The notes beneath the pieces were generated by a model. That model worked only from the letters and a program-made list of their open reading frames with translations. It made no database searches and was not told the origin of the DNA. The position numbers and the translations under genes were made by a program. Below are positions 1 through 64,000 of a stretch of DNA of 64,000 nucleotides, one piece after another (the stretch's first letter is position 1; each line of letters begins with the position of its first letter). Source of the DNA: Planctomycetota bacterium (GTDB taxonomy: Bacteria > Planctomycetota > UBA1135 > GCA-002686595); contig JAPLOF010000054.1 in assembly GCA_026692665.1 (NCBI GenBank), forward strand, positions 106,735 to 170,734, in the 5' to 3' direction.

Positions 1-221
1 CCCGTCCCCACCACGTGGACGTGGTGGTCGACGGCCGGATCCGCGCGGAAGTCGGACAGGGCCGACTCGACCAGCGTCCGTGCTCCCGGCGAAAGCGGCG
101 CGAGATCCTCGGGCGTGTCCGACGGACTCCCGACCGCCACCCGGAACGCCAGGACCGCGGCGGATCCGAGGAGGAGCAGGGTCCCGATCAGGGCCAGGGA
201 CCAGCGAAAACGGCGGCTCAT
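1..221 (-). CDS. N-terminal part of a membrane-anchored/secreted amidohydrolase-like protein, truncated by window edge
   Basis: Manual reverse translation from ATG at 221: MSRRFRWSLALIGTLLLLGSAAVLAF...DHHVHVVGTG. Signal/TM segment followed by the HxHxxG metal-binding start typical of amidohydrolases. Absent from the ORF track because it runs off the edge. Confidence 0.6.
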   Translation of the reverse strand, partial: MSRRFRWSLALIGTLLLLGSAAVLAFRVAVGSPSDTPEDLAPLSPGARTLVESALSDFRADPAVDHHVHVVGT

Positions 222-400
222 GGGACGGGAGTCTAGGCTGCCTGCCCGTGCCGCCCGCGCACCGCTCGAGCCCTTGGGTTCCGGGTCCGGGCGCGTCTTG
301 CACCGGCGGGCCGGCCACCCGATCCTGACCGCTGGGTCGAGAGATCCTCGGACGCCGTCGGCGCCGCGCGCTCGCACCCCCCCTCATCCCGGAGACCCCC

Positions 401-991
401 ATGAAGACTCTGATCCTGGCCGCACTCGCGGCCGCCCCCCTGTTCGCCAGCTGCTCCTCGACGAAGAACAGCGCACCCGCCATGACGCCCGAGCAGCAGC
501 AGGCCGCCTGGACGGCCTACATGACGCCCGGCGCGAACCACAAGCTGCTCGAGCCGATGGTCGGCGTCTTCCACACCGTCGTGAAGAGCCGCATATCGGC
601 CGACGCGCCCTGGACCGAGAGCACGGGCACCTGCGAGAACCGCTGGATCCTCGACGGCCGGTTCCTGGAGACGAAGTTCCACGGGAACATGATGGGCCAG
701 CCCTTCGAGGGTCGCGGCCTGACCGGCTACGACAACTCGTCGCAGGATTTCGTCGGCTCCTGGACCGACAACATGAGCACGGGCCTCGCTCCGATCAGCC
801 ACGGGAAGGCGGACGCGACCGGCAAGGTGCTCACCCTCCTGCGCGAGATGAAGGACCCGATCACCGGCCAGTGGACGAAGATGCGCGACGTGACCAGGAT
901 CCAGGGCCCGAACGCGCACCAGATGGAGAGCTACTGTCAGCAGGGCGAGGCGCCCGAGTTCCTGATGATGACCCTCCAGTTCAGCCGCTGA
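401..991 (+). CDS. DUF1579-family putative lipoprotein
   Basis: Lipobox-like LAALAAAPLFASC; body (LLEPMVGVFHTVVKSRI...RWILDGRFLETKFHGNMMGQPFEGRGLTGYDN) matches the DUF1579 pattern. Confidence 0.8.
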   Translation: MKTLILAALAAAPLFASCSSTKNSAPAMTPEQQQAAWTAYMTPGANHKLLEPMVGVFHTVVKSRISADAPWTESTGTCENRWILDGRFLETKFHGNMMGQPFEGRGLTGYDNSSQDFVGSWTDNMSTGLAPISHGKADATGKVLTLLREMKDPITGQWTKMRDVTRIQGPNAHQMESYCQQGEAPEFLMMTLQFSR

Positions 992-1057
992 TCGAGAGCG
1001 CCGCGCGGAATCACGCGCGGCGCCGGAAGGTCGAGGGGGTCGCACTCGCGGTCTGGA

Positions 1058-2461
1058 TTGCCCCGGATTTCGCCGGGCATCCGGACCCGGTCGCCCCCCA
1101 GTCCATTCGCCTCGCCGCCGCCCCACCCACACGACGACTTGGAACCGCAGAAACTCTCGAGCCTCGACGCGACGCTCCTCGTCGTCGGCGGCATCGTCGG
1201 TGTCGGGATCTTCTACAACCCCTCGCGGATCGCGGCCGCGGTGCCGGATCCGGGGTGGTACCTCGCGCTGTGGGTCTTCGGCGCGATCGTCGCGGTGCAC
1301 GCGGCGCTCGTCTTCGCCGAGCTCGGCGCGGCGTTCCCGAAGGCCGGCGGCTGGTACGTCTTCCTGCGCGAGGCGTTCGGCCCCTTCCCGGCCTTCCTGT
1401 TCGCCTTCGTCGTGCTGGGCGTCGTCGCCACGGGCGCCAGCGCCGTCATGATGCAGATCTGCGTCCAGAACCTCGCCGGGCTCGTGCCGGGGGTCGGCCC
1501 GCCGGACACCGTCTCCGGCCGTGTCGCGGGCGCCGGGATCCTCGTCGCCGTGACGGCGCTCGCCCTGCTCGGCGTGAAGGCCGGCGCCCTCCTCCAGAAT
1601 GCCTGCACGCTGGTGAAGCTCGCCGCGATCGCGGCACTCGCCGCCGGCGCCTGGCTCGTGTTCCGCCCGGGGGAGGTCGTCCTGGCCCCTCCGCCGCCGA
1701 TCCCGGAGGGCGGGCTCGCGGCCGGCGCGATTCGGGCGCTGCTGCCCATCTTCTTCGCGTACGGGGGCTGGCAGATGGTGTGCTATGTCGCGCCGCAGGT
1801 GCGAGACCCCGCCCGCACCCTGCCGCGTGCCATCCTGATCGGCGTCGCGATCGTCACGGCCGCCTACCTGGCGATCAACGTGGGCTACCTGCGCGTCGTC
1901 GGACTCGGCGGCCTGGCCGCCGACCCGTCGTTCGCCGGCGAGGTGGCGCGCCGGACGCTCGGGTCCACGGGCGGCGAGATCCTGCGCGCCGCCATGGGCA
2001 TTTCGGCTCTCGGCGTGTGCGTGGTCACGATCCTGACGAGCCCCTGGCTCTTCGTCGCGATGGCGAAGGAAGGCCTCTTCTTCGAGCGTTTCGGGCGTCT
2101 GCACCCCCGGACCGGCGCGCCCGTGGCGGCGCTCGTCGTCCAACTCGTCCTCGCGCTCGCCTACTGGATCTGGGGCGGCGCGGAGCTCCTGGTCGACTCG
2201 GTCGTGTTCGTCGAGTGGATCTTCCACGGGCTCGTCGCCGTCGCGCTGCTGCGGCTCCGCGCGCGCCCCGGCATCCTCTGGCCCTTCCGCTCGCGATTCG
2301 GTGCCTGGGCGGCCTGCGTCTACCTCGCGACGGCGTTCGCGGTCGTGGCGGGCAATCTGGCCCAGGCCAACCTGCGCGCCGTGGCGATCGGCGGATCGGT
2401 CCTGGCTCTGGGGGCACTCGCCTACCGTCCCTGGCGGGCACTGGTCGCGGCGGACCGCTGA
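1058..2461 (+). CDS. APC-superfamily amino acid permease
   Basis: Multi-TM protein beginning LSSLDATLLVVGGIVGVGIFYNPSRIA. Real start may be the TTG at 1139. Confidence 0.85.
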   Translation: MPRISPGIRTRSPPSPFASPPPHPHDDLEPQKLSSLDATLLVVGGIVGVGIFYNPSRIAAAVPDPGWYLALWVFGAIVAVHAALVFAELGAAFPKAGGWYVFLREAFGPFPAFLFAFVVLGVVATGASAVMMQICVQNLAGLVPGVGPPDTVSGRVAGAGILVAVTALALLGVKAGALLQNACTLVKLAAIAALAAGAWLVFRPGEVVLAPPPPIPEGGLAAGAIRALLPIFFAYGGWQMVCYVAPQVRDPARTLPRAILIGVAIVTAAYLAINVGYLRVVGLGGLAADPSFAGEVARRTLGSTGGEILRAAMGISALGVCVVTILTSPWLFVAMAKEGLFFERFGRLHPRTGAPVAALVVQLVLALAYWIWGGAELLVDSVVFVEWIFHGLVAVALLRLRARPGILWPFRSRFGAWAACVYLATAFAVVAGNLAQANLRAVAIGGSVLALGALAYRPWRALVAADR

Positions 2462-3014
2462 GTCGATCTCCTCACGCCCCCCTTCCGTCGGCCTCTCCGA
2501 AGTGCGTTCGCGGTCGTCGCCGAGCCCGGGGACCCCATCCCGTTCGGCGAACGCGAGCACCTCGAAGTCTCCGCCGGCGGCCGTGGACGAGGAAGGACTC
2601 CGTGGTCCGAGGATCTCGAAGGAGCGGGCCGCGGGTGTCGCGGCGGCCGAGGGAAGTGGGCAGGTCCTCCCCGCGGACTCGGCCCTCACGGTTCCGCCAG
2701 CGTCACGCGGCGGGTTCACATCGCCCGGGCCCCGACCCGAGGTGCGGAAGAACCGCGGGCCGCGCGCTCCCCCGCGGCGGGAGGGCGCTCCGTGTGGAGA
2801 CCTCGTGGAAAGATCGAAAACCCCGGGGATTGTGAGGCATCGGAGCGGTCACCGGGAGATGGAGTGGACGAACCGAGCGCCACGGATGGAAACGCCGGAG
2901 GGTCTGGAGGGAACCCGACGGCCCGCCACGCCGACACGCGACGGTTCGGGCCCGCCGGACCGCGCGAACTCCCCCGGCGTCGGTCGAGCGCGGACGTTCT
3001 CCGTCGCGCAACTC

Positions 3015-3053
3015 TTGAAGGAGATGGAAAGAATCCTCGAAGTCCTCCTTCAA
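3015..3053 (+). promoter_or_regulatory. Hairpin in the leader upstream of the kamA cassette
   Basis: Perfect 9-bp inverted repeat TTGAAGGAG (3015-3023) / CTCCTTCAA (3045-3053), 21-nt loop, in a ~930-bp gap without convincing CDS. Confidence 0.35.
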
Positions 3054-3090
3054 TCGATCGCTCGACCTCGGTAGAAGGACCTACGTACTC

Positions 3091-3390
3091 ATGGCCATCC
3101 GCCCGGCCTCCCCCCTCTGCTCGATCGATCACGGCTCGGCCGTGCTCGCGGGCCCGGGCGTCGAAGACCCGTTCCCAGTTCGCTGCATGCCGCGTGCAGG
3201 CAGCGAATGGGTGCGCACGGTGCTGACTCAAGCTCGCAACGCACTGGCTCTGCCGATGCGTGACGAACCTGAGTCGGTGCCGCCAAGTCCGCACGCGAGC
3301 CGCGCGCTCGCGTCTGGTCGCCGTTCGTATCTCCCCCAACTCGGCGCGCGTCCGGCAGACGGACGACGCGGCCTGAGGAAGTTTTTCTGA
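3091..3390 (+). CDS. Possible short ORF (99 aa) ending in a TGATG overlap with kamA
   Basis: ORF stop TGA at 3388-3390 shares its A with the kamA ATG at 3390; no recognisable domain; may simply be 5' leader. Confidence 0.2.
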   Translation: MAIRPASPLCSIDHGSAVLAGPGVEDPFPVRCMPRAGSEWVRTVLTQARNALALPMRDEPESVPPSPHASRALASGRRSYLPQLGARPADGRRGLRKFF

Positions 3391-4988
3391 TGCAACCTAC
3401 CGCTCCCGCGGCCGCCCCCTCGGCCGTCGAGTCGCAGCGTTCCTCTTCCCTCCCCCCGGTCGGCCAGCTCGATGCTGGCAGGCCTCTCTCCGGACGCGAA
3501 CGGTTCTTCCCGGAAGCGACCGATGCCCAGTGGAACGACTGGCGTTGGCAGTTCCGGAACCGCGTCACGACCGTGGACGAACTCGTGAAGCTCGTGCCGA
3601 AGCTCGCGCCCCAGGCCGAGATGCAGCGCGAGATCCTGCGCGACTTCCGGATGGGGATCCCGCCCTACTACATGGCGCTGATCGATCCCGACGACCTCGA
3701 GGATCCGATCCTGAAGCACGCGGCGCCGCTGCACGGCGAGTACGCGTTCCGCGACGTCGGCGAGGAGGACCCGCTCGGCGAGGAGCAGTACTCGCCGGTC
3801 CCGGGCATCACGCACCGCTACCCGGATCGCGTGCTGATGGTGATCAGCAACTCCTGCGCGATCTACTGCCGCTACTGCACGCGCAAGCGGATCATGTACG
3901 AGGACGCCGTCCCCGACGTCGAGATCGACCGCATGGTCGACTACATCGCGCGGACGCCGGCCGTCCGCGACGTGATCGTGTCGGGCGGCGACCCGCTCAC
4001 GTACGGGACGAAGAAGCTCGAGAGCATCCTGGCCAAGCTGCGCGCGGTGCCGCACCTCGAGATCATCCGGATCGGCACCCGGGTGCCGGTTTCGCTGCCC
4101 CAGCGCGTCGACGACGAGCTCGTCGAGATGCTCCAGAAGTACCACCCGCTCTGGATCAACGTGCACTTCAACCACCCGCGCGAGCTGACGCCGGAGGCCG
4201 CGGCGGCCTGCGACAAGCTGTCGCGCGCCGGGATCCCGCTGAACAACCAGTCGGTGCTCTTGAAGGGCATCAACGACGACGTCGGGATCATGCGCCAGCT
4301 CGTGACGGGCCTCATGAAGATCCGCGTGCGCCCCTACTACCTGTACCAGTGCGACCCCGTGCGCGGCGCGGAGCACTTCCGCACCCCGATCTCGAAGGGC
4401 ATCGAGATCATCGAGGGCCTGCGCGGCCACGTTTCCGGCCTCGCGATCCCGACGTACGTCATCGACGGTCCGGGCGGTGGCGGCAAGATCCCGGTGCAGC
4501 CGCAGTACCTGCTGAACTACGACCCGCTGCGCAAGAAGGCGCTCCTGCGCAACTTCCAGAACCGCGTGTTCGAGTACAGCGAGCCGGACGCCGCGCAAGC
4601 GCATTCGGGCGAGCTGCGCCCGATGCGCCCGTCGCAGGCGGTCCCGAACGCGAACGGCGCGGGGCACACCGACGGCAAGAAGACCTCGAACGGCAGCGCG
4701 CCCGCGAACGGCAACGGGAACGGCAACGGGAACGGTCACGCGACCCCGAACGGCAACGGCACGGCCAAGAAGACGCGCGTCCGCGCCGACGGGCAACCGG
4801 TCGTCGGGAAGAGCGGCTGGGTCCACCGTGGGCACTCGCGCGAGGAGCGCCTGCAGAACGCAGCCGGCGACGGGACGCGCAACGCGGCCGAGAAGCGCTC
4901 GACGGCGACTCCGCCGCCGGCGCTCGACGGGGCGCCGGCGACGGCTCGTCCGGCCGCGCCGCGCACCCGCAACGCTCCCGGTACGTGA
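3390..4988 (+). CDS. kamA: KamA-family radical SAM protein (lysine 2,3-aminomutase-like) with low-complexity C-terminal extension
   Basis: CxxxCxxC radical SAM motif in NSCAIYCRYCTRKR; downstream VSGGDPL, HFNHPRELT, PYYLYQCD and PTYVIDGPGGGGKIPV blocks typical of KamA; SD-like gaggaag upstream. Confidence 0.9.
   Translation: MQPTAPAAAPSAVESQRSSSLPPVGQLDAGRPLSGRERFFPEATDAQWNDWRWQFRNRVTTVDELVKLVPKLAPQAEMQREILRDFRMGIPPYYMALIDPDDLEDPILKHAAPLHGEYAFRDVGEEDPLGEEQYSPVPGITHRYPDRVLMVISNSCAIYCRYCTRKRIMYEDAVPDVEIDRMVDYIARTPAVRDVIVSGGDPLTYGTKKLESILAKLRAVPHLEIIRIGTRVPVSLPQRVDDELVEMLQKYHPLWINVHFNHPRELTPEAAAACDKLSRAGIPLNNQSVLLKGINDDVGIMRQLVTGLMKIRVRPYYLYQCDPVRGAEHFRTPISKGIEIIEGLRGHVSGLAIPTYVIDGPGGGGKIPVQPQYLLNYDPLRKKALLRNFQNRVFEYSEPDAAQAHSGELRPMRPSQAVPNANGAGHTDGKKTSNGSAPANGNGNGNGNGHATPNGNGTAKKTRVRADGQPVVGKSGWVHRGHSREERLQNAAGDGTRNAAEKRSTATPPPALDGAPATARPAAPRTRNAPGT
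4705..4736 (+). repeat. Short tandem AACGGS repeat encoding (Asn-Gly)n
   Basis: aacggcaacgggaacggcaacgggaacgg read directly; encodes NGNGNGNGNG within the KamA C-terminal tail. Confidence 0.8.
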
Positions 4989-4998
4989 CGGTCCGCCC

Positions 4999-5994
4999 GT
5001 GCGCATCGGCATCGCGTTCGACCTGAAGTCGGACCAGACGGCACGCGCGGGCGGCCCCGACGACCTGCTCGAGGAGTACGACTCCGAGGAGACGGTCGAG
5101 GCGCTGGCCGCCGCGCTGCGTGAGCGCGGCCACGCGCCCCTGCTCCTCGGCGGAGGCCGGGGCTTCGTGGAGCGCGTCCTCGCGAACCCGCCCGATCTCG
5201 TCTTCACCATCGCGGAAGGCTCCGGGAGCCGCTCGCGGGAAGCGCACGTGCCGGCCGTGTGCGAGATGCTCCGCATCCCGTGCACGCACTCCGATCCGCT
5301 CACCCTGGCGGTGACGCTGGACAAGGCGGCCGCGAAGAAGCTCGTGGCGGCCGACGGCGTCGCGACGCCGCGCTTCACGGTGGTCGAGGACGAGGATTCC
5401 GCCGCGCGGCTCGAATTCGAGCTGCCCGCGATCGTGAAGCCGAACCAGGAAGGTTCGAGCATGGGCGTGCGCCTGACGTCCCGCGTCCGGACGCTCGAGG
5501 AGCTGCGCCGCGAAACCCTGCGCGTCGTGCGCGACTACGGCGAGCCCGCGCTCGTCGAGGAGTACGTCTCGGGGACCGAGATGACGATCGGGATCCTGGG
5601 CACCGGGAAGGACGCGCGGGTGATCGGCGCGATGGAGATCGCGCCGCGGATCGCCAAACCCGAGGAGTTCGTCTACTCGCTCGAGGTCAAGCGCGACTGG
5701 GAGCGCCAGGTCGAGTACCACGTGCCGCCGCGCGTGCCGCCCGCGACGCTGCGTGCCGCGGAACACTGCGCCCTCGCGGCCTACCGCGCGCTCGGTTGTC
5801 GCGACATCGCGCGCGTGGACGTGCGCCTCGATGCACGAGGGACGCCCAAGTTCCTCGAGGCAAACCCCCTGCCGGGCATGAACCCGCGCACGGGCGACCT
5901 GTGCATCCTGAGCACCCGCAGCGGTCTCGGCTACGTCGATCTCGTGGACCGCATCGTCGTGAGCGCGCTCTCGCGGCAAGCGCGCCGCACATGA
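4999..5994 (+). CDS. D-Ala-D-Ala ligase-like ATP-grasp protein (first of tandem pair)
   Basis: GTG start 10 nt after kamA; IVKPNQEGSSMGV, LVEEYVSGTEMTIGILG and FLEANPLPGMNP motifs of DdlA/B-like ATP-grasp enzymes. Confidence 0.8.
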   Translation: MRIGIAFDLKSDQTARAGGPDDLLEEYDSEETVEALAAALRERGHAPLLLGGGRGFVERVLANPPDLVFTIAEGSGSRSREAHVPAVCEMLRIPCTHSDPLTLAVTLDKAAAKKLVAADGVATPRFTVVEDEDSAARLEFELPAIVKPNQEGSSMGVRLTSRVRTLEELRRETLRVVRDYGEPALVEEYVSGTEMTIGILGTGKDARVIGAMEIAPRIAKPEEFVYSLEVKRDWERQVEYHVPPRVPPATLRAAEHCALAAYRALGCRDIARVDVRLDARGTPKFLEANPLPGMNPRTGDLCILSTRSGLGYVDLVDRIVVSALSRQARRT

Positions 5995-7016
5995 GCCTGC
6001 GGATCGCGCTGCTCGAAACCCGCGACGAAGGTCTCGCGGGAGGTGACGATCGCGACGCCATCGCCGTGCGCGCGGCGGAAGGAGCGGCCCTCGCGCTCGA
6101 GCGCGCCTGCCGCGCCAACGGCTGGAGCACCGTGCGCGTCGAGGCGCGCGCGGACGCCCCCGACGCCACGCTCGCCGAACTCGCGCGCGCGGAGGTCGAC
6201 GTCGTCTTCCAGCTCGTCGAGTCGCTGCGCGGCGAAGCGCGTTTCGAGGCGGCGGCCGCCTGGCTGCTCGAGTGGGCGCGCATCCCCTACACCGGCTCGG
6301 GACCGGTCGCGATCACGCTGGCGCTCGAGAAGCCGATTGCGCGGGCAGTCCTCCAGTCCCGTGGCGTCCCCATCCCGGAGGGCTTCGTGCTGGAGCACGC
6401 CGAGGCCGCGATCCCGATCTCGCTCGCAGGACGACGCTGGATCGTGAAGCCCGCGCGCGAGGACGCGAGCCACGGCATCGACGCCGGGAGCGTCGTCGAC
6501 GACGAATCGAGCCTGCGCGCGCGCGCCCAACACGTCCTCCGGACCTTCCGGCAACCCGCTCTCGTCGAGGAGTACGTGGACGGCCGCGAGTTCAACGTGG
6601 CCCTGCTCGGCTCCGGTCCGACGGCCGAGGTCCTGCCGTTGGGCGAGATCGACTACTCGCGCCTCGACCCGTCGCACCCGGCTGTCCTGACCTACGCCGC
6701 GAAGTGGGACGAGGCCTCCGTCGAGTACCATGCGACCCCGTCGATCGGCGCTCGCCCGATGGCGCGTGAGCTCGAGGAACGCATCCGCGCGACTGCACGT
6801 GCGGCGTATGCGGCGCTCGGCCTCGCGGGCTACGGTCGGGTGGACCTGCGCGTCTCCGCGCGCGGGGAGCCGTTCGTCATCGACGTGAACCCGAACCCCG
6901 ACCTCTCGCCCGACGCCGGCTTCCAGAAAGCGGCGGCGCGCGCCGGTCTCGACCATGCCCACACCGTCCGAAGGATCGTCGACGACGCGCTCAGGCGCGC
7001 AGGCGCGCTCGCGTGA
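5991..7016 (+). CDS. D-Ala-D-Ala ligase-like ATP-grasp protein (second of tandem pair)
   Basis: ATGA overlap with previous gene; WIVKPAREDASHGID, LVEEYVDGREFNVALLG and VIDVNPNPDLSPDAGF motifs. Confidence 0.8.
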   Translation: MSLRIALLETRDEGLAGGDDRDAIAVRAAEGAALALERACRANGWSTVRVEARADAPDATLAELARAEVDVVFQLVESLRGEARFEAAAAWLLEWARIPYTGSGPVAITLALEKPIARAVLQSRGVPIPEGFVLEHAEAAIPISLAGRRWIVKPAREDASHGIDAGSVVDDESSLRARAQHVLRTFRQPALVEEYVDGREFNVALLGSGPTAEVLPLGEIDYSRLDPSHPAVLTYAAKWDEASVEYHATPSIGARPMARELEERIRATARAAYAALGLAGYGRVDLRVSARGEPFVIDVNPNPDLSPDAGFQKAAARAGLDHAHTVRRIVDDALRRAGALA

Positions 7017-7494
7017 GCCGCGCGCGGGCGTGCGCCTGCGCGATCTCGCCAGCGCCGACCGCGCGCCGATCGAGGCGCTGCTGCGCGCGACGAACGCGTT
7101 CACGGACGCCGAGGTGCTCGTCGCGCTCGAGCTCGTCGACGAGCCGCGCGAGAGCGGCTACCGATTCGTCGTCGCCGAAGTCGATGGACAGGTCGCCGGC
7201 TACGCCTGCTTCGGCGCGACGCCCTGCACGGTCGGCACCTACGACCTCTACTGGATCGCGGTCGATCCGGCGCGGCAGAACCTCGGCCTCGGCCGCGCGC
7301 TGCTCGACGCCGTCGAGAGCGCCGTGCGCGCCGAAGGCGGCCGCCTGCTCGTGATCGAGACCGCCTCGAAGCCCGAATACGCCGCGACGCGCGCCTTCTA
7401 CGAGCGCTGCGGTCTCGAACTGGCTGCGCGCATCGCGGACTTCTACGCGCGCGGCGACGACAAGCTCGTCTACTGCCGGAGATACGCCACGTGA
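6955..7494 (+). CDS. GNAT-family N-acetyltransferase
   Basis: YWIAVDPARQNLGLGRALLDAVE...GGRLLVIETASKPEYAATRAFYERCGLE is a GNAT core. Start uncertain: ATG 6955 overlaps the ligase, GTG 7030 is an alternative. Confidence 0.8.
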   Translation: MPTPSEGSSTTRSGAQARSREPRAGVRLRDLASADRAPIEALLRATNAFTDAEVLVALELVDEPRESGYRFVVAEVDGQVAGYACFGATPCTVGTYDLYWIAVDPARQNLGLGRALLDAVESAVRAEGGRLLVIETASKPEYAATRAFYERCGLELAARIADFYARGDDKLVYCRRYAT

Positions 7495-8048
7495 CGCCCC
7501 CCGAGACGACCGACAAGAAGTCCGCCGTGCACGTCGAGAACCTCGAGACCGCTCGGTTCGAGTGCGTGTTCCCGACCTGCGGCGGCGTGTGCTGCGCGAA
7601 CGGCCGGCCGCCGGTCGAGGAGGCGGAGTACGCGCGCATCCAGGAGAACCTCCCGAAGTTCCTGCCTCACCTCCGCCCGGAAGCGCGCGCGAAGATCGAG
7701 AAGGACGGCTTCGTGACGAAGCGCAAGAAGGAGGGCCTGAACGCGCTCGCCGTGTCGAAGGGCTGGTGCGTGTTCGCCAACGAGGGCTGCGTGCTGCACA
7801 AGGTCGGCGCGACCGAGGGCGACCGCTGGAAGTACAAGCCCTGGCGCTGCATCGCGTTCCCGCTCGAGCGCTCGAAGACCGGCAAGTGGCACGTACGCCA
7901 GTGGAAGCTGAAGGGCGAGGCCTGGGATCTCTTCTGCCTGAACCCGGAGGAGTCGCCCAAGAAGCCGACCGACTCGATCGCGGGCGAGATCGACTTCGTG
8001 AAGGAGCTCGAGGGCGGCCGCGAGAGCTGGCGGAAGCCCCGGGCCTGA
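7491..8048 (+). CDS. Cysteine-cluster protein (YkgJ/DUF3109-like)
   Basis: GTGA overlap with the GNAT gene; CVFPTCGGVCCANGRPPV...CVFANEGCVLH...WRCIAFPL...CLNP cysteine pattern. Confidence 0.6.
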   Translation: MTPPETTDKKSAVHVENLETARFECVFPTCGGVCCANGRPPVEEAEYARIQENLPKFLPHLRPEARAKIEKDGFVTKRKKEGLNALAVSKGWCVFANEGCVLHKVGATEGDRWKYKPWRCIAFPLERSKTGKWHVRQWKLKGEAWDLFCLNPEESPKKPTDSIAGEIDFVKELEGGRESWRKPRA

Positions 8049-8134
8049 GAGACATTCGACGCCCTCCGGATCTGCGCGGGGCCGCCGACCCAGATTCCCT
8101 ACCGCGCTCCAAGCGCGCGACCGGCCCCCCATCC

Positions 8135-8695
8135 ATGAAACGCATCCTCGTCACCACCGCGCTCGTCGTCGCCCTCGCCGCCATGGCCTTCACGTTCCAC
8201 GGCTGCGCCAGCACCGTGAAGAACGTCGATCCCACGGGCAAGTCGTTCCCGACCACCCAGGGCAAGGCGCTCGACGGGAAGGAACACGCGCTCCCCGCCG
8301 ACTTCGCCGGTTCCCCAATCGTCTTCCTCGTGGGCTACGTCCAGGACGCTCAGTTCGATCTGGATCGCTGGATCCTCGGCCTCCTGCAGGCCAAGACGCC
8401 GGTCCGAATCGCGGAGCTGCCGACGATCGACAGCCTGATCGCGACCGCGTTCTCCAGCCAGATCGACCAGGGCATGCAGAGCGGGATTCCGAGCGAGGAT
8501 TGGGCCAGTGTCATCACCGTGTACGGCGGCGAGGGCTCGAAGATCGTCGCGTTCACCGGCAACGAGAAGCCACGCAACGCGCGCGTGCTCCTGCTCGATG
8601 CAGGGGGGAAGGTCGTCTGGTTCCACGACCGCGGCTATTCCGGCGGCAAGGTGCTCGAACTCGATGCGCGCGTGCGCGAGCTCTCCGCTCGCTGA
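8135..8695 (+). CDS. Putative lipoprotein, possible thioredoxin-like fold
   Basis: MKRILVTTALVVALAAMAFTFHGCAS lipobox; DFAGSPIVFLVGY and ARVLLLDAGGKVVWFHDRGY suggest a peroxiredoxin/ATP10-like fold (inference). Confidence 0.55.
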   Translation: MKRILVTTALVVALAAMAFTFHGCASTVKNVDPTGKSFPTTQGKALDGKEHALPADFAGSPIVFLVGYVQDAQFDLDRWILGLLQAKTPVRIAELPTIDSLIATAFSSQIDQGMQSGIPSEDWASVITVYGGEGSKIVAFTGNEKPRNARVLLLDAGGKVVWFHDRGYSGGKVLELDARVRELSAR

Positions 8696-9055
8696 GGCCT
8701 CTACGCTCCGACGCGAGCACGACGAAGACGGCTCGACATCACGGCCCCCGGCGCGCGGATTCGACTGCTCTGACTCTCGTTCCGAGACTCCGGGTTTCGA
8801 AACCGAGATCGTCCGCGCCCTTCGCCAAGCGCCCGGCAAGAACGTCCTCGATGAAGCGAGCCGTGCCCTGCGCGTCATGAATCCCGGCGGAACGTCGCCC
8901 CGCTCTGGCCGGAGAGATGGCGGGCCGAGAACTGGGCAGTTCGTCGTCGTCGAGGATCCGGTCGGCGCGCAGAGCCCGTGCGGACGTGGCTCGCGGCCCG
9001 AGCCGCGGGTGCGGTGGCGTTCGGAACGCGGCAGCGGTCCACTGCGCCCGAGGCC

Positions 9056-10258
9056 CTACTTGCCGGCGCGCTTCTCGTCGATGCCCTCGCGCAGTTCCCC
9101 GCGCTCAATGGCATCGCGCGCCGCGTCGACGGCCCGAGCCCAACGGCGCTCGGCGTCGTCGAATTGGCCCAGTTCCCAGGCGCGGTTGCCGGACTCGTAC
9201 CAGAGGTAGGGGTCGGACGGATGCAGCCTGCTGGCCGCATCCAGCCAGACCAGCGCGTGCCCCGGCCGGCCATCGACGACCAGCTTGCTCTGGCACACGA
9301 GGAAGTCGAAGGCGCGCGTCTTGCGCGCCTCGTGCTCCTGCACGATCTCGCCCAGCCGGGCGCGCATCTCCTCGGCCGTCACGGCACCCCACTGCCTCGA
9401 GACCTCGGCGGGGTCGAGGCCTTCGATCAGGGAGTCGTGCAGCATCTGCAGCGTGCACACGTCTTCGAACCCGAGCTCCGAGGTGGTGTTGGTCGGAACC
9501 AGCGTGCCGGCGCTGACACCCTTCTCCGAGATGAAGCGCGACAGGGCCCTCTTGCGTCCGCTGATGACCTCGTGAGTCTCCTTCGGCTTGTTGTACAGGC
9601 AGCCGGACACCAGCAAGTCCCGCTCTGGCACCTCGAAGACCATGTACTCCGGCGTCGGCACGTCCCAGCCGTCGGGCGCGGGTCCGCGCCTGAGCACGTG
9701 CACGATCAGGCGGTTCGTCCTGTCGCCGATCTCGAAGCGGTCCTTCACGACGATGGCGCGCCGCCTCAATGTGCCTTCGTCGGCCGTCAGCTTGACGAGC
9801 TCTTCGAGGTTCCATGGCGAGGTGACGATGGTCGCGCCGGCCGCCAGAAGCGGGTCGACGGCTTGGATCGAGTGGTCGTGGTGGTGCGAATGCAGTGCGA
9901 AGCGCACGGGCTTGCCGGGGATGCGCAGCTCGATCGTGCGCAGGATCTGGCGCACACTGCGGTCGTCCCACGGAGCCTCGATCAACGCCGTGAAGGTGTC
10001 GAACTCGGCCACGACGACCTTGGCCTTGCGTCGTTCGAAGCCTGGGATCGGCGGCGTCCAGATCAGGTGCACGCCCGGCGCGATGGTCTCGAAGCGGAGG
10101 CCCTCCTCCGCCGGCTGAGGAACTGCGGCGACGCCCGCCGGCGGAAGAGCAGCTGCTGGGCCAACGCCCGCTTGCGGCGGCAGGACTGCGAGCGCCGGCT
10201 CGCCGATGCACGACAGGGAAACGGCGAGCCAAAGGCGCGCGCAGAGCAGGTTCTTCAT
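9056..10258 (-). CDS. Secreted metallo-beta-lactamase-fold hydrolase with TPR-like C-terminus
   Basis: HSHHHDHS motif; signal peptide-like N-terminus from ATG at 10258; C-terminal LHPSDPYLWYESGNRAWELGQFDDAERRWARAV. Confidence 0.75.
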   Translation of the reverse strand: MKNLLCARLWLAVSLSCIGEPALAVLPPQAGVGPAAALPPAGVAAVPQPAEEGLRFETIAPGVHLIWTPPIPGFERRKAKVVVAEFDTFTALIEAPWDDRSVRQILRTIELRIPGKPVRFALHSHHHDHSIQAVDPLLAAGATIVTSPWNLEELVKLTADEGTLRRRAIVVKDRFEIGDRTNRLIVHVLRRGPAPDGWDVPTPEYMVFEVPERDLLVSGCLYNKPKETHEVISGRKRALSRFISEKGVSAGTLVPTNTTSELGFEDVCTLQMLHDSLIEGLDPAEVSRQWGAVTAEEMRARLGEIVQEHEARKTRAFDFLVCQSKLVVDGRPGHALVWLDAASRLHPSDPYLWYESGNRAWELGQFDDAERRWARAVDAARDAIERGELREGIDEKRAGK

Positions 10259-10429
10259 GGGCCGGGATCGCAATGGGGTGCGCGAAAGCCGCCACTACGG
10301 CGCGTGCGCCCCCGCTGTTGGAATTCCAGGGCCATCAACGGTCGCCCCGACGGGGGATCGTCGCGCATGTTGGATGCCCCCCCGCCAGAGGGTCGTGCAC
10401 CTGGACTTCCTTCCCCCTCTCCCCCGATC

Positions 10430-12304
10430 TCAGATGTTCCCCGTCGCCTTCAACAGGGCGACCGCGACGCCCATCAGGCTCTCGCCGGCGATGAATCCCG
10501 AAGCCACCGGCGTCACGAAGGCGTCCGCCAGCTTCCGCCAGTTGCGGCGCACGATCTCCGCAATCGCGCCGCCCAGGAACATCGCGATCCCGTTGCTGCC
10601 CGGCACGACCATCGCGATGCCTAGCCCTGAGGGCGAGGGCACGAACGGCTTCGCGCGCTTCGGCGCGAACTTCTCCAGCAGCGCCAGCGCGATGCCGAGC
10701 GCGGCCCCGATCGCGATGAACTGCCGCGCCAGCGGATCGAGCGCGCCGACGCCGTTCGCGAAGGCCTTCGACACGCCGGCCCACACGAGGCACGACGGCG
10801 CGGGCCAGTCCGCTCCGCCCAGCACGGTGACGTCGGGGATCAGCAGGTTGAACGCCGGCACGATCAGCGCCGCGCCGACCACGACGCCGAAGAGCTGCGC
10901 GAAGAACTGCGCGCGCGGGTTCGCGCCCAGGAGCCAGCCGGTCTTCAGCGTGGTGAGCAGATCCGCCGCGTGCAGGCCGATCCCGCCGGTCACGTTCGCG
11001 CTCATGATGTTGCCCGAGAGGTTCCCGGGCGTGATCACGCCGTAGACGAGCTGCGTGACGGGCCCCAGCGCTTTCGTCGGCGTGACGTCCGTGTCCCCCG
11101 TGACGCGCGCGGCGACGAAGCCCATCACGATCGCGAGCGGCACGGCGATGCAGCCGGCCCACACCGGGATCTGGAACATCACGGCCATCAGCGCGACGAC
11201 CACGGGGCCGAGCACGATGAACCCGGCCGGGAACCACCAGCCCGGGCACTCGATCGCGTCCATCGGATCCTCGACCGTCTTCTTCCGGCCGAAGAGGCCG
11301 GCGAGGCCGGAGAACGAGCGCGCCACGCTGCGCCAGTCGAGCGCGAACGACGTGAGCCCCGACGCGACGAGCAGTGCCGCGCCCGGCCACACCGTCCACT
11401 GCACGATGGCCTTGTAGCTGATCTCCGCGATGCGGCCGTCCGCGTGGAGTTGCGGCGCGAGCACGCCGTACGTCAGGAGGCTTCCGAGCAGGAGCGACCA
11501 GGCCGTGCGGAAGCTCATCAAGGCGCCCGCGCCGACGAGCACGACCTCGGTCTTGATCGCCAGCGTCCACTTCGCCGCCGTCTCGCCCGCGATCGTGATC
11601 GGCACCGGGATCGTGCCGGGCACGTTGAACGGCATCCAGGCGACCTTGGCCTCGCGGAACCAGGTGAGGAGGGCTGCGAATCCGGCCGCGATGCCGAGCG
11701 CCTTGGCCTGGCTCGACCCGCTCGGGGCTGTCGAGTCCGCGATCGTTCGCCCCGCCGACTGCTGGTTCTCCGGCGGCGGCGTCGCATGGATGACGCGCAA
11801 CGTCTCCGCCGTCGCCGTGCCCGTCGGGAACACGAGCCCCTCGCGGTTGATCAGCTGTCGCTTGATCGGGATGGCGCAGAACACGCCCAGCGCCGCGATC
11901 GCCGCGAACCAGGCGATCATGTGCAGCGTCGGCGGCGCGACGAACGGGATCATGAGCAATGCGCCGAACGCGGCCATGTTCCCGCCGCCCGTCATGTAGC
12001 CCGCGCCCGAGCTCACGGTGATCAGCGCGTTGTTCTCGAGCAGGCCCAGCGGACGCTTCGCGAGCCCGATCGCAGACAGCCCGCGGAAGAGCGCGTAGGC
12101 CAGGATCGCCGCCGTGATCGTCACGCCCATCGACCAGCCCGTCTTGAAGAAGACGTACAGGTTCGAGATGCACATGACGCCGCCGAGCAGCATCCCGACG
12201 ATCACGGCCCGCACCGTGAGTTGCGTCGCACCGGGGCGGTACGTCTCGGCGAGCCAGAGGGCCTCGGGGTCGTCGGATCGCACGCTCTTCTGTTGGTCGG
12301 GCAT
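10430..12304 (-). CDS. OPT-family oligopeptide transporter
   Basis: 624 aa, many TM segments; LTVRAVIVGMLLGGVMCISNLYVFFKTGWSMG and FPTGTATAETLR are typical of OPT proteins. Confidence 0.85.
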   Translation of the reverse strand: MPDQQKSVRSDDPEALWLAETYRPGATQLTVRAVIVGMLLGGVMCISNLYVFFKTGWSMGVTITAAILAYALFRGLSAIGLAKRPLGLLENNALITVSSGAGYMTGGGNMAAFGALLMIPFVAPPTLHMIAWFAAIAALGVFCAIPIKRQLINREGLVFPTGTATAETLRVIHATPPPENQQSAGRTIADSTAPSGSSQAKALGIAAGFAALLTWFREAKVAWMPFNVPGTIPVPITIAGETAAKWTLAIKTEVVLVGAGALMSFRTAWSLLLGSLLTYGVLAPQLHADGRIAEISYKAIVQWTVWPGAALLVASGLTSFALDWRSVARSFSGLAGLFGRKKTVEDPMDAIECPGWWFPAGFIVLGPVVVALMAVMFQIPVWAGCIAVPLAIVMGFVAARVTGDTDVTPTKALGPVTQLVYGVITPGNLSGNIMSANVTGGIGLHAADLLTTLKTGWLLGANPRAQFFAQLFGVVVGAALIVPAFNLLIPDVTVLGGADWPAPSCLVWAGVSKAFANGVGALDPLARQFIAIGAALGIALALLEKFAPKRAKPFVPSPSGLGIAMVVPGSNGIAMFLGGAIAEIVRRNWRKLADAFVTPVASGFIAGESLMGVAVALLKATGNI

Positions 12305-12377
12305 GGTCGGTCGCCTCCATTCCGGCGAGGCGCCGATGGTAGGTCGGCGCGCTCGCCCGGCTACGGCCTTTCCGGCA

Positions 12378-13583
12378 TCAAGTCCGCCGGAACGTCTCCG
12401 CGTCCAACGAGGGCTCGCGGTGCGAAGCGAGGCCCAGCGCGAGGCCCAGCGCGAGGAACGTGGCCAGCAGCGACGACCCGCCCGTCGAGAAGAGCGGCAG
12501 CGTCAGGCCCGTCAGCGGGATGAGCCCCAGGTTCACGCCGCAGTGGATGAACAAGTGGGACGCGAACAGGATCCCGACGCCCGAGACCACGAGCCGCGAG
12601 AACCGGTCGCGCAGTCCCGACGCGCTGCCGAACAGCGACAGGACGAGCAGTCCGTACAAGGCCAGGATCACGCACGTGCCGATCCAGCCCGCCTCCTCGG
12701 CCACGACGGCGAAGATCGAGTCGCAATCCCGTTCGGGGAGCCAGGCGACCTCGTTCGCGACGCCGGATCCGAGCCCCTCGCCGCCGATGCCGCCGTTCCC
12801 GATCGCGACGCGCGCGTGGTAGGTGTGGAAGGCCGAGCTGTTGCGCTCGGCGATCAACTCGGGCGCGCTCCAACCGCGCGTCCACGTGTCGATGCGCTGC
12901 AGCTGGTAGTCACGGATACCGATCTCGAAGTGCCACATGCACGTGCCGAGCAGCAGCGCGCCCAGCAGGAACCCGAGGATCAGGCGACCGCTCGCGCCCG
13001 CGACGTAGAGCATGCCCAGCGTGATCGGCACGATCGTGAGCGAGGTGCCCAGGTCGGGCTGCAGCATCACGAGCCCCATCGGCAGGAGCGCCATCGCGAT
13101 CGGCATCCCCCACTCGCGCAGGCTCTTCAAGCGCAGGTGATCGAGCGCCGCGGCGAGGCCGAGGATCACGCCGACCTTCGCCAGCTCGGACGGCTGCAGG
13201 TCGAAGGGGCCCAGGTCGATCCAGCGGCGGGAACCGTTGCGCGTGTCACCGACGACGAACACGAGCACGAGGAGGGCGATCGTGATGCCCCAGGCCGCGA
13301 GGGCATTGCGCCGCAGCCACCGCGGGCGCGCCGCGAGCCCGAGGAAGAACGCCGGCGCGGCCACGAGCAACTTCTGGACGTGATCGACGAACCGGACGTC
13401 GGCCCGGCCGTAGGTCTCGTCCGCCGTGCTCATGGCCGAGACGAAAGCGAGTCCGATGGACAGGAGCAGGGCGGCGAGCAGGACGACGTGCCAGTCGAGA
13501 TTCGCCCAGCGCACTCCGCGCAGCGAAACGACGCGGTCGAGCCACGGCTTGCGCTCGCCCTGTCGGACCGAGTTGTCGCTCAC
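12378..13583 (-). CDS. rodA: Rod-shape-determining protein RodA (SEDS family)
   Basis: GTG start; SRRWIDLGPFDLQPSELAKV, LQPDLGTSLTIVPI, FSTGGSSLLA motifs; located in the mre cluster. Confidence 0.9.
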   Translation of the reverse strand: MSDNSVRQGERKPWLDRVVSLRGVRWANLDWHVVLLAALLLSIGLAFVSAMSTADETYGRADVRFVDHVQKLLVAAPAFFLGLAARPRWLRRNALAAWGITIALLVLVFVVGDTRNGSRRWIDLGPFDLQPSELAKVGVILGLAAALDHLRLKSLREWGMPIAMALLPMGLVMLQPDLGTSLTIVPITLGMLYVAGASGRLILGFLLGALLLGTCMWHFEIGIRDYQLQRIDTWTRGWSAPELIAERNSSAFHTYHARVAIGNGGIGGEGLGSGVANEVAWLPERDCDSIFAVVAEEAGWIGTCVILALYGLLVLSLFGSASGLRDRFSRLVVSGVGILFASHLFIHCGVNLGLIPLTGLTLPLFSTGGSSLLATFLALGLALGLASHREPSLDAETFRRT

Positions 13584-13644
13584 GTCGCGTCCTCCGCGCG
13601 GCGGTTCGTCGCGCTGCACGCCAGGAGATCGCGGTCCTGCTGTT

Positions 13645-16600
13645 TCACTGTGCACCTTTCCGCGCGACGAATTCGCGCACGGCATCCGTCTGGAGCAACT
13701 GCGCCGCGACGTGCACGGCCGTGCGGCTCGCCGTCTCGGTCAGGTTGTGCAGGTAGACGACGACGACGGCGACCGGCTTCTCGGCCGGGAACCAGCCCGC
13801 CACCCAGGTGTGCTTGCGGGACTTGCCGGCCGCGCCGGCGGCGCGATCTTCGTCGGGCATGCCTGGGACCTCGTGGATCTTGCCGATGTCCGCGCTGCCC
13901 GTCTTGCACGCGAACGTGAAGCCCAGCGTGCCGGCGTCCAGGCCCTTGCCGTGGCCTGAACCGCCCGGCTCCTCGACGACGGCGCGCATCGCGGCTCGCA
14001 CGAACTCGAGGCTCTGGTTCGAGATCCCGAGAGGCCTCGACGCGCCCGCTACGGGGACTCCGCCGATCGCGCGCACGACCCGCACCTCGGGCAGCACGCC
14101 GGTCGCGAGACCGGCCGTCGCTCGCGCGACCTGGAGCGGGCTCGCCCACAGGAGGCCCAGCCCGTTCGGGAAACGCAACAAGTCGAAGCGCGATTGGAGG
14201 CGCTTCAGCATCCCCGCCTCGTCGATGTCCGGCGACGCTTTCCAGTCCTCGCGCAATCCACGCCGGCCCTCGCGCGGATCGAAGCGCAGGCCGGTCGGCT
14301 CGCCAAAACCGAACGTGTGGGCGGCCTCCAGCAACTCGCGCGGTTGGAAGCGCAATCCGAGCTGCGCGAAGTATGCGTTGCACGAGACGGCCAGCGCGTG
14401 ATGGAGATCGGATTCGATGTGATGCGAGTTGCAGCGCAGCGTCTCGAACGCGGGTTGATTGCTGGCGTTCAGGCTGCACTCGAAGCGCGTCGCCGGATCG
14501 AAACCAAGGCGATCCAGGGCATAGGCCGCGACGAACGGCTTGAACACCGAGCCGGGCGGATTGAACGTCGGGGTCTGGGCGGTGCGCTCGCGCGGGTGCG
14601 AGCGCTCGTAGCCGCGGCCCGGGACGTTCGCGGCGCCAGGAAGGGTCGGCACCGACGCCGCCGCGAGGATCTCGCCCTCGGGCGTGAGCAGCACGATCGC
14701 GCCCACCGGATTCTCGAACCACGTACGGTCGGTATCGCCCGTGGCGGGCAGGCGCGGATGCGCCAGGACGTCCTGCGCCGCCACCTGGAGGCGTGCGTCG
14801 AGCGTGAGCGCGACATCCTGCCCGTCGATCGCGGGCACGAGCCGCGTGCCCTCGCCGCGCTCCTCGGCGTCGAGGCCCTCGGTCTCGTACATCCCGAACC
14901 GGCCGCGCAACTCGGTGTCGAACCACGATTCGAGCCCGTTGTCGCCGGTCCACTCGTCGGCCCGCGCGAGCCGCGTCGAGAGCTCGCGCAGCTCGCGATC
15001 CTCCTCCTCGCTGCGCAGGAGCCGGTACTGGAGGCTCGCGAGACGACGTTCGTCCTCGGACTGCGCCAGGAGTTCGCGCAGGAGCGGCCGCCGCGTGCCG
15101 CCGATGAGGAGGCCCGCCGCGACGGCTCCGTCCGCGTCGCGCACGCGGGCCACGCGCCGCGTGGTCTCGCGCACGGCGAAACCCGTGTAGCGCTCCGGAT
15201 CGCGCGCGACGAGTTGGACGAGCGCGTAGCCGGGATCGGCCGCGAGACGCGTCGCGCGACTCTGCGCGTCGACGAGGACGAATCGTTCGCGTTGCGCCGC
15301 CCGATCCAGGCGTTCCTCGGCGAGTTGCAGGGGCGGCGGAGGCGCGCCGTCCGAGGGCGCGGCGCCGCGCAGGGCCGAGAGCGTGCGCAGGACGGAGCCG
15401 CTGAAATCGGCTTCGAACGAACGTGCCGCTCGGCGCAGCTCGTCGAGTGCCTCGTCTCCGTCCAGGCCCTTGCGCGAGGCCGAGAGCCGCGTCCAGCGGG
15501 CCGCGATCTCGTCCGCGGTCGGGGATGCGAGCCCGGCGCGCAGTGCCGCCGCCTCGAAGAGCAGTCCGACCGTGCGCCACGGGTCCGGCTCGACCGCCGC
15601 GAGCGCGCGGTAGTCCTCGTCCTGGAAGGGCAGGACGGGGGCGTCGGCCGGCGTCCCTGGCGCGCCACGTGCCGAGCGAAACAAGGAACGCGACTCGTGC
15701 AGGACGGCCAGCGATTCGAGGTCCGTCCACGCGCGGTCGTCCGCGGCGCGAGCGTCGCCCGCGCGCCACAGGCTCGCGAGTCCGTCGAGCAGTCGCTGGG
15801 CTCGCGCGCCCTCGGACTCCCCGAGGTCGGCGCGCGCCAGGAGTCGCGGCAGGAGGAACTCGTCGAGTTCGCGCTCGAAGTCCCCGCGCCGCGTCGCGAT
15901 CCACGACTCCAGGCGTGCCGCATCCCAGCGCAGCGCCCGCGCGATCCAGGCCAGGTCGAACGTGTCGCGCAACGCCTCGGTCGGTACGCGCCCCGGACCG
16001 AAGCCGGTTGCCGTGCGGAACAGATCGTCGGCGGCCTCGTCCTCTTGATCCGCGCGGCGCTGGTCGAACAGCGCGAGGAGCCCGGTCAGCGGGTCCGTCA
16101 CCGCAGTGGATCCTGTGCCCAGGATCTTCTGTTCGTCGAGCATCCCAGCCAGGACGCGCAGGTCGCCGCGGGACTCCTCCGCGCGCCGCGTCAGCGTCGC
16201 GATCACGCTCTCCTGGTTCGTCCCGCGCACGGCGGCGGCAATCGCGCTCCACGGCCGATCGGCTTCGCCGGCCTCGATGCGGCGGCGGGCCGGCCCCGAT
16301 TCGCGGCGCGTGAGCGCGAGGATCTGCGCGACGTAGAAACGCAGATCCGCCGCGCGCCCCGCGCGCGCCGTCGGCTCCGGATCGGCGACCTCGGGGGCCA
16401 GCTCGAGACCGTCCGCGTCGCGCAACGCGTGCCCGAGCGCGAAGGCCTCGATCGAGGCCGGCGAGAGCGACGCGATGCGGCGGCACCACTCCTCCAGCCG
16501 CGGCTCCGTCTCGGCCAGGCCGACCGGCCGCGCCTCGATCGCGGTGCGCGCGTGCGCGGCGAGTCCCAAAGGATGGCCGCGGCGGAAGTCGCGGTAGACG

Positions 16601-16827
16601 AACTCGAGGCTCGCCGCGTCCTCGTCGGCGACCAGCACGCGACCTTCGCGGTCGAGGAAACGGCCGCGGTGGTAGGGCACGACGCGCGAGCTCGTGCGGA
16701 AGCTCGCGGCCTGCGCGGCCCAGACGTCGTGCTCGAGGACCTGGACCTGGAAGAGCCGCGCGGCCAGGACGCCGAGCCCCAGGATCACCACGATGCCGAG
16801 CGGCTGGAGCCGTCGCTGCGCTACCAC
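13645..16827 (-). CDS. mrdA: Penicillin-binding protein 2-like transpeptidase, ~1060 aa
   Basis: Catalytic SxxK (NPPGSVFKPF), SxN (VSCNAYF) and KTG (FACKTGSAD); N-terminal TM; GTG start overlaps mreD stop. The track ORF extends spuriously to 18219. Confidence 0.85.
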   Translation of the reverse strand: MVAQRRLQPLGIVVILGLGVLAARLFQVQVLEHDVWAAQAASFRTSSRVVPYHRGRFLDREGRVLVADEDAASLEFVYRDFRRGHPLGLAAHARTAIEARPVGLAETEPRLEEWCRRIASLSPASIEAFALGHALRDADGLELAPEVADPEPTARAGRAADLRFYVAQILALTRRESGPARRRIEAGEADRPWSAIAAAVRGTNQESVIATLTRRAEESRGDLRVLAGMLDEQKILGTGSTAVTDPLTGLLALFDQRRADQEDEAADDLFRTATGFGPGRVPTEALRDTFDLAWIARALRWDAARLESWIATRRGDFERELDEFLLPRLLARADLGESEGARAQRLLDGLASLWRAGDARAADDRAWTDLESLAVLHESRSLFRSARGAPGTPADAPVLPFQDEDYRALAAVEPDPWRTVGLLFEAAALRAGLASPTADEIAARWTRLSASRKGLDGDEALDELRRAARSFEADFSGSVLRTLSALRGAAPSDGAPPPPLQLAEERLDRAAQRERFVLVDAQSRATRLAADPGYALVQLVARDPERYTGFAVRETTRRVARVRDADGAVAAGLLIGGTRRPLLRELLAQSEDERRLASLQYRLLRSEEEDRELRELSTRLARADEWTGDNGLESWFDTELRGRFGMYETEGLDAEERGEGTRLVPAIDGQDVALTLDARLQVAAQDVLAHPRLPATGDTDRTWFENPVGAIVLLTPEGEILAAASVPTLPGAANVPGRGYERSHPRERTAQTPTFNPPGSVFKPFVAAYALDRLGFDPATRFECSLNASNQPAFETLRCNSHHIESDLHHALAVSCNAYFAQLGLRFQPRELLEAAHTFGFGEPTGLRFDPREGRRGLREDWKASPDIDEAGMLKRLQSRFDLLRFPNGLGLLWASPLQVARATAGLATGVLPEVRVVRAIGGVPVAGASRPLGISNQSLEFVRAAMRAVVEEPGGSGHGKGLDAGTLGFTFACKTGSADIGKIHEVPGMPDEDRAAGAAGKSRKHTWVAGWFPAEKPVAVVVVYLHNLTETASRTAVHVAAQLLQTDAVREFVARKGAQ

Positions 16828-17354
16828 GAGCGGCTCCAGAGCGGGGTGAGCCCGGGCAATCGCGCGAGGAGCGGACCCAGCGCGAACGCCAGGAGTGCGC
16901 TGGCGAGAGCGACGGGCAGTGCCGTCCCGGCCGCCGCGGCGAAGTCGATGGAGTGGTTCACCTCGCGCGCGTCGCGCGCGATGGAGATCCAGGCCTGGAA
17001 CATCCCCGCGGCGATGGCGGTCGCGAGCGTGCGCCCGAGGGGACCGGAGAGCTCGAACGCGCCGCGCACGGCGAGCGCCGCGAGCAGGGCGCCCAGGATG
17101 CCCGTGAAGAGGACGAGCGGAGGCTCTCCGCTCGTCGCCGCGCGCGCGAACGCCGTCAGCAGCGCGAGCAGGGCCAGATCGCCGACCTCGCAACGCGCGA
17201 GCACGACGACGGAGAGCACCAAGGCCGCGTCGGGGACCCACGATCCGGCCGCGTGGCGCGCGAGGATCCCTTGCAGCCCCGCGAGCGACACCGCCCACAC
17301 GAGGAACAGCGTCCAGCCGAGGACGCGCTGGCCCGGGCGGCGTCCGGACTTCAC
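16821..17354 (-). CDS. mreD: MreD-like membrane protein
   Basis: Short multi-TM protein between mreC and PBP2 with overlapping termini; assignment mainly positional. Confidence 0.65.
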   Translation of the reverse strand: MKSGRRPGQRVLGWTLFLVWAVSLAGLQGILARHAAGSWVPDAALVLSVVVLARCEVGDLALLALLTAFARAATSGEPPLVLFTGILGALLAALAVRGAFELSGPLGRTLATAIAAGMFQAWISIARDAREVNHSIDFAAAAGTALPVALASALLAFALGPLLARLPGLTPLWSRSW

Positions 17355-18730
17355 GGCAGTTCCTCCACGACGGGCGACGTCGCGAGGCGAACGCGCAGGC
17401 GCAGAAGGTCCGCGGGATCCTGCGCGGGCAGGAGACGCAGCACGTGGATTCCCGTTCCCGCGGGAACCGTGCACGTGCCGACCCACAGCCCGGCCGGGAC
17501 GCCGCGGTCGCCGGAGGACGTCGCGATCCGGGCCGGCCCGTGCGCCCGCTCCGGAGAACCCGCCGTAGCGACGCCCGCATCCCAAACGAGGAGCACCGCG
17601 TCTCCGTCGAGCCCGATCGATCGCAGACGACCCAGGTGAAGGGGCGCGGCCGCGCCCTCGATCGCGGCGACTCCCGAGAACGACAGCGCGGGGTCTCCGA
17701 GGAGAGCCCCGATCGCGCGGGAACCGTCGACCCGCACGACGCGGCCGAGGAAACGGGCGCCGACGCCCAGCGCTCCCCCGACTTCGACGCGCGCCTCGCG
17801 CGGCAGCACGAGGTGGCGCGTTCGCCGGCGCGGAGTGGAATCGCCCGCCAGCCCCACGCGCGCCGTCGTCCAGCCCGCGTCGTCGTAGGCGTCGTCGGCG
17901 TACAGCGGGCCCGCGGTCGCGAGCTCGGGTCCGCCCACGATCGCCACGGCGGAGAGCCCGTGCGCGTAGTCGAACGCGGTCTCGACCGCGAGGACCGCGC
18001 GACCGCGATCGGAGAGGACGCGCAGCTCCCCGAGCCGGAATCCATCGGCCCGCGCGCGGCGCTCGGCGCGCGGGCCCGTGCCCGCCTCGCGCACGACCAC
18101 GGAACCCGACTGCACCGGCCGGCTCTCGTGGCGCGCGCCGAGCTGCAGGAATCCGGCGCGGCGTGCGCGCGCTTCGACCAGGCCTCCCACGACGAGGCCC
18201 GCGGGCTCGGCCGAGCCATCGACGACGACCGCGCCCACGCGCAAGCTCTCGTCCGTCACGAGCTGGACCACGCCCTCGCCGGCACGCAGCGGGTCGACGT
18301 CGCGCACGCGCCCCACGTAGGTGTTCCCGCACACGACGGGCATGTCCGGCACGACGCCCGCCGCGGGCGGGAACCGCACACGCAGGATGTCCGTGTCGTT
18401 CGGATCGCGCTCGAGCACCTCGGCCACGAGGTAGGCCCGACCGTCGCGCAGCGCCGGATCCTTGGGCAGAGCGGCTTCGATCTGCGCCGAGAGCAGCGCG
18501 CGCGCGGCCTCGCGCTCGGCGGGCAGGGCCTCGTCGGCGTGCGTCAACGCGGCGCGCACCTCGCCGACTCCGAGCCAGCCGAGAGGACGCAGGACCTCGC
18601 GCGCCCAATGCGACGGCGTGAAGACGAAGTCGACCGCACGCTCGACCGGTGGAAACGGACGGAGCGCCAGCGCCGCGAGGACGAACACGCAGGCGAGGAC
18701 GAGAGTCCTCGATCGCAACCACGACAACAC
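17351..18730 (-). CDS. mreC: Rod-shape-determining protein MreC
   Basis: N-terminal TM then GRVRDVDPLRAGEGVVQLVTDESLRVGAVV; positioned between mreB and mreD. Confidence 0.75.
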   Translation of the reverse strand: MLSWLRSRTLVLACVFVLAALALRPFPPVERAVDFVFTPSHWAREVLRPLGWLGVGEVRAALTHADEALPAEREAARALLSAQIEAALPKDPALRDGRAYLVAEVLERDPNDTDILRVRFPPAAGVVPDMPVVCGNTYVGRVRDVDPLRAGEGVVQLVTDESLRVGAVVVDGSAEPAGLVVGGLVEARARRAGFLQLGARHESRPVQSGSVVVREAGTGPRAERRARADGFRLGELRVLSDRGRAVLAVETAFDYAHGLSAVAIVGGPELATAGPLYADDAYDDAGWTTARVGLAGDSTPRRRTRHLVLPREARVEVGGALGVGARFLGRVVRVDGSRAIGALLGDPALSFSGVAAIEGAAAPLHLGRLRSIGLDGDAVLLVWDAGVATAGSPERAHGPARIATSSGDRGVPAGLWVGTCTVPAGTGIHVLRLLPAQDPADLLRLRVRLATSPVVEELP

Positions 18731-18824
18731 GCAAAGCCCCCCACCGAGCCGGACAGGAGCGCCCGGCGACCCGGGTCCTGTCTACCATGCGCGCGGTCCG
18801 GATTCCCGGGCGGGAATCGGACGG

Positions 18825-19889
18825 CTAGTCGTCGTCGTCGGACGACAGGACCGGCGCGAAGACCTCGAGGTTCTCGAGGAAGATGCCCGTGCCGCGCGCG
18901 ACCGCCGTCAGGGGATCGTCGGCGACGCGCGCCGGGATCGAGAGCGTCTCGGAGATCGCGTCGGCGATGCCGTACAGGAGCGAGCCGCCGCCGCACAGGG
19001 TGATGCCCGAATCGACGAGGTCGGCCGAGAGTTCCGGCGGCGCCTCCTCCAGGACTCCGCGCACGGCCTCGCAGATGAGCCGGACGGGCGCGCTCAGCGC
19101 CTCGCGGATCTCGATCGAGGTGACCGTGGTCTTGCGCGGCAGGCCGCTGACGCTGTCGCGGCCCTTCACCTCCATCGAGAGCTCCTGCTTCATCGGCCAG
19201 GCCGAGCCGATGGTGAGCTTGATGCGCTCGGCGGTCTGCTCGCCGATCAGGAGGCTGTGCTGGCGCCGCAGGTGCGCCGTGATCGCCTCGTCCATCTCGT
19301 CGCCGGCGATGCGCAGGGACGTCGCGACGACCATCTCGGCCAGGGCGAGGACCGCGATGTCCGTCGTGCCGCCGCCGATGTCGACGATCAGGGAACCGTA
19401 GGCCTCGCGCACGGGCAGCTCGATGCCGAGACCGGCGGCCATGGGCTCGTCGATCAGGTACACGCGGCGCGCGCCGGCGCGTTCGGCGGAGTTGATCACG
19501 GCGCGGCGCTCGACGGCAGTGATCCCGACGGGCACCGCGATCACGATGCGCGGCTTCACCCAGGCGCGACCGCCGTGCACCTTCGTGATGAAGTAGCGCA
19601 ACATCTTCTCGGTCACGTCGAAGTCGGCGATGACGCCGTTGCGCAGCGGGCGGATCGCGGCGATGTTGCCCGGCGTCTTGCCGAGCATGGCCTTGGCCTC
19701 GTTGCCGACGGCCATGCCGTTGTTCATGACCTCGCCCGTCGCCTTGTCGACCGCGACGACGCTGGGTTCGTTGAGCACGATCCCGCGGCCGCGCACGCTC
19801 ACGAGCGTGTTGGCCGTGCCGAGGTCGATGCCCATGTCGACCGAGAATCGACCGAGCGCCCATTGAACGGGCCGGAGGTAGCTCTTCAT
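18825..19889 (-). CDS. mreB: Actin-like cell-shape protein MreB
   Basis: MGIDLGTANTLVSVRGRGIVLNEPSVVA...MLGKTPGNIAAIRPLRNGVIADFDVTEKMLRYF and IVDIGGGTTDIAVLAL. Confidence 0.97.
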   Translation of the reverse strand: MKSYLRPVQWALGRFSVDMGIDLGTANTLVSVRGRGIVLNEPSVVAVDKATGEVMNNGMAVGNEAKAMLGKTPGNIAAIRPLRNGVIADFDVTEKMLRYFITKVHGGRAWVKPRIVIAVPVGITAVERRAVINSAERAGARRVYLIDEPMAAGLGIELPVREAYGSLIVDIGGGTTDIAVLALAEMVVATSLRIAGDEMDEAITAHLRRQHSLLIGEQTAERIKLTIGSAWPMKQELSMEVKGRDSVSGLPRKTTVTSIEIREALSAPVRLICEAVRGVLEEAPPELSADLVDSGITLCGGGSLLYGIADAISETLSIPARVADDPLTAVARGTGIFLENLEVFAPVLSSDDDD

Positions 19890-20263
19890 CGCGAGGGGGC
19901 GGATCGCCGGCGGAGCGGACGGTCCGAAGTGCGCGCGGCGGGCGCCGCGGCGACGGTCCGGAGTCTAGCGGTGGCGGGACCTCGATCAAGGCGACGCAAT
20001 CGCGCCGAGGGTCGAACGGCCGGGTCGGCCCAGGAAGTCGCTTTCTCTCCCAGGACGCTCGGGCGCGCCGGTCCGTCGGGATCCGAGACGGCTGGAAGCT
20101 CCGGCGGCCGAGCGGGAACCCCGCCGGACGCGACTTCGAAACCCAGCCCGAGGAGCGCGCGACCGACCCGCTGGACGCCCTCGGGGCGGGGCGGAATCCG
20201 GCCGCGATCCCAGACCGCGACACCGCGTGCACGGTCGAGCGCGGTGGGCGGAGCGGGCTCAGC

Positions 20264-20300
20264 CAGAAAACGACTCGAGCCGCGCGAGGCGGCTCGGGTC
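20264..20300 (-). terminator. Rho-independent-type terminator after the lnt/coiled-coil/small-TM genes
   Basis: 12-bp stem 20272-20283 / 20289-20300 (one G-U), 5-nt loop, followed on minus strand by GTTTTCTGG; 22 nt after stop at 20322. Confidence 0.75.
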
Positions 20301-20321
20301 ACGGCAGCGCGCAGGCTGGCG

Positions 20322-20555
20322 TTACTTGAAGAACATGCCCCCGCCGTACTGCTTCCCGAGCATCGAGTCGGTCAGCACGATCGCGGCGATCAGGAGCAGG
20401 AACGTGACGATGCCCATGGCATCGCCCAGGCCCATCCCGGCCTTGGGGGCGGCGGCGGCGTCGTCGCCGCCCTCGGCCATGCGGGAGGTGGCGCGCGCTT
20501 CGCGGCCCTTTTGGGCGGCGGGCGCGGCGGCGCGTTCGGAGCGGCGTGCGGCCAT
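20322..20555 (-). CDS. Small single-TM protein (77 aa)
   Basis: GMGLGDAMGIVTFLLLIAAIVLTDSMLGKQYGGGMFFK; directly downstream of the coiled-coil gene and followed by a terminator. Confidence 0.6.
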   Translation of the reverse strand: MAARRSERAAAPAAQKGREARATSRMAEGGDDAAAAPKAGMGLGDAMGIVTFLLLIAAIVLTDSMLGKQYGGGMFFK

Positions 20556-20574
20556 GGGGATTTGGTCCTTCTTC

Positions 20575-21432
20575 TCAGAGACGCGTGGTCGCGCCGTCGC
20601 CTTGGCGGATCGTCTGACCGGGCACCGTGCGCGTGATCAGGCCCGAGGCCATGTCGCCGTGCACGAACTCGATGCGGACCTGCCCCTTGTAGGTGCCACC
20701 GTCGAAGATCTCGAAGGTGAAGCCGCGCTTGACGCCCTGCACCGAGCCGGCGTTGATCGCGACGAGGCCCGGAGCGACCGACGTCTCGACGCCCAGGACG
20801 GCGCCGTCGATCTTCGGGACGTTGGCGAAGTCGATGACGTTGACGCCGGTGTTCGCCACCAGCGTGTCGAGCGAAGTCTGGAGCGACCCGGTCTCGTTGA
20901 TGAGCTTGGTCTTCTCCTTCTCGAGGCTGGCGACCTGGTTCTGGATGTCGCGCATCTGGCTCTCGGCGGCGGCCTTGGCCTCTTCCGCCTTCTGCTGGGC
21001 CAACTCGGCCGTGCGGCGCGCTTCGTCAGCCGACTTCTGCGCGGCGAGGGCCTTCTTCGTGTCGTCGAAAGCCTTGTCGCGCGAGGCGGTGATCTCGCCC
21101 AGCGTCGTCTCGATCTTCGTGACCGAAGCGTCGAGGTTGCTGTTGCGCGCGGACAGGTCCTTGTTCTCGGACGTCAGGCGCTCCTGGGCGCGCTTGGCCT
21201 CGTCGCGCGCCGCGACCGCGTTCTGGAGGTCCGTCTTGGACAGGCCCAGGTCGGCGCGGACCTTCTTGAGCTCGTCCTCGAGGGCCAGCTTGTCCTTGCC
21301 GGCGAGCGCGACGGCGTCCTCGTACTTCTTCTTCCAGTCGCCGCTGGTCGAAACCGCGTTCGCGGCCCAGCCGACGAAGGCTGCGGCCAGGACGAGGTTC
21401 AGCACGACAAAGATCTTTCCGATGGAGCTCAT
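20575..21432 (-). CDS. Membrane-anchored coiled-coil protein, C-terminal beta-rich domain
   Basis: MSSIGKIFVVLNLVLAAAFVGWAANA TM start, ~170-aa heptad-rich region, then LVAINAGSVQGVKRGFTFEIFDGGTYKGQVRIEFVHGDMASGLI. Confidence 0.75.
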   Translation of the reverse strand: MSSIGKIFVVLNLVLAAAFVGWAANAVSTSGDWKKKYEDAVALAGKDKLALEDELKKVRADLGLSKTDLQNAVAARDEAKRAQERLTSENKDLSARNSNLDASVTKIETTLGEITASRDKAFDDTKKALAAQKSADEARRTAELAQQKAEEAKAAAESQMRDIQNQVASLEKEKTKLINETGSLQTSLDTLVANTGVNVIDFANVPKIDGAVLGVETSVAPGLVAINAGSVQGVKRGFTFEIFDGGTYKGQVRIEFVHGDMASGLITRTVPGQTIRQGDGATTRL

Positions 21433-21741
21433 GCTTCGACGCCGTTTTCGGGGATGCCGTTTGGGGGGGATGCGGGGGGAGCCAGCGCGGAGAGCGAGAT
21501 CGCTTCGCGCACACTCTCGAACGGTGGATGCGGCCGGGACAGCAAGTGGGTCCGGCCTGGGAGCGATCCGCGCGCGGACCGTGCCGAAGTGACCCAACTC
21601 GTTGTGGCACAAGGACCTAGAGCAGTCCTTTGCCGTGGCTAGACAGAGCGAGGAGGCGGAGTCTAGCGGCGCTCCCCCAGAGGGTCAAGCGACGCGGCGC
21701 GGTTCGGATCCGATCCTCCCCACCACCTCCCGAGCCGTCCC

Positions 21742-23385
21742 CTACCGAGCCGCGGGGCCCGGGTAACCGCTCCCCGCGGGCCCCAGCGGGGTGCGCCGGC
21801 GCGCCAGGAGCAGGAGCGCGGCGGGCAGGAGGACCCACAGCCCGCGCAGGAACGGCTCGATCCGCGCGTAGACGGTCGGTTCGCCCGCGCCGACGGGGAC
21901 CGGCACCTCCGCCAGGAGGAATCCGGGAACGTTCCGGTCCTTCCCGCCCGGTCCGACGAGGCGCGCGACATCCCGGCCGTCGGGGCCGATCACCATCGAG
22001 ATCCCCGAGTTCGTCGCGCGCACCATGGACCGCCCGGTCGCGGCGGCGATGCAACGCGAGAACGCGACCATCTGGTCGAACTCCCACGATTCGACGTACC
22101 AGGCCTCGTTGCTGGTGATCAGGTGGAAGTCCAGGTGGCCGCGCCGCACGGGCTCCGTGTACGGCCCGTCGTAGGTGTTGTCGAAGCACACGGTGAGCCC
22201 GACGTGCACCTTGCGGCCGTCGCGCAACGGCAGCTCGACGACGCTCGCGCGCTCGTCGGCCACGAGGTCGGGCACGTAGCCGGCGAGCTCGAAAGCCGTG
22301 TCGCGCACCCAGTCGATGCGCTCGAGTCCGGCCAGCGACTCGCCGCCGGGGACGAGGTGGATCTTGCCGCCACGCCCGATGCGCGCGCCGCCCTCGCCGA
22401 AGATCACGATCGCGTTCGCGCGGCGCAGCTGGCCGTCGCGCTCGACGTACTCCTCGACGCCGGTGAGGAACAGCGTGCCGGCCGGGATCTCGCGCCCGTC
22501 GCGCCCGACTCCGAACAGCCGGCGGCCCACCTGCTCGTGCTCGATCCGGTGCAGCGCGTCGATGTCCTCGCGCGCGAGCTGCCACTGCCCAAAGGACGCC
22601 GCGCGGACGCCGCGGTCGTACGCTGCTCCGAGCGTCGGCTCGGCCATCGCCCAGGGGAACACGGTCTCGCCCCAGGCGACGAGATCGACCGGCTTCCCGG
22701 CCTTTTCGGCCTCCGCCAGGCCGCGCCGCGTCAGTTGGACGGTTTCCTCGTAGAGCTCGCGCGCGGAGGGCGGGCGCTGTTTGCGCTTGGCCTCGAACGC
22801 CGGCTGCACGAGCAGGATGCGCGGTCCGGCCGTGGTCGGGGGCGGCGCGGTCGCGAGGCTCGCGATCACGCAGACCGCGGCCAGCGTCGCCGTGAAACCG
22901 ACGGAGAACGCGGTCACGCGCTGCTTCACGGCGCGCGCGCGCAGGAGGTCCGCCGCGAGCCCCGCGACCGAAGCCAGGGCGAACCCGACGCCCCCCACGC
23001 CGACGACGCGCATCGCACCCAGGAGGAGGTCGTGATCGTGCGCGTGGTGCCCGAAGCGCATCCATCCGAACCCGAAGGGCGGCTCGACGATGCCGTTCAG
23101 GGTCTCCAGGCCGATCCAGGCGACCGGCGCCGCGACGGAGAGCGGAAAGCGCGACGCGAGGCGTCTCAGGACGATGCCGGCGCAGGCCATGTAGGCCCCG
23201 GGCACGATCGCGACGGCGAGGAGCGTCAGCCACAGGACGTTCACGTTCCAGAAGACTTGCGCCGAGAGCCCGACGGCAGCGGCGAGCCACTCGATCCAGA
23301 AGGCGTGCTTTCCGGGGCGCGAGCAGAAGAGCGCCCACGGCACGAGCGCCAGGAGCGCCAGCGAGAGGAATCCGTCCGGGTGCAC
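21742..23385 (-). CDS. lnt: Apolipoprotein N-acyltransferase
   Basis: Multi-TM N-terminus, nitrilase-like domain with WGETVFPW and MVRATNSGISMVIGPDGR; 547 aa. Start may be further upstream. Confidence 0.85.
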   Translation of the reverse strand: MHPDGFLSLALLALVPWALFCSRPGKHAFWIEWLAAAVGLSAQVFWNVNVLWLTLLAVAIVPGAYMACAGIVLRRLASRFPLSVAAPVAWIGLETLNGIVEPPFGFGWMRFGHHAHDHDLLLGAMRVVGVGGVGFALASVAGLAADLLRARAVKQRVTAFSVGFTATLAAVCVIASLATAPPPTTAGPRILLVQPAFEAKRKQRPPSARELYEETVQLTRRGLAEAEKAGKPVDLVAWGETVFPWAMAEPTLGAAYDRGVRAASFGQWQLAREDIDALHRIEHEQVGRRLFGVGRDGREIPAGTLFLTGVEEYVERDGQLRRANAIVIFGEGGARIGRGGKIHLVPGGESLAGLERIDWVRDTAFELAGYVPDLVADERASVVELPLRDGRKVHVGLTVCFDNTYDGPYTEPVRRGHLDFHLITSNEAWYVESWEFDQMVAFSRCIAAATGRSMVRATNSGISMVIGPDGRDVARLVGPGGKDRNVPGFLLAEVPVPVGAGEPTVYARIEPFLRGLWVLLPAALLLLARRRTPLGPAGSGYPGPAAR

Positions 23386-23762
23386 GAAACCGGGCGTGGC
23401 CAGGAGCAGCAGGAGCCACGTCGCACTGGCGGCCAGGAGCCGCGCCCGCGGGGTCAGGGGTCGCGCGACGTCGACGTCGGGCCCGGATGTGAGCGCGGAG
23501 TGGATCGGCGGTTCCTCGGGGCGCGGAGAAGACTGGATCGGGGCGTTCGGGTCAATCTCGCCGCCGGGGACGGAGGACGCGGCCGAGGGGTCCGCGCGGG
23601 CTCCAGCTCACGGATCCCGCGAACCGATACCTCGCGCGCCCCGCCGCGCGGCACTTCGCCCCGAGGGCCCGGATCGGCGTCCAGGGACTCGGCGTGGCCA
23701 GCCCCCCTTGCGAGCGCAGCAGCCAGCGGTCATCGTCCACGATTCGGTCCGAAGCCCCGCAC

Positions 23763-24671
23763 ATGCCCCAGTACCAACTCGACCACCTGACCGCGCTCGA
23801 GCACGAGGCGATCCACATCCTGCGCGAGATGGCGGCGGAGCGCGAACGGCCCTGCCTCCTCTTCTCGGGCGGCAAGGACTCCATCGTGCTCCTGCGCCTC
23901 GCCGAAAAGGCCTTCCGCCCGGCGCGGTTCCCCTTCCCGATCATGCACGTCGACACGGGGCACAACTTCCCCGAGGTCATCGAGTACCGCGACCGGCGCG
24001 TGAAGGAGCTGGGCGAGAGGCTCGTCGTCGCGAGCGTCGAGGAGTCGATCCGCCGCGGCCGCGTCGTCGATCCCAAGGGGCCGCGCGCGTCGCGCAACCG
24101 CCTGCAGACGACGGCACTGCTCGACGCGATCGAGGAGCAGCGTTTCGACGCCTGCATCGGCGGCGCTCGACGCGACGAGGAGCGCGCGCGCGCCAAGGAG
24201 CGCATCTTCAGCCACCGCGACGAGTTCGGGCAGTGGGACCCGAAGAACCAGCGGCCCGAGTTGTGGAGCCTCTACAACACGCGTCTCCGCCAAGGGGAGC
24301 ACTTCCGCGTGTTCCCGATCTCGAACTGGACCGAGCTCGACGTGTGGCAGTACGTGAAGCGCGAGAAGCTGGAACTGCCCTCGATCTACTACAGCCACGA
24401 GCGTTCGGTGTTCGCGCGCGACGGGATGCTCTACGCCGCCGTCGAGCAGGTGGAGCGCTATCCGAGCGAGGTGCCGTTCCGCGAGGTCGTCCGCTTCCGC
24501 ACGGTCGGCGACATGAGCTGCACCGGCGCCGTGCGCTCGACGGCCTCGACGATCGACGACGTGATCGCCGAGGTCGCCGCTTCGCGCATGACCGAGCGCG
24601 GCGCGACGCGCGCCGACGATCGCCAGACCGAAGCGGCCATGGAAGACCGCAAGAAGGAAGGCTACTTCTGA
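23763..24671 (+). CDS. cysD: Sulfate adenylyltransferase small subunit CysD
   Basis: LDHLTALEHEAIHILREM, LLFSGGKDSIVLLRLA, HVDTGHNFPEVIEYRD; ends KKEGYF. Confidence 0.97.
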   Translation: MPQYQLDHLTALEHEAIHILREMAAERERPCLLFSGGKDSIVLLRLAEKAFRPARFPFPIMHVDTGHNFPEVIEYRDRRVKELGERLVVASVEESIRRGRVVDPKGPRASRNRLQTTALLDAIEEQRFDACIGGARRDEERARAKERIFSHRDEFGQWDPKNQRPELWSLYNTRLRQGEHFRVFPISNWTELDVWQYVKREKLELPSIYYSHERSVFARDGMLYAAVEQVERYPSEVPFREVVRFRTVGDMSCTGAVRSTASTIDDVIAEVAASRMTERGATRADDRQTEAAMEDRKKEGYF

Positions 24672-25966
24672 TGGCACCCGTGGATCCGGGCTTCACGGCG
24701 ATGGAATCGGGCGCGGAGCTCCTGCGCTTCTCGACCTGCGGCAGCGTCGACGACGGCAAGAGCACGCTCATCGGACGCCTGCTCTACGACACGAAGTCGA
24801 TCTTCGAGGACCAGCTGGCGCACGTCGAGGACGTGTCGCGCCGCCGCGGCGACGAGTACACGAACCTCGCTCTCCTGACCGACGGCTTGCGCGCCGAGCG
24901 CGAGCAGGGCATCACGATCGACGTGGCCTACCGCTACTTCGCCACGCCGCGCCGCAAGTTCATCATCGCGGACACGCCGGGGCACATCCAGTACACGCGC
25001 AACATGGTGACGGGCGCCTCGACGGCGAACCTCGCCATCGTGCTGGTCGACGCGCGCCAGGGCGTGGTCGAGCAGACGCGCCGCCACGCGCTGATCACGT
25101 CGCTGCTGCGCATCCCCCACATCATCTTCGCGATCAACAAGATGGACCTCGTGGGCTGGGACGAGGGCGTCTTCCGGCGCATCGAGACCGAGCTGCGCGG
25201 TTTCGCCGCGCGCATGGACGTGGCCGACGTGACGTTCATCCCGATGAGCGCGCTGCACGGCGACAACGTCGTCGACAGGAGCGACAAGGCGCCCTGGTAC
25301 AAGGGCCCGCCGCTGCTCCACCAACTGGAGAACGTGCACATCGCGTCGGACCGGAACCTGATCGACGTGCGCTTCCCCGTGCAGTGGGTCGTGCGACCGC
25401 AGAGTCAGGACCACCACGACTACCGCGGCTATGCGGGGGCGATGGCCGGCGGAGTCCTGAAGACCGGCGACGAGGTCGTCGTCCTGCCCAGCGGCTTCAC
25501 CTCGCGCATCGCGCGCATCGAGACCTTCGACGGCCCGCTGGACGAGGCTTTCGCGCCCATGTCGGTGACCGTCCACCTCGCCGACGACGTGGACGTGTCG
25601 CGCGGCGACATGCTGTGCCGCCCGGCGAACCGCCCGGTTTCGGGCCAGGACCTCGAGGCCATGGTGTGCTGGATGGGCGACGCGCCCCTCATGGCGAAGA
25701 ACCGCTACGCGCTGAAGCACACGACACGGAACGTGCGCGCGCTGGTGGGCGAGATCGACTACCGGCTCGACGTGAACACGGGCCACCGCGTGCAGGGCGT
25801 GGAGAAGCTCGAGCGCAACGACCTGGGCCGCATCAAGCTGCGCACGACGGCGCCGATCTTCTACGACGAGTACCGGCGCAATCGCACGACCGGCTCGTTC
25901 CTCCTGATCGACGAGACGACGAACAGCACGGTCGGCGCGGGAATGCTCCTGAGCGAGCCGCGCTGA
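24671..25966 (+). CDS. cysN: Sulfate adenylyltransferase large subunit CysN (no APS kinase domain)
   Basis: LRFSTCGSVDDGKSTLIGRLLYDTK GTPase; TGATG overlap with cysD; 431 aa, ends without CysC. Confidence 0.97.
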   Translation: MAPVDPGFTAMESGAELLRFSTCGSVDDGKSTLIGRLLYDTKSIFEDQLAHVEDVSRRRGDEYTNLALLTDGLRAEREQGITIDVAYRYFATPRRKFIIADTPGHIQYTRNMVTGASTANLAIVLVDARQGVVEQTRRHALITSLLRIPHIIFAINKMDLVGWDEGVFRRIETELRGFAARMDVADVTFIPMSALHGDNVVDRSDKAPWYKGPPLLHQLENVHIASDRNLIDVRFPVQWVVRPQSQDHHDYRGYAGAMAGGVLKTGDEVVVLPSGFTSRIARIETFDGPLDEAFAPMSVTVHLADDVDVSRGDMLCRPANRPVSGQDLEAMVCWMGDAPLMAKNRYALKHTTRNVRALVGEIDYRLDVNTGHRVQGVEKLERNDLGRIKLRTTAPIFYDEYRRNRTTGSFLLIDETTNSTVGAGMLLSEPR

Positions 25967-25992
25967 GCCCGGGTGATTCACGAGGTCAGCCG

Positions 25993-26025
25993 CCAGCGGG
26001 GCCCAGGCCGTGCCGTTCCCGCTGG
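25993..26025. repeat. REP-like palindrome, copy 1 (CCAGCGGG-N17-CCCGCTGG)
   Basis: 8-bp perfect inverted repeat, 17-nt loop; same stem and spacing recur at 26737-26769 on the other side of the RAYT gene. Confidence 0.6.
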
Positions 26026-26138
26026 CCAGGCCGTCGATCGACCGGTGCAAGGCACCGTCCGATGGCCTCTCGTTCGCTCGGATGAGTTCGCTCCGATCGG
26101 CGATCGAGACGAGCGCGGGATCGCCAGGTTCACGAACG

Positions 26139-26699
26139 CTACGGACACACAGGATCCCACTCGGCTCCGCCACACGGCGATTCGCGGGTCGAAATGAGGC
26201 CGCCCTTCGTCCACCCGAGAGAGAGCAACCAGGAGTTCGGGCGCGGCAGCGGTCGATCCGCGCGTGGCGCGCGATCGGCCCAGCCCTCGAACCACGGACC
26301 GGACGAGTACGCGTCGATCCCGAGGATCCGCGCCCCGTGCTTGCGCGCGTTCTGCAGGGCGTAGACCAGAACCTGGCGCACCTCGCGCGGCGTCTTCAGT
26401 ACGCGAGAGTGGTAGCGGTCGTGAATCACGCGGCCGCGGCGTTCCCAAGCCCGGTTGAGGGCCTTCGCAAGTCGCACGAGCAGCCCTTTCATGCCGCGGC
26501 CGAGCGCGCATTCATCCTCGGCCTCGACGACGAAGTGCAGATGCGTCGATTGGATGGAGTACTCGACGACCCGAAACCCGAACCGGTCCGCGCCGGCGGC
26601 GAGCGTGTCGCGGAGCAGCGTGAGCGTGCGGTCGCGGCGGAGGTTCGGCAGCCCTTCGACGAGCCTCGTCGTCACGAAGACGGGCGTGTGACGCGTCAC
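26139..26699 (-). mobile_element. REP-associated tyrosine transposase-like protein (RAYT / Y1_Tnp family)
   Basis: HTPVFVTTRLVEGLPNLR, HUH motif THLHFVVEAED, GRVIHDRYHSRVLKTPREVRQVLVYALQNARKH and PNSWLLSLGWTKGGLI are RAYT-like. The track ORF extends to 26825; GTG at 26699 is a likelier start. Confidence 0.8.
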
Positions 26700-26734
26700 G
26701 CGGGCACGCGCCGAGTGCGCGACGAGCGCGCGCT

Positions 26735-26771
26735 GGCCAGCGGGCTTTCGTCCGGCTCCATCCCGCTGGCC
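26735..26771. repeat. REP-like palindrome, copy 2 (GGCCAGCGGG-N17-CCCGCTGGCC)
   Basis: 10-bp perfect inverted repeat with 17-nt loop just upstream of the RAYT coding region. Confidence 0.6.
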
Positions 26772-27300
26772 TCCCCGCCGGAAGAGCGCGAGTTGTTCCA
26801 CCCTGTCCCTTTGACTGCGACGCATTGATCACCTCCATTCCATGGACGAACGGCGCGCGCCGAAGTCGTCGCGAATCTCGAAGAAACGCACGTTTCCTCG
26901 CATTCTGGCCGGGCTTCGGACTTTGATTCGGCGCACATCGAACCCGGCCTCGGAGCGCTGCCCCTGAACGTCGCCACGCACGGCCGCGTCCGTCACGCGG
27001 ACGGTACGAGGGATGTCACTTGGGGCATGGTGCGCGGGAGAGGCTCGCGCAGACGCGGTCTCCGACTCGAGCGCATGGCGGGCGAGCGCGTCTCGTCGCT
27101 CACGCCGTGAAGGTCGCCCAGACCGGGATCATGATCGATCGCGCGAGCGCTACCGTCTGCGCGACCCGGCCAAGAGATGCCGACGTCGGTCGCGGTGACG
27201 GCTCACCCCACGCGCTGTCCCGGGGCACGCACCGACGGCGACCGTGTGGAGCACAGCGCCTCCTGGCACCACGTCATCCGCGCTCATGAATCATCCGGGC

Positions 27301-28998
27301 TCAGGGCGACCAAGGTGCCTCGAGGCCGTTCGTGAGGTTGAACGCCGCCGGCGTGCAGAACGCCGCGGGATTCCGGTACCAGACCTGGTAGGTCCGCGTG
27401 ACGCCCGCGCTCGCCGGCACCTGGCCCTGGATCGAGATCGGGACTCCACCGGCGCCCGGGTACAGGGACGTTCCACCCGACGCCGCGCGGATCCCGAGCC
27501 GCACGATCGTCCCGTCGAGACAGGCCAATCCGTCGCCGAAGGCCGCGCCCAGCCCGCCGTTCCTGCGACCCGTGCCCTGCGCGTAGAGGCAGGTCGTATC
27601 CGGCATCGCGAGCGCCCTCAGACGGAACGAGTCGGCGGCGACGCTCGCGACTCCCTCGCTCTCGAGCCGCGCGCCGCCCGGCTGCGCCGAGTTCGGGCAC
27701 CCGTTCCCGGGGAAACCCGCGTTGCACGGGCATGCGCTCGCGCTGCCGTCACCGGCGCAGTAGACCTGCGTCGGCGTACGCGGCACCCGGTAGGCGACGA
27801 TGCCCGATCCGCGCGCCACGAGCAGCGTCCCGTCCTGCGCCAGGATGGGCCCCCCGTAGGCGACGTCGCTCACCACGGTCGACCACAGCGTGGCGAGCTC
27901 GCGGTCGAACGCGAAGAGCCGCCCGAAGGATGCGAACCCGCCGTTCGACACGTACACGCGACCGAGCGCGTCGACGGTCAGTCGGAAATCCCCGTACGAA
28001 CCCTGCACCGGGATCGGCGCGCTCTGCGCCAGGACCGCGCCCGACTGCGCGTCGAGACGCCGCACCACGAATCCCGCGGCCACGTGGTAGACGCTGCCGT
28101 CGGGCCCGACCGCGTAGCGCAGGTTCACGGAACCCGCTGCGGCCGTAGGCGTCGTCCAGCGCGTCGAGAACCCCGCACCTTCGTCGCGCAGGGCGACGAT
28201 CGATCCCGGCTGCGCCGACGTGTAGGCGGCGTACACCATGCCGCCCGGTCCGAGGAAGGGCGCGCTCCTCGTGAAGGCGCCCCCGAGCGGACCGCTCGAC
28301 GCGACGATCGCGCCCGTCGCGACATCGAGTTCCAGGATCTCGGCGCCCGCGCCGGAGGACTGGTGCGCGTAAATCGAGTTCCCGCGGAGCGCCACGCCCT
28401 GACCGCCGACTCCCGAGCCGGGCCGGACCGTGGTCCACGCCGTGGTGCCGTCGCTGGCGCGCACGCGATGGATCGAGCTCTCGGTATCGACGATCAGGTC
28501 GCCCTCGGGCGTGAAGACCGCGTCCTCCCAGTAGTCGATCGCGAAGGAGTCGGCGGAGATCCAAGTCTCGACGCCGGTCGCGATGTCGAAGCCGCGGATC
28601 CTGGCCCCGCGCGAGGCGTAGAGCCGGCCGTGGTCGGCACCCAGGCAACGGCCGGCGCCCTGCGACGTGCCATCGAAGGGGAGCGCAACGGACCAGTTGA
28701 GCGCGCCGGTGCCGAGGTCGTGGCACTCGATGACGACGTGCGAGAAGCTGGTCGTCTGCACGAGGCCCACGCGCAACACGCGCGACCCCACGGCGAGCAA
28801 CGCATTCCCGGGCATCCCGAAGCTCGGCACGTCCCACAGCACGGTCGCGGTCGCGGGTCCGACCTCGGTCGACAGGCCGCTGTGGCCGTTGTCGCCACCG
28901 CCCGTGACCCAGTCGCCGGCGGTCGGAGCAGCCGCCCGCACGCCCTGGACGAGGATGAGGGCCTGGACGGAGAGGAGGAGCAGGAACCGGAGCTTCAT
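27301..28998 (-). CDS. Secreted PQQ/beta-propeller-like protein with Cys-rich C-terminal domain
   Basis: Signal peptide MKLRFLLLLSVQALILVQGVRA; repeated GxxxWxxxxP / VxAxDxxTGxxxW blades; C-terminus YCAGDGSASACPCNAGFPGNGCPNS...TRTYQVWYRNPAAFCTPAAFNLTNGLEAPWSP. Confidence 0.75.
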   Translation of the reverse strand: MKLRFLLLLSVQALILVQGVRAAAPTAGDWVTGGGDNGHSGLSTEVGPATATVLWDVPSFGMPGNALLAVGSRVLRVGLVQTTSFSHVVIECHDLGTGALNWSVALPFDGTSQGAGRCLGADHGRLYASRGARIRGFDIATGVETWISADSFAIDYWEDAVFTPEGDLIVDTESSIHRVRASDGTTAWTTVRPGSGVGGQGVALRGNSIYAHQSSGAGAEILELDVATGAIVASSGPLGGAFTRSAPFLGPGGMVYAAYTSAQPGSIVALRDEGAGFSTRWTTPTAAAGSVNLRYAVGPDGSVYHVAAGFVVRRLDAQSGAVLAQSAPIPVQGSYGDFRLTVDALGRVYVSNGGFASFGRLFAFDRELATLWSTVVSDVAYGGPILAQDGTLLVARGSGIVAYRVPRTPTQVYCAGDGSASACPCNAGFPGNGCPNSAQPGGARLESEGVASVAADSFRLRALAMPDTTCLYAQGTGRRNGGLGAAFGDGLACLDGTIVRLGIRAASGGTSLYPGAGGVPISIQGQVPASAGVTRTYQVWYRNPAAFCTPAAFNLTNGLEAPWSP

Positions 28999-29139
28999 GG
29001 GTGGACCCGCCTGGGAACCGTGGAACGGACACGGACGGTAGTTGCGCGCGGCGCACAGGTCACTCCGGGCGCGCCCGCGATCGGCGATCGCGCGCACCGG
29101 AGCGGGCCCGCGCCGCGCCCCCGGATCGAGCTCCCCGTT

Positions 29140-30150
29140 ATGCTCCGCAGCGTGCTCGTTCCCGTGGATCCCGAACGCCCAGACCAGCGGGCAATCGAGC
29201 GTGCGGCGAGCGTGCTGCGCGCGGGCGGCCTCGTCGCGTTCCCCACCGAGACGGTCTACGGCCTGGGCGCGAACGCGCTGGATCCAGCGGCGATCGCGCG
29301 CATCTACGCCGCCAAGGGTCGTCCGACGACGAATCCGCTCATCGTCCACGTGGCGGACGCCACGGCCGCGCGCGAGCTCGTGGCCACGTGGCCCGCCGCG
29401 GCCGAGTCGCTGGCCCGCGCGTTCTGGCCCGGGCCGCTGACGCTCGTGCTGCCGAAGCGCGCTCTGGTCCCCGACGCCGCGACCGCGGGACTCCCGGCCG
29501 TCGGAGTGCGCGTTCCGGCGCACGCGGTCGCGCTGGCCCTGATCCGCGCCGCCGGCGTGCCGATCGCCGCGCCGAGCGCGAACCGCTCGACGGACCTCTC
29601 GCCGGTCAGCGCCGCGCACGTCGAACGATCCCTGGGCGACCGCGTCGACGTGATCCTCGACGGCGGACCGGCGCGCGTCGGCATCGAATCGACCGTCGTC
29701 GACCTGACGGGACCGCGTCCGCGCATCCTGCGTCCGGGCCTGGTGAGCGCGACGCGGATCGCCGCGATCGTGGGACCGCTCGCGGAGCCGCCGCGCGAGC
29801 TCGCGACGGACGCTCCGCGCCTCGCGCCGGGCCACATGGAGCGCCACTACGCGCCGCGCGCGCGGCTCGTCCTTGCGAACGCGGACGACGCCAGCGTGGT
29901 CGCGCTCGTCCGCGCGGCCCGTGCGCGCGGCGAGATCGTGGGCCTCGTCTCGCTCGGCGATCTCGAGCTGCCCGCCGACGTCGCCGCGCGCCTGCCGTGC
30001 GATCCGGCGCGGTGCGCGGCCGGGCTCTACGCGACGCTCCACGCATTCGACGACGAGGGCTGCGCGCTCGTCGTCTTCGAAGCGCCCCCGCTCGATCCCG
30101 CCTGGGACGCCGTGCGCGATCGGCTGACGCGCGCGTCGACTCCGCCCTGA
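29140..30150 (+). CDS. tsaC/sua5: L-threonylcarbamoyladenylate synthase (Sua5/YrdC)
   Basis: LVAFPTETVYGLGANALDPAAIARIYAAKGRPTTNPLIVHV; C-terminal Sua5-type domain. Confidence 0.95.
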   Translation: MLRSVLVPVDPERPDQRAIERAASVLRAGGLVAFPTETVYGLGANALDPAAIARIYAAKGRPTTNPLIVHVADATAARELVATWPAAAESLARAFWPGPLTLVLPKRALVPDAATAGLPAVGVRVPAHAVALALIRAAGVPIAAPSANRSTDLSPVSAAHVERSLGDRVDVILDGGPARVGIESTVVDLTGPRPRILRPGLVSATRIAAIVGPLAEPPRELATDAPRLAPGHMERHYAPRARLVLANADDASVVALVRAARARGEIVGLVSLGDLELPADVAARLPCDPARCAAGLYATLHAFDDEGCALVVFEAPPLDPAWDAVRDRLTRASTPP

Positions 30151-30203
30151 GATCAACGGACCCTGCAATCAGCGGAGCCCGCGACAGGCAGACCCGGAAA
30201 CAG

Positions 30204-30232
30204 GCGGACCCGCCCTCCCGAGGCGGGTCCGC
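30204..30232. terminator. Strong hairpin between convergent genes
   Basis: Perfect 11-bp stem GCGGACCCGCC / GGCGGGTCCGC, 7-nt loop, in the 106-bp convergent gap; no clear U-tract. Confidence 0.55.
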
Positions 30233-30256
30233 ACACCGATCCAGACCCGCGAGCGA

Positions 30257-32593
30257 CTACGGGCAGCCGCTGGACAGGTCGACGTTCGCGTCACCACCGA
30301 TGTAGGCCGGCAGGTTCAGGCCATTCGTCGGTTGAGCCAGGCGGTCGAGGTTCAGCCAGCCGGACGCGCCGTAGTTCAGGTTCTTGCCGCTGGCGCCCAG
30401 GCCGACCTGGAACGCCGGTCCCTTCCTCGTCACCTGGTACAGGGCTCCCGCGAGGACGCCCTCGCCGACGAGGAAACCATCCGTCGCCTGGTAGTAGTGC
30501 CACGTCTGCGGGTCGATCGGCCCGCCGTTCGCGGCGTACTGCGACGGATAGAGCTCGAGATGCGGGCTGCCGCTCGGCGCGAAGCCCGTCTCGCCCAGGT
30601 CGAGGCGCGCCGTGAACACGAGGTCCACCGCGAAGCGCGCCATCGGCCGGCGCGGCGGGAACGCCGTGCCCACGAGACGCGCGTGACCGTCGTCGAACTC
30701 CTGGAAGCTGGCGCCGGGCGCGAGCTGGAAGTTCGGCCAGATGCCCGGCAGGTACAGCGCGTGACCGCCCGGCGTGTAGGTCGCCGACGTGTCGACACCG
30801 GCGCGCGTCGCGCAGTTCGAGCATTCGTCATTGAAGTCCAGGTTGAAGTCGCCGTGGAACGTGGCCGGGAAGGGCGCGCTGTTCTGCGGCTGCGACTGCG
30901 TCGTCAGCGACAGCCAGCCCGAGCCGCCGTAGTTCAGGTTCTTGCCGCTCGCGCCCAGGCCGACCTGGAACGCGGCCATGAAGCCGACGTACTGGACGTT
31001 CGCGCCCAGGAAGGCGCCCTGACCGATCAGCGTGCCGTTCGTCTGCGTGTAGTAGTGCCACGTGTTCGTGTCGACGGGACCGCCGCCGTTCTGCACGTAG
31101 GCGCTCGCGACGAGCTCCGTCTTCGGGCTCATCGGCGGCGGGTAGCCGAAGTCGGCCGGGTCGAGGCGGCCGGTGAACGTCGCCGAGACGAGGAAGCGCT
31201 GCGAGGCGTCGCTCGTGCGAGCCACGAGACCCGTCAGCACCGCGGTGCCGTTCGCCAGCTCCGTGAACTGGCCGCCCGGCTGGAACACGAAGTCCGTGCC
31301 GATCGCGGGCAGGTGCAGCGCGTGCCCGCCGTTCGAGCCGATCCCGCTCTGCGCGTCGGCTTTCGAGGCGCACAGGCTCTCGTCCCCGCCGAGGTCCAGG
31401 TTCACGTCCCCCACGAGCGCTTGCGGGTAGTTCGTGTTGGCCGGCGCCGCGAGGAGGGCCAGGTTCAGCCAGCCCGATCCGCCCCACGCCAGGTTCTTGC
31501 CATTCGCGCCGACGCCGACCTGCAGGGCCGGGCCCATGCGGGAGACCGAGTAGCGCACGCCCGTCAGGCCGCGCAGACCCGTGAGCGTCCCGCCGAACGT
31601 CTCGTAGTAGTACCAGTGATTCGGATCGACCGGCCCGCCGTTCGCGGCGTACACGGCGTCCTTGAGCTCGAGTTTCGGGCTGCCGGCCGGCGCGTAGCCG
31701 ACCTCGCCCGGGTTCGTGCGCGTGGACAGGTCGAGATCCACGAAGAACTGCTCGTTCGGCGTGCCCTGGCGCGCGATGACGCCGGTCAAGCGCGCGGAGC
31801 CGTCGGCCGTCTCCTCGAACTCGCCGCCCGCGACGAAGCGCCAGTCGGCACCGAGCGTGTCGAGGTAGAAGGCGTGGCCCGACAGGTGATCGGTGACCGC
31901 CGCGTCGGAGACCGCGTTCTCCGCGTGCGCGACGGACTTGCGCGCCAGGTCGAGGTTCGCGGTGGCGTCGATCGTCGCGGGGAGGGCCGGACCCAGCGTG
32001 GGCTGCGCGACCGTGGTGGCGCGCACGAGCCCCGTCACCCCCATCGCGGCGTTGCGCCCGTTCGCGCCGTCGCCGCATTGCGCGGGCCCGCGCTCGGCGA
32101 TCGAGAGCTTCGCACCGCGGTAGTCCCCGAGCCCGGTGAACGAGCCTTCGACGCGCGTCCAGTAGTGCCACTGGCTCGGATTCACGACGCCGCCGTTCGG
32201 CGTGTAGGCCTGCGGGCGCAGCTCGAGCAGCGGCGCACCCACGGGCGGGAAGTTCGGGCTCAGAGGTCCGACGAAGTCCTTCAACGCGAGGTTCGCGAGG
32301 AAGCGCTTCCTCGGATCGCTCATGCGCTCCAGTACTCCGATGAGACGCGCTTCGCCGCTCGGGAGCTCGACGAACTGGCCGCCGGTCGCGAAGACGAAGT
32401 CGTCTCCCAGACCGGGGAGCTCGAAGGCTCGGCCGCCCGGGAGGGTGGCGAGCACGGGGTCCGCGACCGGAGCCACGCCGACCGTGTGGTCGACCTGAGC
32501 GTTGGCGGAGGCGGCGAGGAAGACGAGGGCTGCGAACCCGCCCTGGAGCGGGAATCGCGCGGCCCGACGGGACGCGGTGCGGTGAAAGGACAT
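30257..32593 (-). CDS. Large secreted protein with four ~185-aa tandem repeats
   Basis: Signal-like N-terminus; four repeats each with LPGIG.DFVF..GG.F.E, NGGPVDP..WHYY, GANGKNL..GGSGWL.L and GD.N.DL blocks. Confidence 0.8.
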   Translation of the reverse strand: MSFHRTASRRAARFPLQGGFAALVFLAASANAQVDHTVGVAPVADPVLATLPGGRAFELPGLGDDFVFATGGQFVELPSGEARLIGVLERMSDPRKRFLANLALKDFVGPLSPNFPPVGAPLLELRPQAYTPNGGVVNPSQWHYWTRVEGSFTGLGDYRGAKLSIAERGPAQCGDGANGRNAAMGVTGLVRATTVAQPTLGPALPATIDATANLDLARKSVAHAENAVSDAAVTDHLSGHAFYLDTLGADWRFVAGGEFEETADGSARLTGVIARQGTPNEQFFVDLDLSTRTNPGEVGYAPAGSPKLELKDAVYAANGGPVDPNHWYYYETFGGTLTGLRGLTGVRYSVSRMGPALQVGVGANGKNLAWGGSGWLNLALLAAPANTNYPQALVGDVNLDLGGDESLCASKADAQSGIGSNGGHALHLPAIGTDFVFQPGGQFTELANGTAVLTGLVARTSDASQRFLVSATFTGRLDPADFGYPPPMSPKTELVASAYVQNGGGPVDTNTWHYYTQTNGTLIGQGAFLGANVQYVGFMAAFQVGLGASGKNLNYGGSGWLSLTTQSQPQNSAPFPATFHGDFNLDFNDECSNCATRAGVDTSATYTPGGHALYLPGIWPNFQLAPGASFQEFDDGHARLVGTAFPPRRPMARFAVDLVFTARLDLGETGFAPSGSPHLELYPSQYAANGGPIDPQTWHYYQATDGFLVGEGVLAGALYQVTRKGPAFQVGLGASGKNLNYGASGWLNLDRLAQPTNGLNLPAYIGGDANVDLSSGCP

Positions 32594-32745
32594 GGCGGAC
32601 GATCCGGGAGTGAGAGAGGGCGGAACGCTGGGGCGTCCGTGCCGGCGGCCGGCACGCGACTCTTCTCCGGACGGGTCGATGGCGAGAACGGACGTCGAGC
32701 GGAATGCGTGCCGCTACGACTCGGACATCGAAACCTATCCCCGGT

Positions 32746-32773
32746 TCGGCGAGCGGGCGGGCGTGCTCGCCGA
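32746..32773. promoter_or_regulatory. GC-rich hairpin in divergent intergenic region
   Basis: 9-bp perfect stem TCGGCGAGC / GCTCGCCGA, 10-nt loop, between divergently transcribed genes. Confidence 0.3.
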
Positions 32774-32813
32774 GCGCAGTCCGGATCGAGGTCGCCGGCG
32801 GCACGTTTTTCCG

Positions 32814-34688
32814 ATGGCCGCGTGCGCGACTCCGAAAACCGTTCCGTACGCTGCTCGCGAAGTGACGAGCGCGAGTCCCCCGCCGCCGACCCGAGGCCCC
32901 GTCCGCAGCGTTCGTCGCAGGGTGGCGCTCGCGCTCGCTCTCCTGACTTGCGCCGCGCTGGCTCTGCGCCTGACCGGCCTCTCCTTCTCGCTGCCGCACA
33001 GCTGGGAGCCGGACGGCCTGGTGTTCGTGCGCCAGGTCGAGCACCTCGAGCGCGCGACTCCCGATCCCGAGCGCGACCCGTTCTACGGCTACTACCCGCA
33101 CCTGATCTCGCGCCTCGTGACGTTGACGCCGCAACCGGCGGCCGCGCAAGCGGAGACCCTCGACGACCACCTGCGCGCCGCGTCGAGCGACCGGCTGCGC
33201 ATCCGGCGCGTGATCGCCGTGCTCTCGGCCCTGATCGTCCCCGGCACGTGGATCCTGGCGCGGATGTTCCTCCCCCGGGGGCCGGCGCTCTTCGCGGCGG
33301 CGCTGGCGGCGTTCAGCATGCTGCAGATCTGGTTCGCGCAGCAATCGAGACCGCACGCGGCGTCCGCCGTTTTCGCGTTGTTCGCGGTCGTCGGGGCGGT
33401 CTGGCTACGGCGCCGCGCGACCTTCGATACGTACGTGGTGGCGTTCCTGCTGGCGATCCTCGCCACGTGCTCCCTGCAGAGCGGGTTCGCGGTGCTGATC
33501 CCGCTGTGCGCCGCCCATGTCCTGCGCGAACGGGGTGGCACGCGACACGCGCACCTCTTCTTCGTCCTCGGACTCGCGGCGCTGGCCGTGTGCGTGTGGA
33601 TCTACTACCCGTTCCTGTTCGCCACCTCGCAGGGCCGCGACGCGGCAGCCCTCGACATCCAGGGCGAGAACATGAACCTCTCGGGGCACAAGGTCGTCCT
33701 CTCGGCGTTCAACGGCGGCGGCTTCCCGATCGTGCTGGGAGCGCTGTGGAACTACGAGCCGATCCTGACCCTCCTGTTGGGAGCCGCGGCGATCGCGCTC
33801 GCGATGCGACTGCGCGAGCGGCGCCAAGGGGGCACGCGAGTCCTCCCGCACCCGCCGGCGGGGTGGCGCGAACGCGTCGCCGGACAGGCGGACCTGCTCG
33901 TCGTGCTGTCGTACGTGGTGCCCTACACCCTCGTCATCGGGATGTACGAGCACACGTACCAGCGCTTCGTGATCCCCCTCCTGCCTTTCGCGGCGACCTT
34001 CGCCGCGTACGGGCTCTTCGCCCTGGGTGAGCGTCTCGGAGGGAATCGCGAACGTCTCACGAGCCTGCGGAGCGCCGCGGGACTGCTGGCCGTCGCGCTG
34101 GCCGGAGCCCAGGCCTTCGCGGCCGTCCGTCTGGTGACGATCCGTTGCGCGGAAGACACGTCGCAGCGCGCCGCGCGCTGGATCGAGGCTCATCTCGATC
34201 CGCGGCGCGATCGGCTCGTCCACAGCGCGAGCATCGACCTGCCGCTGTGCCGGACGCGCGCGGCACTCCTCGACGCGCCGCAGACGTTCGAGTCCCTGTT
34301 CCCGTGGGTCCTCTACCAGCGCCAGATCGCCGCGGACCGGCTGCCCGAGCCGACCTGGGACCTCCGCCCGCTCCGGATGAGCACGCCCGAGGCCCGCGAG
34401 CGCATCGTGCGCGACCCCCTGGACTACCTGCGCTCGACCGGGGCGCAGTACGCGGTGATCGAGGTCTTCGACGACGCCGTGCGGCAGTTCGCGGCGCCGA
34501 TCCACCTCGCGCTCGTGCAAGGGGCCCAGCGCGTCGCGCGCTTCTCGCCCATGGCGGTCGAGCCCGGCGACGACCGGCCCATGGCCTACCAGGACGATTA
34601 CTTCGACACGCGTGCCGTGTGGTGGTGGCGCGCGATCACGGGGCGTTCCATGGGCCCCGTCATCGAGATCTACCGGCTCGGACCCTGA
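32814..34688 (+). CDS. Polytopic glycosyltransferase-like membrane protein (GT39/PMT-like)
   Basis: Many TM segments; N-terminal SWEPDGLVFVRQVEHL luminal motif; QQSRPHAASAVFALFAVVGAVWL. Confidence 0.6.
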   Translation: MAACATPKTVPYAAREVTSASPPPPTRGPVRSVRRRVALALALLTCAALALRLTGLSFSLPHSWEPDGLVFVRQVEHLERATPDPERDPFYGYYPHLISRLVTLTPQPAAAQAETLDDHLRAASSDRLRIRRVIAVLSALIVPGTWILARMFLPRGPALFAAALAAFSMLQIWFAQQSRPHAASAVFALFAVVGAVWLRRRATFDTYVVAFLLAILATCSLQSGFAVLIPLCAAHVLRERGGTRHAHLFFVLGLAALAVCVWIYYPFLFATSQGRDAAALDIQGENMNLSGHKVVLSAFNGGGFPIVLGALWNYEPILTLLLGAAAIALAMRLRERRQGGTRVLPHPPAGWRERVAGQADLLVVLSYVVPYTLVIGMYEHTYQRFVIPLLPFAATFAAYGLFALGERLGGNRERLTSLRSAAGLLAVALAGAQAFAAVRLVTIRCAEDTSQRAARWIEAHLDPRRDRLVHSASIDLPLCRTRAALLDAPQTFESLFPWVLYQRQIAADRLPEPTWDLRPLRMSTPEARERIVRDPLDYLRSTGAQYAVIEVFDDAVRQFAAPIHLALVQGAQRVARFSPMAVEPGDDRPMAYQDDYFDTRAVWWWRAITGRSMGPVIEIYRLGP

Positions 34689-34714
34689 ACCGGCCGTCCG
34701 TCGGCCCGAATCGG

Positions 34715-36181
34715 TCAGTTTCCGCGGCGCTTCCAGTAGACGAGCGGATACGTGCCCGGCACCTCGATCACGGCCTGCTCGTACTCGGCCGCGAAGCGCG
34801 GATGGGACGCGAGATCGCGCTGGGAGACGAAGACGGGCACCCGGCCATCCGCGTCCAAGAGGCCGTTCCCGAGCAGGATCAGGCCGGGTTCGCGCGCGAG
34901 GACGTGGTCCGCGTCGTACTTCGTGTGTCCCTTCATCTCCGCTTCGAGGTGCGGCGCGCCGTGGGCGATCACGGGCTCCACGAGGCCCAGCATGTCGAGG
35001 AGCGGCAGCCGCGATTCGTAGCCCACGAACCCGATCGCCTCGGTGGCGACCAGCGTCCCCGGCGGGACCCGCTCGCGCAGGACAGCCCCGACCGCCTGCC
35101 AGCGCCGCTCGAGCTGGTCGAAGCTCGCCGCGCGTTCCGCGCGCTCGCCCTGCCCGAACTGGACGAGGCCGATCGCCAGGACGGCGATCCCGGAACTCGC
35201 CGCGACGAGACCGCCCGTGCTGCGGAGCACGTGGAGGAACAGCGCGAACGCGAACACCGGCAGGCCCGGCACGAGGAGTCGCGAGAACGGCATGTGGTCG
35301 CCACCCACGAAGACTGCGCCCGCGGAGGCCACGATCGCGGCGCCGGACAGCCAGCGCGCGAGCGGCGGCGGATTGCGAGTCAGCCAGGCGACGCCGGCGA
35401 TCACGAGCACGAGCGGCAACAGCAGGTCTTGTGCGGAGTGCAGGAAGTAGGCACTGCCGCGGGCGAGGTCCTCGAGCAACGGCAGCTTCTTCGCGTGGTA
35501 CGTGTTCGGCAGCCATTCGCCGAACCAGGCGAGCCGGAACGCGAGCCAGACCCCCGGCGCCGCGAGCGTGGTGGCCGCGCGTCGCCCCTCCCGGCGCAAC
35601 ACGAGACGCGCCGCGGCGACGACCGCGAGGAGCTGCAGCTCGGGCCGCAGGAGGCCGGCGAATCCGAGCGCGAAGTCGCTGAACCTCGGGGCGCGCTCCT
35701 CGCACGCGCGGCGCACCTCGCCGAGGAGCCACGCGGCGACGAGCGCCATGGCGAGCGTCGTTCCGAGCCCCGCGATCGCGTGGACAGCGACCGCCGGCGC
35801 CGCGGCGACGAACAGGGCCGGCCAGGGCACGATCGACCGGGGCAGGACCGTGCGCCAGGCCGCCGAGAGGAGGAGGACCGCCGCGACGACGGACCCGATG
35901 CCGAGCACGCGGCTCGCCGCGACATGGTCGAGGCCGAGACCCTCCACGCCGGCATGGAAGAAGACGAGCGGCGGCGCGGTGAAGCCCTCGACGCGCTCGC
36001 CCGGGTTGAAGACGAGCCCCAGGCCGTGAGCCAGGTTCGCGCCGTAACGGTAGAGGATCGCGTCGTCGTCCAGCGGTCCGCAGGCGCGCCAGGTCCAGGC
36101 GTGCGCGACGGCGAGGACGCACACGCCGATCGTCGCGAGGAGCGACAGCCGTCGGTTCCGGGTGTCGGCTGCGCTCGCCAC
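34715..36181 (-). CDS. Polytopic membrane glycosyltransferase-like protein (AftB-like pattern)
   Basis: DDDAILYRYGANLAHGLGLVFNPGERVEGFTAPPL motif; multi-TM; GTG start overlaps moeA stop (TAGTG). Confidence 0.6.
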   Translation of the reverse strand: MASAADTRNRRLSLLATIGVCVLAVAHAWTWRACGPLDDDAILYRYGANLAHGLGLVFNPGERVEGFTAPPLVFFHAGVEGLGLDHVAASRVLGIGSVVAAVLLLSAAWRTVLPRSIVPWPALFVAAAPAVAVHAIAGLGTTLAMALVAAWLLGEVRRACEERAPRFSDFALGFAGLLRPELQLLAVVAAARLVLRREGRRAATTLAAPGVWLAFRLAWFGEWLPNTYHAKKLPLLEDLARGSAYFLHSAQDLLLPLVLVIAGVAWLTRNPPPLARWLSGAAIVASAGAVFVGGDHMPFSRLLVPGLPVFAFALFLHVLRSTGGLVAASSGIAVLAIGLVQFGQGERAERAASFDQLERRWQAVGAVLRERVPPGTLVATEAIGFVGYESRLPLLDMLGLVEPVIAHGAPHLEAEMKGHTKYDADHVLAREPGLILLGNGLLDADGRVPVFVSQRDLASHPRFAAEYEQAVIEVPGTYPLVYWKRRGN

Positions 36182-37401
36182 TAGCCGAGCGGCCGGAACC
36201 GGACGATCTGGGCCGGCGCGAGCACGCTGCCCGCCTCCGCCACCGCGAGGCCCTGGGCACGCGTCAGCTCCACGATGTCGGCCGAGCTCGTCCACGCGAG
36301 CGGCCACAACTCGTCGACGCCGTCGGCGCCCGGCTCCACCCGCACGGGCAGGTTCTGCTGACGCGGGTTCTCCTTCGTCGCCCGCCCCACCCAACGTCCG
36401 AGACGCAGGCGCTCGCGCCATTCGGCCGGATCCGCGCCCTCGAGCTTCGCCAGCGCCGGCCGCACGAAGACCTCGAAACCGACGAGGCACGAGACGGGAT
36501 TGCCCGGCAGGCCGAACACGGGGATCCGGCCGCGCATCCCGAACCACAGGGGCTTCCCGGGCTTGATCGCGATCTTGTGCAGGATCGGCGTGACGCCGCA
36601 GCGCTCGAACGCCGCGCCGACGAGGTCGTAGCGGCCCATGCTCACGCCGCCGGTCGTCATGACCGCGTCGCAGGTGGCGAAGAGCTCCTCGAAGCGCGCC
36701 ACCAGGAGCTCCGGGTCGTCCGGCACGATGCCCAGGTTCACCACCTCGGCACCGGCTTGCTCCGCGCGTGCGGCGAGGTAGAGCGTGTTGCCCTCGCGGA
36801 TCTGTCCGCGCCCAGGCTTCTGCGAAGCCGGCACGAGCTCGTCCCCGGTCGTGACGAGCCCGAGCCGCACCCGGGGACGAACGGGGACCGGGTCGACCCC
36901 CACGGCCGCGAGCACGGAGAGGTCGATCGGCGTCAGGCGCCGACCGGCCTGCAGCGCGACCTGGCCGACGGCCAGGTCCTCGGCCCGGTGGCAGACGTGC
37001 TGCCCGGGCGTCGGCGCGTCGTCGAGCTCGACGGAGTCTCCCGAGCGCCGGCTCTTCTCGACCATGACGACGGCGTCGCAGTCGCGCGGGAGCTCCGCGC
37101 CCGTGTAGATCTCGACGCATTCGCCCGGGGCGACCGGGCCGGCCCAGCCCTCGCCGGCCTTGGACTCACCGACCACGCGCAGGGTCCGGGGGCCGGAACC
37201 GGGGGCGAAATCGGCGGCCCGAACCGCGAATCCGTCCATCGCGGTCTTCTCGAAGGGCGGCAGGTCGACGTCCGAAATCGCGTCCCGGGCGAGGACGCGG
37301 CCACGGGCTTGCGCGAGCATTACGCGCTGCTCCGACGCACCGGTCGGGACTGCCCCTAGAATGTCGGCAATAGCTTGAGTGGGCGTGCGCAACCGGCGCA
37401 C
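36181..37401 (-). CDS. moeA: Molybdopterin molybdenumtransferase MoeA
   Basis: FEKTAMDGFAVRAADF, TGAELPRDCDAVVMVE, VTTGDELV, TTGGVSMGRYD, FGLPGNPVSCLVGFEVF. Confidence 0.95.
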   Translation of the reverse strand: MRRLRTPTQAIADILGAVPTGASEQRVMLAQARGRVLARDAISDVDLPPFEKTAMDGFAVRAADFAPGSGPRTLRVVGESKAGEGWAGPVAPGECVEIYTGAELPRDCDAVVMVEKSRRSGDSVELDDAPTPGQHVCHRAEDLAVGQVALQAGRRLTPIDLSVLAAVGVDPVPVRPRVRLGLVTTGDELVPASQKPGRGQIREGNTLYLAARAEQAGAEVVNLGIVPDDPELLVARFEELFATCDAVMTTGGVSMGRYDLVGAAFERCGVTPILHKIAIKPGKPLWFGMRGRIPVFGLPGNPVSCLVGFEVFVRPALAKLEGADPAEWRERLRLGRWVGRATKENPRQQNLPVRVEPGADGVDELWPLAWTSSADIVELTRAQGLAVAEAGSVLAPAQIVRFRPLG

Positions 37402-37484
37402 TGTAGCCGTCGAACCCCTCCCGAGACGATCCCACCGCCTCGATCGACGCATCCGACAGCCGCCGAGCCCCAGCCCTCCCACCG

Positions 37485-38870
37485 ATGCCCCGAGTCCACA
37501 GCGCGGTCCTGGCCGCCTTCCTGTCCGTGCCGTGCCTCGTCGCGGCCTGTTCCGGGGGGTCCTCGGGATCGGACGCCGCGGCCCCGGCCGTGAAGCAACG
37601 GGAGGCGGTGCGCGTGCGCACGGCCCTCGTCGAGCGGCGCGAGATGGTGCGCACGATCTCGACGACCACGACCGTCGTGTCGGAGCGCGAGATCGAGATC
37701 ATGCCGCGCGCGAGCGAGGTCGTGACGCGAGTCCTCGTCGAGGAGGGCGACTGGGTCGAGGCTGGCGCCGTGCTCGCCGAGCTCGACCGGCGCGCGTCCC
37801 AGTCGGCGATCGATTCTGCGCGCATCTCCCTGCGCGATGCGGACGACGCGGCCAAGAAGGCGCAGTTCGCGTTGCTCGACGCGCAGAACCGCGTCGCCAC
37901 CACGAAGCTCCGCTGGGAGCAGGCGACCCGCGAGCACGAGCGCAACGAGAAGGCCGGGATGATCTCGGCGCAGGCCCTCGACAACCTGCGGACCGCGCGG
38001 GACACGGCCCAGTCGGAGCACGAGGGCGCCCTGCTCGCCGTGGAACGCGCGCAAAGCGACATCCAGGCGGTCGGGACGCAGAAGGCCAAGGCCGAGGTGG
38101 CGCTCGAGCGAGCCCAACTCGAGGACAGCTACATGGTCCTGTCGGCCCCGTTCCAGGGCACGATCGCGCAGCGCAATCTCAGGGTCGGGGACTCGGCCGG
38201 GAGGATCCGGAACGCGGCCGGCCAGATCGCGTCGGCCTTCGTCCTCACGGACTCGCGCGCTCTGCGCGCCACCGTGAACCGCCCGCAGCGCGAGCTGCCG
38301 ATGTTCCTCGCGGCGCAGAAGGCGGCCCGACAGGCCGCGCTGCACCAGGGGGACGGGGCCGCCCTCGAGATCCGCGCGATGGCCGAGGCCCTCCCCGGGC
38401 GCACCTTCGCGGGCGAGATCCTCCTCGTGAGCCCTTCCATCGATCCAGCCTCCGGATCGTTCCGAGTCACCGTGGGGCTGCCCCCGACCGAGCCCGGCGC
38501 CGCCGGCCTGCTGCCGGGAATGCTGGTGCGCCTCGAGATCGTGACGGAGCGCCACCCCGACGCCCTGGTCGTGCCGAAGCGCGCCCTGCGACGCGAAGGG
38601 GGAACGGACTTCGTGTTCGCCGTCGAGGAGAACCGCGCCCGTCGCATCGAGGTCCGGGAGGGTCTCTCCGACGACGAGTCCACCGAGGTGCTGCCCGTCG
38701 AGGGCGCGCGCCTGGCCGCCGGCGCGCGCGTGATCGTCGTGGGCAACCGCGAGATCGAGGACAAGGCCGAGGTCCTGGAAGAGAGCGTGAACTCCGCACC
38801 GGCCCGGCCGGCCGACGAAGCCGCGACGAAGCCCGCCGCCCCGGCGACCACCGGGACCTCGAAGGGCTGA
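37485..38870 (+). CDS. RND efflux periplasmic adaptor, lipoprotein
   Basis: Lipobox LVAACSG; biotinyl-lipoyl-like EVVTRVLVEEGDWVEAGAVLAELD; coiled-coil hairpin; adjacent RND permeases. Confidence 0.9.
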   Translation: MPRVHSAVLAAFLSVPCLVAACSGGSSGSDAAAPAVKQREAVRVRTALVERREMVRTISTTTTVVSEREIEIMPRASEVVTRVLVEEGDWVEAGAVLAELDRRASQSAIDSARISLRDADDAAKKAQFALLDAQNRVATTKLRWEQATREHERNEKAGMISAQALDNLRTARDTAQSEHEGALLAVERAQSDIQAVGTQKAKAEVALERAQLEDSYMVLSAPFQGTIAQRNLRVGDSAGRIRNAAGQIASAFVLTDSRALRATVNRPQRELPMFLAAQKAARQAALHQGDGAALEIRAMAEALPGRTFAGEILLVSPSIDPASGSFRVTVGLPPTEPGAAGLLPGMLVRLEIVTERHPDALVVPKRALRREGGTDFVFAVEENRARRIEVREGLSDDESTEVLPVEGARLAAGARVIVVGNREIEDKAEVLEESVNSAPARPADEAATKPAAPATTGTSKG

Positions 38871-38874
38871 CCGG

Positions 38875-41800
38875 ATGACACGCCGCGGAGGTCTCCACTC
38901 CGTCCTCGCGCTCGTCACCGCGAGGCCGGTCGCCGTGACGATGATCGTCGTCGCGGCGGCGGTCTTCGGCTGGGTTTCGTTCTCGAAGTTGCGCGTCGAT
39001 CTCCTGCCCGAGATCGGCTACCCGACGCTCACCGTCCGAACGACGTGGGCCGGCGCGGCTCCGGAGGACGTCGAGGACCGCATCTCGGAGCGCGTTCAGG
39101 AGTCGTTGTCGACGCTGCCGCGCCTCGTCCGCGCGAGCTCCGTCTCCCGCGCCGAGACGAGCGACGTGAACCTCGAGTTCGAGTGGGGCACGCCGATGAC
39201 CTTCGCGGTCCAGGACGTGCGCGACCGGCTCGACACGGTGTTCCTGCCCGCGGGCTCCGAGAAGCCGCTGATCCTGCGCTACGACCCGAACCTCGATCCG
39301 GTCCTGCGCATCGCGGTTTCGCTGCCCGACGCGGCGCGCGCGCGGGTCGCGGGGGGCGAGACCGATCCGGCGAAGCAGCGCGAGCGCGAGCTCGTCCAAC
39401 TGCGCTGGCTGGCGGAGAACCGCATCCAGCGCGAGCTCGAGACGATCCCGGGCGTCGCGGCCGTGCAGGTGCGCGGCGGCCTCGTCGAGGAGATCCGCGT
39501 GCGCGTCGATCCGTTCCGGATGGCGGCGCAGGGGCTCGATCCGAAGCTCCTCGCCACGCGCCTCGCGCAAGAGAACCTGAACGCGTCGGGCGGGATGATC
39601 CGCGAGGGTTCGACCGAGTACCTCGTCCGCACGCTGAACGAGTTCACGAACGTCGAGCAGATCGCGGACCTCGCGATCGTGCGCCGGAATGGCGCCGCGA
39701 TCCGCGTCCGCGACGTGGCCATCGTCGAGCGCACGCACGCCGAACGCGAGGTCGTCACGCGCGTCGACGGACGCGAGGCGGTCGAGCTGGCGATCTACCG
39801 CGAGGCCGGCGCCAACATCGTCGCGGTCGCGGACTCCGTCCTGGAGCGCGTGTACGGGACGCCCGCGGAGCAGGAACGGGCGCGCAGCAGCGTCGAGGGC
39901 GGAGGAAAGGGCTCGGGGGCGAACTCGAGCACGAGCGGCTCCGCCGGCTTCGGCGACGGGGCGACCGCGACCTTTCTCGCCCACGTGCTGCGCAAGGACG
40001 CGCACTTCGAGACGCTGTCCGACCAGTCGACCTTCATCCGCGACTCGATCGAGGACGTGAAGAGCTCGGCCTGGCTGGGCGTGCTGTTGACGGTGCTCGT
40101 GATCCGGCTGTCGCTGCGCGCGTTCGTGCCGACCCTGATCATCAGCGTCTCCATCCCGATCTCGGTCATCGTCACGTTCGTGCCGATGTACCTGTCGGGC
40201 GTCTCGCTCAACATCATGTCGCTGGGCGGCCTGGCCCTGGGCATCGGGATGGTCGTCGACGCGTCGATCGTGGTCCTGGAGGCGGTCCAGCGACGGCGCG
40301 ACGCCGGGGAGGCGCCCCTCCAGGCGGCCGTGAACGGCGCGCACGAGGTCGCGGGCGCGATCGCGGGCTCGACGCTCACGAGCGTCGCCGTCTTCGCGCC
40401 GATCGTGTTCGTGCACGGCGTGGCGGGCCGGATCTTCGGCGACCAGGCCCTGACGGTCGTTTCTTCGCTGTCGGTGTCGCTGCTCGTCGCGAGCTTCTTC
40501 ATCCCGGTGCTGGCCTCGCGCTCGATGGACTGGGTCGCCAGCGCCGGTCCACGCGGCGACCTGCGCGCTGCGGTTTCCGGGCTGCGCCCCTCGGTCGCCG
40601 GAGCCCTGGCCGTGGCCGGACGATTCGCGGCCTGGGTCCTCGGATCGCTCGCCTGGCTCCTCACCAGGCTCGGCGGACTCCTCCTGAAACTCGTCGACCT
40701 GGCGCTGAAGCCCCTGCAGATCGTCCACGACCTGGGCTGGAGCCGCGTCGAACGCGCCTATCCGCGCCTCCTCGGAGGAGCCCTGCATCGTCCCTGGCTC
40801 GTGATCGTCGTGGCGGGCGTGCTGCTCGCCTTCGCGGTGCAGCGCGCGCGCAGCCTGGGCTTCGACCTCCTGCCCGAAGTCCACCAGGGCGAGTTCACGT
40901 TCCTGGTCGGCCTGCCGGTCGGGTCGCGCCTCGAAGCGACCGACGAGGCGCTGCAAGAGATCGAGGGCGACGTCCGGAAGATCCCCGGGGTGGCGCACAC
41001 GGCGCTGGTCGTGGGGGTCGAGAAGGACTCGTTGACGCGCGAAATCGAGGGCAAGCACACCGCTCGGCTGACCGTGAAGCTCGACCGCGGCCTGGCCAAC
41101 GAGCGCGACGAGAATCGCCTCGTCGAGGCCGTGCGCGAGCGGATCGAGCGCCATCCCGCGATCCGCTCGGTGTCGCCCCCGTCGCGCCCGACCCCCTTCG
41201 CGATCGATGCACCGGTGCAGATCGAGGTGCTCGGATACGACCTGGACGCCATGCGCGCGGTCGCCGAGGACGTCGCCGCGCGGATGACGGGCGTCGAAGG
41301 CCTGGAGGACGTGCGCACGAGCATCCGACCCGGGCACCCGGAGGCACGGCTCTCGTTCGACCGCGACTCGATGCTCGAGTACGGGCTCGACCTGGCCGCG
41401 GTCTCGCAGCTCGTGCGCGACCAGGTCCTGGGCGACGTCAGCACGCGCTTCCGCGAGGGCGAGGAGCGCATCGACGTGCGCGTCCTGGGCGACGAGTTCG
41501 TCCGGCGCGACCTCGATCGCGTCATGGAGCTCGTCGTCAATCCGACCGCCGCGACACCGGTGCGCCTCTCGGACGTGGCGGTCGTGCGGAACGTGCAGGG
41601 TCCGGCCGAGATCCGTCGCATCGGGAACACGCGCGCGATCCTCGTGACCGCCGCGACCGCGGGGCTCGACCTGGGCGGCGTCAGTGCGAACATCGACCGC
41701 GCGCTGGCCGGCCTGCGCACGCCGGACGACGTCGTCGTGCAGATGGGCGGGCGCAAGCGCGAGATGGACGAAGCCCGCACCAGCCTGGTGTTCGCCCTGC

Positions 41801-42321
41801 TCCTGGCCCTGTTCCTCGTCTACGCGGTCATGGCGGCGCAGTTCGAGTCGCTCGTGCAGCCGCTCATCGTGCTCCTCACCGTGCCCCTGGCCGCGATCGG
41901 CGTGATCTTCGCCCTGAGCTGGCTCGCGATGCCGGTCTCGGTCGTCGTCTTCATCGGCCTGATCCTCCTGGCCGGAATCGTCGTCAACAACGCGATCGTG
42001 CTCCTGGAGCGCGTGAACCAGACGCGCGCCGAGGGCCTGGGCGTGCGCGAGTCGCTCATGGAAGCCTGTGCCACGCGGCTGCGCCCGATCTACATGACGA
42101 CGAACACGACCCTGCTCGGGATGCTGCCCTTGACGGGCTGGCTCGCGGCCATTCCCGGGCTGTCGGCGCTCTCGGGCGGGGCGGGCGCCGAACTGCGCGC
42201 ACCCCTCGCGGTGACCGTCATCGCGGGCCTCCTCCTGTCGACCCTCCTGACGCTGCTCGTGATCCCGTGCGCGTACCACATCGTCTACGGACGCAGCCGC
42301 AGCGAGGAGGCGCGCCCGTGA
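38875..42321 (+). CDS. RND efflux permease 1
   Basis: 1148 aa; ARPVAVTMIVVAAAVFGWVSFSKLRVDLLPEIGYPTLTV; TM4 GIGMVVDASIVVLEAV. Confidence 0.93.
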   Translation: MTRRGGLHSVLALVTARPVAVTMIVVAAAVFGWVSFSKLRVDLLPEIGYPTLTVRTTWAGAAPEDVEDRISERVQESLSTLPRLVRASSVSRAETSDVNLEFEWGTPMTFAVQDVRDRLDTVFLPAGSEKPLILRYDPNLDPVLRIAVSLPDAARARVAGGETDPAKQRERELVQLRWLAENRIQRELETIPGVAAVQVRGGLVEEIRVRVDPFRMAAQGLDPKLLATRLAQENLNASGGMIREGSTEYLVRTLNEFTNVEQIADLAIVRRNGAAIRVRDVAIVERTHAEREVVTRVDGREAVELAIYREAGANIVAVADSVLERVYGTPAEQERARSSVEGGGKGSGANSSTSGSAGFGDGATATFLAHVLRKDAHFETLSDQSTFIRDSIEDVKSSAWLGVLLTVLVIRLSLRAFVPTLIISVSIPISVIVTFVPMYLSGVSLNIMSLGGLALGIGMVVDASIVVLEAVQRRRDAGEAPLQAAVNGAHEVAGAIAGSTLTSVAVFAPIVFVHGVAGRIFGDQALTVVSSLSVSLLVASFFIPVLASRSMDWVASAGPRGDLRAAVSGLRPSVAGALAVAGRFAAWVLGSLAWLLTRLGGLLLKLVDLALKPLQIVHDLGWSRVERAYPRLLGGALHRPWLVIVVAGVLLAFAVQRARSLGFDLLPEVHQGEFTFLVGLPVGSRLEATDEALQEIEGDVRKIPGVAHTALVVGVEKDSLTREIEGKHTARLTVKLDRGLANERDENRLVEAVRERIERHPAIRSVSPPSRPTPFAIDAPVQIEVLGYDLDAMRAVAEDVAARMTGVEGLEDVRTSIRPGHPEARLSFDRDSMLEYGLDLAAVSQLVRDQVLGDVSTRFREGEERIDVRVLGDEFVRRDLDRVMELVVNPTAATPVRLSDVAVVRNVQGPAEIRRIGNTRAILVTAATAGLDLGGVSANIDRALAGLRTPDDVVVQMGGRKREMDEARTSLVFALLLALFLVYAVMAAQFESLVQPLIVLLTVPLAAIGVIFALSWLAMPVSVVVFIGLILLAGIVVNNAIVLLERVNQTRAEGLGVRESLMEACATRLRPIYMTTNTTLLGMLPLTGWLAAIPGLSALSGGAGAELRAPLAVTVIAGLLLSTLLTLLVIPCAYHIVYGRSRSEEARP

Positions 42322-45300
42322 GCGATCCCCGGATCGATCGCGACGGGCCGGAGTCGGCCGGACACGACCGCGGCGGCGTGCACCGCATCCTGCTGGGAAG
42401 GCCCGTACTCCTGCTCGTGCTCTTCGCCTGCGTCTTCGTGATCGGCGGCATCGCGATCCGCGAGATCCCGCTGCAGATGATGCCCGACGGTTTCAGCCGG
42501 CCGGGCTTGCAGATCTTCGTGTCCAACGCCGGCGCGGGCGCGGCGGAGAACGAGGAGCAGGTCACCCAGCCGATCGAGGAGGAGCTGCGCACGCTGTCCG
42601 GCATCGAGAGCATCCAGAGCTCGACCCGTCAGGACTCCGTGTTCGTGTGGCTCGGATTCCGCGGCGACGTCGACATGGACCTGGCCAAGGCCGAGGTGCG
42701 CGACCGGATCGAGCGCGCGCGCCCGAAGCTCCCCAGCACCGTCGACGAGGTCGGGATCTGGTCCTGGAGCCAGGGCAGCATGCCCATCGCGTTCGTCGCG
42801 ATCCTCCACGACGGCGACTCCCCGCGTAACGACTTCCTGCTGGAGGAGGTCATCCAGCGCCGGATCGAAGGCGTCGACGGTGTCGGCAAGGTCGAGGTCT
42901 GGGGCACGCTGGCGGATTCGTTGCGCATCCTCCTCGACGAGGATCGCGTGATCGCGGCGGGCCTCGACCTGGGCGCGCTCATCCGCCGCCTCTCCACGGA
43001 CAATTTCGCGCAGCCGCTGGGCGAGCTCGAGGACGGCGGCCGGCGCATCCTGCTGCGGTCGGACATGCGCTTCACGAGCATCGCCGAGGTCGAGGACTAC
43101 CCCATCGGCGGCGGCCTGCGCGTCCGCGACGTCGGCCGCGTCGAGATGGTGAAGTCGGTGCGCCAGCAGCTCTCGCGCATCGACGGCCGCTACTCGTACT
43201 TCGCGCAGGTCGAAAAGGACAGTCGCTCGAATGCCGTCGACACGAGCCGCCGCCTGCGCGAGATGCTGAAGCAGCTCGAGAAGGCCCCCGAGCTCGAGGG
43301 ACACTTCCAGTTCGTGACCGTGTTCGACCAGGGCGAGTTCATCGAGAACTCGCTCTCCGCCCTGACCAGCACGGCGGTCGAGGGCGGGTTGCTCGCCGTC
43401 GGCATCCTGTTCCTGTTCCTGTGGCGGATCCGCCTGACGCTCCTGGTGGCGCTGTCGATCCCCTTCTCGACGCTGGTCGCGCTGGCCTACGGCTACTTCA
43501 GCGGCGGCTCGTTCAACGTGCTCACGATGATGGGCATCACCCTGGCCATGGGGATGCTGGTCGACAACTCGATCGTGGTCATCGAGAACATCACGCGCAA
43601 GAAGGCCCTCGGTCTGAGCGCCGGCGCGGCCTGCTCCGAGGGGGCCGGCGAAGTCGGCCTCGCCGTGCTGCTCTCGACCCTGACCACCGTCGTCGTGTTC
43701 GCGCCGCTGATCTTCCTGGGCGAGAACCCCCAGTTCCGGCTGATCTTCGGCGAGATCGGGAAACCACTGTGCGTCTCGCTCCTGGCGAGCCTCCTGGCCG
43801 CGCTGGTCTTCCTGCCGGTGCAGGCGCGACTCGCGCTCGGGCCCCGACCGCCGTGGCTCGAGGCCCTGGCGACGCGGCTCGCCCCGGTCGGCGCCGTGCC
43901 GGCGCGCGGAGTCGCGTGGGTGTACGGCGGCCTGCGTGCCGCCGCGCACGCCGGCCTGGCGGTGTTGTCGCGAGTGCTGTCCATGGTTCTGGCGCTCGCG
44001 ACCCCGCTGCGGTGGGTGCTCGCCGTGGGCCTCGTCGCGCTCGGCGCATGGCGCACCTGGACGGCTCTGCCGGCCTTCGCGACCGCGCTGGCGAGCCAAC
44101 CGTACGACCTCGCGCCGCGCGGGCTCCTCTTGCCCGGCGCGACCGTGTTCCTGCCGGCCGCGGCCGCGCTGCTCGGCGCGGCGCTGTGCATCTTCGGGTT
44201 GCCGCGCTGGAAGGCGCGGGTCGCGCCCTGGCGCAGCACGACGAAGGCCACGATCCCCGCGGGCAACTCGATCGTCGACTTCGTCGTGGGCGCGAATCAC
44301 GCGCTCGTCGAATGGAGCCTGCGCCGGCGCCTGGCCGCGACGGGCATCGCCACCGTCGTGCTCCTCTCGATCGCGATTCCGGCGACGAACATGAAGGTGG
44401 CCTCGTTCGGCCAGGACCAGGACTCGTCGCGCATCAACTTCTGGGTCGAGCTCGAGGAGAACTTCACGCTCGCCGACGCCGAGAGCGAGATGGGCCACTA
44501 CGAGGACGCCGTCAACGCGTTGCGTCCCTCGTGGGGCTTCTCGCGCGTGCTCACACGCTTCAACAACCAGGGCGGCCGCGTCAGCATCTTCTGGGACGCC
44601 GCCCCCTCGCAGTCCGAGATGGAGGGCTACCGGCGGTCGCTGCGCGACGCGCTGCCGCGGATCGCGGGCCACAAGCTGCAGTTCACCGACGGCGACGGAC
44701 CCGGCTCCGGCGACAAGACCGTCGTCACCTTCCGCCTCGTGGGTCCGGACTCCGAGGCTCTCGAGGAGATCGGCGCGCGCGCGGTGGCCCTGCTCGAGGA
44801 CGTCCCGGGACTGTCCGACCTGCGATCGCCACTCTCCGCGGCGCCGCCGCAGGTCCGTCTGAACTTCGACACCGACGTGGCGCAGCAGCTCGGCTTGACG
44901 GCGCAGGACGCGCTGCAGAACGTGTCCTGGGCGCTGCGCGGCATGCAGCTGCCGCGCTACCAGGAACCCGGCCGCGAGGTGCCGTTCCTGATCGAGTACG
45001 ACGAGGCCGAGACGGCCGGTCTGGGCACGCTGCGCGACCTGAACGTCTACACGAAGGACTCCGCCATCCCGCTCTCGAGCTTCGCCGATCTCGAGTTCGG
45101 TCGAGGTCAGCGCACGATCGAGCGCACGGACGGCCAAGCGAGCTTCACGATCCAGGCCAAGGTGGACTCGCCCGCGCGTCAGACGGAACTCTCGCAGGCC
45201 GGGCGGCGTGCGTTGGGCGCACTCGACCTGCCGCGCGGCTACGAGATCGCGGACGAGAGCCTGGCCAACGTCCAGGTGGAGGAGGAGATGCGCGACATCT

Positions 45301-45863
45301 GGGGCGCCCTGGCGCTTTCGGTGGTCCTCGTGTTCCTGCTCATGGGCATCCTGTTCGAGTCGTTCGTGCTGCCCGTGTCGGTCCTGTTCACGATCCCCTT
45401 CGCCGTCGTGGGCTCGTATTGGACGCTGTGGCTCACCGGGACCGCGATGGACTCCGTGGGCTGGATCGGGATCATCGTCCTGGTCGGCGTCGTCGTGAAC
45501 AACGGGATCGTGCTCGTGGACCGCATCACGCAGCTGCGCGCCGAGGGATTCGAGCGCGGCCGCGCCGTCGTCGACGCCTGCGCCCAGCGCGTGCGACCCA
45601 TCCTCATGACGGCGCTCACCTCCGTCATCGGCCTGATCCCGATGGCGATGTCGGAGCCGCACGGCGAGGGCATCGACTATCGCGCGCTGGCGACCTGCGT
45701 CGCGGGCGGATTGTCGGCCAGCACCCTCTTCACCTTGTGGGTCGTGCCGCTCGCCTACACGGTCATCGACGACCTGTCCGTGGCCCTGAGGACGCAGCTC
45801 GCCTGGGCCGCACGCCGAGGCGGGCGGACGGGTGAGGCGACACCAGAGTCCGCGTCGAACTGA
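42318..45863 (+). CDS. RND efflux permease 2
   Basis: GTG start overlaps permease 1 stop; IREIPLQMMPDGFSRPGLQIFV; TM4 AMGMLVDNSIVVIENI; C-terminal GVVVNNGIVLVDRI. Confidence 0.93.
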   Translation: MSDPRIDRDGPESAGHDRGGVHRILLGRPVLLLVLFACVFVIGGIAIREIPLQMMPDGFSRPGLQIFVSNAGAGAAENEEQVTQPIEEELRTLSGIESIQSSTRQDSVFVWLGFRGDVDMDLAKAEVRDRIERARPKLPSTVDEVGIWSWSQGSMPIAFVAILHDGDSPRNDFLLEEVIQRRIEGVDGVGKVEVWGTLADSLRILLDEDRVIAAGLDLGALIRRLSTDNFAQPLGELEDGGRRILLRSDMRFTSIAEVEDYPIGGGLRVRDVGRVEMVKSVRQQLSRIDGRYSYFAQVEKDSRSNAVDTSRRLREMLKQLEKAPELEGHFQFVTVFDQGEFIENSLSALTSTAVEGGLLAVGILFLFLWRIRLTLLVALSIPFSTLVALAYGYFSGGSFNVLTMMGITLAMGMLVDNSIVVIENITRKKALGLSAGAACSEGAGEVGLAVLLSTLTTVVVFAPLIFLGENPQFRLIFGEIGKPLCVSLLASLLAALVFLPVQARLALGPRPPWLEALATRLAPVGAVPARGVAWVYGGLRAAAHAGLAVLSRVLSMVLALATPLRWVLAVGLVALGAWRTWTALPAFATALASQPYDLAPRGLLLPGATVFLPAAAALLGAALCIFGLPRWKARVAPWRSTTKATIPAGNSIVDFVVGANHALVEWSLRRRLAATGIATVVLLSIAIPATNMKVASFGQDQDSSRINFWVELEENFTLADAESEMGHYEDAVNALRPSWGFSRVLTRFNNQGGRVSIFWDAAPSQSEMEGYRRSLRDALPRIAGHKLQFTDGDGPGSGDKTVVTFRLVGPDSEALEEIGARAVALLEDVPGLSDLRSPLSAAPPQVRLNFDTDVAQQLGLTAQDALQNVSWALRGMQLPRYQEPGREVPFLIEYDEAETAGLGTLRDLNVYTKDSAIPLSSFADLEFGRGQRTIERTDGQASFTIQAKVDSPARQTELSQAGRRALGALDLPRGYEIADESLANVQVEEEMRDIWGALALSVVLVFLLMGILFESFVLPVSVLFTIPFAVVGSYWTLWLTGTAMDSVGWIGIIVLVGVVVNNGIVLVDRITQLRAEGFERGRAVVDACAQRVRPILMTALTSVIGLIPMAMSEPHGEGIDYRALATCVAGGLSASTLFTLWVVPLAYTVIDDLSVALRTQLAWAARRGGRTGEATPESASN

Positions 45864-45933
45864 CGGGATCGCACGGGGCCGGAAGTCGCGTCCCCCGAAA
45901 TCGCGATCGGGCGTATCTTGAGGCTCCCCCCCC

Positions 45934-47262
45934 ATGGACCGCTCGCCCGAGCTCGCGCCCCTCCGTGTCGATCCCGTTCCGGGAGCGGTGCTGGTCGACT
46001 TCGAGAACCTCGTCTACGGGCTCGCCCACCACCACGGCGCCGAACAGCTCGTCGAGGCCGCCTGCCTGCCGACCCTGTGCGCCTTGCTGCGCGAGCTCGC
46101 GCACCCGGGCGTGCGGCGCGCGTACGGCGATTGGCGCGTTCGCGACCTGAACCAGTTCCAGGTCGAGCTCTACCGGAACGGGTTCGAGATCGTGCAGGTG
46201 CTCGGCCGGCTCGCCCAGGGCGCGCGCAAGAACGCGAGCGACATCCGCCTCGCGGTGGACGCCGTCGAGCTCGCGCTGCGCGAACCGCACCTGCGGCGAT
46301 TCGTGATCGTCTCCGGCGATCGCGACATGATCGAGGTCGTCCGTTGCCTGCAGAAGCACGGCCGCGAGGTGTTCGTGATCGCGGCCGACTGGAGCGCCAG
46401 CGCGGACCTCTCCGACGTGTGCGACCGTTTCCTGCCCTACTCGGAGGTCCAGCGCCGCGCCGGGCTCGTGCTGAACGCGCGTCCCACGGTGGCGGATCGG
46501 GCCTTCGGGGAGCTGCGCGCCGTGCTGCGCGATCTGTTGGCGACGGAACGCGACGCACCCTGGTGCGGCACGGAGCTGAAACGGGAACTCCTCGCCCGGC
46601 ATGGAGAGCGATTCGCCGAGGAGGACTACGGCGCGCCGAGCTTCCAGAGGCTCCTCGAGAAGATGCCCGACATCGCGCGCATCGAGCCGCGGCTCGCGGG
46701 CGACATCCTGGTCCACCCCGTCGCTCCGGTGGGCGCCGAGGAAGTGTCCCTATCCGCGCGGGGCACGGGGATCCGTGCCGTGCTGCCCGGGCAGAGCCAG
46801 CTCGTCGCGCGCGCGCGGCTCGCGAACTACCGCTACGAGGGCGACCCGGAGCGCCGACGCCGGATCCTGCGCGCGATCCACGACGCGGCGCGGGCCCGGC
46901 CGGACTTCAGCCTCGCGGAGGTGCGCACGGCGATGTCAGCGCCCGACTCCGGCGTGGGCATGCGCCCCGGGGACGTGAACAAGTGCTGGACCGTCCTCTA
47001 CCAGGGCCGGGCGTTCCGCCAGACGACCCACGACGCGATCACGCCGATGCAGTTCCGGCGGCACGCGCTCGCTCCCGAGGTCACCGACGCGGAGCAGGTC
47101 GTGCGCATCTACGAGCGCTGCATCGTCTACAAGCTGCTCGAGAACTCGCGCGGCGAGCCGACGGCCCAGGAGGTGCGCGTCCTCCTGGGGCTGCAGGAGG
47201 AGGACCTGGGCTGGTGCGCGGGCCTCCTGGATGAGGCTCGGCGCCTGTTGCTCGCCACGTAG
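45934..47262 (+). CDS. NYN-domain (PIN-like) putative ribonuclease with C-terminal LOTUS/OST-HTH-like region
   Basis: GAVLVDFENLVYGL...ASDIRLAVDAVELALREPHLRRFVIVSGDRDMIEVVRCLQKHGREVFVI is NYN; CGTELKRELLARHGERFAEEDYGAPSFQRLLEKMPDIARIE is OST-HTH-like. Confidence 0.8.
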   Translation: MDRSPELAPLRVDPVPGAVLVDFENLVYGLAHHHGAEQLVEAACLPTLCALLRELAHPGVRRAYGDWRVRDLNQFQVELYRNGFEIVQVLGRLAQGARKNASDIRLAVDAVELALREPHLRRFVIVSGDRDMIEVVRCLQKHGREVFVIAADWSASADLSDVCDRFLPYSEVQRRAGLVLNARPTVADRAFGELRAVLRDLLATERDAPWCGTELKRELLARHGERFAEEDYGAPSFQRLLEKMPDIARIEPRLAGDILVHPVAPVGAEEVSLSARGTGIRAVLPGQSQLVARARLANYRYEGDPERRRRILRAIHDAARARPDFSLAEVRTAMSAPDSGVGMRPGDVNKCWTVLYQGRAFRQTTHDAITPMQFRRHALAPEVTDAEQVVRIYERCIVYKLLENSRGEPTAQEVRVLLGLQEEDLGWCAGLLDEARRLLLAT

Positions 47263-47299
47263 CGCGGACGCCTCGCTTTCGCGTACAGTCCCGCGTTCC

Positions 47300-47797
47300 A
47301 TGGCAGTGGATACGAACGCGGCGGAGCGCCCCCGACCGACACGACCCGGTACGGTCGTGGGCATCGTGGTGGCGAGCTTCCACGAGGAGCTCACGGGGGC
47401 CATGGCCGATTCGGCCGAGAGCGAGCTCCTCGCGTGCGGCCTCGACGGGGACGACGTGATCGTCGTGCGCGTGCCGGGGTCCTTCGAGCTGCCGATCGTC
47501 GCGCGCCGGCTGGCGGCCTCGGGCGAGGTCGATGCGGTGCTGTGCTTCGGGCTCGTGCTGCGTGGCGAGACGGAGCACGACCGCTGGGTCGCCGAGGGCT
47601 GCGTGCACGGCCTGATGCAGGCGAGCCTCGAGACGGACGTGCCGATCCACCTCGGGGTCCTCACCTGTGCGACGATGGAACAGGCGCGCGCGCGCGCCCT
47701 GCCGCTCGAACTGGGCGGTCGCGAGGACAAGGGGCGCGAGGTCGCGCGCGCCGCGATCGAGACGTTGCTGGCGTTGGACGAGATCGAGGAACTCTGA
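47300..47797 (+). CDS. ribH: 6,7-dimethyl-8-ribityllumazine synthase
   Basis: VPGSFELPIVARRLA, CFGLVLRGETEHDRWVAEG, LGVLTCATMEQARAR. Confidence 0.93.
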   Translation: MAVDTNAAERPRPTRPGTVVGIVVASFHEELTGAMADSAESELLACGLDGDDVIVVRVPGSFELPIVARRLAASGEVDAVLCFGLVLRGETEHDRWVAEGCVHGLMQASLETDVPIHLGVLTCATMEQARARALPLELGGREDKGREVARAAIETLLALDEIEEL

Positions 47798-47799
47798 GC

Positions 47800-48303
47800 G
47801 TGAAGAAGCGGACGCGTGCGCGCGAATTGGCGCTCCAATTCCTGTACCAGCTCGACCTGCGCGGCGAGTCCATGTACGCCGAGGCGCGCGAGTTCGTCGC
47901 GGCCGAGGAACGCGACGCCGAGACGACGCGCTTCGCGCTGCGCCTCGTGCAGGGCACGCACGAGAACCGGACCGAGATCGACCAGATGATCCAGTCCGTC
48001 GCGCAGAACTGGAACATCTCGCGCATGGCGGTCGTGGACCGCAACGTGCTGCGCCTCGCTACGTACGAGCTCGTGCACTGCCCCGACGTCCCGCCCAAGG
48101 TCGCGATCAACGAGGCGATCGAGCTGGGCAAGCGGTACTCGACCCAGAACTCGGGCGCGTTCATCAACGGCATCCTGGACAAGATCATGAATCGCCAGCC
48201 GCCGCTCGCGGCGGCGGCCACCGGTGACGCCACCGCGATCCCGACTCCGTCGGTGCTCGACGACGAACTCCCCGGGAGCGCGCCGTCCACCGAGATCGAC
48301 TGA
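47800..48303 (+). CDS. nusB: Transcription antitermination factor NusB
   Basis: RARELALQFLYQLD...VVDRNVLRLATYEL...VAINEAIELGKRYSTQNSGAFINGILDKI. Confidence 0.95.
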   Translation: MKKRTRARELALQFLYQLDLRGESMYAEAREFVAAEERDAETTRFALRLVQGTHENRTEIDQMIQSVAQNWNISRMAVVDRNVLRLATYELVHCPDVPPKVAINEAIELGKRYSTQNSGAFINGILDKIMNRQPPLAAAATGDATAIPTPSVLDDELPGSAPSTEID

Positions 48304-48308
48304 CCCCC

Positions 48309-49232
48309 ATGGGCCTCTTCGACCGCCTGAAGGAACGCCTCGTCAAGACGCGCACCGCGCTGTCGGACGGGATCACGGGCCTCTTCCGCGGCGGTCGCCC
48401 GATCGACCAGGCCCTGCTCGATCAGCTCGAGGAGCTGCTCTACACCGCCGACCTGGGCCCCGTCGCGGCGGAGGTCACCACGGAACTCGCCCGGCTCCAC
48501 AAGCGCGGCGAGGTCAAGGGCGAGGACGACGTGCGCGACGCCCTGCGCCGGATCCTGCTCGAAAAGGTCCGCCAGGAAGACGCCGAGATCCAGTTCGTAC
48601 AGAAGCCCACGGTGATCCTCGTGGTGTGCGTGAACGGCTCCGGGAAGACGACTTCGATCGCGAAGCTGGCGCACAGGTTCCAGAACCAGGGCCGGAAGGT
48701 CCTCCTGGGCGCCGGCGACACGTTCCGCGCGGCGGCCTCGGACCAGCTCGACATCTGGGCGCAGCGCAACGGCTGCGAGATCGTGAAGCAGAAGCCCGGC
48801 GCCGACCCCGCGGCCGTGGCCTACGACGCCGTGGACGCCGGGATCGCGCGCGGCGCCGACGTGGTCATCGTCGACACGGCCGGCCGGCTGCACACGCAGT
48901 CGAACCTGATGGCCGAGCTCGACAAGATGCGGCGCGTGATCGAGCGACGACTCCCGGGCGCGCCGCACGAGACGTGGCTCGTGCTCGACGGCACGAACGG
49001 CCAGAACGCGATCCAGCAGGCGAAGCTCTTCACGCAGAGCGTCGCGGTGACCGGCCTGATCGTCGCGAAGCTCGACGGCACGGCGCGCGGCGGGGCGGTG
49101 TTCGCGATCAAGAGCGCCCTGGGCCTTCCGGTGCGCTACATCGGCACGGGCGAGCAGCTCGAGTTGCTCGAGCCCTTCGACCCCGAGGCCTTCGTCGACG
49201 CGATCGTCGGCACGGTGGCGGGCGCTCGGTGA
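48309..49232 (+). CDS. ftsY: Signal recognition particle receptor FtsY
   Basis: CVNGSGKTTSIAKLA, AGDTFRAAASDQL, DTAGRLHTQSNLMAELDKM, AKLDGTARGG. Confidence 0.95.
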   Translation: MGLFDRLKERLVKTRTALSDGITGLFRGGRPIDQALLDQLEELLYTADLGPVAAEVTTELARLHKRGEVKGEDDVRDALRRILLEKVRQEDAEIQFVQKPTVILVVCVNGSGKTTSIAKLAHRFQNQGRKVLLGAGDTFRAAASDQLDIWAQRNGCEIVKQKPGADPAAVAYDAVDAGIARGADVVIVDTAGRLHTQSNLMAELDKMRRVIERRLPGAPHETWLVLDGTNGQNAIQQAKLFTQSVAVTGLIVAKLDGTARGGAVFAIKSALGLPVRYIGTGEQLELLEPFDPEAFVDAIVGTVAGAR

Positions 49233-51412
49233 CCCGCGACGGCGACGCTCGGGACACGCGGACGAGCGCGGCCGACGTCGCGCAGGGACTGCTCGCGCTC
49301 CTGCCCGCCCTGGTGCTGGCGTGGCCGTCGGGCGGCCCAGTCGAGCACGATTTCGCGCCGCGTTCGACCGGTTTCGGGCTCGCGGCGCTGCTCGCGCTGC
49401 CGGGCATCGCGCTGTTCCTCGTGCGCCGCGCCGCGCCGACTGTGCGCGGATCGTGGCTGCTGCTCGCGCCGGTGCTCGCGACCGCGGCGTGGCTCGCCTT
49501 CGGAGATCCGGTCGATCCGTTCGAGGCGACGCGCGCGACCGTGGGCTGGGCGCTCGTCCTCGCCACCCTGCTCCTCGGCGCCGCCTCGGATCCCGCGACG
49601 CTGGCGCGGGGCGCCGCCTTCGTCGGGCTGCTCGCGGCATTCTCCGGCTACGCTGCGCCGCACGCCGGCGCCCTGGGGAACTCCGGCGCGACTTCCGAAG
49701 CCGCCACGCTCGGCGCGGCCGCGGGCGCCCTGCTGGTCCTCCGCGACCGCGGCGCCTGGCGCGTGCTCGGCGCGGCGGCGTTCGCGGCGTTCGTGGTGCA
49801 TGCGGCACGCGCCCCCGTGCTCGCCGGCGGCGTCGCGCTCGCCGTGGCGCTCGTCTTCACGGCGCTGGCCCGGCTCGGCCGGCAGCGTGTCGCGGCTTCG
49901 GTGCTGGCGGCCGCGGCGACGCTCGCGGTGCTGGTGCCCTTCGTGTCGCAAGGCGCATCCGCGGACCGCGAGCCCGGGAGGACGGACGCGCGCGAGACGT
50001 CGGCCGTCGACACGTCCCCCGCCAGCGGCGTCGGAGTCCGCGCCGCGATCCTCGCGAGCAGCGCGCGCATGCTCGCAGCGCATCCGCTCGCGGGTGTCGG
50101 CCCGGGCCAGTTCCCGGCCGAATTCCCCCCCTACCGCGATGCGCGCGAGATCGAGGCGAGCTCGCACGGCCGACTGCAGGCCGCCGAGACCGAGGTCGAG
50201 CACGCGCACGACGACTGGATCCAGCCGGCGCTCGAGCTGGGGCTGGTCGCGGGCCTCTTGTGGGTCGCCTTCCTGGCCACGATCGCCTGGGGCGCGTGGC
50301 GCGCGCTGCGCTCGGACGACGCGCACCGTGCCGCGCTCGGGGCGGGACTCCTCGCGCTCCTCGTGCACGCGCTGGCGCGCGCCCCGATCAGCTCGAACGC
50401 GGCTTCGGCGACACTTTGCGCGGCGGCCGCGGGCGCTCTGCTCGTGAGGCGGGACGCGGGTTCGCCGGCGTTCGCGCGCCGATTCGTCGCGATCGCGTCC
50501 GTCCTGTGGATCGTGCTCCTCGCGCCGCGGGCCTGGTCGCTGGTTCGGCACGGGTTCGCGCTGCATCCGCTGGCCGACGAGCGCGTGGACGACCCCGAGC
50601 GCCGCGAGCGCGCGATCCGCAAGGCCGCGGATTGCGCGCCCGATTCCGTGCTGGTCCGCTCGCTCGAGGCACGCCTCGCCGAGGCGCATGGCGAACCGCC
50701 CGGACAGATCGCGGCGCGCTGGGAGAGCGTGCTCGCGCTGCGTCCGCACCGAGTCGAGGCGCTCGTGCAGTTCGCGACAGCCAGCGCGCGCTCGGGCGAT
50801 CTCGCCGGCGCGCGCGCGGCCCTGCGCGACGCGCTCGAGCTCGACCCGGGCAACCCGCCCGCGCTCCAGAACCTGGCGACGATCGAATGCCAGGCGGGCG
50901 AGCTCGCGGAAGGCCTCGCCCACCTCGATCGGATCCCCGCGGCCCGCGCCCCCGACGCGGAGTGGTTGCAGGGCCTCGCAGCGCGGCTCGCGCTGCGCGG
51001 ACTCGACGTCGAGAGCGCGGCCCTCACGGCACGCGGCGATCCCACGCGGACCGGGCTCACGCCGGAAGAGCGCTACGCGCGGGCACGCGAGCTGCGCGCT
51101 GCCGGTCGGGACGAGCTCGCCGACGGATGGGAGGCACGCGCGCACCGCGCGTGGGCCGACCAGCACGCGGCCGCGGCCCGCTGGAACGAAGCGGTGCGCA
51201 GCCTGCGTCAGGACCTGCGCCTGTGCCTGGAGCGTCCCGGCACGGACCCCGTGCGCGTCCGGCTCGCGTTGGCCGCCGCGCTGCACGCGGCCGGACGGAC
51301 CGAGGAGGCTCGCCAGCAGCTCGCTTCGAGCCCGTCGTCCCCCACGGCGCGCGACCGCTCGTCCCTGCCGGCCTGGACGCGCGAGCCCCTGGCCGCCCTG
51401 GACCGCCCCTGA
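49229..51412 (+). CDS. O-antigen ligase-like polytopic protein with C-terminal TPR region
   Basis: HPLAGVGPGQFPAEFPPYRD...EVEHAHDDWIQPALELGLVAGLLW is the WzyC-like motif; TPR-like repeats follow. Confidence 0.75.
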   Translation: MTRDGDARDTRTSAADVAQGLLALLPALVLAWPSGGPVEHDFAPRSTGFGLAALLALPGIALFLVRRAAPTVRGSWLLLAPVLATAAWLAFGDPVDPFEATRATVGWALVLATLLLGAASDPATLARGAAFVGLLAAFSGYAAPHAGALGNSGATSEAATLGAAAGALLVLRDRGAWRVLGAAAFAAFVVHAARAPVLAGGVALAVALVFTALARLGRQRVAASVLAAAATLAVLVPFVSQGASADREPGRTDARETSAVDTSPASGVGVRAAILASSARMLAAHPLAGVGPGQFPAEFPPYRDAREIEASSHGRLQAAETEVEHAHDDWIQPALELGLVAGLLWVAFLATIAWGAWRALRSDDAHRAALGAGLLALLVHALARAPISSNAASATLCAAAAGALLVRRDAGSPAFARRFVAIASVLWIVLLAPRAWSLVRHGFALHPLADERVDDPERRERAIRKAADCAPDSVLVRSLEARLAEAHGEPPGQIAARWESVLALRPHRVEALVQFATASARSGDLAGARAALRDALELDPGNPPALQNLATIECQAGELAEGLAHLDRIPAARAPDAEWLQGLAARLALRGLDVESAALTARGDPTRTGLTPEERYARARELRAAGRDELADGWEARAHRAWADQHAAAARWNEAVRSLRQDLRLCLERPGTDPVRVRLALAAALHAAGRTEEARQQLASSPSSPTARDRSSLPAWTREPLAALDRP

Positions 51413-51452
51413 ACGTCGACGCCCGATCGCGAGCATCTGCTACCGTGTCCGC

Positions 51453-51857
51453 GTGACGCAGGACCAGGACCAGGTCGCGCGACGCACGAGCCAAATGCTC
51501 GGGGCCCACGTGCTGCTCGCCGCCGGCTGGATCGGCTGGCGGATCCTCGAAGGGACTCCCGCGTTCGCCTCGGCCTGGGGCGGGACGTTCGCGGCCTCCA
51601 TCCCGGGCCGGGCGCTGGCGCTCGTCACGCTGCTCGCGAGCGTCCTGGCCCTGTTCGTGGTCCTGGTGCAGAGCGCGCGGCTGTGGCGGGATCCGCGCGC
51701 GGCCGGCCTCTTCGTCGCCCTGATCGCCGCCGTCCCGGCGCGCGGCGGCGTCGACGTGCTCGACCTCGTCTACGTGGGCCTCGTCGCCCTGCTCGCGACG
51801 GCCTGGTTCGACGGCCGGTGGCGGCGCCAGCGGGCCGCCGCACGCCCCCGCGCCTGA
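51453..51857 (+). CDS. Small integral membrane protein
   Basis: 134 aa from GTG; several hydrophobic segments; no family recognised. Confidence 0.5.
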   Translation: MTQDQDQVARRTSQMLGAHVLLAAGWIGWRILEGTPAFASAWGGTFAASIPGRALALVTLLASVLALFVVLVQSARLWRDPRAAGLFVALIAAVPARGGVDVLDLVYVGLVALLATAWFDGRWRRQRAAARPRA

Positions 51858-51984
51858 GCCGGGAGGGGGGCGACGCCTTTTTACCGGGCTCGGTCTTTCT
51901 CCCGGCGGCCGCCTTCCCGTATCTCTCGAAGGACAGGCGGAGGAGGACGTAGCGCCCGCTCGTCCCAATCCACCGGAGATCTCG

Positions 51985-52713
51985 ATGACCACTGCGCCCC
52001 AAAGTCCCGCCCGCCCCGCCTCCCAGGTCCACCGCGTGCTCGTCGTCGAGGACGAGGAGGCCCTCGCGCTGGGCATGCGCGATGCGCTCCAGCACGCCGG
52101 TTTCCAGGTCCAGGTCGTCCACGACGGCCCGACGGGCCTCGAGCGCATCCGTGCGGAGGAGCCCGACCTCGTCGTCCTGGACCTGATGCTGCCCGGGATG
52201 AGCGGCCTCGAGATCCTGGGCCAGCTGCGCAAGGAGCGCCGCCCGGTGCGCGTCGTGATCGTCACCGCGCTCGCCAGCGAGAACGACCTCCTCAAGGGGT
52301 TCGAGCTGGGCGCCGACGACTACGTCAAGAAGCCCTTCTCCCCGCGCGAGCTCGTCGCGCGCGTCGAGGCGCAGTTCCGCCGGCGCGAGATGGAGACGAC
52401 GCCGACGCCGCAGCTCGAGCTGCCGGGCGGCATCTCGGTCGACCTGCACCGGCTCGAGGTGCACCGCGACGGCCAGGTCTTGCAGCTCACGCCGCGCGAA
52501 GGCGACATCCTCGAGTACCTGATCCGGAACCGCCACCGCGTCGTGACGCGCGACGACCTGCTGCTCGACGTGTGGCACTACAAGAGCGCGAACGTCGAGA
52601 CGCGCACCGTCGACATCCACATCGTCGGCCTGCGCCGCAAGGTGGAGCCGAACCCGGCCGAGCCGACCCTCATCCAGACGGTGCGCGGGAAGGGCTACCG
52701 CTGGTACTCGTGA
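51985..52713 (+). CDS. OmpR-family response regulator
   Basis: VLVVEDEEALALGM receiver with LVVLDLMLPGMSG and LGADDYVKKPF; winged-helix end VRTVRGKGYRW-type (IQTVRGKGYRWYS). Confidence 0.95.
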   Translation: MTTAPQSPARPASQVHRVLVVEDEEALALGMRDALQHAGFQVQVVHDGPTGLERIRAEEPDLVVLDLMLPGMSGLEILGQLRKERRPVRVVIVTALASENDLLKGFELGADDYVKKPFSPRELVARVEAQFRRREMETTPTPQLELPGGISVDLHRLEVHRDGQVLQLTPREGDILEYLIRNRHRVVTRDDLLLDVWHYKSANVETRTVDIHIVGLRRKVEPNPAEPTLIQTVRGKGYRWYS

Positions 52714-52812
52714 ACGGCACGCGCGCGTGCAGCGGAAGGGCGTGCGCCCGCGCGCTCCCGCCGCGAACCCGCGCGCGGGGGCTCGCCGTGACGCCGGCGG
52801 GATCGTGAGCTC

Positions 52813-54813
52813 ATGACCTCGGGACTCGACGCAGGCGGAGACGGGCAAGGCCCTCGGCGCCCGGGCGCCGAGGATCCGCCGAGCACGCCGCCGCGCGAAG
52901 CCCGGCCCGCCGCGCGACAGCCGCCGGGCGAAGCGACGGCGATCCTGACCCGCGCCGTCGCCGACCGGCTGCGGATGCGCCCGAACTTCCGGCCGCGCCA
53001 GGGCAGCCGCCGCGTCGCCCTGGCGTTGTACGTGCTGCTCCTCGTGCTGCCGACGGTCGTGCTCGGCGGACTCCTGTGGAACCAGCTCGATCGCGACCAC
53101 GAGGCCCTGCTCGCCTCGGTGCCGGGTGACGCGTCGCACGCCACGCGCCGCCTGCAGGAAGCGCTCGTGCAGCGCATCGAGGAAGTCGTCCGCCGCGAGG
53201 ACGAGCGCCCCTTCCTCGAGTTCCGGCCGGCCTACTTCCCGCCCGGCACGATCGGCGCGGAACTCGCCTTCGTGCCCTCGCCGCTGGCCGACGGGCCGAC
53301 GCCGTCGCCGATCCTGGCCTGGTTCTCGTACCGCGGCGAGGACGCTTCTCCGGACGAGCCCTTGCACCTGCTCCTCGGCTCGCGCGCGCGCGAGCCCGTG
53401 GCGCCGAAGCTCATCCAGGGCCTGCGCGCCGCGACCCTCGACCTGCGGAAGCAGATCGAGCAGGAGAACTTCATGTTCCGCATCCTGCGCGTCGGGGTGC
53501 CGCGCCAGGAGCACTACGCCGTCCCCGTCATCGCGATCAACCTGTCCGACGAGGACGACATCGACTGCCTGCGCGAGGAGCTGCCCGCGCTACGCGAGCT
53601 GCAGAACCAGTCGCAAGCGGTGACGATCTCGCCCTTCCGCCTGCGGTTCTGGCGCGAGAAGGACGACACGCCGCGCCTCGCGGCGACGCGCACGGTCTGG
53701 ATCCCGCCCGATCCCGAGCGCCGGGGGCTGCCTTCCTGCTTCGCGAACCTGGGTCGCGGCGTCGTCCTGCGCCAAGGGTTCTTCCTCGACACGGACTGGG
53801 CCTTTCGCGTCCTGCCGGCCTCGATCGCCGAGACGGTGCTGGGCTCGACGCAGCGCTTCATCCCCAGTGGAACGGGCCGACCGGAACGCGACTCGGACGT
53901 CTTCTCGATCCAGCCTCTCAAGGCGCTGGCCGTGGATGCGCCGCGCGAGGAGAGCGAGAACTTCGGCGTCATGCGCATCGCCGTCGACGTGCGGCACCTG
54001 GAGTCCGTGTTCCGCACGCAGACGATCCGGCTCCTGGGCGTCGGTGCGATGCTCGTCGTGTCCCTCGCCACCGGGCTCGTGCTCCTCTTGCGCAGCGTGA
54101 CCCGCGAGCTCGAATCCGCCCGCCGCACCGAGAACTTCGTGTCGGCCATCACGCACGAGCTGCGCACGCCCGTGGCGGCCATCAAGCTCTACGGCGAGAT
54201 GCTGGACGCGGGGTGGGTCGATTCCGACGAGCGGCGGCTGGAGTACTACCGCCGCATCGTGCGCGAGACTTCGCGCCTCGAGACCCTGGTCGAGCGCGTC
54301 CTCGAGAAGGGCCAGCTGACGCGTCACGAGGTCCGCCCCGAGCCCGGGGACCTGAACTCCGTGATCGAGGGGCTCGCGCCGTCCCTGCTCTCGCTGGCGC
54401 CCGAGGGCGTCGCCGACCTGCGCTTCGACCTCCAGGACGGCCTGCCCGAGGTCCTCCTGGTGCACGAAGGCGTGCGCTCGATCGTCACGAACCTCGTCGA
54501 GAACGCGCGCAAATACGCTCCGGTTGCCGCGGGCGGCGAGCCGATCCTCGTGCGCACCCGGCGCGACGGCGGCTCCATCCTGCTCGAGGTCCTGGACCGC
54601 GGACCGGGAATCCCGCCGGCGGAGCGCGGCCGGGTCTTCGAGGCCTTCTACCGCATGGGCGACGAGCGCACGCGCACGGCACGCGGAACGGGGCTCGGAC
54701 TGCACCTCGTCGCGCTGCACGTCGACGCGATGGGCGGCACCGTGGAGGTGCGCGGACGCCAGGGAGGCGGCACCGAGTTCCGCATCGCCCTGAAGCTCGC
54801 GCCCAACGGTTGA
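52813..54813 (+). CDS. Sensor histidine kinase
   Basis: H-box SAITHELRTPVAAIKLYGEML; NLVENARKYAP; DRGPGIPPAERGRVFEAFYR; two TM segments around a large sensor region. Confidence 0.93.
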   Translation: MTSGLDAGGDGQGPRRPGAEDPPSTPPREARPAARQPPGEATAILTRAVADRLRMRPNFRPRQGSRRVALALYVLLLVLPTVVLGGLLWNQLDRDHEALLASVPGDASHATRRLQEALVQRIEEVVRREDERPFLEFRPAYFPPGTIGAELAFVPSPLADGPTPSPILAWFSYRGEDASPDEPLHLLLGSRAREPVAPKLIQGLRAATLDLRKQIEQENFMFRILRVGVPRQEHYAVPVIAINLSDEDDIDCLREELPALRELQNQSQAVTISPFRLRFWREKDDTPRLAATRTVWIPPDPERRGLPSCFANLGRGVVLRQGFFLDTDWAFRVLPASIAETVLGSTQRFIPSGTGRPERDSDVFSIQPLKALAVDAPREESENFGVMRIAVDVRHLESVFRTQTIRLLGVGAMLVVSLATGLVLLLRSVTRELESARRTENFVSAITHELRTPVAAIKLYGEMLDAGWVDSDERRLEYYRRIVRETSRLETLVERVLEKGQLTRHEVRPEPGDLNSVIEGLAPSLLSLAPEGVADLRFDLQDGLPEVLLVHEGVRSIVTNLVENARKYAPVAAGGEPILVRTRRDGGSILLEVLDRGPGIPPAERGRVFEAFYRMGDERTRTARGTGLGLHLVALHVDAMGGTVEVRGRQGGGTEFRIALKLAPNG

Positions 54814-54912
54814 GCCGGGCGGGCCGACGCTCGCGACCGGCCGACGTCCACGCGATCGCGGGCGGCACGAGCCTCGTGGCCCCTGGGCGCGATTGCTGCC
54901 CCGGAATGCGAA

Positions 54913-54944
54913 CCGAGGCACGACCCGCGGGGGGCGTGCCTCGG
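54913..54944. terminator. Hairpin between convergent genes
   Basis: Perfect 10-bp stem CCGAGGCACG / CGTGCCTCGG, 12-nt loop, in a 169-bp convergent gap. Confidence 0.5.
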
Positions 54945-54982
54945 TGCACCCGGACAGGCGGTCCGAGCCGAGCCCTACTGCG

Positions 54983-56806
54983 TCAGGGCGTCTTCGGCTT
55001 CTCGCGCCAGGGCGCCATGTCGAGACCGAACTTCGACACCAGCGCGTCGCGCGAGAGGAGACCCGACTGCAGGAACGACGAGCGGTCCTGGTTGGCCATC
55101 TGCATCCCGAGCGTCTGCAGGTCCTTGGGCGTCATCTTCGAGACGTCCGGATCGCGGGCGCCGTCGACGCGCGACAGGAAGGCGCTGGTTCCGACGCGGT
55201 CCAGTTCGGCCTTCGGAACGCTCCCGATCTTGTTCGTGAACAGCGCCGAATTCTGTCGGAAGTAGACGGCCGCGGGCGCGTCGCCTTCGGGGGCGGGCGG
55301 CGTGTTGATTTCGGACCACTCGCGACGCTGCGCCGTGAAGCCCGCGTCGGCGACGGCCTTCAGGAAGGCGTCGCGGTCGACTTCGGGCTTGAAGGCCGGG
55401 GCGGTCGTGTCGTTCGGATCGGGGCGCGTGCCCAGGGCGTCGCGGATCTTCTCGAGCTTCTCGGTCGCGAGCGTCTTGGCGCGCTCGCGGGCCCAGCCCG
55501 CGAGCACCGCGTCGGCGACTTCGGAGTAGTCGGGGAGCTTCGGCGGCACGCGCGTCGAGACGCGGCCCATGACGAAGCCCTTCGTGTCCACGACGATCGA
55601 CGGGAAGAAGCCCGTCGTCTGGTCCGGGGTGAAGATGCGCTGGAGCGTGTACTGGCCGATCCACGGGACGGTCAGGGCGAGCCAGGCCTCCTGCGAGAGC
55701 GGGTCGATCTGGTTGCGGTACGTGAGTCCCAGTCCGGCGGCCTCCGCCGCGAAGTCGACCGTTTCGCCCTTGCCCGCCCGCTCGGCGAGGCTCTTCTGCC
55801 AGTCGAGCAGCGCGTTGTAGATGGGCGCCTGGCGCAGCGCCTGGTCCTTCACTTCCTCGAAGTCCTTGCGGAAGTCCTTGCCCGGCTCGGGCTTCTCGCG
55901 GCGGTAGAGCACGTAGCTGAACCCGGCGTGGAAGTCCTTCGCGAGCTGCTCGGCGTTCTCGTCCGCGGGGCGCGGGTACTTCGCGAGGAGCGGCGTGGCG
56001 TCGAACTCGCCCTCGAGCGAGAACGCCGCCAGCTCGGCCGAAGCCTGTTCCTTCGTGCGGTAGGCGTTCTTGTCGTTGTCCGGCAGGGCGTCGTACCAGG
56101 CACGCAGCCCGGCGGCGTCCGGCGCCAGCGTGCGCGCCTCCGTCTCCACGTTCGCGACCGGCAGGATCACGTAGTCGGCGGTGTACTCCTGGTGCTGCGC
56201 CTTCCAGCGCTTCTCGACAGCGTTCGGATCGGCGACCGCGACAGGCGCGGTGAGGAGCCCCTGGTAGCGCCGGTAGCGGATCATCCGACGCACGGATTCC
56301 TCGAACTCCTTCCCCGTCATCCCGTACATGCGCGGGTAGGCGAGGTACTGCTCCTTGCTCGGGAAGTTGTCCTGGACGAACTTCGCGACGTCCTTGTCCG
56401 TCGCCTGGATGCCGGCCTCGTCCGCGGCCGCCTCGAGCACGAGGAACGTGGCCACCTGCTCGTCCGTGACCTCGCGCTCGGCGACGCCCGGGAACACGAA
56501 CATCGAGATGGGCGCGAGCTTGCGCTTCTCCATCACGAACTCGGACTCCGACAGCTTGCGGGTCGAGCCGTTGGCGGACTTCCAACTGACGTAGGAACCG
56601 GCGCCCGAGCCGACCCCGAAGACGTTCAGCACCTGGTCGCTGACGCTGAAGGTCGTCAGCACCAGGATCACCAGCAGGAACGTCATGAGGAACCGACCGC
56701 GCTTCGTGCCGCGCGGCGCGGTGATCACGTCGTCCTGGTGCTCGGCTTGCGCCTTGGGATCGAGGTGCGTTTCGCCGGCGGGCTGTTTCTCGTCTGCGTT
56801 CGACAT
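54983..56806 (-). CDS. Membrane-anchored SurA_N/PpiD-like protein
   Basis: N-terminal TM (RGRFLMTFLLVILVLTTFSVSDQVLNVF), SurA-N-like ATFLVLEAAADEAGIQATDKDVAKFV; 607 aa. The longer track ORF to 58663 is spurious. Confidence 0.65.
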   Translation of the reverse strand: MSNADEKQPAGETHLDPKAQAEHQDDVITAPRGTKRGRFLMTFLLVILVLTTFSVSDQVLNVFGVGSGAGSYVSWKSANGSTRKLSESEFVMEKRKLAPISMFVFPGVAEREVTDEQVATFLVLEAAADEAGIQATDKDVAKFVQDNFPSKEQYLAYPRMYGMTGKEFEESVRRMIRYRRYQGLLTAPVAVADPNAVEKRWKAQHQEYTADYVILPVANVETEARTLAPDAAGLRAWYDALPDNDKNAYRTKEQASAELAAFSLEGEFDATPLLAKYPRPADENAEQLAKDFHAGFSYVLYRREKPEPGKDFRKDFEEVKDQALRQAPIYNALLDWQKSLAERAGKGETVDFAAEAAGLGLTYRNQIDPLSQEAWLALTVPWIGQYTLQRIFTPDQTTGFFPSIVVDTKGFVMGRVSTRVPPKLPDYSEVADAVLAGWARERAKTLATEKLEKIRDALGTRPDPNDTTAPAFKPEVDRDAFLKAVADAGFTAQRREWSEINTPPAPEGDAPAAVYFRQNSALFTNKIGSVPKAELDRVGTSAFLSRVDGARDPDVSKMTPKDLQTLGMQMANQDRSSFLQSGLLSRDALVSKFGLDMAPWREKPKTP

Positions 56807-57045
56807 CGGATTCTCGGGTCTCGCGGAGGGCCGCGGGTTGGCACCGGCGGTTTCGAAGCGCGGCAGTGTAGGGGCATCGTTTCGGGCGGCGCAAGGCGCG
56901 GCGCGCCCAGAGATCCGGGCGAGACTCCCGGGGATCGACGCCAGACGTCTTCCCGCTGCCTGGGATCGACCGAAATGGGTCCGGAAGCGAGCCGATCCGC
57001 CGTGGGGAGTCCCCCCGGGTTCGGCCGACGGCCCGGACGCGCCGT

Positions 57046-57780
57046 TCAGTCCTTGGCCAACTCGCCGTCGCGCGGCAGGTCGGCGAGGCTTCCGAGACCG
57101 AAGCGGTCGAGGAAGTCCTTCGTCGTGCCGTACTGAAGCGGATGGCCCGGGTCGTCGGAACGCCCGGACACGCGCACGAGGCCGCGCTCGATCAGCGTGC
57201 GCAGGATCGGTCCGGCCTGCACGCCGCGGATGGCTTCGATCTCCGCCTTGCTCACCGGCTGGCGGTAGGCGACGACGGCCAGAGTCTCGAGCGCGGCGCC
57301 CGAAATGCGCTCCGATTTGCGCACTTTCGCCAGGCGTTGCACGATCTCGCCGACGTCGGGCGTCGTGAGGATCTGGTAGCCGCCGGCCAGAGTCCGCAGT
57401 TCGTAGGGCAAGCCGCTGTTCCCGAGCCGCTCGCGCAACGTGGCCAGCGCGGCGCGGATGCGCTCGAGTTGCGGTCCCTCGAGCAGCGCCTGCAGGCGGC
57501 GCTCGCTGATCGGTTCGGGCGAGGCGTACACGAGCGCAGCCACCGCGCTGGCGATCTCGACGTCCGTGAGGGCGTCCCCCGCGCCGACGCCGTCGCCGGC
57601 AACCTCCTCGGCGGGCGCCGCCACGGCGAGGGCCTCGCCCGCGGGCGCGAGTTCGGAGACGGCCTCCGCGCGCGGCTCGGACTCCTCCCGAGGGGCCGTC
57701 TCGGCCTCGAATCCGGCCTCGGACAAGGACCCCGTGGCTTCCATGGCGGAGGCCCCTTCCCCCTCGATCGGCTGCGTCAT
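57046..57780 (-). CDS. scpB: Segregation and condensation protein B
   Basis: ALVYASPEPISERRLQALL...ISGAALETLAVVAYRQPVSKAEIEAIRGVQAGPILRTLIERGLVRVSGRSDDPGHPLQYGTTKDFLDRFGL. Confidence 0.95.
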   Translation of the reverse strand: MTQPIEGEGASAMEATGSLSEAGFEAETAPREESEPRAEAVSELAPAGEALAVAAPAEEVAGDGVGAGDALTDVEIASAVAALVYASPEPISERRLQALLEGPQLERIRAALATLRERLGNSGLPYELRTLAGGYQILTTPDVGEIVQRLAKVRKSERISGAALETLAVVAYRQPVSKAEIEAIRGVQAGPILRTLIERGLVRVSGRSDDPGHPLQYGTTKDFLDRFGLGSLADLPRDGELAKD

Positions 57781-57902
57781 CGGGTCGAGCTTGCACCCCC
57801 GCGCTGGACCGGTCAATCCTGTTTCGGTCCCGGATTGGCGTGGCGCCCCTCCGCGTCGTATCCTTCAGAGGTCGGTCTCCCTCGGCAGGGGCGAGACCAC
57901 CC

Positions 57903-58949
57903 ATGCGCGACGATCGGCAGAGCGTGCGCGGCGGCCCGGCAGGGCGCTGGCGTGGCTGGGCGGCCATTGGCTTCCTCGCATTCGTCCTCCTCGGGGCGGC
58001 CTTCGCGGCCCGCAACGCGGAGATGGGCACCGCTGTCGCTCTGCTCACGGGGGCCGGGCTCCTGGCCCTGGGCTTCCTGGGGATGGCTGTCCTGGAGCCC
58101 CTGCAGCGCCGGGTCGACGAGGCGGTCGAGTCCGAGCAGGCGGCACGGGAGCGCGCGGAGAGCCTCCAGACCACCTGCGGCGAGGGCATCCTGGTTCTCG
58201 ACCAGCAGGGCGTGATCGTCGATTGGAACGCGGCCGCCGAGCGCATCTTCGGATACCCGGGGCACGAGGTCCTCGGGTCGAACGTGCAGATGGTCCTGGC
58301 CGAGCTCGAGATGCGCGACGCGTCGCCGGCCCTGGCGCGCGAGATGATCGGCCGACGGCGCGATGGCGTCGAGTCGCCGCTCGAGATCGAGCTCTCGGCG
58401 CGCACGACGGACGGCCTGCGTTTCCTCGTGGTGCGCGACTCCGGCCGCCTGCGCTCCGCGGAAGCCCTGGCCCGCGCCGCCGAGGACGAGCGCCGACGCG
58501 TGGCCGCGGCCGCTCTCGAAGCGATCCTCGTGTTCGACCGCGACGGACGCATCCAGGAGGCGAACCCGGCCGCGGAGCGCCTGATCGGCAAGCCCTGGTC
58601 CCAGCTCACCGGGCGCGACCTGGCCGACACGCTCCTCCACCGCGACCAGCGTCCGGCCTTCAAGCGCGACCTGCGCGAGGCCGTCGCGGGTCAGAACGAC
58701 CGCCTCAACGGCCGAGCCGACGTGATCGAGCTGTGGATCACCGGGCGCCCGGCGATCCGCGCCCACATCGCGTTCGCACGCGCCGGCGGACGCTTCTTCG
58801 CCTTCGTGCTGCCCGAGGGCCAGTTCGGCGCACACGACGCCCCGATCCCCTCGCGCAACGGAGCCGTGGACCTGCGGCCCGCGGACGACGTCGGCCCGTC
58901 CAAGGGGCTGAACCCGGACGGCGAGATGCACCTGAACCGCCCGCGCTGA
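57903..58949 (+). CDS. Membrane protein with two PAS-like domains and no recognised output domain
   Basis: Two TM segments, then EGILVLDQQGVIVDWNAAAERIFGYPGHEVLGSNV and EAILVFDRDGRIQEANPAAERLIGKPWSQLTGRDL. Confidence 0.75.
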   Translation: MRDDRQSVRGGPAGRWRGWAAIGFLAFVLLGAAFAARNAEMGTAVALLTGAGLLALGFLGMAVLEPLQRRVDEAVESEQAARERAESLQTTCGEGILVLDQQGVIVDWNAAAERIFGYPGHEVLGSNVQMVLAELEMRDASPALAREMIGRRRDGVESPLEIELSARTTDGLRFLVVRDSGRLRSAEALARAAEDERRRVAAAALEAILVFDRDGRIQEANPAAERLIGKPWSQLTGRDLADTLLHRDQRPAFKRDLREAVAGQNDRLNGRADVIELWITGRPAIRAHIAFARAGGRFFAFVLPEGQFGAHDAPIPSRNGAVDLRPADDVGPSKGLNPDGEMHLNRPR

Positions 58950-58989
58950 GGGTGGCGTCGAACGGGACTCGGACGCGCGCACGCGCCGC

Positions 58990-59004
58990 GGAGGCCCCGC
59001 CTCC
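58990..59004. terminator. Short GC hairpin between convergent genes
   Basis: GGAGGC-CCC-GCCTCC in a 122-bp convergent gap. Confidence 0.3.
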
Positions 59005-59071
59005 CGATGCCCCCCTCCCCGCGAGAAGCTCGTGCGACGATCCACGCGGCTCCGCAGCCGGGGACCGGATT

Positions 59072-60166
59072 TCAGCGAGCCGTCTCGCCCGCGAGCTTGA
59101 GGAACGGCGCCAGGTCGATCGTGTAGCGCTCCCGCATCGCGCGGCGCCACTGCTCGAGTTCGAGCTGGTCCACGATCTGCTCGCCGATGCTGGCCTCGAC
59201 CGCGGGGCCGAGCTTGTCCCAGGCTCCTTCGAGGGGCGAGCCGCGCTTCTCCACGCGCACGAAGAGGAAGTCCCCGCCCTCGGCGATCGGGCCGCCGACC
59301 TTCCCGGGCTCCGTCGCGAACGCGATGCTCGCGATCGGCGTGTTGCCGCGCACGATCGGCGCGATGCGGCCGCCATCGGACGCGGACGCGTCCTTCGAGC
59401 GCTTCTTGGCGACCTCCTCGAACGCCGTGCCCGAGGCCAGATCGGCCTCGACGGCCTTCTTGTCCTCGTCCGTCCGCACGACGATCACGCGCAGGAACGC
59501 GTGGTCGTTCTGGAGCAACCACCCGCGCACGACCCGCTCGCCCAGCAACGATCGCAGCGCGTCGTCGCGCAACCGCTCGCGATAGCGCTTCGGATCCAGG
59601 CCGAGGTACTGGTCGACGTAGCGATCCAGCGTGACCTTCTCGAGGCTCTTGCGGCTCGATTGGATCTGCTTCTCGAGCGCGTCGATCCCCTTGTTGTAGG
59701 CCTTCTCGGCCAGCTCGGGATCGAGGCGGACGCCGAGCCGGGTGGCCTCGGCCACGACCAGACGGCCGACCACGAGGTTGTCGATCTGGTCGCGCGCCTC
59801 GGAGCGGCCGGCGTAGAGCCACTGCGCCATGAGCTCCGATGCGTAGATCGGCTTGCCGGCCACGGTGGCCACGACGAGGTCGTTCGAGGCTTGAGCCTGC
59901 GGTGCGGGCCCGGACTGGGGCTGGGCGGCGCCCGCGGTCGGCTCGCCGACGGCGACGGAGGGCGCCTTCGCGGGATCCGGTGCCGTCGTACTCGCGGCGG
60001 GAGCGGGCTCGACTGTCGCTCCCGGAGCCGCTCCCGAAGCCGCGGCCGGCGTCGCGCTCGCGGGCGGCGGCTCCCACACGGCGGGCTTCGTCGGCGGAGC
60101 GGGGTTGCGCGTCGCGCAGGCGGCGACGAGCAGGCACGGGAGCATCATGCGGACCTCGGTTCCCAT
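59072..60166 (-). CDS. Peptidyl-prolyl isomerase (parvulin/PpiC-like) putative lipoprotein
   Basis: LLVAACATR lipobox; LRVIVVRTDEDKKAVEADLASGTAFEEVAKKRSKDASASDGGRIAPIVRGNTPIASIAFATEPGKVGGPIAEGGDFLFVRVEKR parvulin pattern. Confidence 0.75.
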   Translation of the reverse strand: MGTEVRMMLPCLLVAACATRNPAPPTKPAVWEPPPASATPAAASGAAPGATVEPAPAASTTAPDPAKAPSVAVGEPTAGAAQPQSGPAPQAQASNDLVVATVAGKPIYASELMAQWLYAGRSEARDQIDNLVVGRLVVAEATRLGVRLDPELAEKAYNKGIDALEKQIQSSRKSLEKVTLDRYVDQYLGLDPKRYRERLRDDALRSLLGERVVRGWLLQNDHAFLRVIVVRTDEDKKAVEADLASGTAFEEVAKKRSKDASASDGGRIAPIVRGNTPIASIAFATEPGKVGGPIAEGGDFLFVRVEKRGSPLEGAWDKLGPAVEASIGEQIVDQLELEQWRRAMRERYTIDLAPFLKLAGETAR

Positions 60167-60179
60167 CAGCGGTTCGGCG

Positions 60180-61694
60180 TCAACGATACGAGATTCGACG
60201 CACGACTCCCAGACCGTGGCAGGTCGGGCATTCGATGACCTGCTCGTTGGACGCCTTGCCGATCTCCGACCGCGCCACGTTCGCGCCCGCGATCGAGAGC
60301 AGCCGGGTGCCGGTACCGCCGCACTCGCGGCAGGCACCGAACAGGGGTTTCGACATGACCTCGAAATCGCCGGAGTTCTCGGCGTAGTACGACAGGATCC
60401 AGCCCGCGCGGGCGACTCCGGGCAGTTCCTTCCAGGCGACCTCGCGCTCGTCCTTCTGGTCGGCGGACGACTTCGACTTGCGCGCCATCTCCTGGTTCTG
60501 GAGGAAGCGCTGGAGCTTCTTCTCGAGGTCGGCGCGTTCCTTGTCGGCGGCCGTGGCCGGCGGCTTGGCCTCTTCCTTCTGCTCGCCCTTGAGGGCCGCG
60601 TCCTTGCCGAGCAGCCACGTGCCGAGGCCGTAGGAGGACCGCTGCCAGCGTTCCTTCCGTCGGCCATTCCACAGTCGGCGGACGACGTCGTTGTTGGCGT
60701 CCTTCGTGATCGCCTGCGCCGCCTTGGTGACCGCGTCGAGCACGTCCTTCTGCATCTGCCCGTCGAGATAGGCGAGCGTGGCCTCGAACGATGGCTCGCT
60801 GGACTTGTTGCGGGCGATGTTGGCGGACTTCTGGAACCAGAGCTGCATCACGCGCTCGGCCAGGAAGCGCTCGCGTGCCTTGGTGGCGCGGTCCTTCTTC
60901 TTCTTGGCGTCGGGGATCAGCGGGCTGTCCGGGAACTTGGCCGCGAAGGCCTCGGCACGCGCCAGGGCCTCGTCGAACTTCTTGCGACCGACGAGGTCGT
61001 CGACGTCCGCCAGCCAGTCGATCTGGTCCTGGCGCGCGGCCTTCTCGGTCGCGCGCGCCAGGCCGGCCGCGACATCGTCCTTCTGGAACTTCGGGTCGAG
61101 CTCGGCGGTCTTCTTGTAGTGCTCGGCGGCGCGCGCGAAGTCGAGGATGCGCTCGCAGAACCGCGCCAGTTCGTAGTTCCCGGCCGCCGTCGTGAGGTCG
61201 GCCGTGGCCTGCTGCTGGGCATACAACTCGGAACGCGTCCAGACGTCGAGCGCGTTCACGCGCACCAGCGTCGGCGCGGCCGAAATGCGGTTCTTCGGCA
61301 CGGGGATCGTGCCGGTGTTCGTCTTCACGACGATCGAGTCGGGCGTGCGGTCGACGATGCGGCCGACGAGCTCCAGCCCGTCGGTCGTCACGATCCGCTC
61401 GGCCTCCACGAGGATCTCGTCGCCGGTGAGGTCGATGTAGCCGAAGCGCGTCTTCAGCTCGAGTTCCTCCTCCGGGTGCAGGAAGCTCCAGGCGAGGCGC
61501 GCGCGCCCGCCGGTGTCGAGCCGCACGAAGACGAGGCCCTCGGGGTCGTGCGCGGCGATCGCCCCCCACTGGAAGGTGCCGTCGCGGAGGCGCAGCATGC
61601 GCGTCTCGGCCGACACGTCCTGCGCCGAAGCGAGGCTCGCGAGGAAGACGCCGAGGGTCGCGGCGAGGATCAGGATCCAGATCGGTCGTTTCAT
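60180..61694 (-). CDS. Secreted TPR-like protein with C-terminal DnaJ-like zinc motif
   Basis: MKRPIWILILAATLGVFLASLASAQ signal; helical TPR-like middle; CRECGGTGTR...CPTCHGLGVVRR at C-terminus. Confidence 0.65.
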   Translation of the reverse strand: MKRPIWILILAATLGVFLASLASAQDVSAETRMLRLRDGTFQWGAIAAHDPEGLVFVRLDTGGRARLAWSFLHPEEELELKTRFGYIDLTGDEILVEAERIVTTDGLELVGRIVDRTPDSIVVKTNTGTIPVPKNRISAAPTLVRVNALDVWTRSELYAQQQATADLTTAAGNYELARFCERILDFARAAEHYKKTAELDPKFQKDDVAAGLARATEKAARQDQIDWLADVDDLVGRKKFDEALARAEAFAAKFPDSPLIPDAKKKKDRATKARERFLAERVMQLWFQKSANIARNKSSEPSFEATLAYLDGQMQKDVLDAVTKAAQAITKDANNDVVRRLWNGRRKERWQRSSYGLGTWLLGKDAALKGEQKEEAKPPATAADKERADLEKKLQRFLQNQEMARKSKSSADQKDEREVAWKELPGVARAGWILSYYAENSGDFEVMSKPLFGACRECGGTGTRLLSIAGANVARSEIGKASNEQVIECPTCHGLGVVRRISYR

Positions 61695-62194
61695 CGTGGT
61701 TTCGCTCCGGAGCCCGGCGGAGGGGCCGCCGGCTTCGTGGATGATTCGGTCCTCGAGGGACCTGGTGACGCGCGGTGCCGCAGGCGCTCGCCGAACTGCA
61801 GCTCGCGCTGGAGCAGCGTCGTGAAGCGCTTCTCGCGCTTCACGCCCTGCGAGCTCCAAGTCATGGCGATGTCCACCCGATACTCGAGCGGACGATCGGG
61901 GTTCGGTCGGCCCTTCGCGGAGTAGACGAGTCCCTCGGCGCCGGGCACGGCGCGGTCGACGATCTCGCGCGGTTCTCCGGCCTCGCCGGCGACGTCGGGG
62001 AAGAACGTCTCCTCGAGGTCGGCGATCGTCGCCTGAGCGGCCGAGGCTGCCGACGTGCGCAGCTGGGCCGTCCGCGAGAGCGCCGTCCCGTACGTGAGCA
62101 GCCCGAGGATCGTCGTCATCCCGAACAGGAGGATCGCCATGGCGACGAGCACCTCGAGGATCGTGAACCCGGACCGTGCGTGCGCGCGTTTCAC
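61691..62194 (-). CDS. Prepilin-like protein (PilV/GspI type)
   Basis: RSGFTILEVLVAMAILLFGMTTILGLLTYG prepilin N-terminus; overlaps neighbouring genes by 4 nt. Confidence 0.8.
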   Translation of the reverse strand: MKRAHARSGFTILEVLVAMAILLFGMTTILGLLTYGTALSRTAQLRTSAASAAQATIADLEETFFPDVAGEAGEPREIVDRAVPGAEGLVYSAKGRPNPDRPLEYRVDIAMTWSSQGVKREKRFTTLLQRELQFGERLRHRASPGPSRTESSTKPAAPPPGSGAKPR

Positions 62195-63321
62195 AGGTTC
62201 CAGTCCTCACGGTAGGTGGCGACCGGGACTTCGCGCACCAGGGAGAGTCCCCAGTGCACGAGCGCGCCCGGGGCGTGCGGCGCGGCGGAAGTGCCGCGCT
62301 GCGCGCGCTGCACGGCGACGCGTCCTCCGTCGATCGAGGTCACCCGGAACCACTCGGCATCGACGAGTACATGCGCGCCGGCCTCCGTCGGCAGACGACG
62401 TCCGTCGTCGACCAGGAGGACGTTCTCCTGGTTGTCGACAGCTTGCAGGATTCGTGTTCGCCGACTTCGATCCGCGGGGCGCTCGAACTCGAGCTCGATG
62501 CGCACGCGTCGCGGGAGCAGGGCCCGGCCCTTCGGCTTGGGTTGGCCCGGATGCGGCTCGTTCCAGGGATGCACCTCGCGCTCCGGACGGTTCAGCCCGT
62601 GCGCGTCCCACGATGTCGCCGCGCACTCCAGGCCCGAGCCGAGCTTCCAGCCGTCGTTCACGACCGCCGTCTGGCCCGCGCAGAGGATTCCGAGCCACAG
62701 CAGGCCGCCCGTGACCTCTTCCGTCGCGCCGGCCGGTGGACGATTGCTCGCACCGAAGAAGTCGCCGGCGAAGAACGACTTGGACGCGCTCTCGGTCGTC
62801 GGACGCTCGCCGCGGAAGATCACCCCCTCGCTGCGGGCATCGGGCTGCGTCAACGAGGCGGGCGCGACCATCCACACCACTTCGAGCAGCCCCGGGCTCG
62901 ATGGCGGGACGAGCACCGGCTCGCGCGCCGCGTCGGCCTTCTCGGCGCTGGCCTTGGCCTTGTCGACGGACTCCTCGTCGCGGACGGCGGCGCGCGCCAT
63001 CTCCGCGGCCGAAGCCTGGCGGACCAGTCGCAGCCGCGGCCACTTGGTCTCCAGGACGTTGTCGCCGTCCGTGTCGAACCGGACCCACTCGAGCACCACG
63101 TCGCCCTGGGACCCGGGTTCGAGACCGCGCAGATCGAGGGCCAGGCTCTCGAGCACGGTCGAGGCCTGCTCGAGGAGCGCGCGGCGCGTCTCGCCGCGGC
63201 GCCACACGGAGAGCGAACGATCGAAGAGCTGGAAGACCGCCAGCATCAGCAGTGCGAGGAGACCGATCGCGAGCACGAGCTCGACCAGCGTGAGGCCCCG
63301 ACGTCCGCGCGCGCCGCTCAT
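62191..63321 (-). CDS. Prepilin-like protein (PilW/GspJ type)
   Basis: RRGLTLVELVLAIGLLALLMLAVFQLFDRSLSVW; 376 aa. Confidence 0.8.
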   Translation of the reverse strand: MSGARGRRGLTLVELVLAIGLLALLMLAVFQLFDRSLSVWRRGETRRALLEQASTVLESLALDLRGLEPGSQGDVVLEWVRFDTDGDNVLETKWPRLRLVRQASAAEMARAAVRDEESVDKAKASAEKADAAREPVLVPPSSPGLLEVVWMVAPASLTQPDARSEGVIFRGERPTTESASKSFFAGDFFGASNRPPAGATEEVTGGLLWLGILCAGQTAVVNDGWKLGSGLECAATSWDAHGLNRPEREVHPWNEPHPGQPKPKGRALLPRRVRIELEFERPADRSRRTRILQAVDNQENVLLVDDGRRLPTEAGAHVLVDAEWFRVTSIDGGRVAVQRAQRGTSAAPHAPGALVHWGLSLVREVPVATYREDWNL

Positions 63322-64000
63322 CGTTCGACGCTCCGCAGGGTGACGTTGGGCGCCAGGTAGAACGTGCTGAACGTCGTGAGCCGCGGCGTCTGGCGCCAGC
63401 CGTGCGCCGTGCCCGATGTCGCGTCGAACGCGCCGGCCTGGTACTCGACGAAGACGCGCGCATCCAGGCGATCGGCCTGGCGGCCCACGGGGATGGCCTT
63501 GCCCTCGAGGTCGCCTTGCCACAGGAGCCGCAGTCGCGGATCCGTCTCGGGGTCGGCGTCCCACGGCGCCGCGGGATCGACGCGCAACAGCACACCGATC
63601 CGCGCCGAGTCCGTGTCCGTCTTCTTGAAGTAGATCGAGTTCCAGAACGCGGCGGGCTGATCCGCGCCGAAGCCGAAGTACGCGAGCTCCGGTGCGTCCG
63701 CGCGGCGCGCCCACAGATCCGGGTAGCGCACGGGGAACAGGATGACCGAATCGCCGGCCGCATGCGTGGCGGGCGTCGTGCCGAAGCGTCCGCGGAACAG
63801 GCCCTCTCCGCGGCCGTCCATCCTGGCTGGCGTGGTCGAAGCGCGCGGCATCTCGAGCGCCGAGCCGCGGATGCGCGTGTAGTGGACCAGCTCGTTGCCG
63901 ACCAGCACGAGCCCGGCCGGCGGGAACCCCTCGACACTGGCCACGGTCAGCGCCGAATCCCCGGCGCCCGCGCCCGCCGTGAGCACGGTCGCGACACGGT
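63318..64000 (-). CDS. Hypothetical protein of the prepilin operon, truncated by window edge
   Basis: Open frame continues to the window edge; ends ...FYLAPNVTLRSVER with a 4-nt overlap to the GspJ-like gene. Confidence 0.6.
   Translation of the reverse strand, partial: RVATVLTAGAGAGDSALTVASVEGFPPAGLVLVGNELVHYTRIRGSALEMPRASTTPARMDGRGEGLFRGRFGTTPATHAAGDSVILFPVRYPDLWARRADAPELAYFGFGADQPAAFWNSIYFKKTDTDSARIGVLLRVDPAAPWDADPETDPRLRLLWQGDLEGKAIPVGRQADRLDARVFVEYQAGAFDATSGTAHGWRQTPRLTTFSTFYLAPNVTLRSVER

Follow-up and report, generated by a model that had tools for sequence, protein, structure and literature searches.

A recurrent bacterial operon combining a lysine 2,3-aminomutase-like enzyme with two Ddl-fold ATP-grasp ligases, possibly for an acetylated β-lysine peptide

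Results

Gene organization of the cassette

The window analyzed here is a 64,000-nt stretch of DNA from an uncultured Planctomycetota bacterium (GCA_026692665.1, contig JAPLOF010000054.1, positions 106,735–170,734, forward strand). Between positions 3390 and 8048 it carries a cassette of five plus-strand genes, KamA, AG1, AG2, GNAT and a Cys-cluster gene, with an amino acid permease gene upstream:

1058..2461, + strand: APC-family amino acid permease (PF13520, 159 bits), 0.9 kb upstream of the cassette
3390..4988, + strand: KamA, radical-SAM/PLP lysine 2,3-aminomutase-like protein, 532 aa
4999..5994, + strand: AG1, first Ddl-fold ATP-grasp ligase, 331 aa, GTG start, ending EANPLPGMNPRTGD
5991..7016, + strand: AG2, second Ddl-fold ATP-grasp ligase, 341 aa, ending DVNPNPDLSPDAG
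7030..7494, + strand: GNAT N-acetyltransferase, GTG at 7030 as the preferred start
7491..8048, + strand: Cys-cluster protein of the DUF3109 type, 185 aa, CX4CX3CC motif, eight invariant cysteines

Pfam and NCBIfam profile matches (Radical_SAM, LAM_C and TIGR00238 for KamA; Dala_Dala_lig_C for both ligases; Acetyltransf_1; DUF3109) bear out the five same-strand genes and the family identities given in the original prediction. The tight spacing it described also stands for the 10-nt gap between KamA and AG1 and for the 4-nt overlaps of AG1 with AG2 and of GNAT with the Cys-cluster gene. The 62-nt overlap reported between AG2 and GNAT does not, and probably reflects a mis-called start: it requires translation to begin with the ATG at 6955, and the 25 residues that this start adds resemble read-through, whereas homology begins at about 7030 (GTG), giving a gap of about 13 nt after AG2.

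Conservation, co-occurrence and gene fusions

The gene order recurs in many genomes at 40–80% protein identity, which argues that the arrangement is not due to chance and answers the concern that the order might not be conserved in relatives; the five genes form an operon that is recurrent in many bacteria. KamA-AG1-AG2-GNAT is kept in most of the best 30 loci, and linked conservation spans 26 families. AG1 is found in about one-fifth of the sampled Planctomycetota genomes and in about two-fifths of those sampled from a second phylum. A close KamA is present in 55 of the 57 Planctomycetota genomes with AG1, compared with 13 of the 237 without it (p=2e-44; p=6e-18 at the family level), where the p values refer to the sampled genomes and ignore kinship, with no tree correction. 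KamA lies within 5 kb of AG1, upstream or downstream, in 44 of these 57 genomes. A separate test of 22 AG1 genomes, some of them with scattered genes, found KamA in every one.

The remaining members are less constant. A search for GNAT in 22 AG1 genomes failed to find it in half of them, and revealed no second fixed operon in genomes with scattered genes. The cassette of the closest relative lacks AG2. A Cys-protein orthologue adjoins the cassette in nine close loci and in one further locus (L098), making this gene, with its patchy distribution, the least constant member. The end product may therefore vary between genomes.

Single-frame fusions join KamA to AG1 in a single case only (L025) and AG2 to GNAT in three loci (L066, L067 and L068), and point to linked steps. 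The divergence of KamA, AG1, AG2 and GNAT is correlated (r 0.74–0.84), a pattern that shared descent alone could also yield. A search for recurrent neighbors at the cassette loci identified no transporter, glycosyltransferase, carrier protein or stress gene. The APC-family permease is a possible associate; only L014 (81%) and L017 (52%) carry a homologue upstream of their cassettes. A plasmid search returned one weak match, to AG1 alone.

KamA retains the residues of lysine 2,3-aminomutase

KamA scores well above the cut-off of the general aminomutase model TIGR00238 (337.7 versus 199.2 bits), and falls short of the equivalog models for AblA (TIGR03820; 481 versus 525.4 bits) and EpmB (256.8 versus 369.3 bits). 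Against structure 2a5h (E=1e-140), the CxxxCxxC motif and the equivalents of D293, D330 and K337 are all present in the window protein; we take the two aspartates to be the lysine side-chain residues, and K337 the PLP lysine, of lysine 2,3-aminomutase. In an alignment of 65 KamA relatives, D330 and K337 are found in all and the D293 equivalent in 58. The catalytic part spans roughly residues 35–400 and is followed by a low-complexity tail that lacks the zinc cysteines found at the C terminus of clostridial lysine 2,3-aminomutase. LAM_C aligns over its positions 1–64 of 127 only and not over the full region. The window protein is the sole KamA in its genome. In a clade in which AG1 and KamA are linked to MurJ, Gln replaces Asp293, which suggests that some KamA-AG1 pairs are not lysine-specific.

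AG1 and AG2 are Ddl-fold ligases with altered substrate pockets

Both ligases match PF07478 (AG1, 109 bits; AG2, 79 bits), and the AlphaFold model of AG1 (pLDDT 92) has Ddl structures as its best PDB matches at about 25% identity. They share with Ddl/Van ligases the fold and the ATP/Mg machinery: K144, E187, R255, D257, E270 and N272, the catalytic ATP/Mg residues of Ddl, are kept in the alignment of all AG1 and AG2 proteins, with the proviso that the E270 position can be Asp in AG2. In contrast, the Ddl substrate residues E15, Y216 and S281 are replaced in both families, the alignment being less certain at E15. AG2 has Trp at the Ddl Tyr216 site in 35 of 35 proteins and Asp or Cys at the Gly276 site, and AG1 has an invariant D300 after its NPLPG motif. 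The two pockets thus differ from that of Ddl and from each other in the alignment, in agreement with the earlier suggestion of different substrates. Among the matches listed, AG1 lies under all NCBIfam Ddl/Van cut-offs and AG2 likewise under the Ddl cut-offs; for NF002378 (cut-off 243 bits) the scores are 160 for AG1 and 130 for AG2, whereas a separate Ddl encoded in the same genome reaches 252.6. On the basis of the missed cut-offs, the altered pockets and the separate Ddl, a canonical Ddl role for AG1 and AG2 was rejected.

The acetyltransferase and the Cys-cluster protein

GNAT matches PF00583 (55.9 bits) and, strongly, structure 2r7h, annotated as a “putative D-alanine N-acetyltransferase of GNAT family” (E=2e-38). 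The AblB model gave no match at E<=0.001, and weak RimI-like and AAC matches were obtained instead. The cassette is indeed distinct from the EpmA/EpmB and AblA/AblB arrangements, as had been proposed.

The Cys-cluster protein, of the DUF3109/CxxCxxCC type, matches PF11307 (58 bits), and its structure model is poor (pLDDT 52). The CX4CX3CC motif is present in 10 of 10 orthologues. FliB, which methylates lysine of flagellin, carries the same motif and eight conserved cysteines (PMC8598068); the cassette protein is, in contrast, a DUF3109 protein of 185 aa, and the likeness is one of cysteine motif. It is probably an iron-sulphur cluster carrier, and might conceivably assist the radical chemistry of KamA or modify a lysine-derived amine in a FliB-like manner.

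Discussion

Proposed pathway

Based on these observations, we propose a small-molecule operon making an N-acetylated β-lysine di- or tripeptide, a prediction from the genes that we hold at about even strength with respect to product, acceptor, acetylation site and role. Judged by its family and residues, KamA would convert free L-lysine to β-lysine. AG1, as a member of its enzyme class, would activate a carboxylate to an acyl phosphate with ATP and then form an amide bond with β-lysine as one partner; this choice of substrate is suggested by the KamA-AG1 fusion, linkage and co-occurrence, although such coupling is not proof that AG1 uses β-lysine. AG2 may form a second amide bond or act in a paired complex with AG1. 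GNAT, found fused to AG2 in three loci, would acetylate a free amine, either on this compound or on an intermediate, at a site and stage that we can only suggest. The predicted product is small and soluble, and might serve as an intracellular protective solute, a store or a cofactor-like compound. The S58 peptidase that adjoins AG1 in five lineages (see below) is in keeping with such a product. The original prediction, which allowed for a small (acetyl-)β-lysine dipeptide or amide or for a modified polymer, is partly supported as a whole; of the two, the small soluble conjugate is the better fit, as the surroundings of the gene set include no recurrent transporter, glycosyltransferase or carrier protein.

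The nearest precedent for pairing acetylation with ligation is Ngg/AsnO, in which one Ngg enzyme performs both N-acetylation and ATP-dependent peptide bond formation to give the acetylated dipeptide N-acetylglutaminylglutamine amide (NAGGN; PMC8070244). The AG2-GNAT fusions recall this pairing, whereas the cassette has KamA and two Ddl-type ligases; no Ngg-type model was among the matches listed for AG1, AG2 or GNAT, and the cassette has no asparagine synthase-like gene.

Alternative explanations

The ligases could instead attach β-lysine to a macromolecule (a peptidoglycan precursor, lipid or protein), with GNAT capping it. This we consider unlikely. The Ddl fold shared by AG1 and AG2 is in keeping with it, but Ddl-type enzymes use small amino acids as substrates, and the cassette proper has no recurrent neighbor with a wall, lipid or glycosyl function; the rodA/mrdA-like genes that lie downstream of it in the window have counterparts in L014, L015 and L017 only. 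A related AG1-KamA pair does adjoin murJ, the lipid II flippase gene, in the second phylum (seven loci in the clade; MurJ profile matched by L110 and L113), but KamA of that clade lacks the Asp293 equivalent, suggesting a side branch with another substrate, and the linkage was set aside as a clue to the cassette. An osmolyte pathway of the N-ε-acetyl-β-lysine type, with the ligases of side importance, is slightly less probable still. The combination of lysine 2,3-aminomutase and GNAT resembles AblA/AblB, and acetyl-lysine compounds have precedent as solutes (PMC4685198 and PMC1224877). However, KamA lies under the AblA cut-off, GNAT does not match AblB, two ligases are extra, the fusions tie GNAT to AG2 rather than to KamA, and many AG1/KamA genomes lack GNAT.

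Marginally behind this we place a secreted or antibiotic-like β-lysine natural product, or a β-peptide for signaling or metal binding. Secondary metabolism typically pairs ATP-grasp ligases with an unusual amino acid, a lysine amine is acetylated before ligation in aerobactin synthesis (PMC2922099), and L059 has a TetR-type gene next to KamA, homologues of which occur in L058, L060 and L067. Against this, genes for export, resistance or tailoring do not recur, and linked conservation across 26 families is more like primary metabolism. By far the least probable reading is β-lysylation of EF-P, with an ATP-grasp enzyme substituting for EpmA. KamA is homologous to EpmB, shares a shortened C-terminal region without the multimerization part of lysine 2,3-aminomutase, and is the only KamA of its genome, but it misses the EpmB cut-off, and across 294 genomes AG1 shows no association with EpmA (odds ratio 1.0, p=1), whereas it is tied to KamA. 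The host genome yielded no EpmA above cut-off, the best match (TIGR00462, 237 bits) proving to be a full lysyl-tRNA synthetase; as the genome is about 90% complete, an EpmA gene could be missing from the assembly. The main EF-P of the host reads HTPGNL where PGK34G is expected, i.e. PGN without Lys34. An EF-P role was discarded on these grounds, and the canonical ddl or EF-P function that had been named as the counter-reading finds no support.

Scope and relation to known chemistry

The cassette most likely makes an apparently undescribed small, peptide-like molecule with β-lysine and acetylation. Since its genes match models for D-alanine ligase, lysine aminomutase and acetyltransferase, misleading names would hide the pathway. 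If correct, the proposal implies an unknown β-amino-acid metabolite in common environmental bacteria and two new peptide ligases for β-amino acids, and accounts for “lysine aminomutases” without EpmA or AblB partners. A literature search for KamA or aminomutases with ATP-grasp proteins found no account of the cassette, and an earlier mention is possible; the main catalogue of ATP-grasp neighborhoods is reportedly that of Iyer et al. (2009, Mol Biosyst).

More tentatively, and with rather less than even confidence, we suggest a widespread, undescribed pathway, present in Planctomycetota and in one or more other phyla, that yields a new class of acetylated β-lysyl peptides through two Ddl-derived ligases, possibly with a FliB-like iron-sulphur modifier of lysine amines and turnover by an S58 peptidase. 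A peptidase of S58, the β-aminopeptidase family, which also includes enzymes that are not strictly β-aminopeptidases, adjoins AG1 in five diverged lineages of the second phylum that are just 48–57% identical.

Organization and conservation of the cassette

The five genes lie where the original prediction placed them, and coordinates and family matches agree:

3390-4988, + strand, KamA, lysine 2,3-aminomutase-like radical-SAM/PLP enzyme (TIGR00238)
4999-5994, + strand, AG1, first Ddl-fold ATP-grasp ligase (Dala_Dala_lig_C)
5991-7016, + strand, AG2, second such ligase (Dala_Dala_lig_C)
start probably ~GTG 7030, end 7494, + strand, GNAT, N-acetyltransferase (GNAT family)
7491-8048, + strand, Cys protein, Cys-cluster protein (DUF3109)

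The 10-nt gap and 4-nt overlaps between them are real. The 62-nt AG2/GNAT overlap requires ATG 6955, yet GNAT homology begins at ~GTG 7030, so that a gap of ~13 nt is more likely.

A GTDB genome scan with AG1 as query returned 14 loci, mostly from Planctomycetota. Gene order is conserved in relatives: loci L015-L024 retain KamA-AG1-AG2-GNAT, and most also the Cys gene, while flanking genes vary; these genes are therefore the conserved unit. Among 294 Planctomycetota genomes, AG1 occurs in 57 (E<=1e-45) and a close KamA in 68 (E<=1e-85), with both in 55, AG1 alone in 2 and KamA alone in 13 (p=2e-44, not tree-corrected); the family-level counts are 30/1/5/56 (p=6e-18, not tree-corrected). In 44 genomes KamA is no more than 5 kb from AG1, mostly on its upstream side, although in about ten it is downstream; 11 more genomes encode both genes, but apart. 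In a separate test, 22/22 AG1 genomes encoded KamA. In the second phylum (that of G294, locus L025, titled Deltaproteobacteria), AG1 was found in 95/237 genomes (E<=1e-35).

KamA and AG1 form a single 817-aa frame in L025, AG2 and GNAT share one frame in L066, L067 and L068, and other second-phylum loci carry tandem AG1-type domains within one protein. Fusions usually join consecutive or cooperating steps, and these link KamA with AG1 and AG2 with GNAT. For KamA, AG1, AG2 and GNAT, pairwise distances correlate at r 0.74-0.84, against 0.18 for the best of 500 permutations, as shared ancestry would also produce.

Active-site residues

KamA aligns over 365 residues with 2a5h, the clostridial lysine 2,3-aminomutase (E=1e-140), and retains the radical SAM cysteines and equivalents of Arg134, Asp293, Asp330 and Lys337, residues with known roles in that enzyme. 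Lysine specificity is thus predicted; in a curated-model search KamA did not reach the cut-off of the AblA, glutamate, arginine or EpmB models and so has no curated membership in these families. Gln replaces Asp293 only in seven KamA of a MurJ-linked clade (L105, L106, L110, L111, L113, L114, L115), which therefore likely act on a different substrate. AG1-like and KamA-like genes adjoin murJ in this clade. After unlinked KamA in the second phylum we observed a CBM9-domain protein gene (L129:10293-12894, L130:7962-9377, L131:10045-11589), and at L129:10293-12894 also a MazG gene.

AG1 and AG2 score under every Ddl/Van cut-off among the matches listed, and the host encodes a separate Ddl (contig 53) that exceeds one such cut-off. 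Mapped on this Ddl, K144, E187, R255, D257 and N272 are identical in 85 AG1 and 35 AG2, and the E270 position holds Glu or Asp. At Tyr216, most AG1 have Arg, Glu or Gln and 35/35 AG2 have Trp; at Gly276, most AG1 retain Gly and AG2 have Asp or Cys; neither family has Ser281. AG1 has an extra Asp past the loop, D300, which is invariant in alignment A2. Because the ATP-grasp residues are kept and the Tyr216/Gly276/Ser281 pattern is altered, both ligases look active, with pockets that differ from that of Ddl and from one another. The AG1 model is of good quality (pLDDT 92) and has Ddl as its closest solved structures, a match that establishes its fold and says nothing on its substrate.

On host contig 13:95444-97432 (L010:7445-9432), AG1 and AG2 homologues form a second pair (identity 57% and 49-52%), with no KamA nearby. 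In sister genome G240, AG2 is absent from the cassette and present in the second pair (L155:6233-8226). A DUF1579 protein with a lipoprotein-like start is encoded upstream of the permease (window 401-991); the sister genome has a 35% homologue, which lies ~0.7 kb upstream of its own second pair. The host's stand-alone AG2-like ligase (L012:7131-8120, contig 23), adjoining a MazG-like gene, ends in EVNASCYLE and on that ground would represent a further Ddl-like subfamily.

The nearest structure match of GNAT is 2r7h, named by its depositors 'putative D-alanine N-acetyltransferase', a label rather than an assayed function. In its orthologue alignment the Cys protein shows CX4CX3CC together with eight invariant cysteines. 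FliB binds a [4Fe-4S] cluster via CX4CX3CC, and eight of its cysteines are conserved (PMC8598068). In L061, L065 and L069 a CxxCxxCC protein of a different subfamily sits between KamA and AG1, which suggests that this type of protein matters to the pathway.

Proposed pathway

Gene set, linkage, residues and fusions are observed directly. KamA would supply beta-lysine, AG1 would form an amide bond with it, AG2 would add a second bond or act jointly with AG1, and GNAT would acetylate. The product would be a small acetylated beta-lysyl peptide. The competing EF-P role, named originally as a refuter, is countered by several findings: AG1 occurs independently of EpmA (above cut-off) across the 294 Planctomycetota genomes (10, 47, 41, 196; odds ratio 1.0), the host protein that best matches the EpmA model is a lysyl-tRNA synthetase of full length, and the PGKG lysine is missing from the host's main EF-P.

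Systems in which ATP-grasp enzymes build non-ribosomal peptides from an unusual amino acid are known, and the cassette gene set is a variant of this kind; we found no description of it in a literature search that had one key catalogue outside its scope. The nearest working analogy for N-acetylation plus peptide-bond formation, as proposed here, is NAGGN, where Ngg catalyses both (PMC8070244).

Neighbouring genes

An S58 peptidase gene follows AG1 in L101, L107, L112, L116 and L117, with which L108 clusters by sequence; AG1 of the S58-linked loci share 48-57% identity, except the close pair L107/L116. Among S58 members are BapA and DmpA, enzymes that have been used on beta-alanyl peptides (PMC9570944). 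Between AG1 and KamA, L060:10815-12608 (- strand) encodes a C-terminal histone-deacetylase domain; its N-terminal part, not matched by Pfam, is acetyltransferase-like by eye. Downstream of the cassette, RodA-like and penicillin-binding-protein-like genes (window 12378-13685 and ~13645-18219, - strand) were identified by reading the sequence; only L014, L015 and L017 have homologues of them on the downstream side of the cassette.
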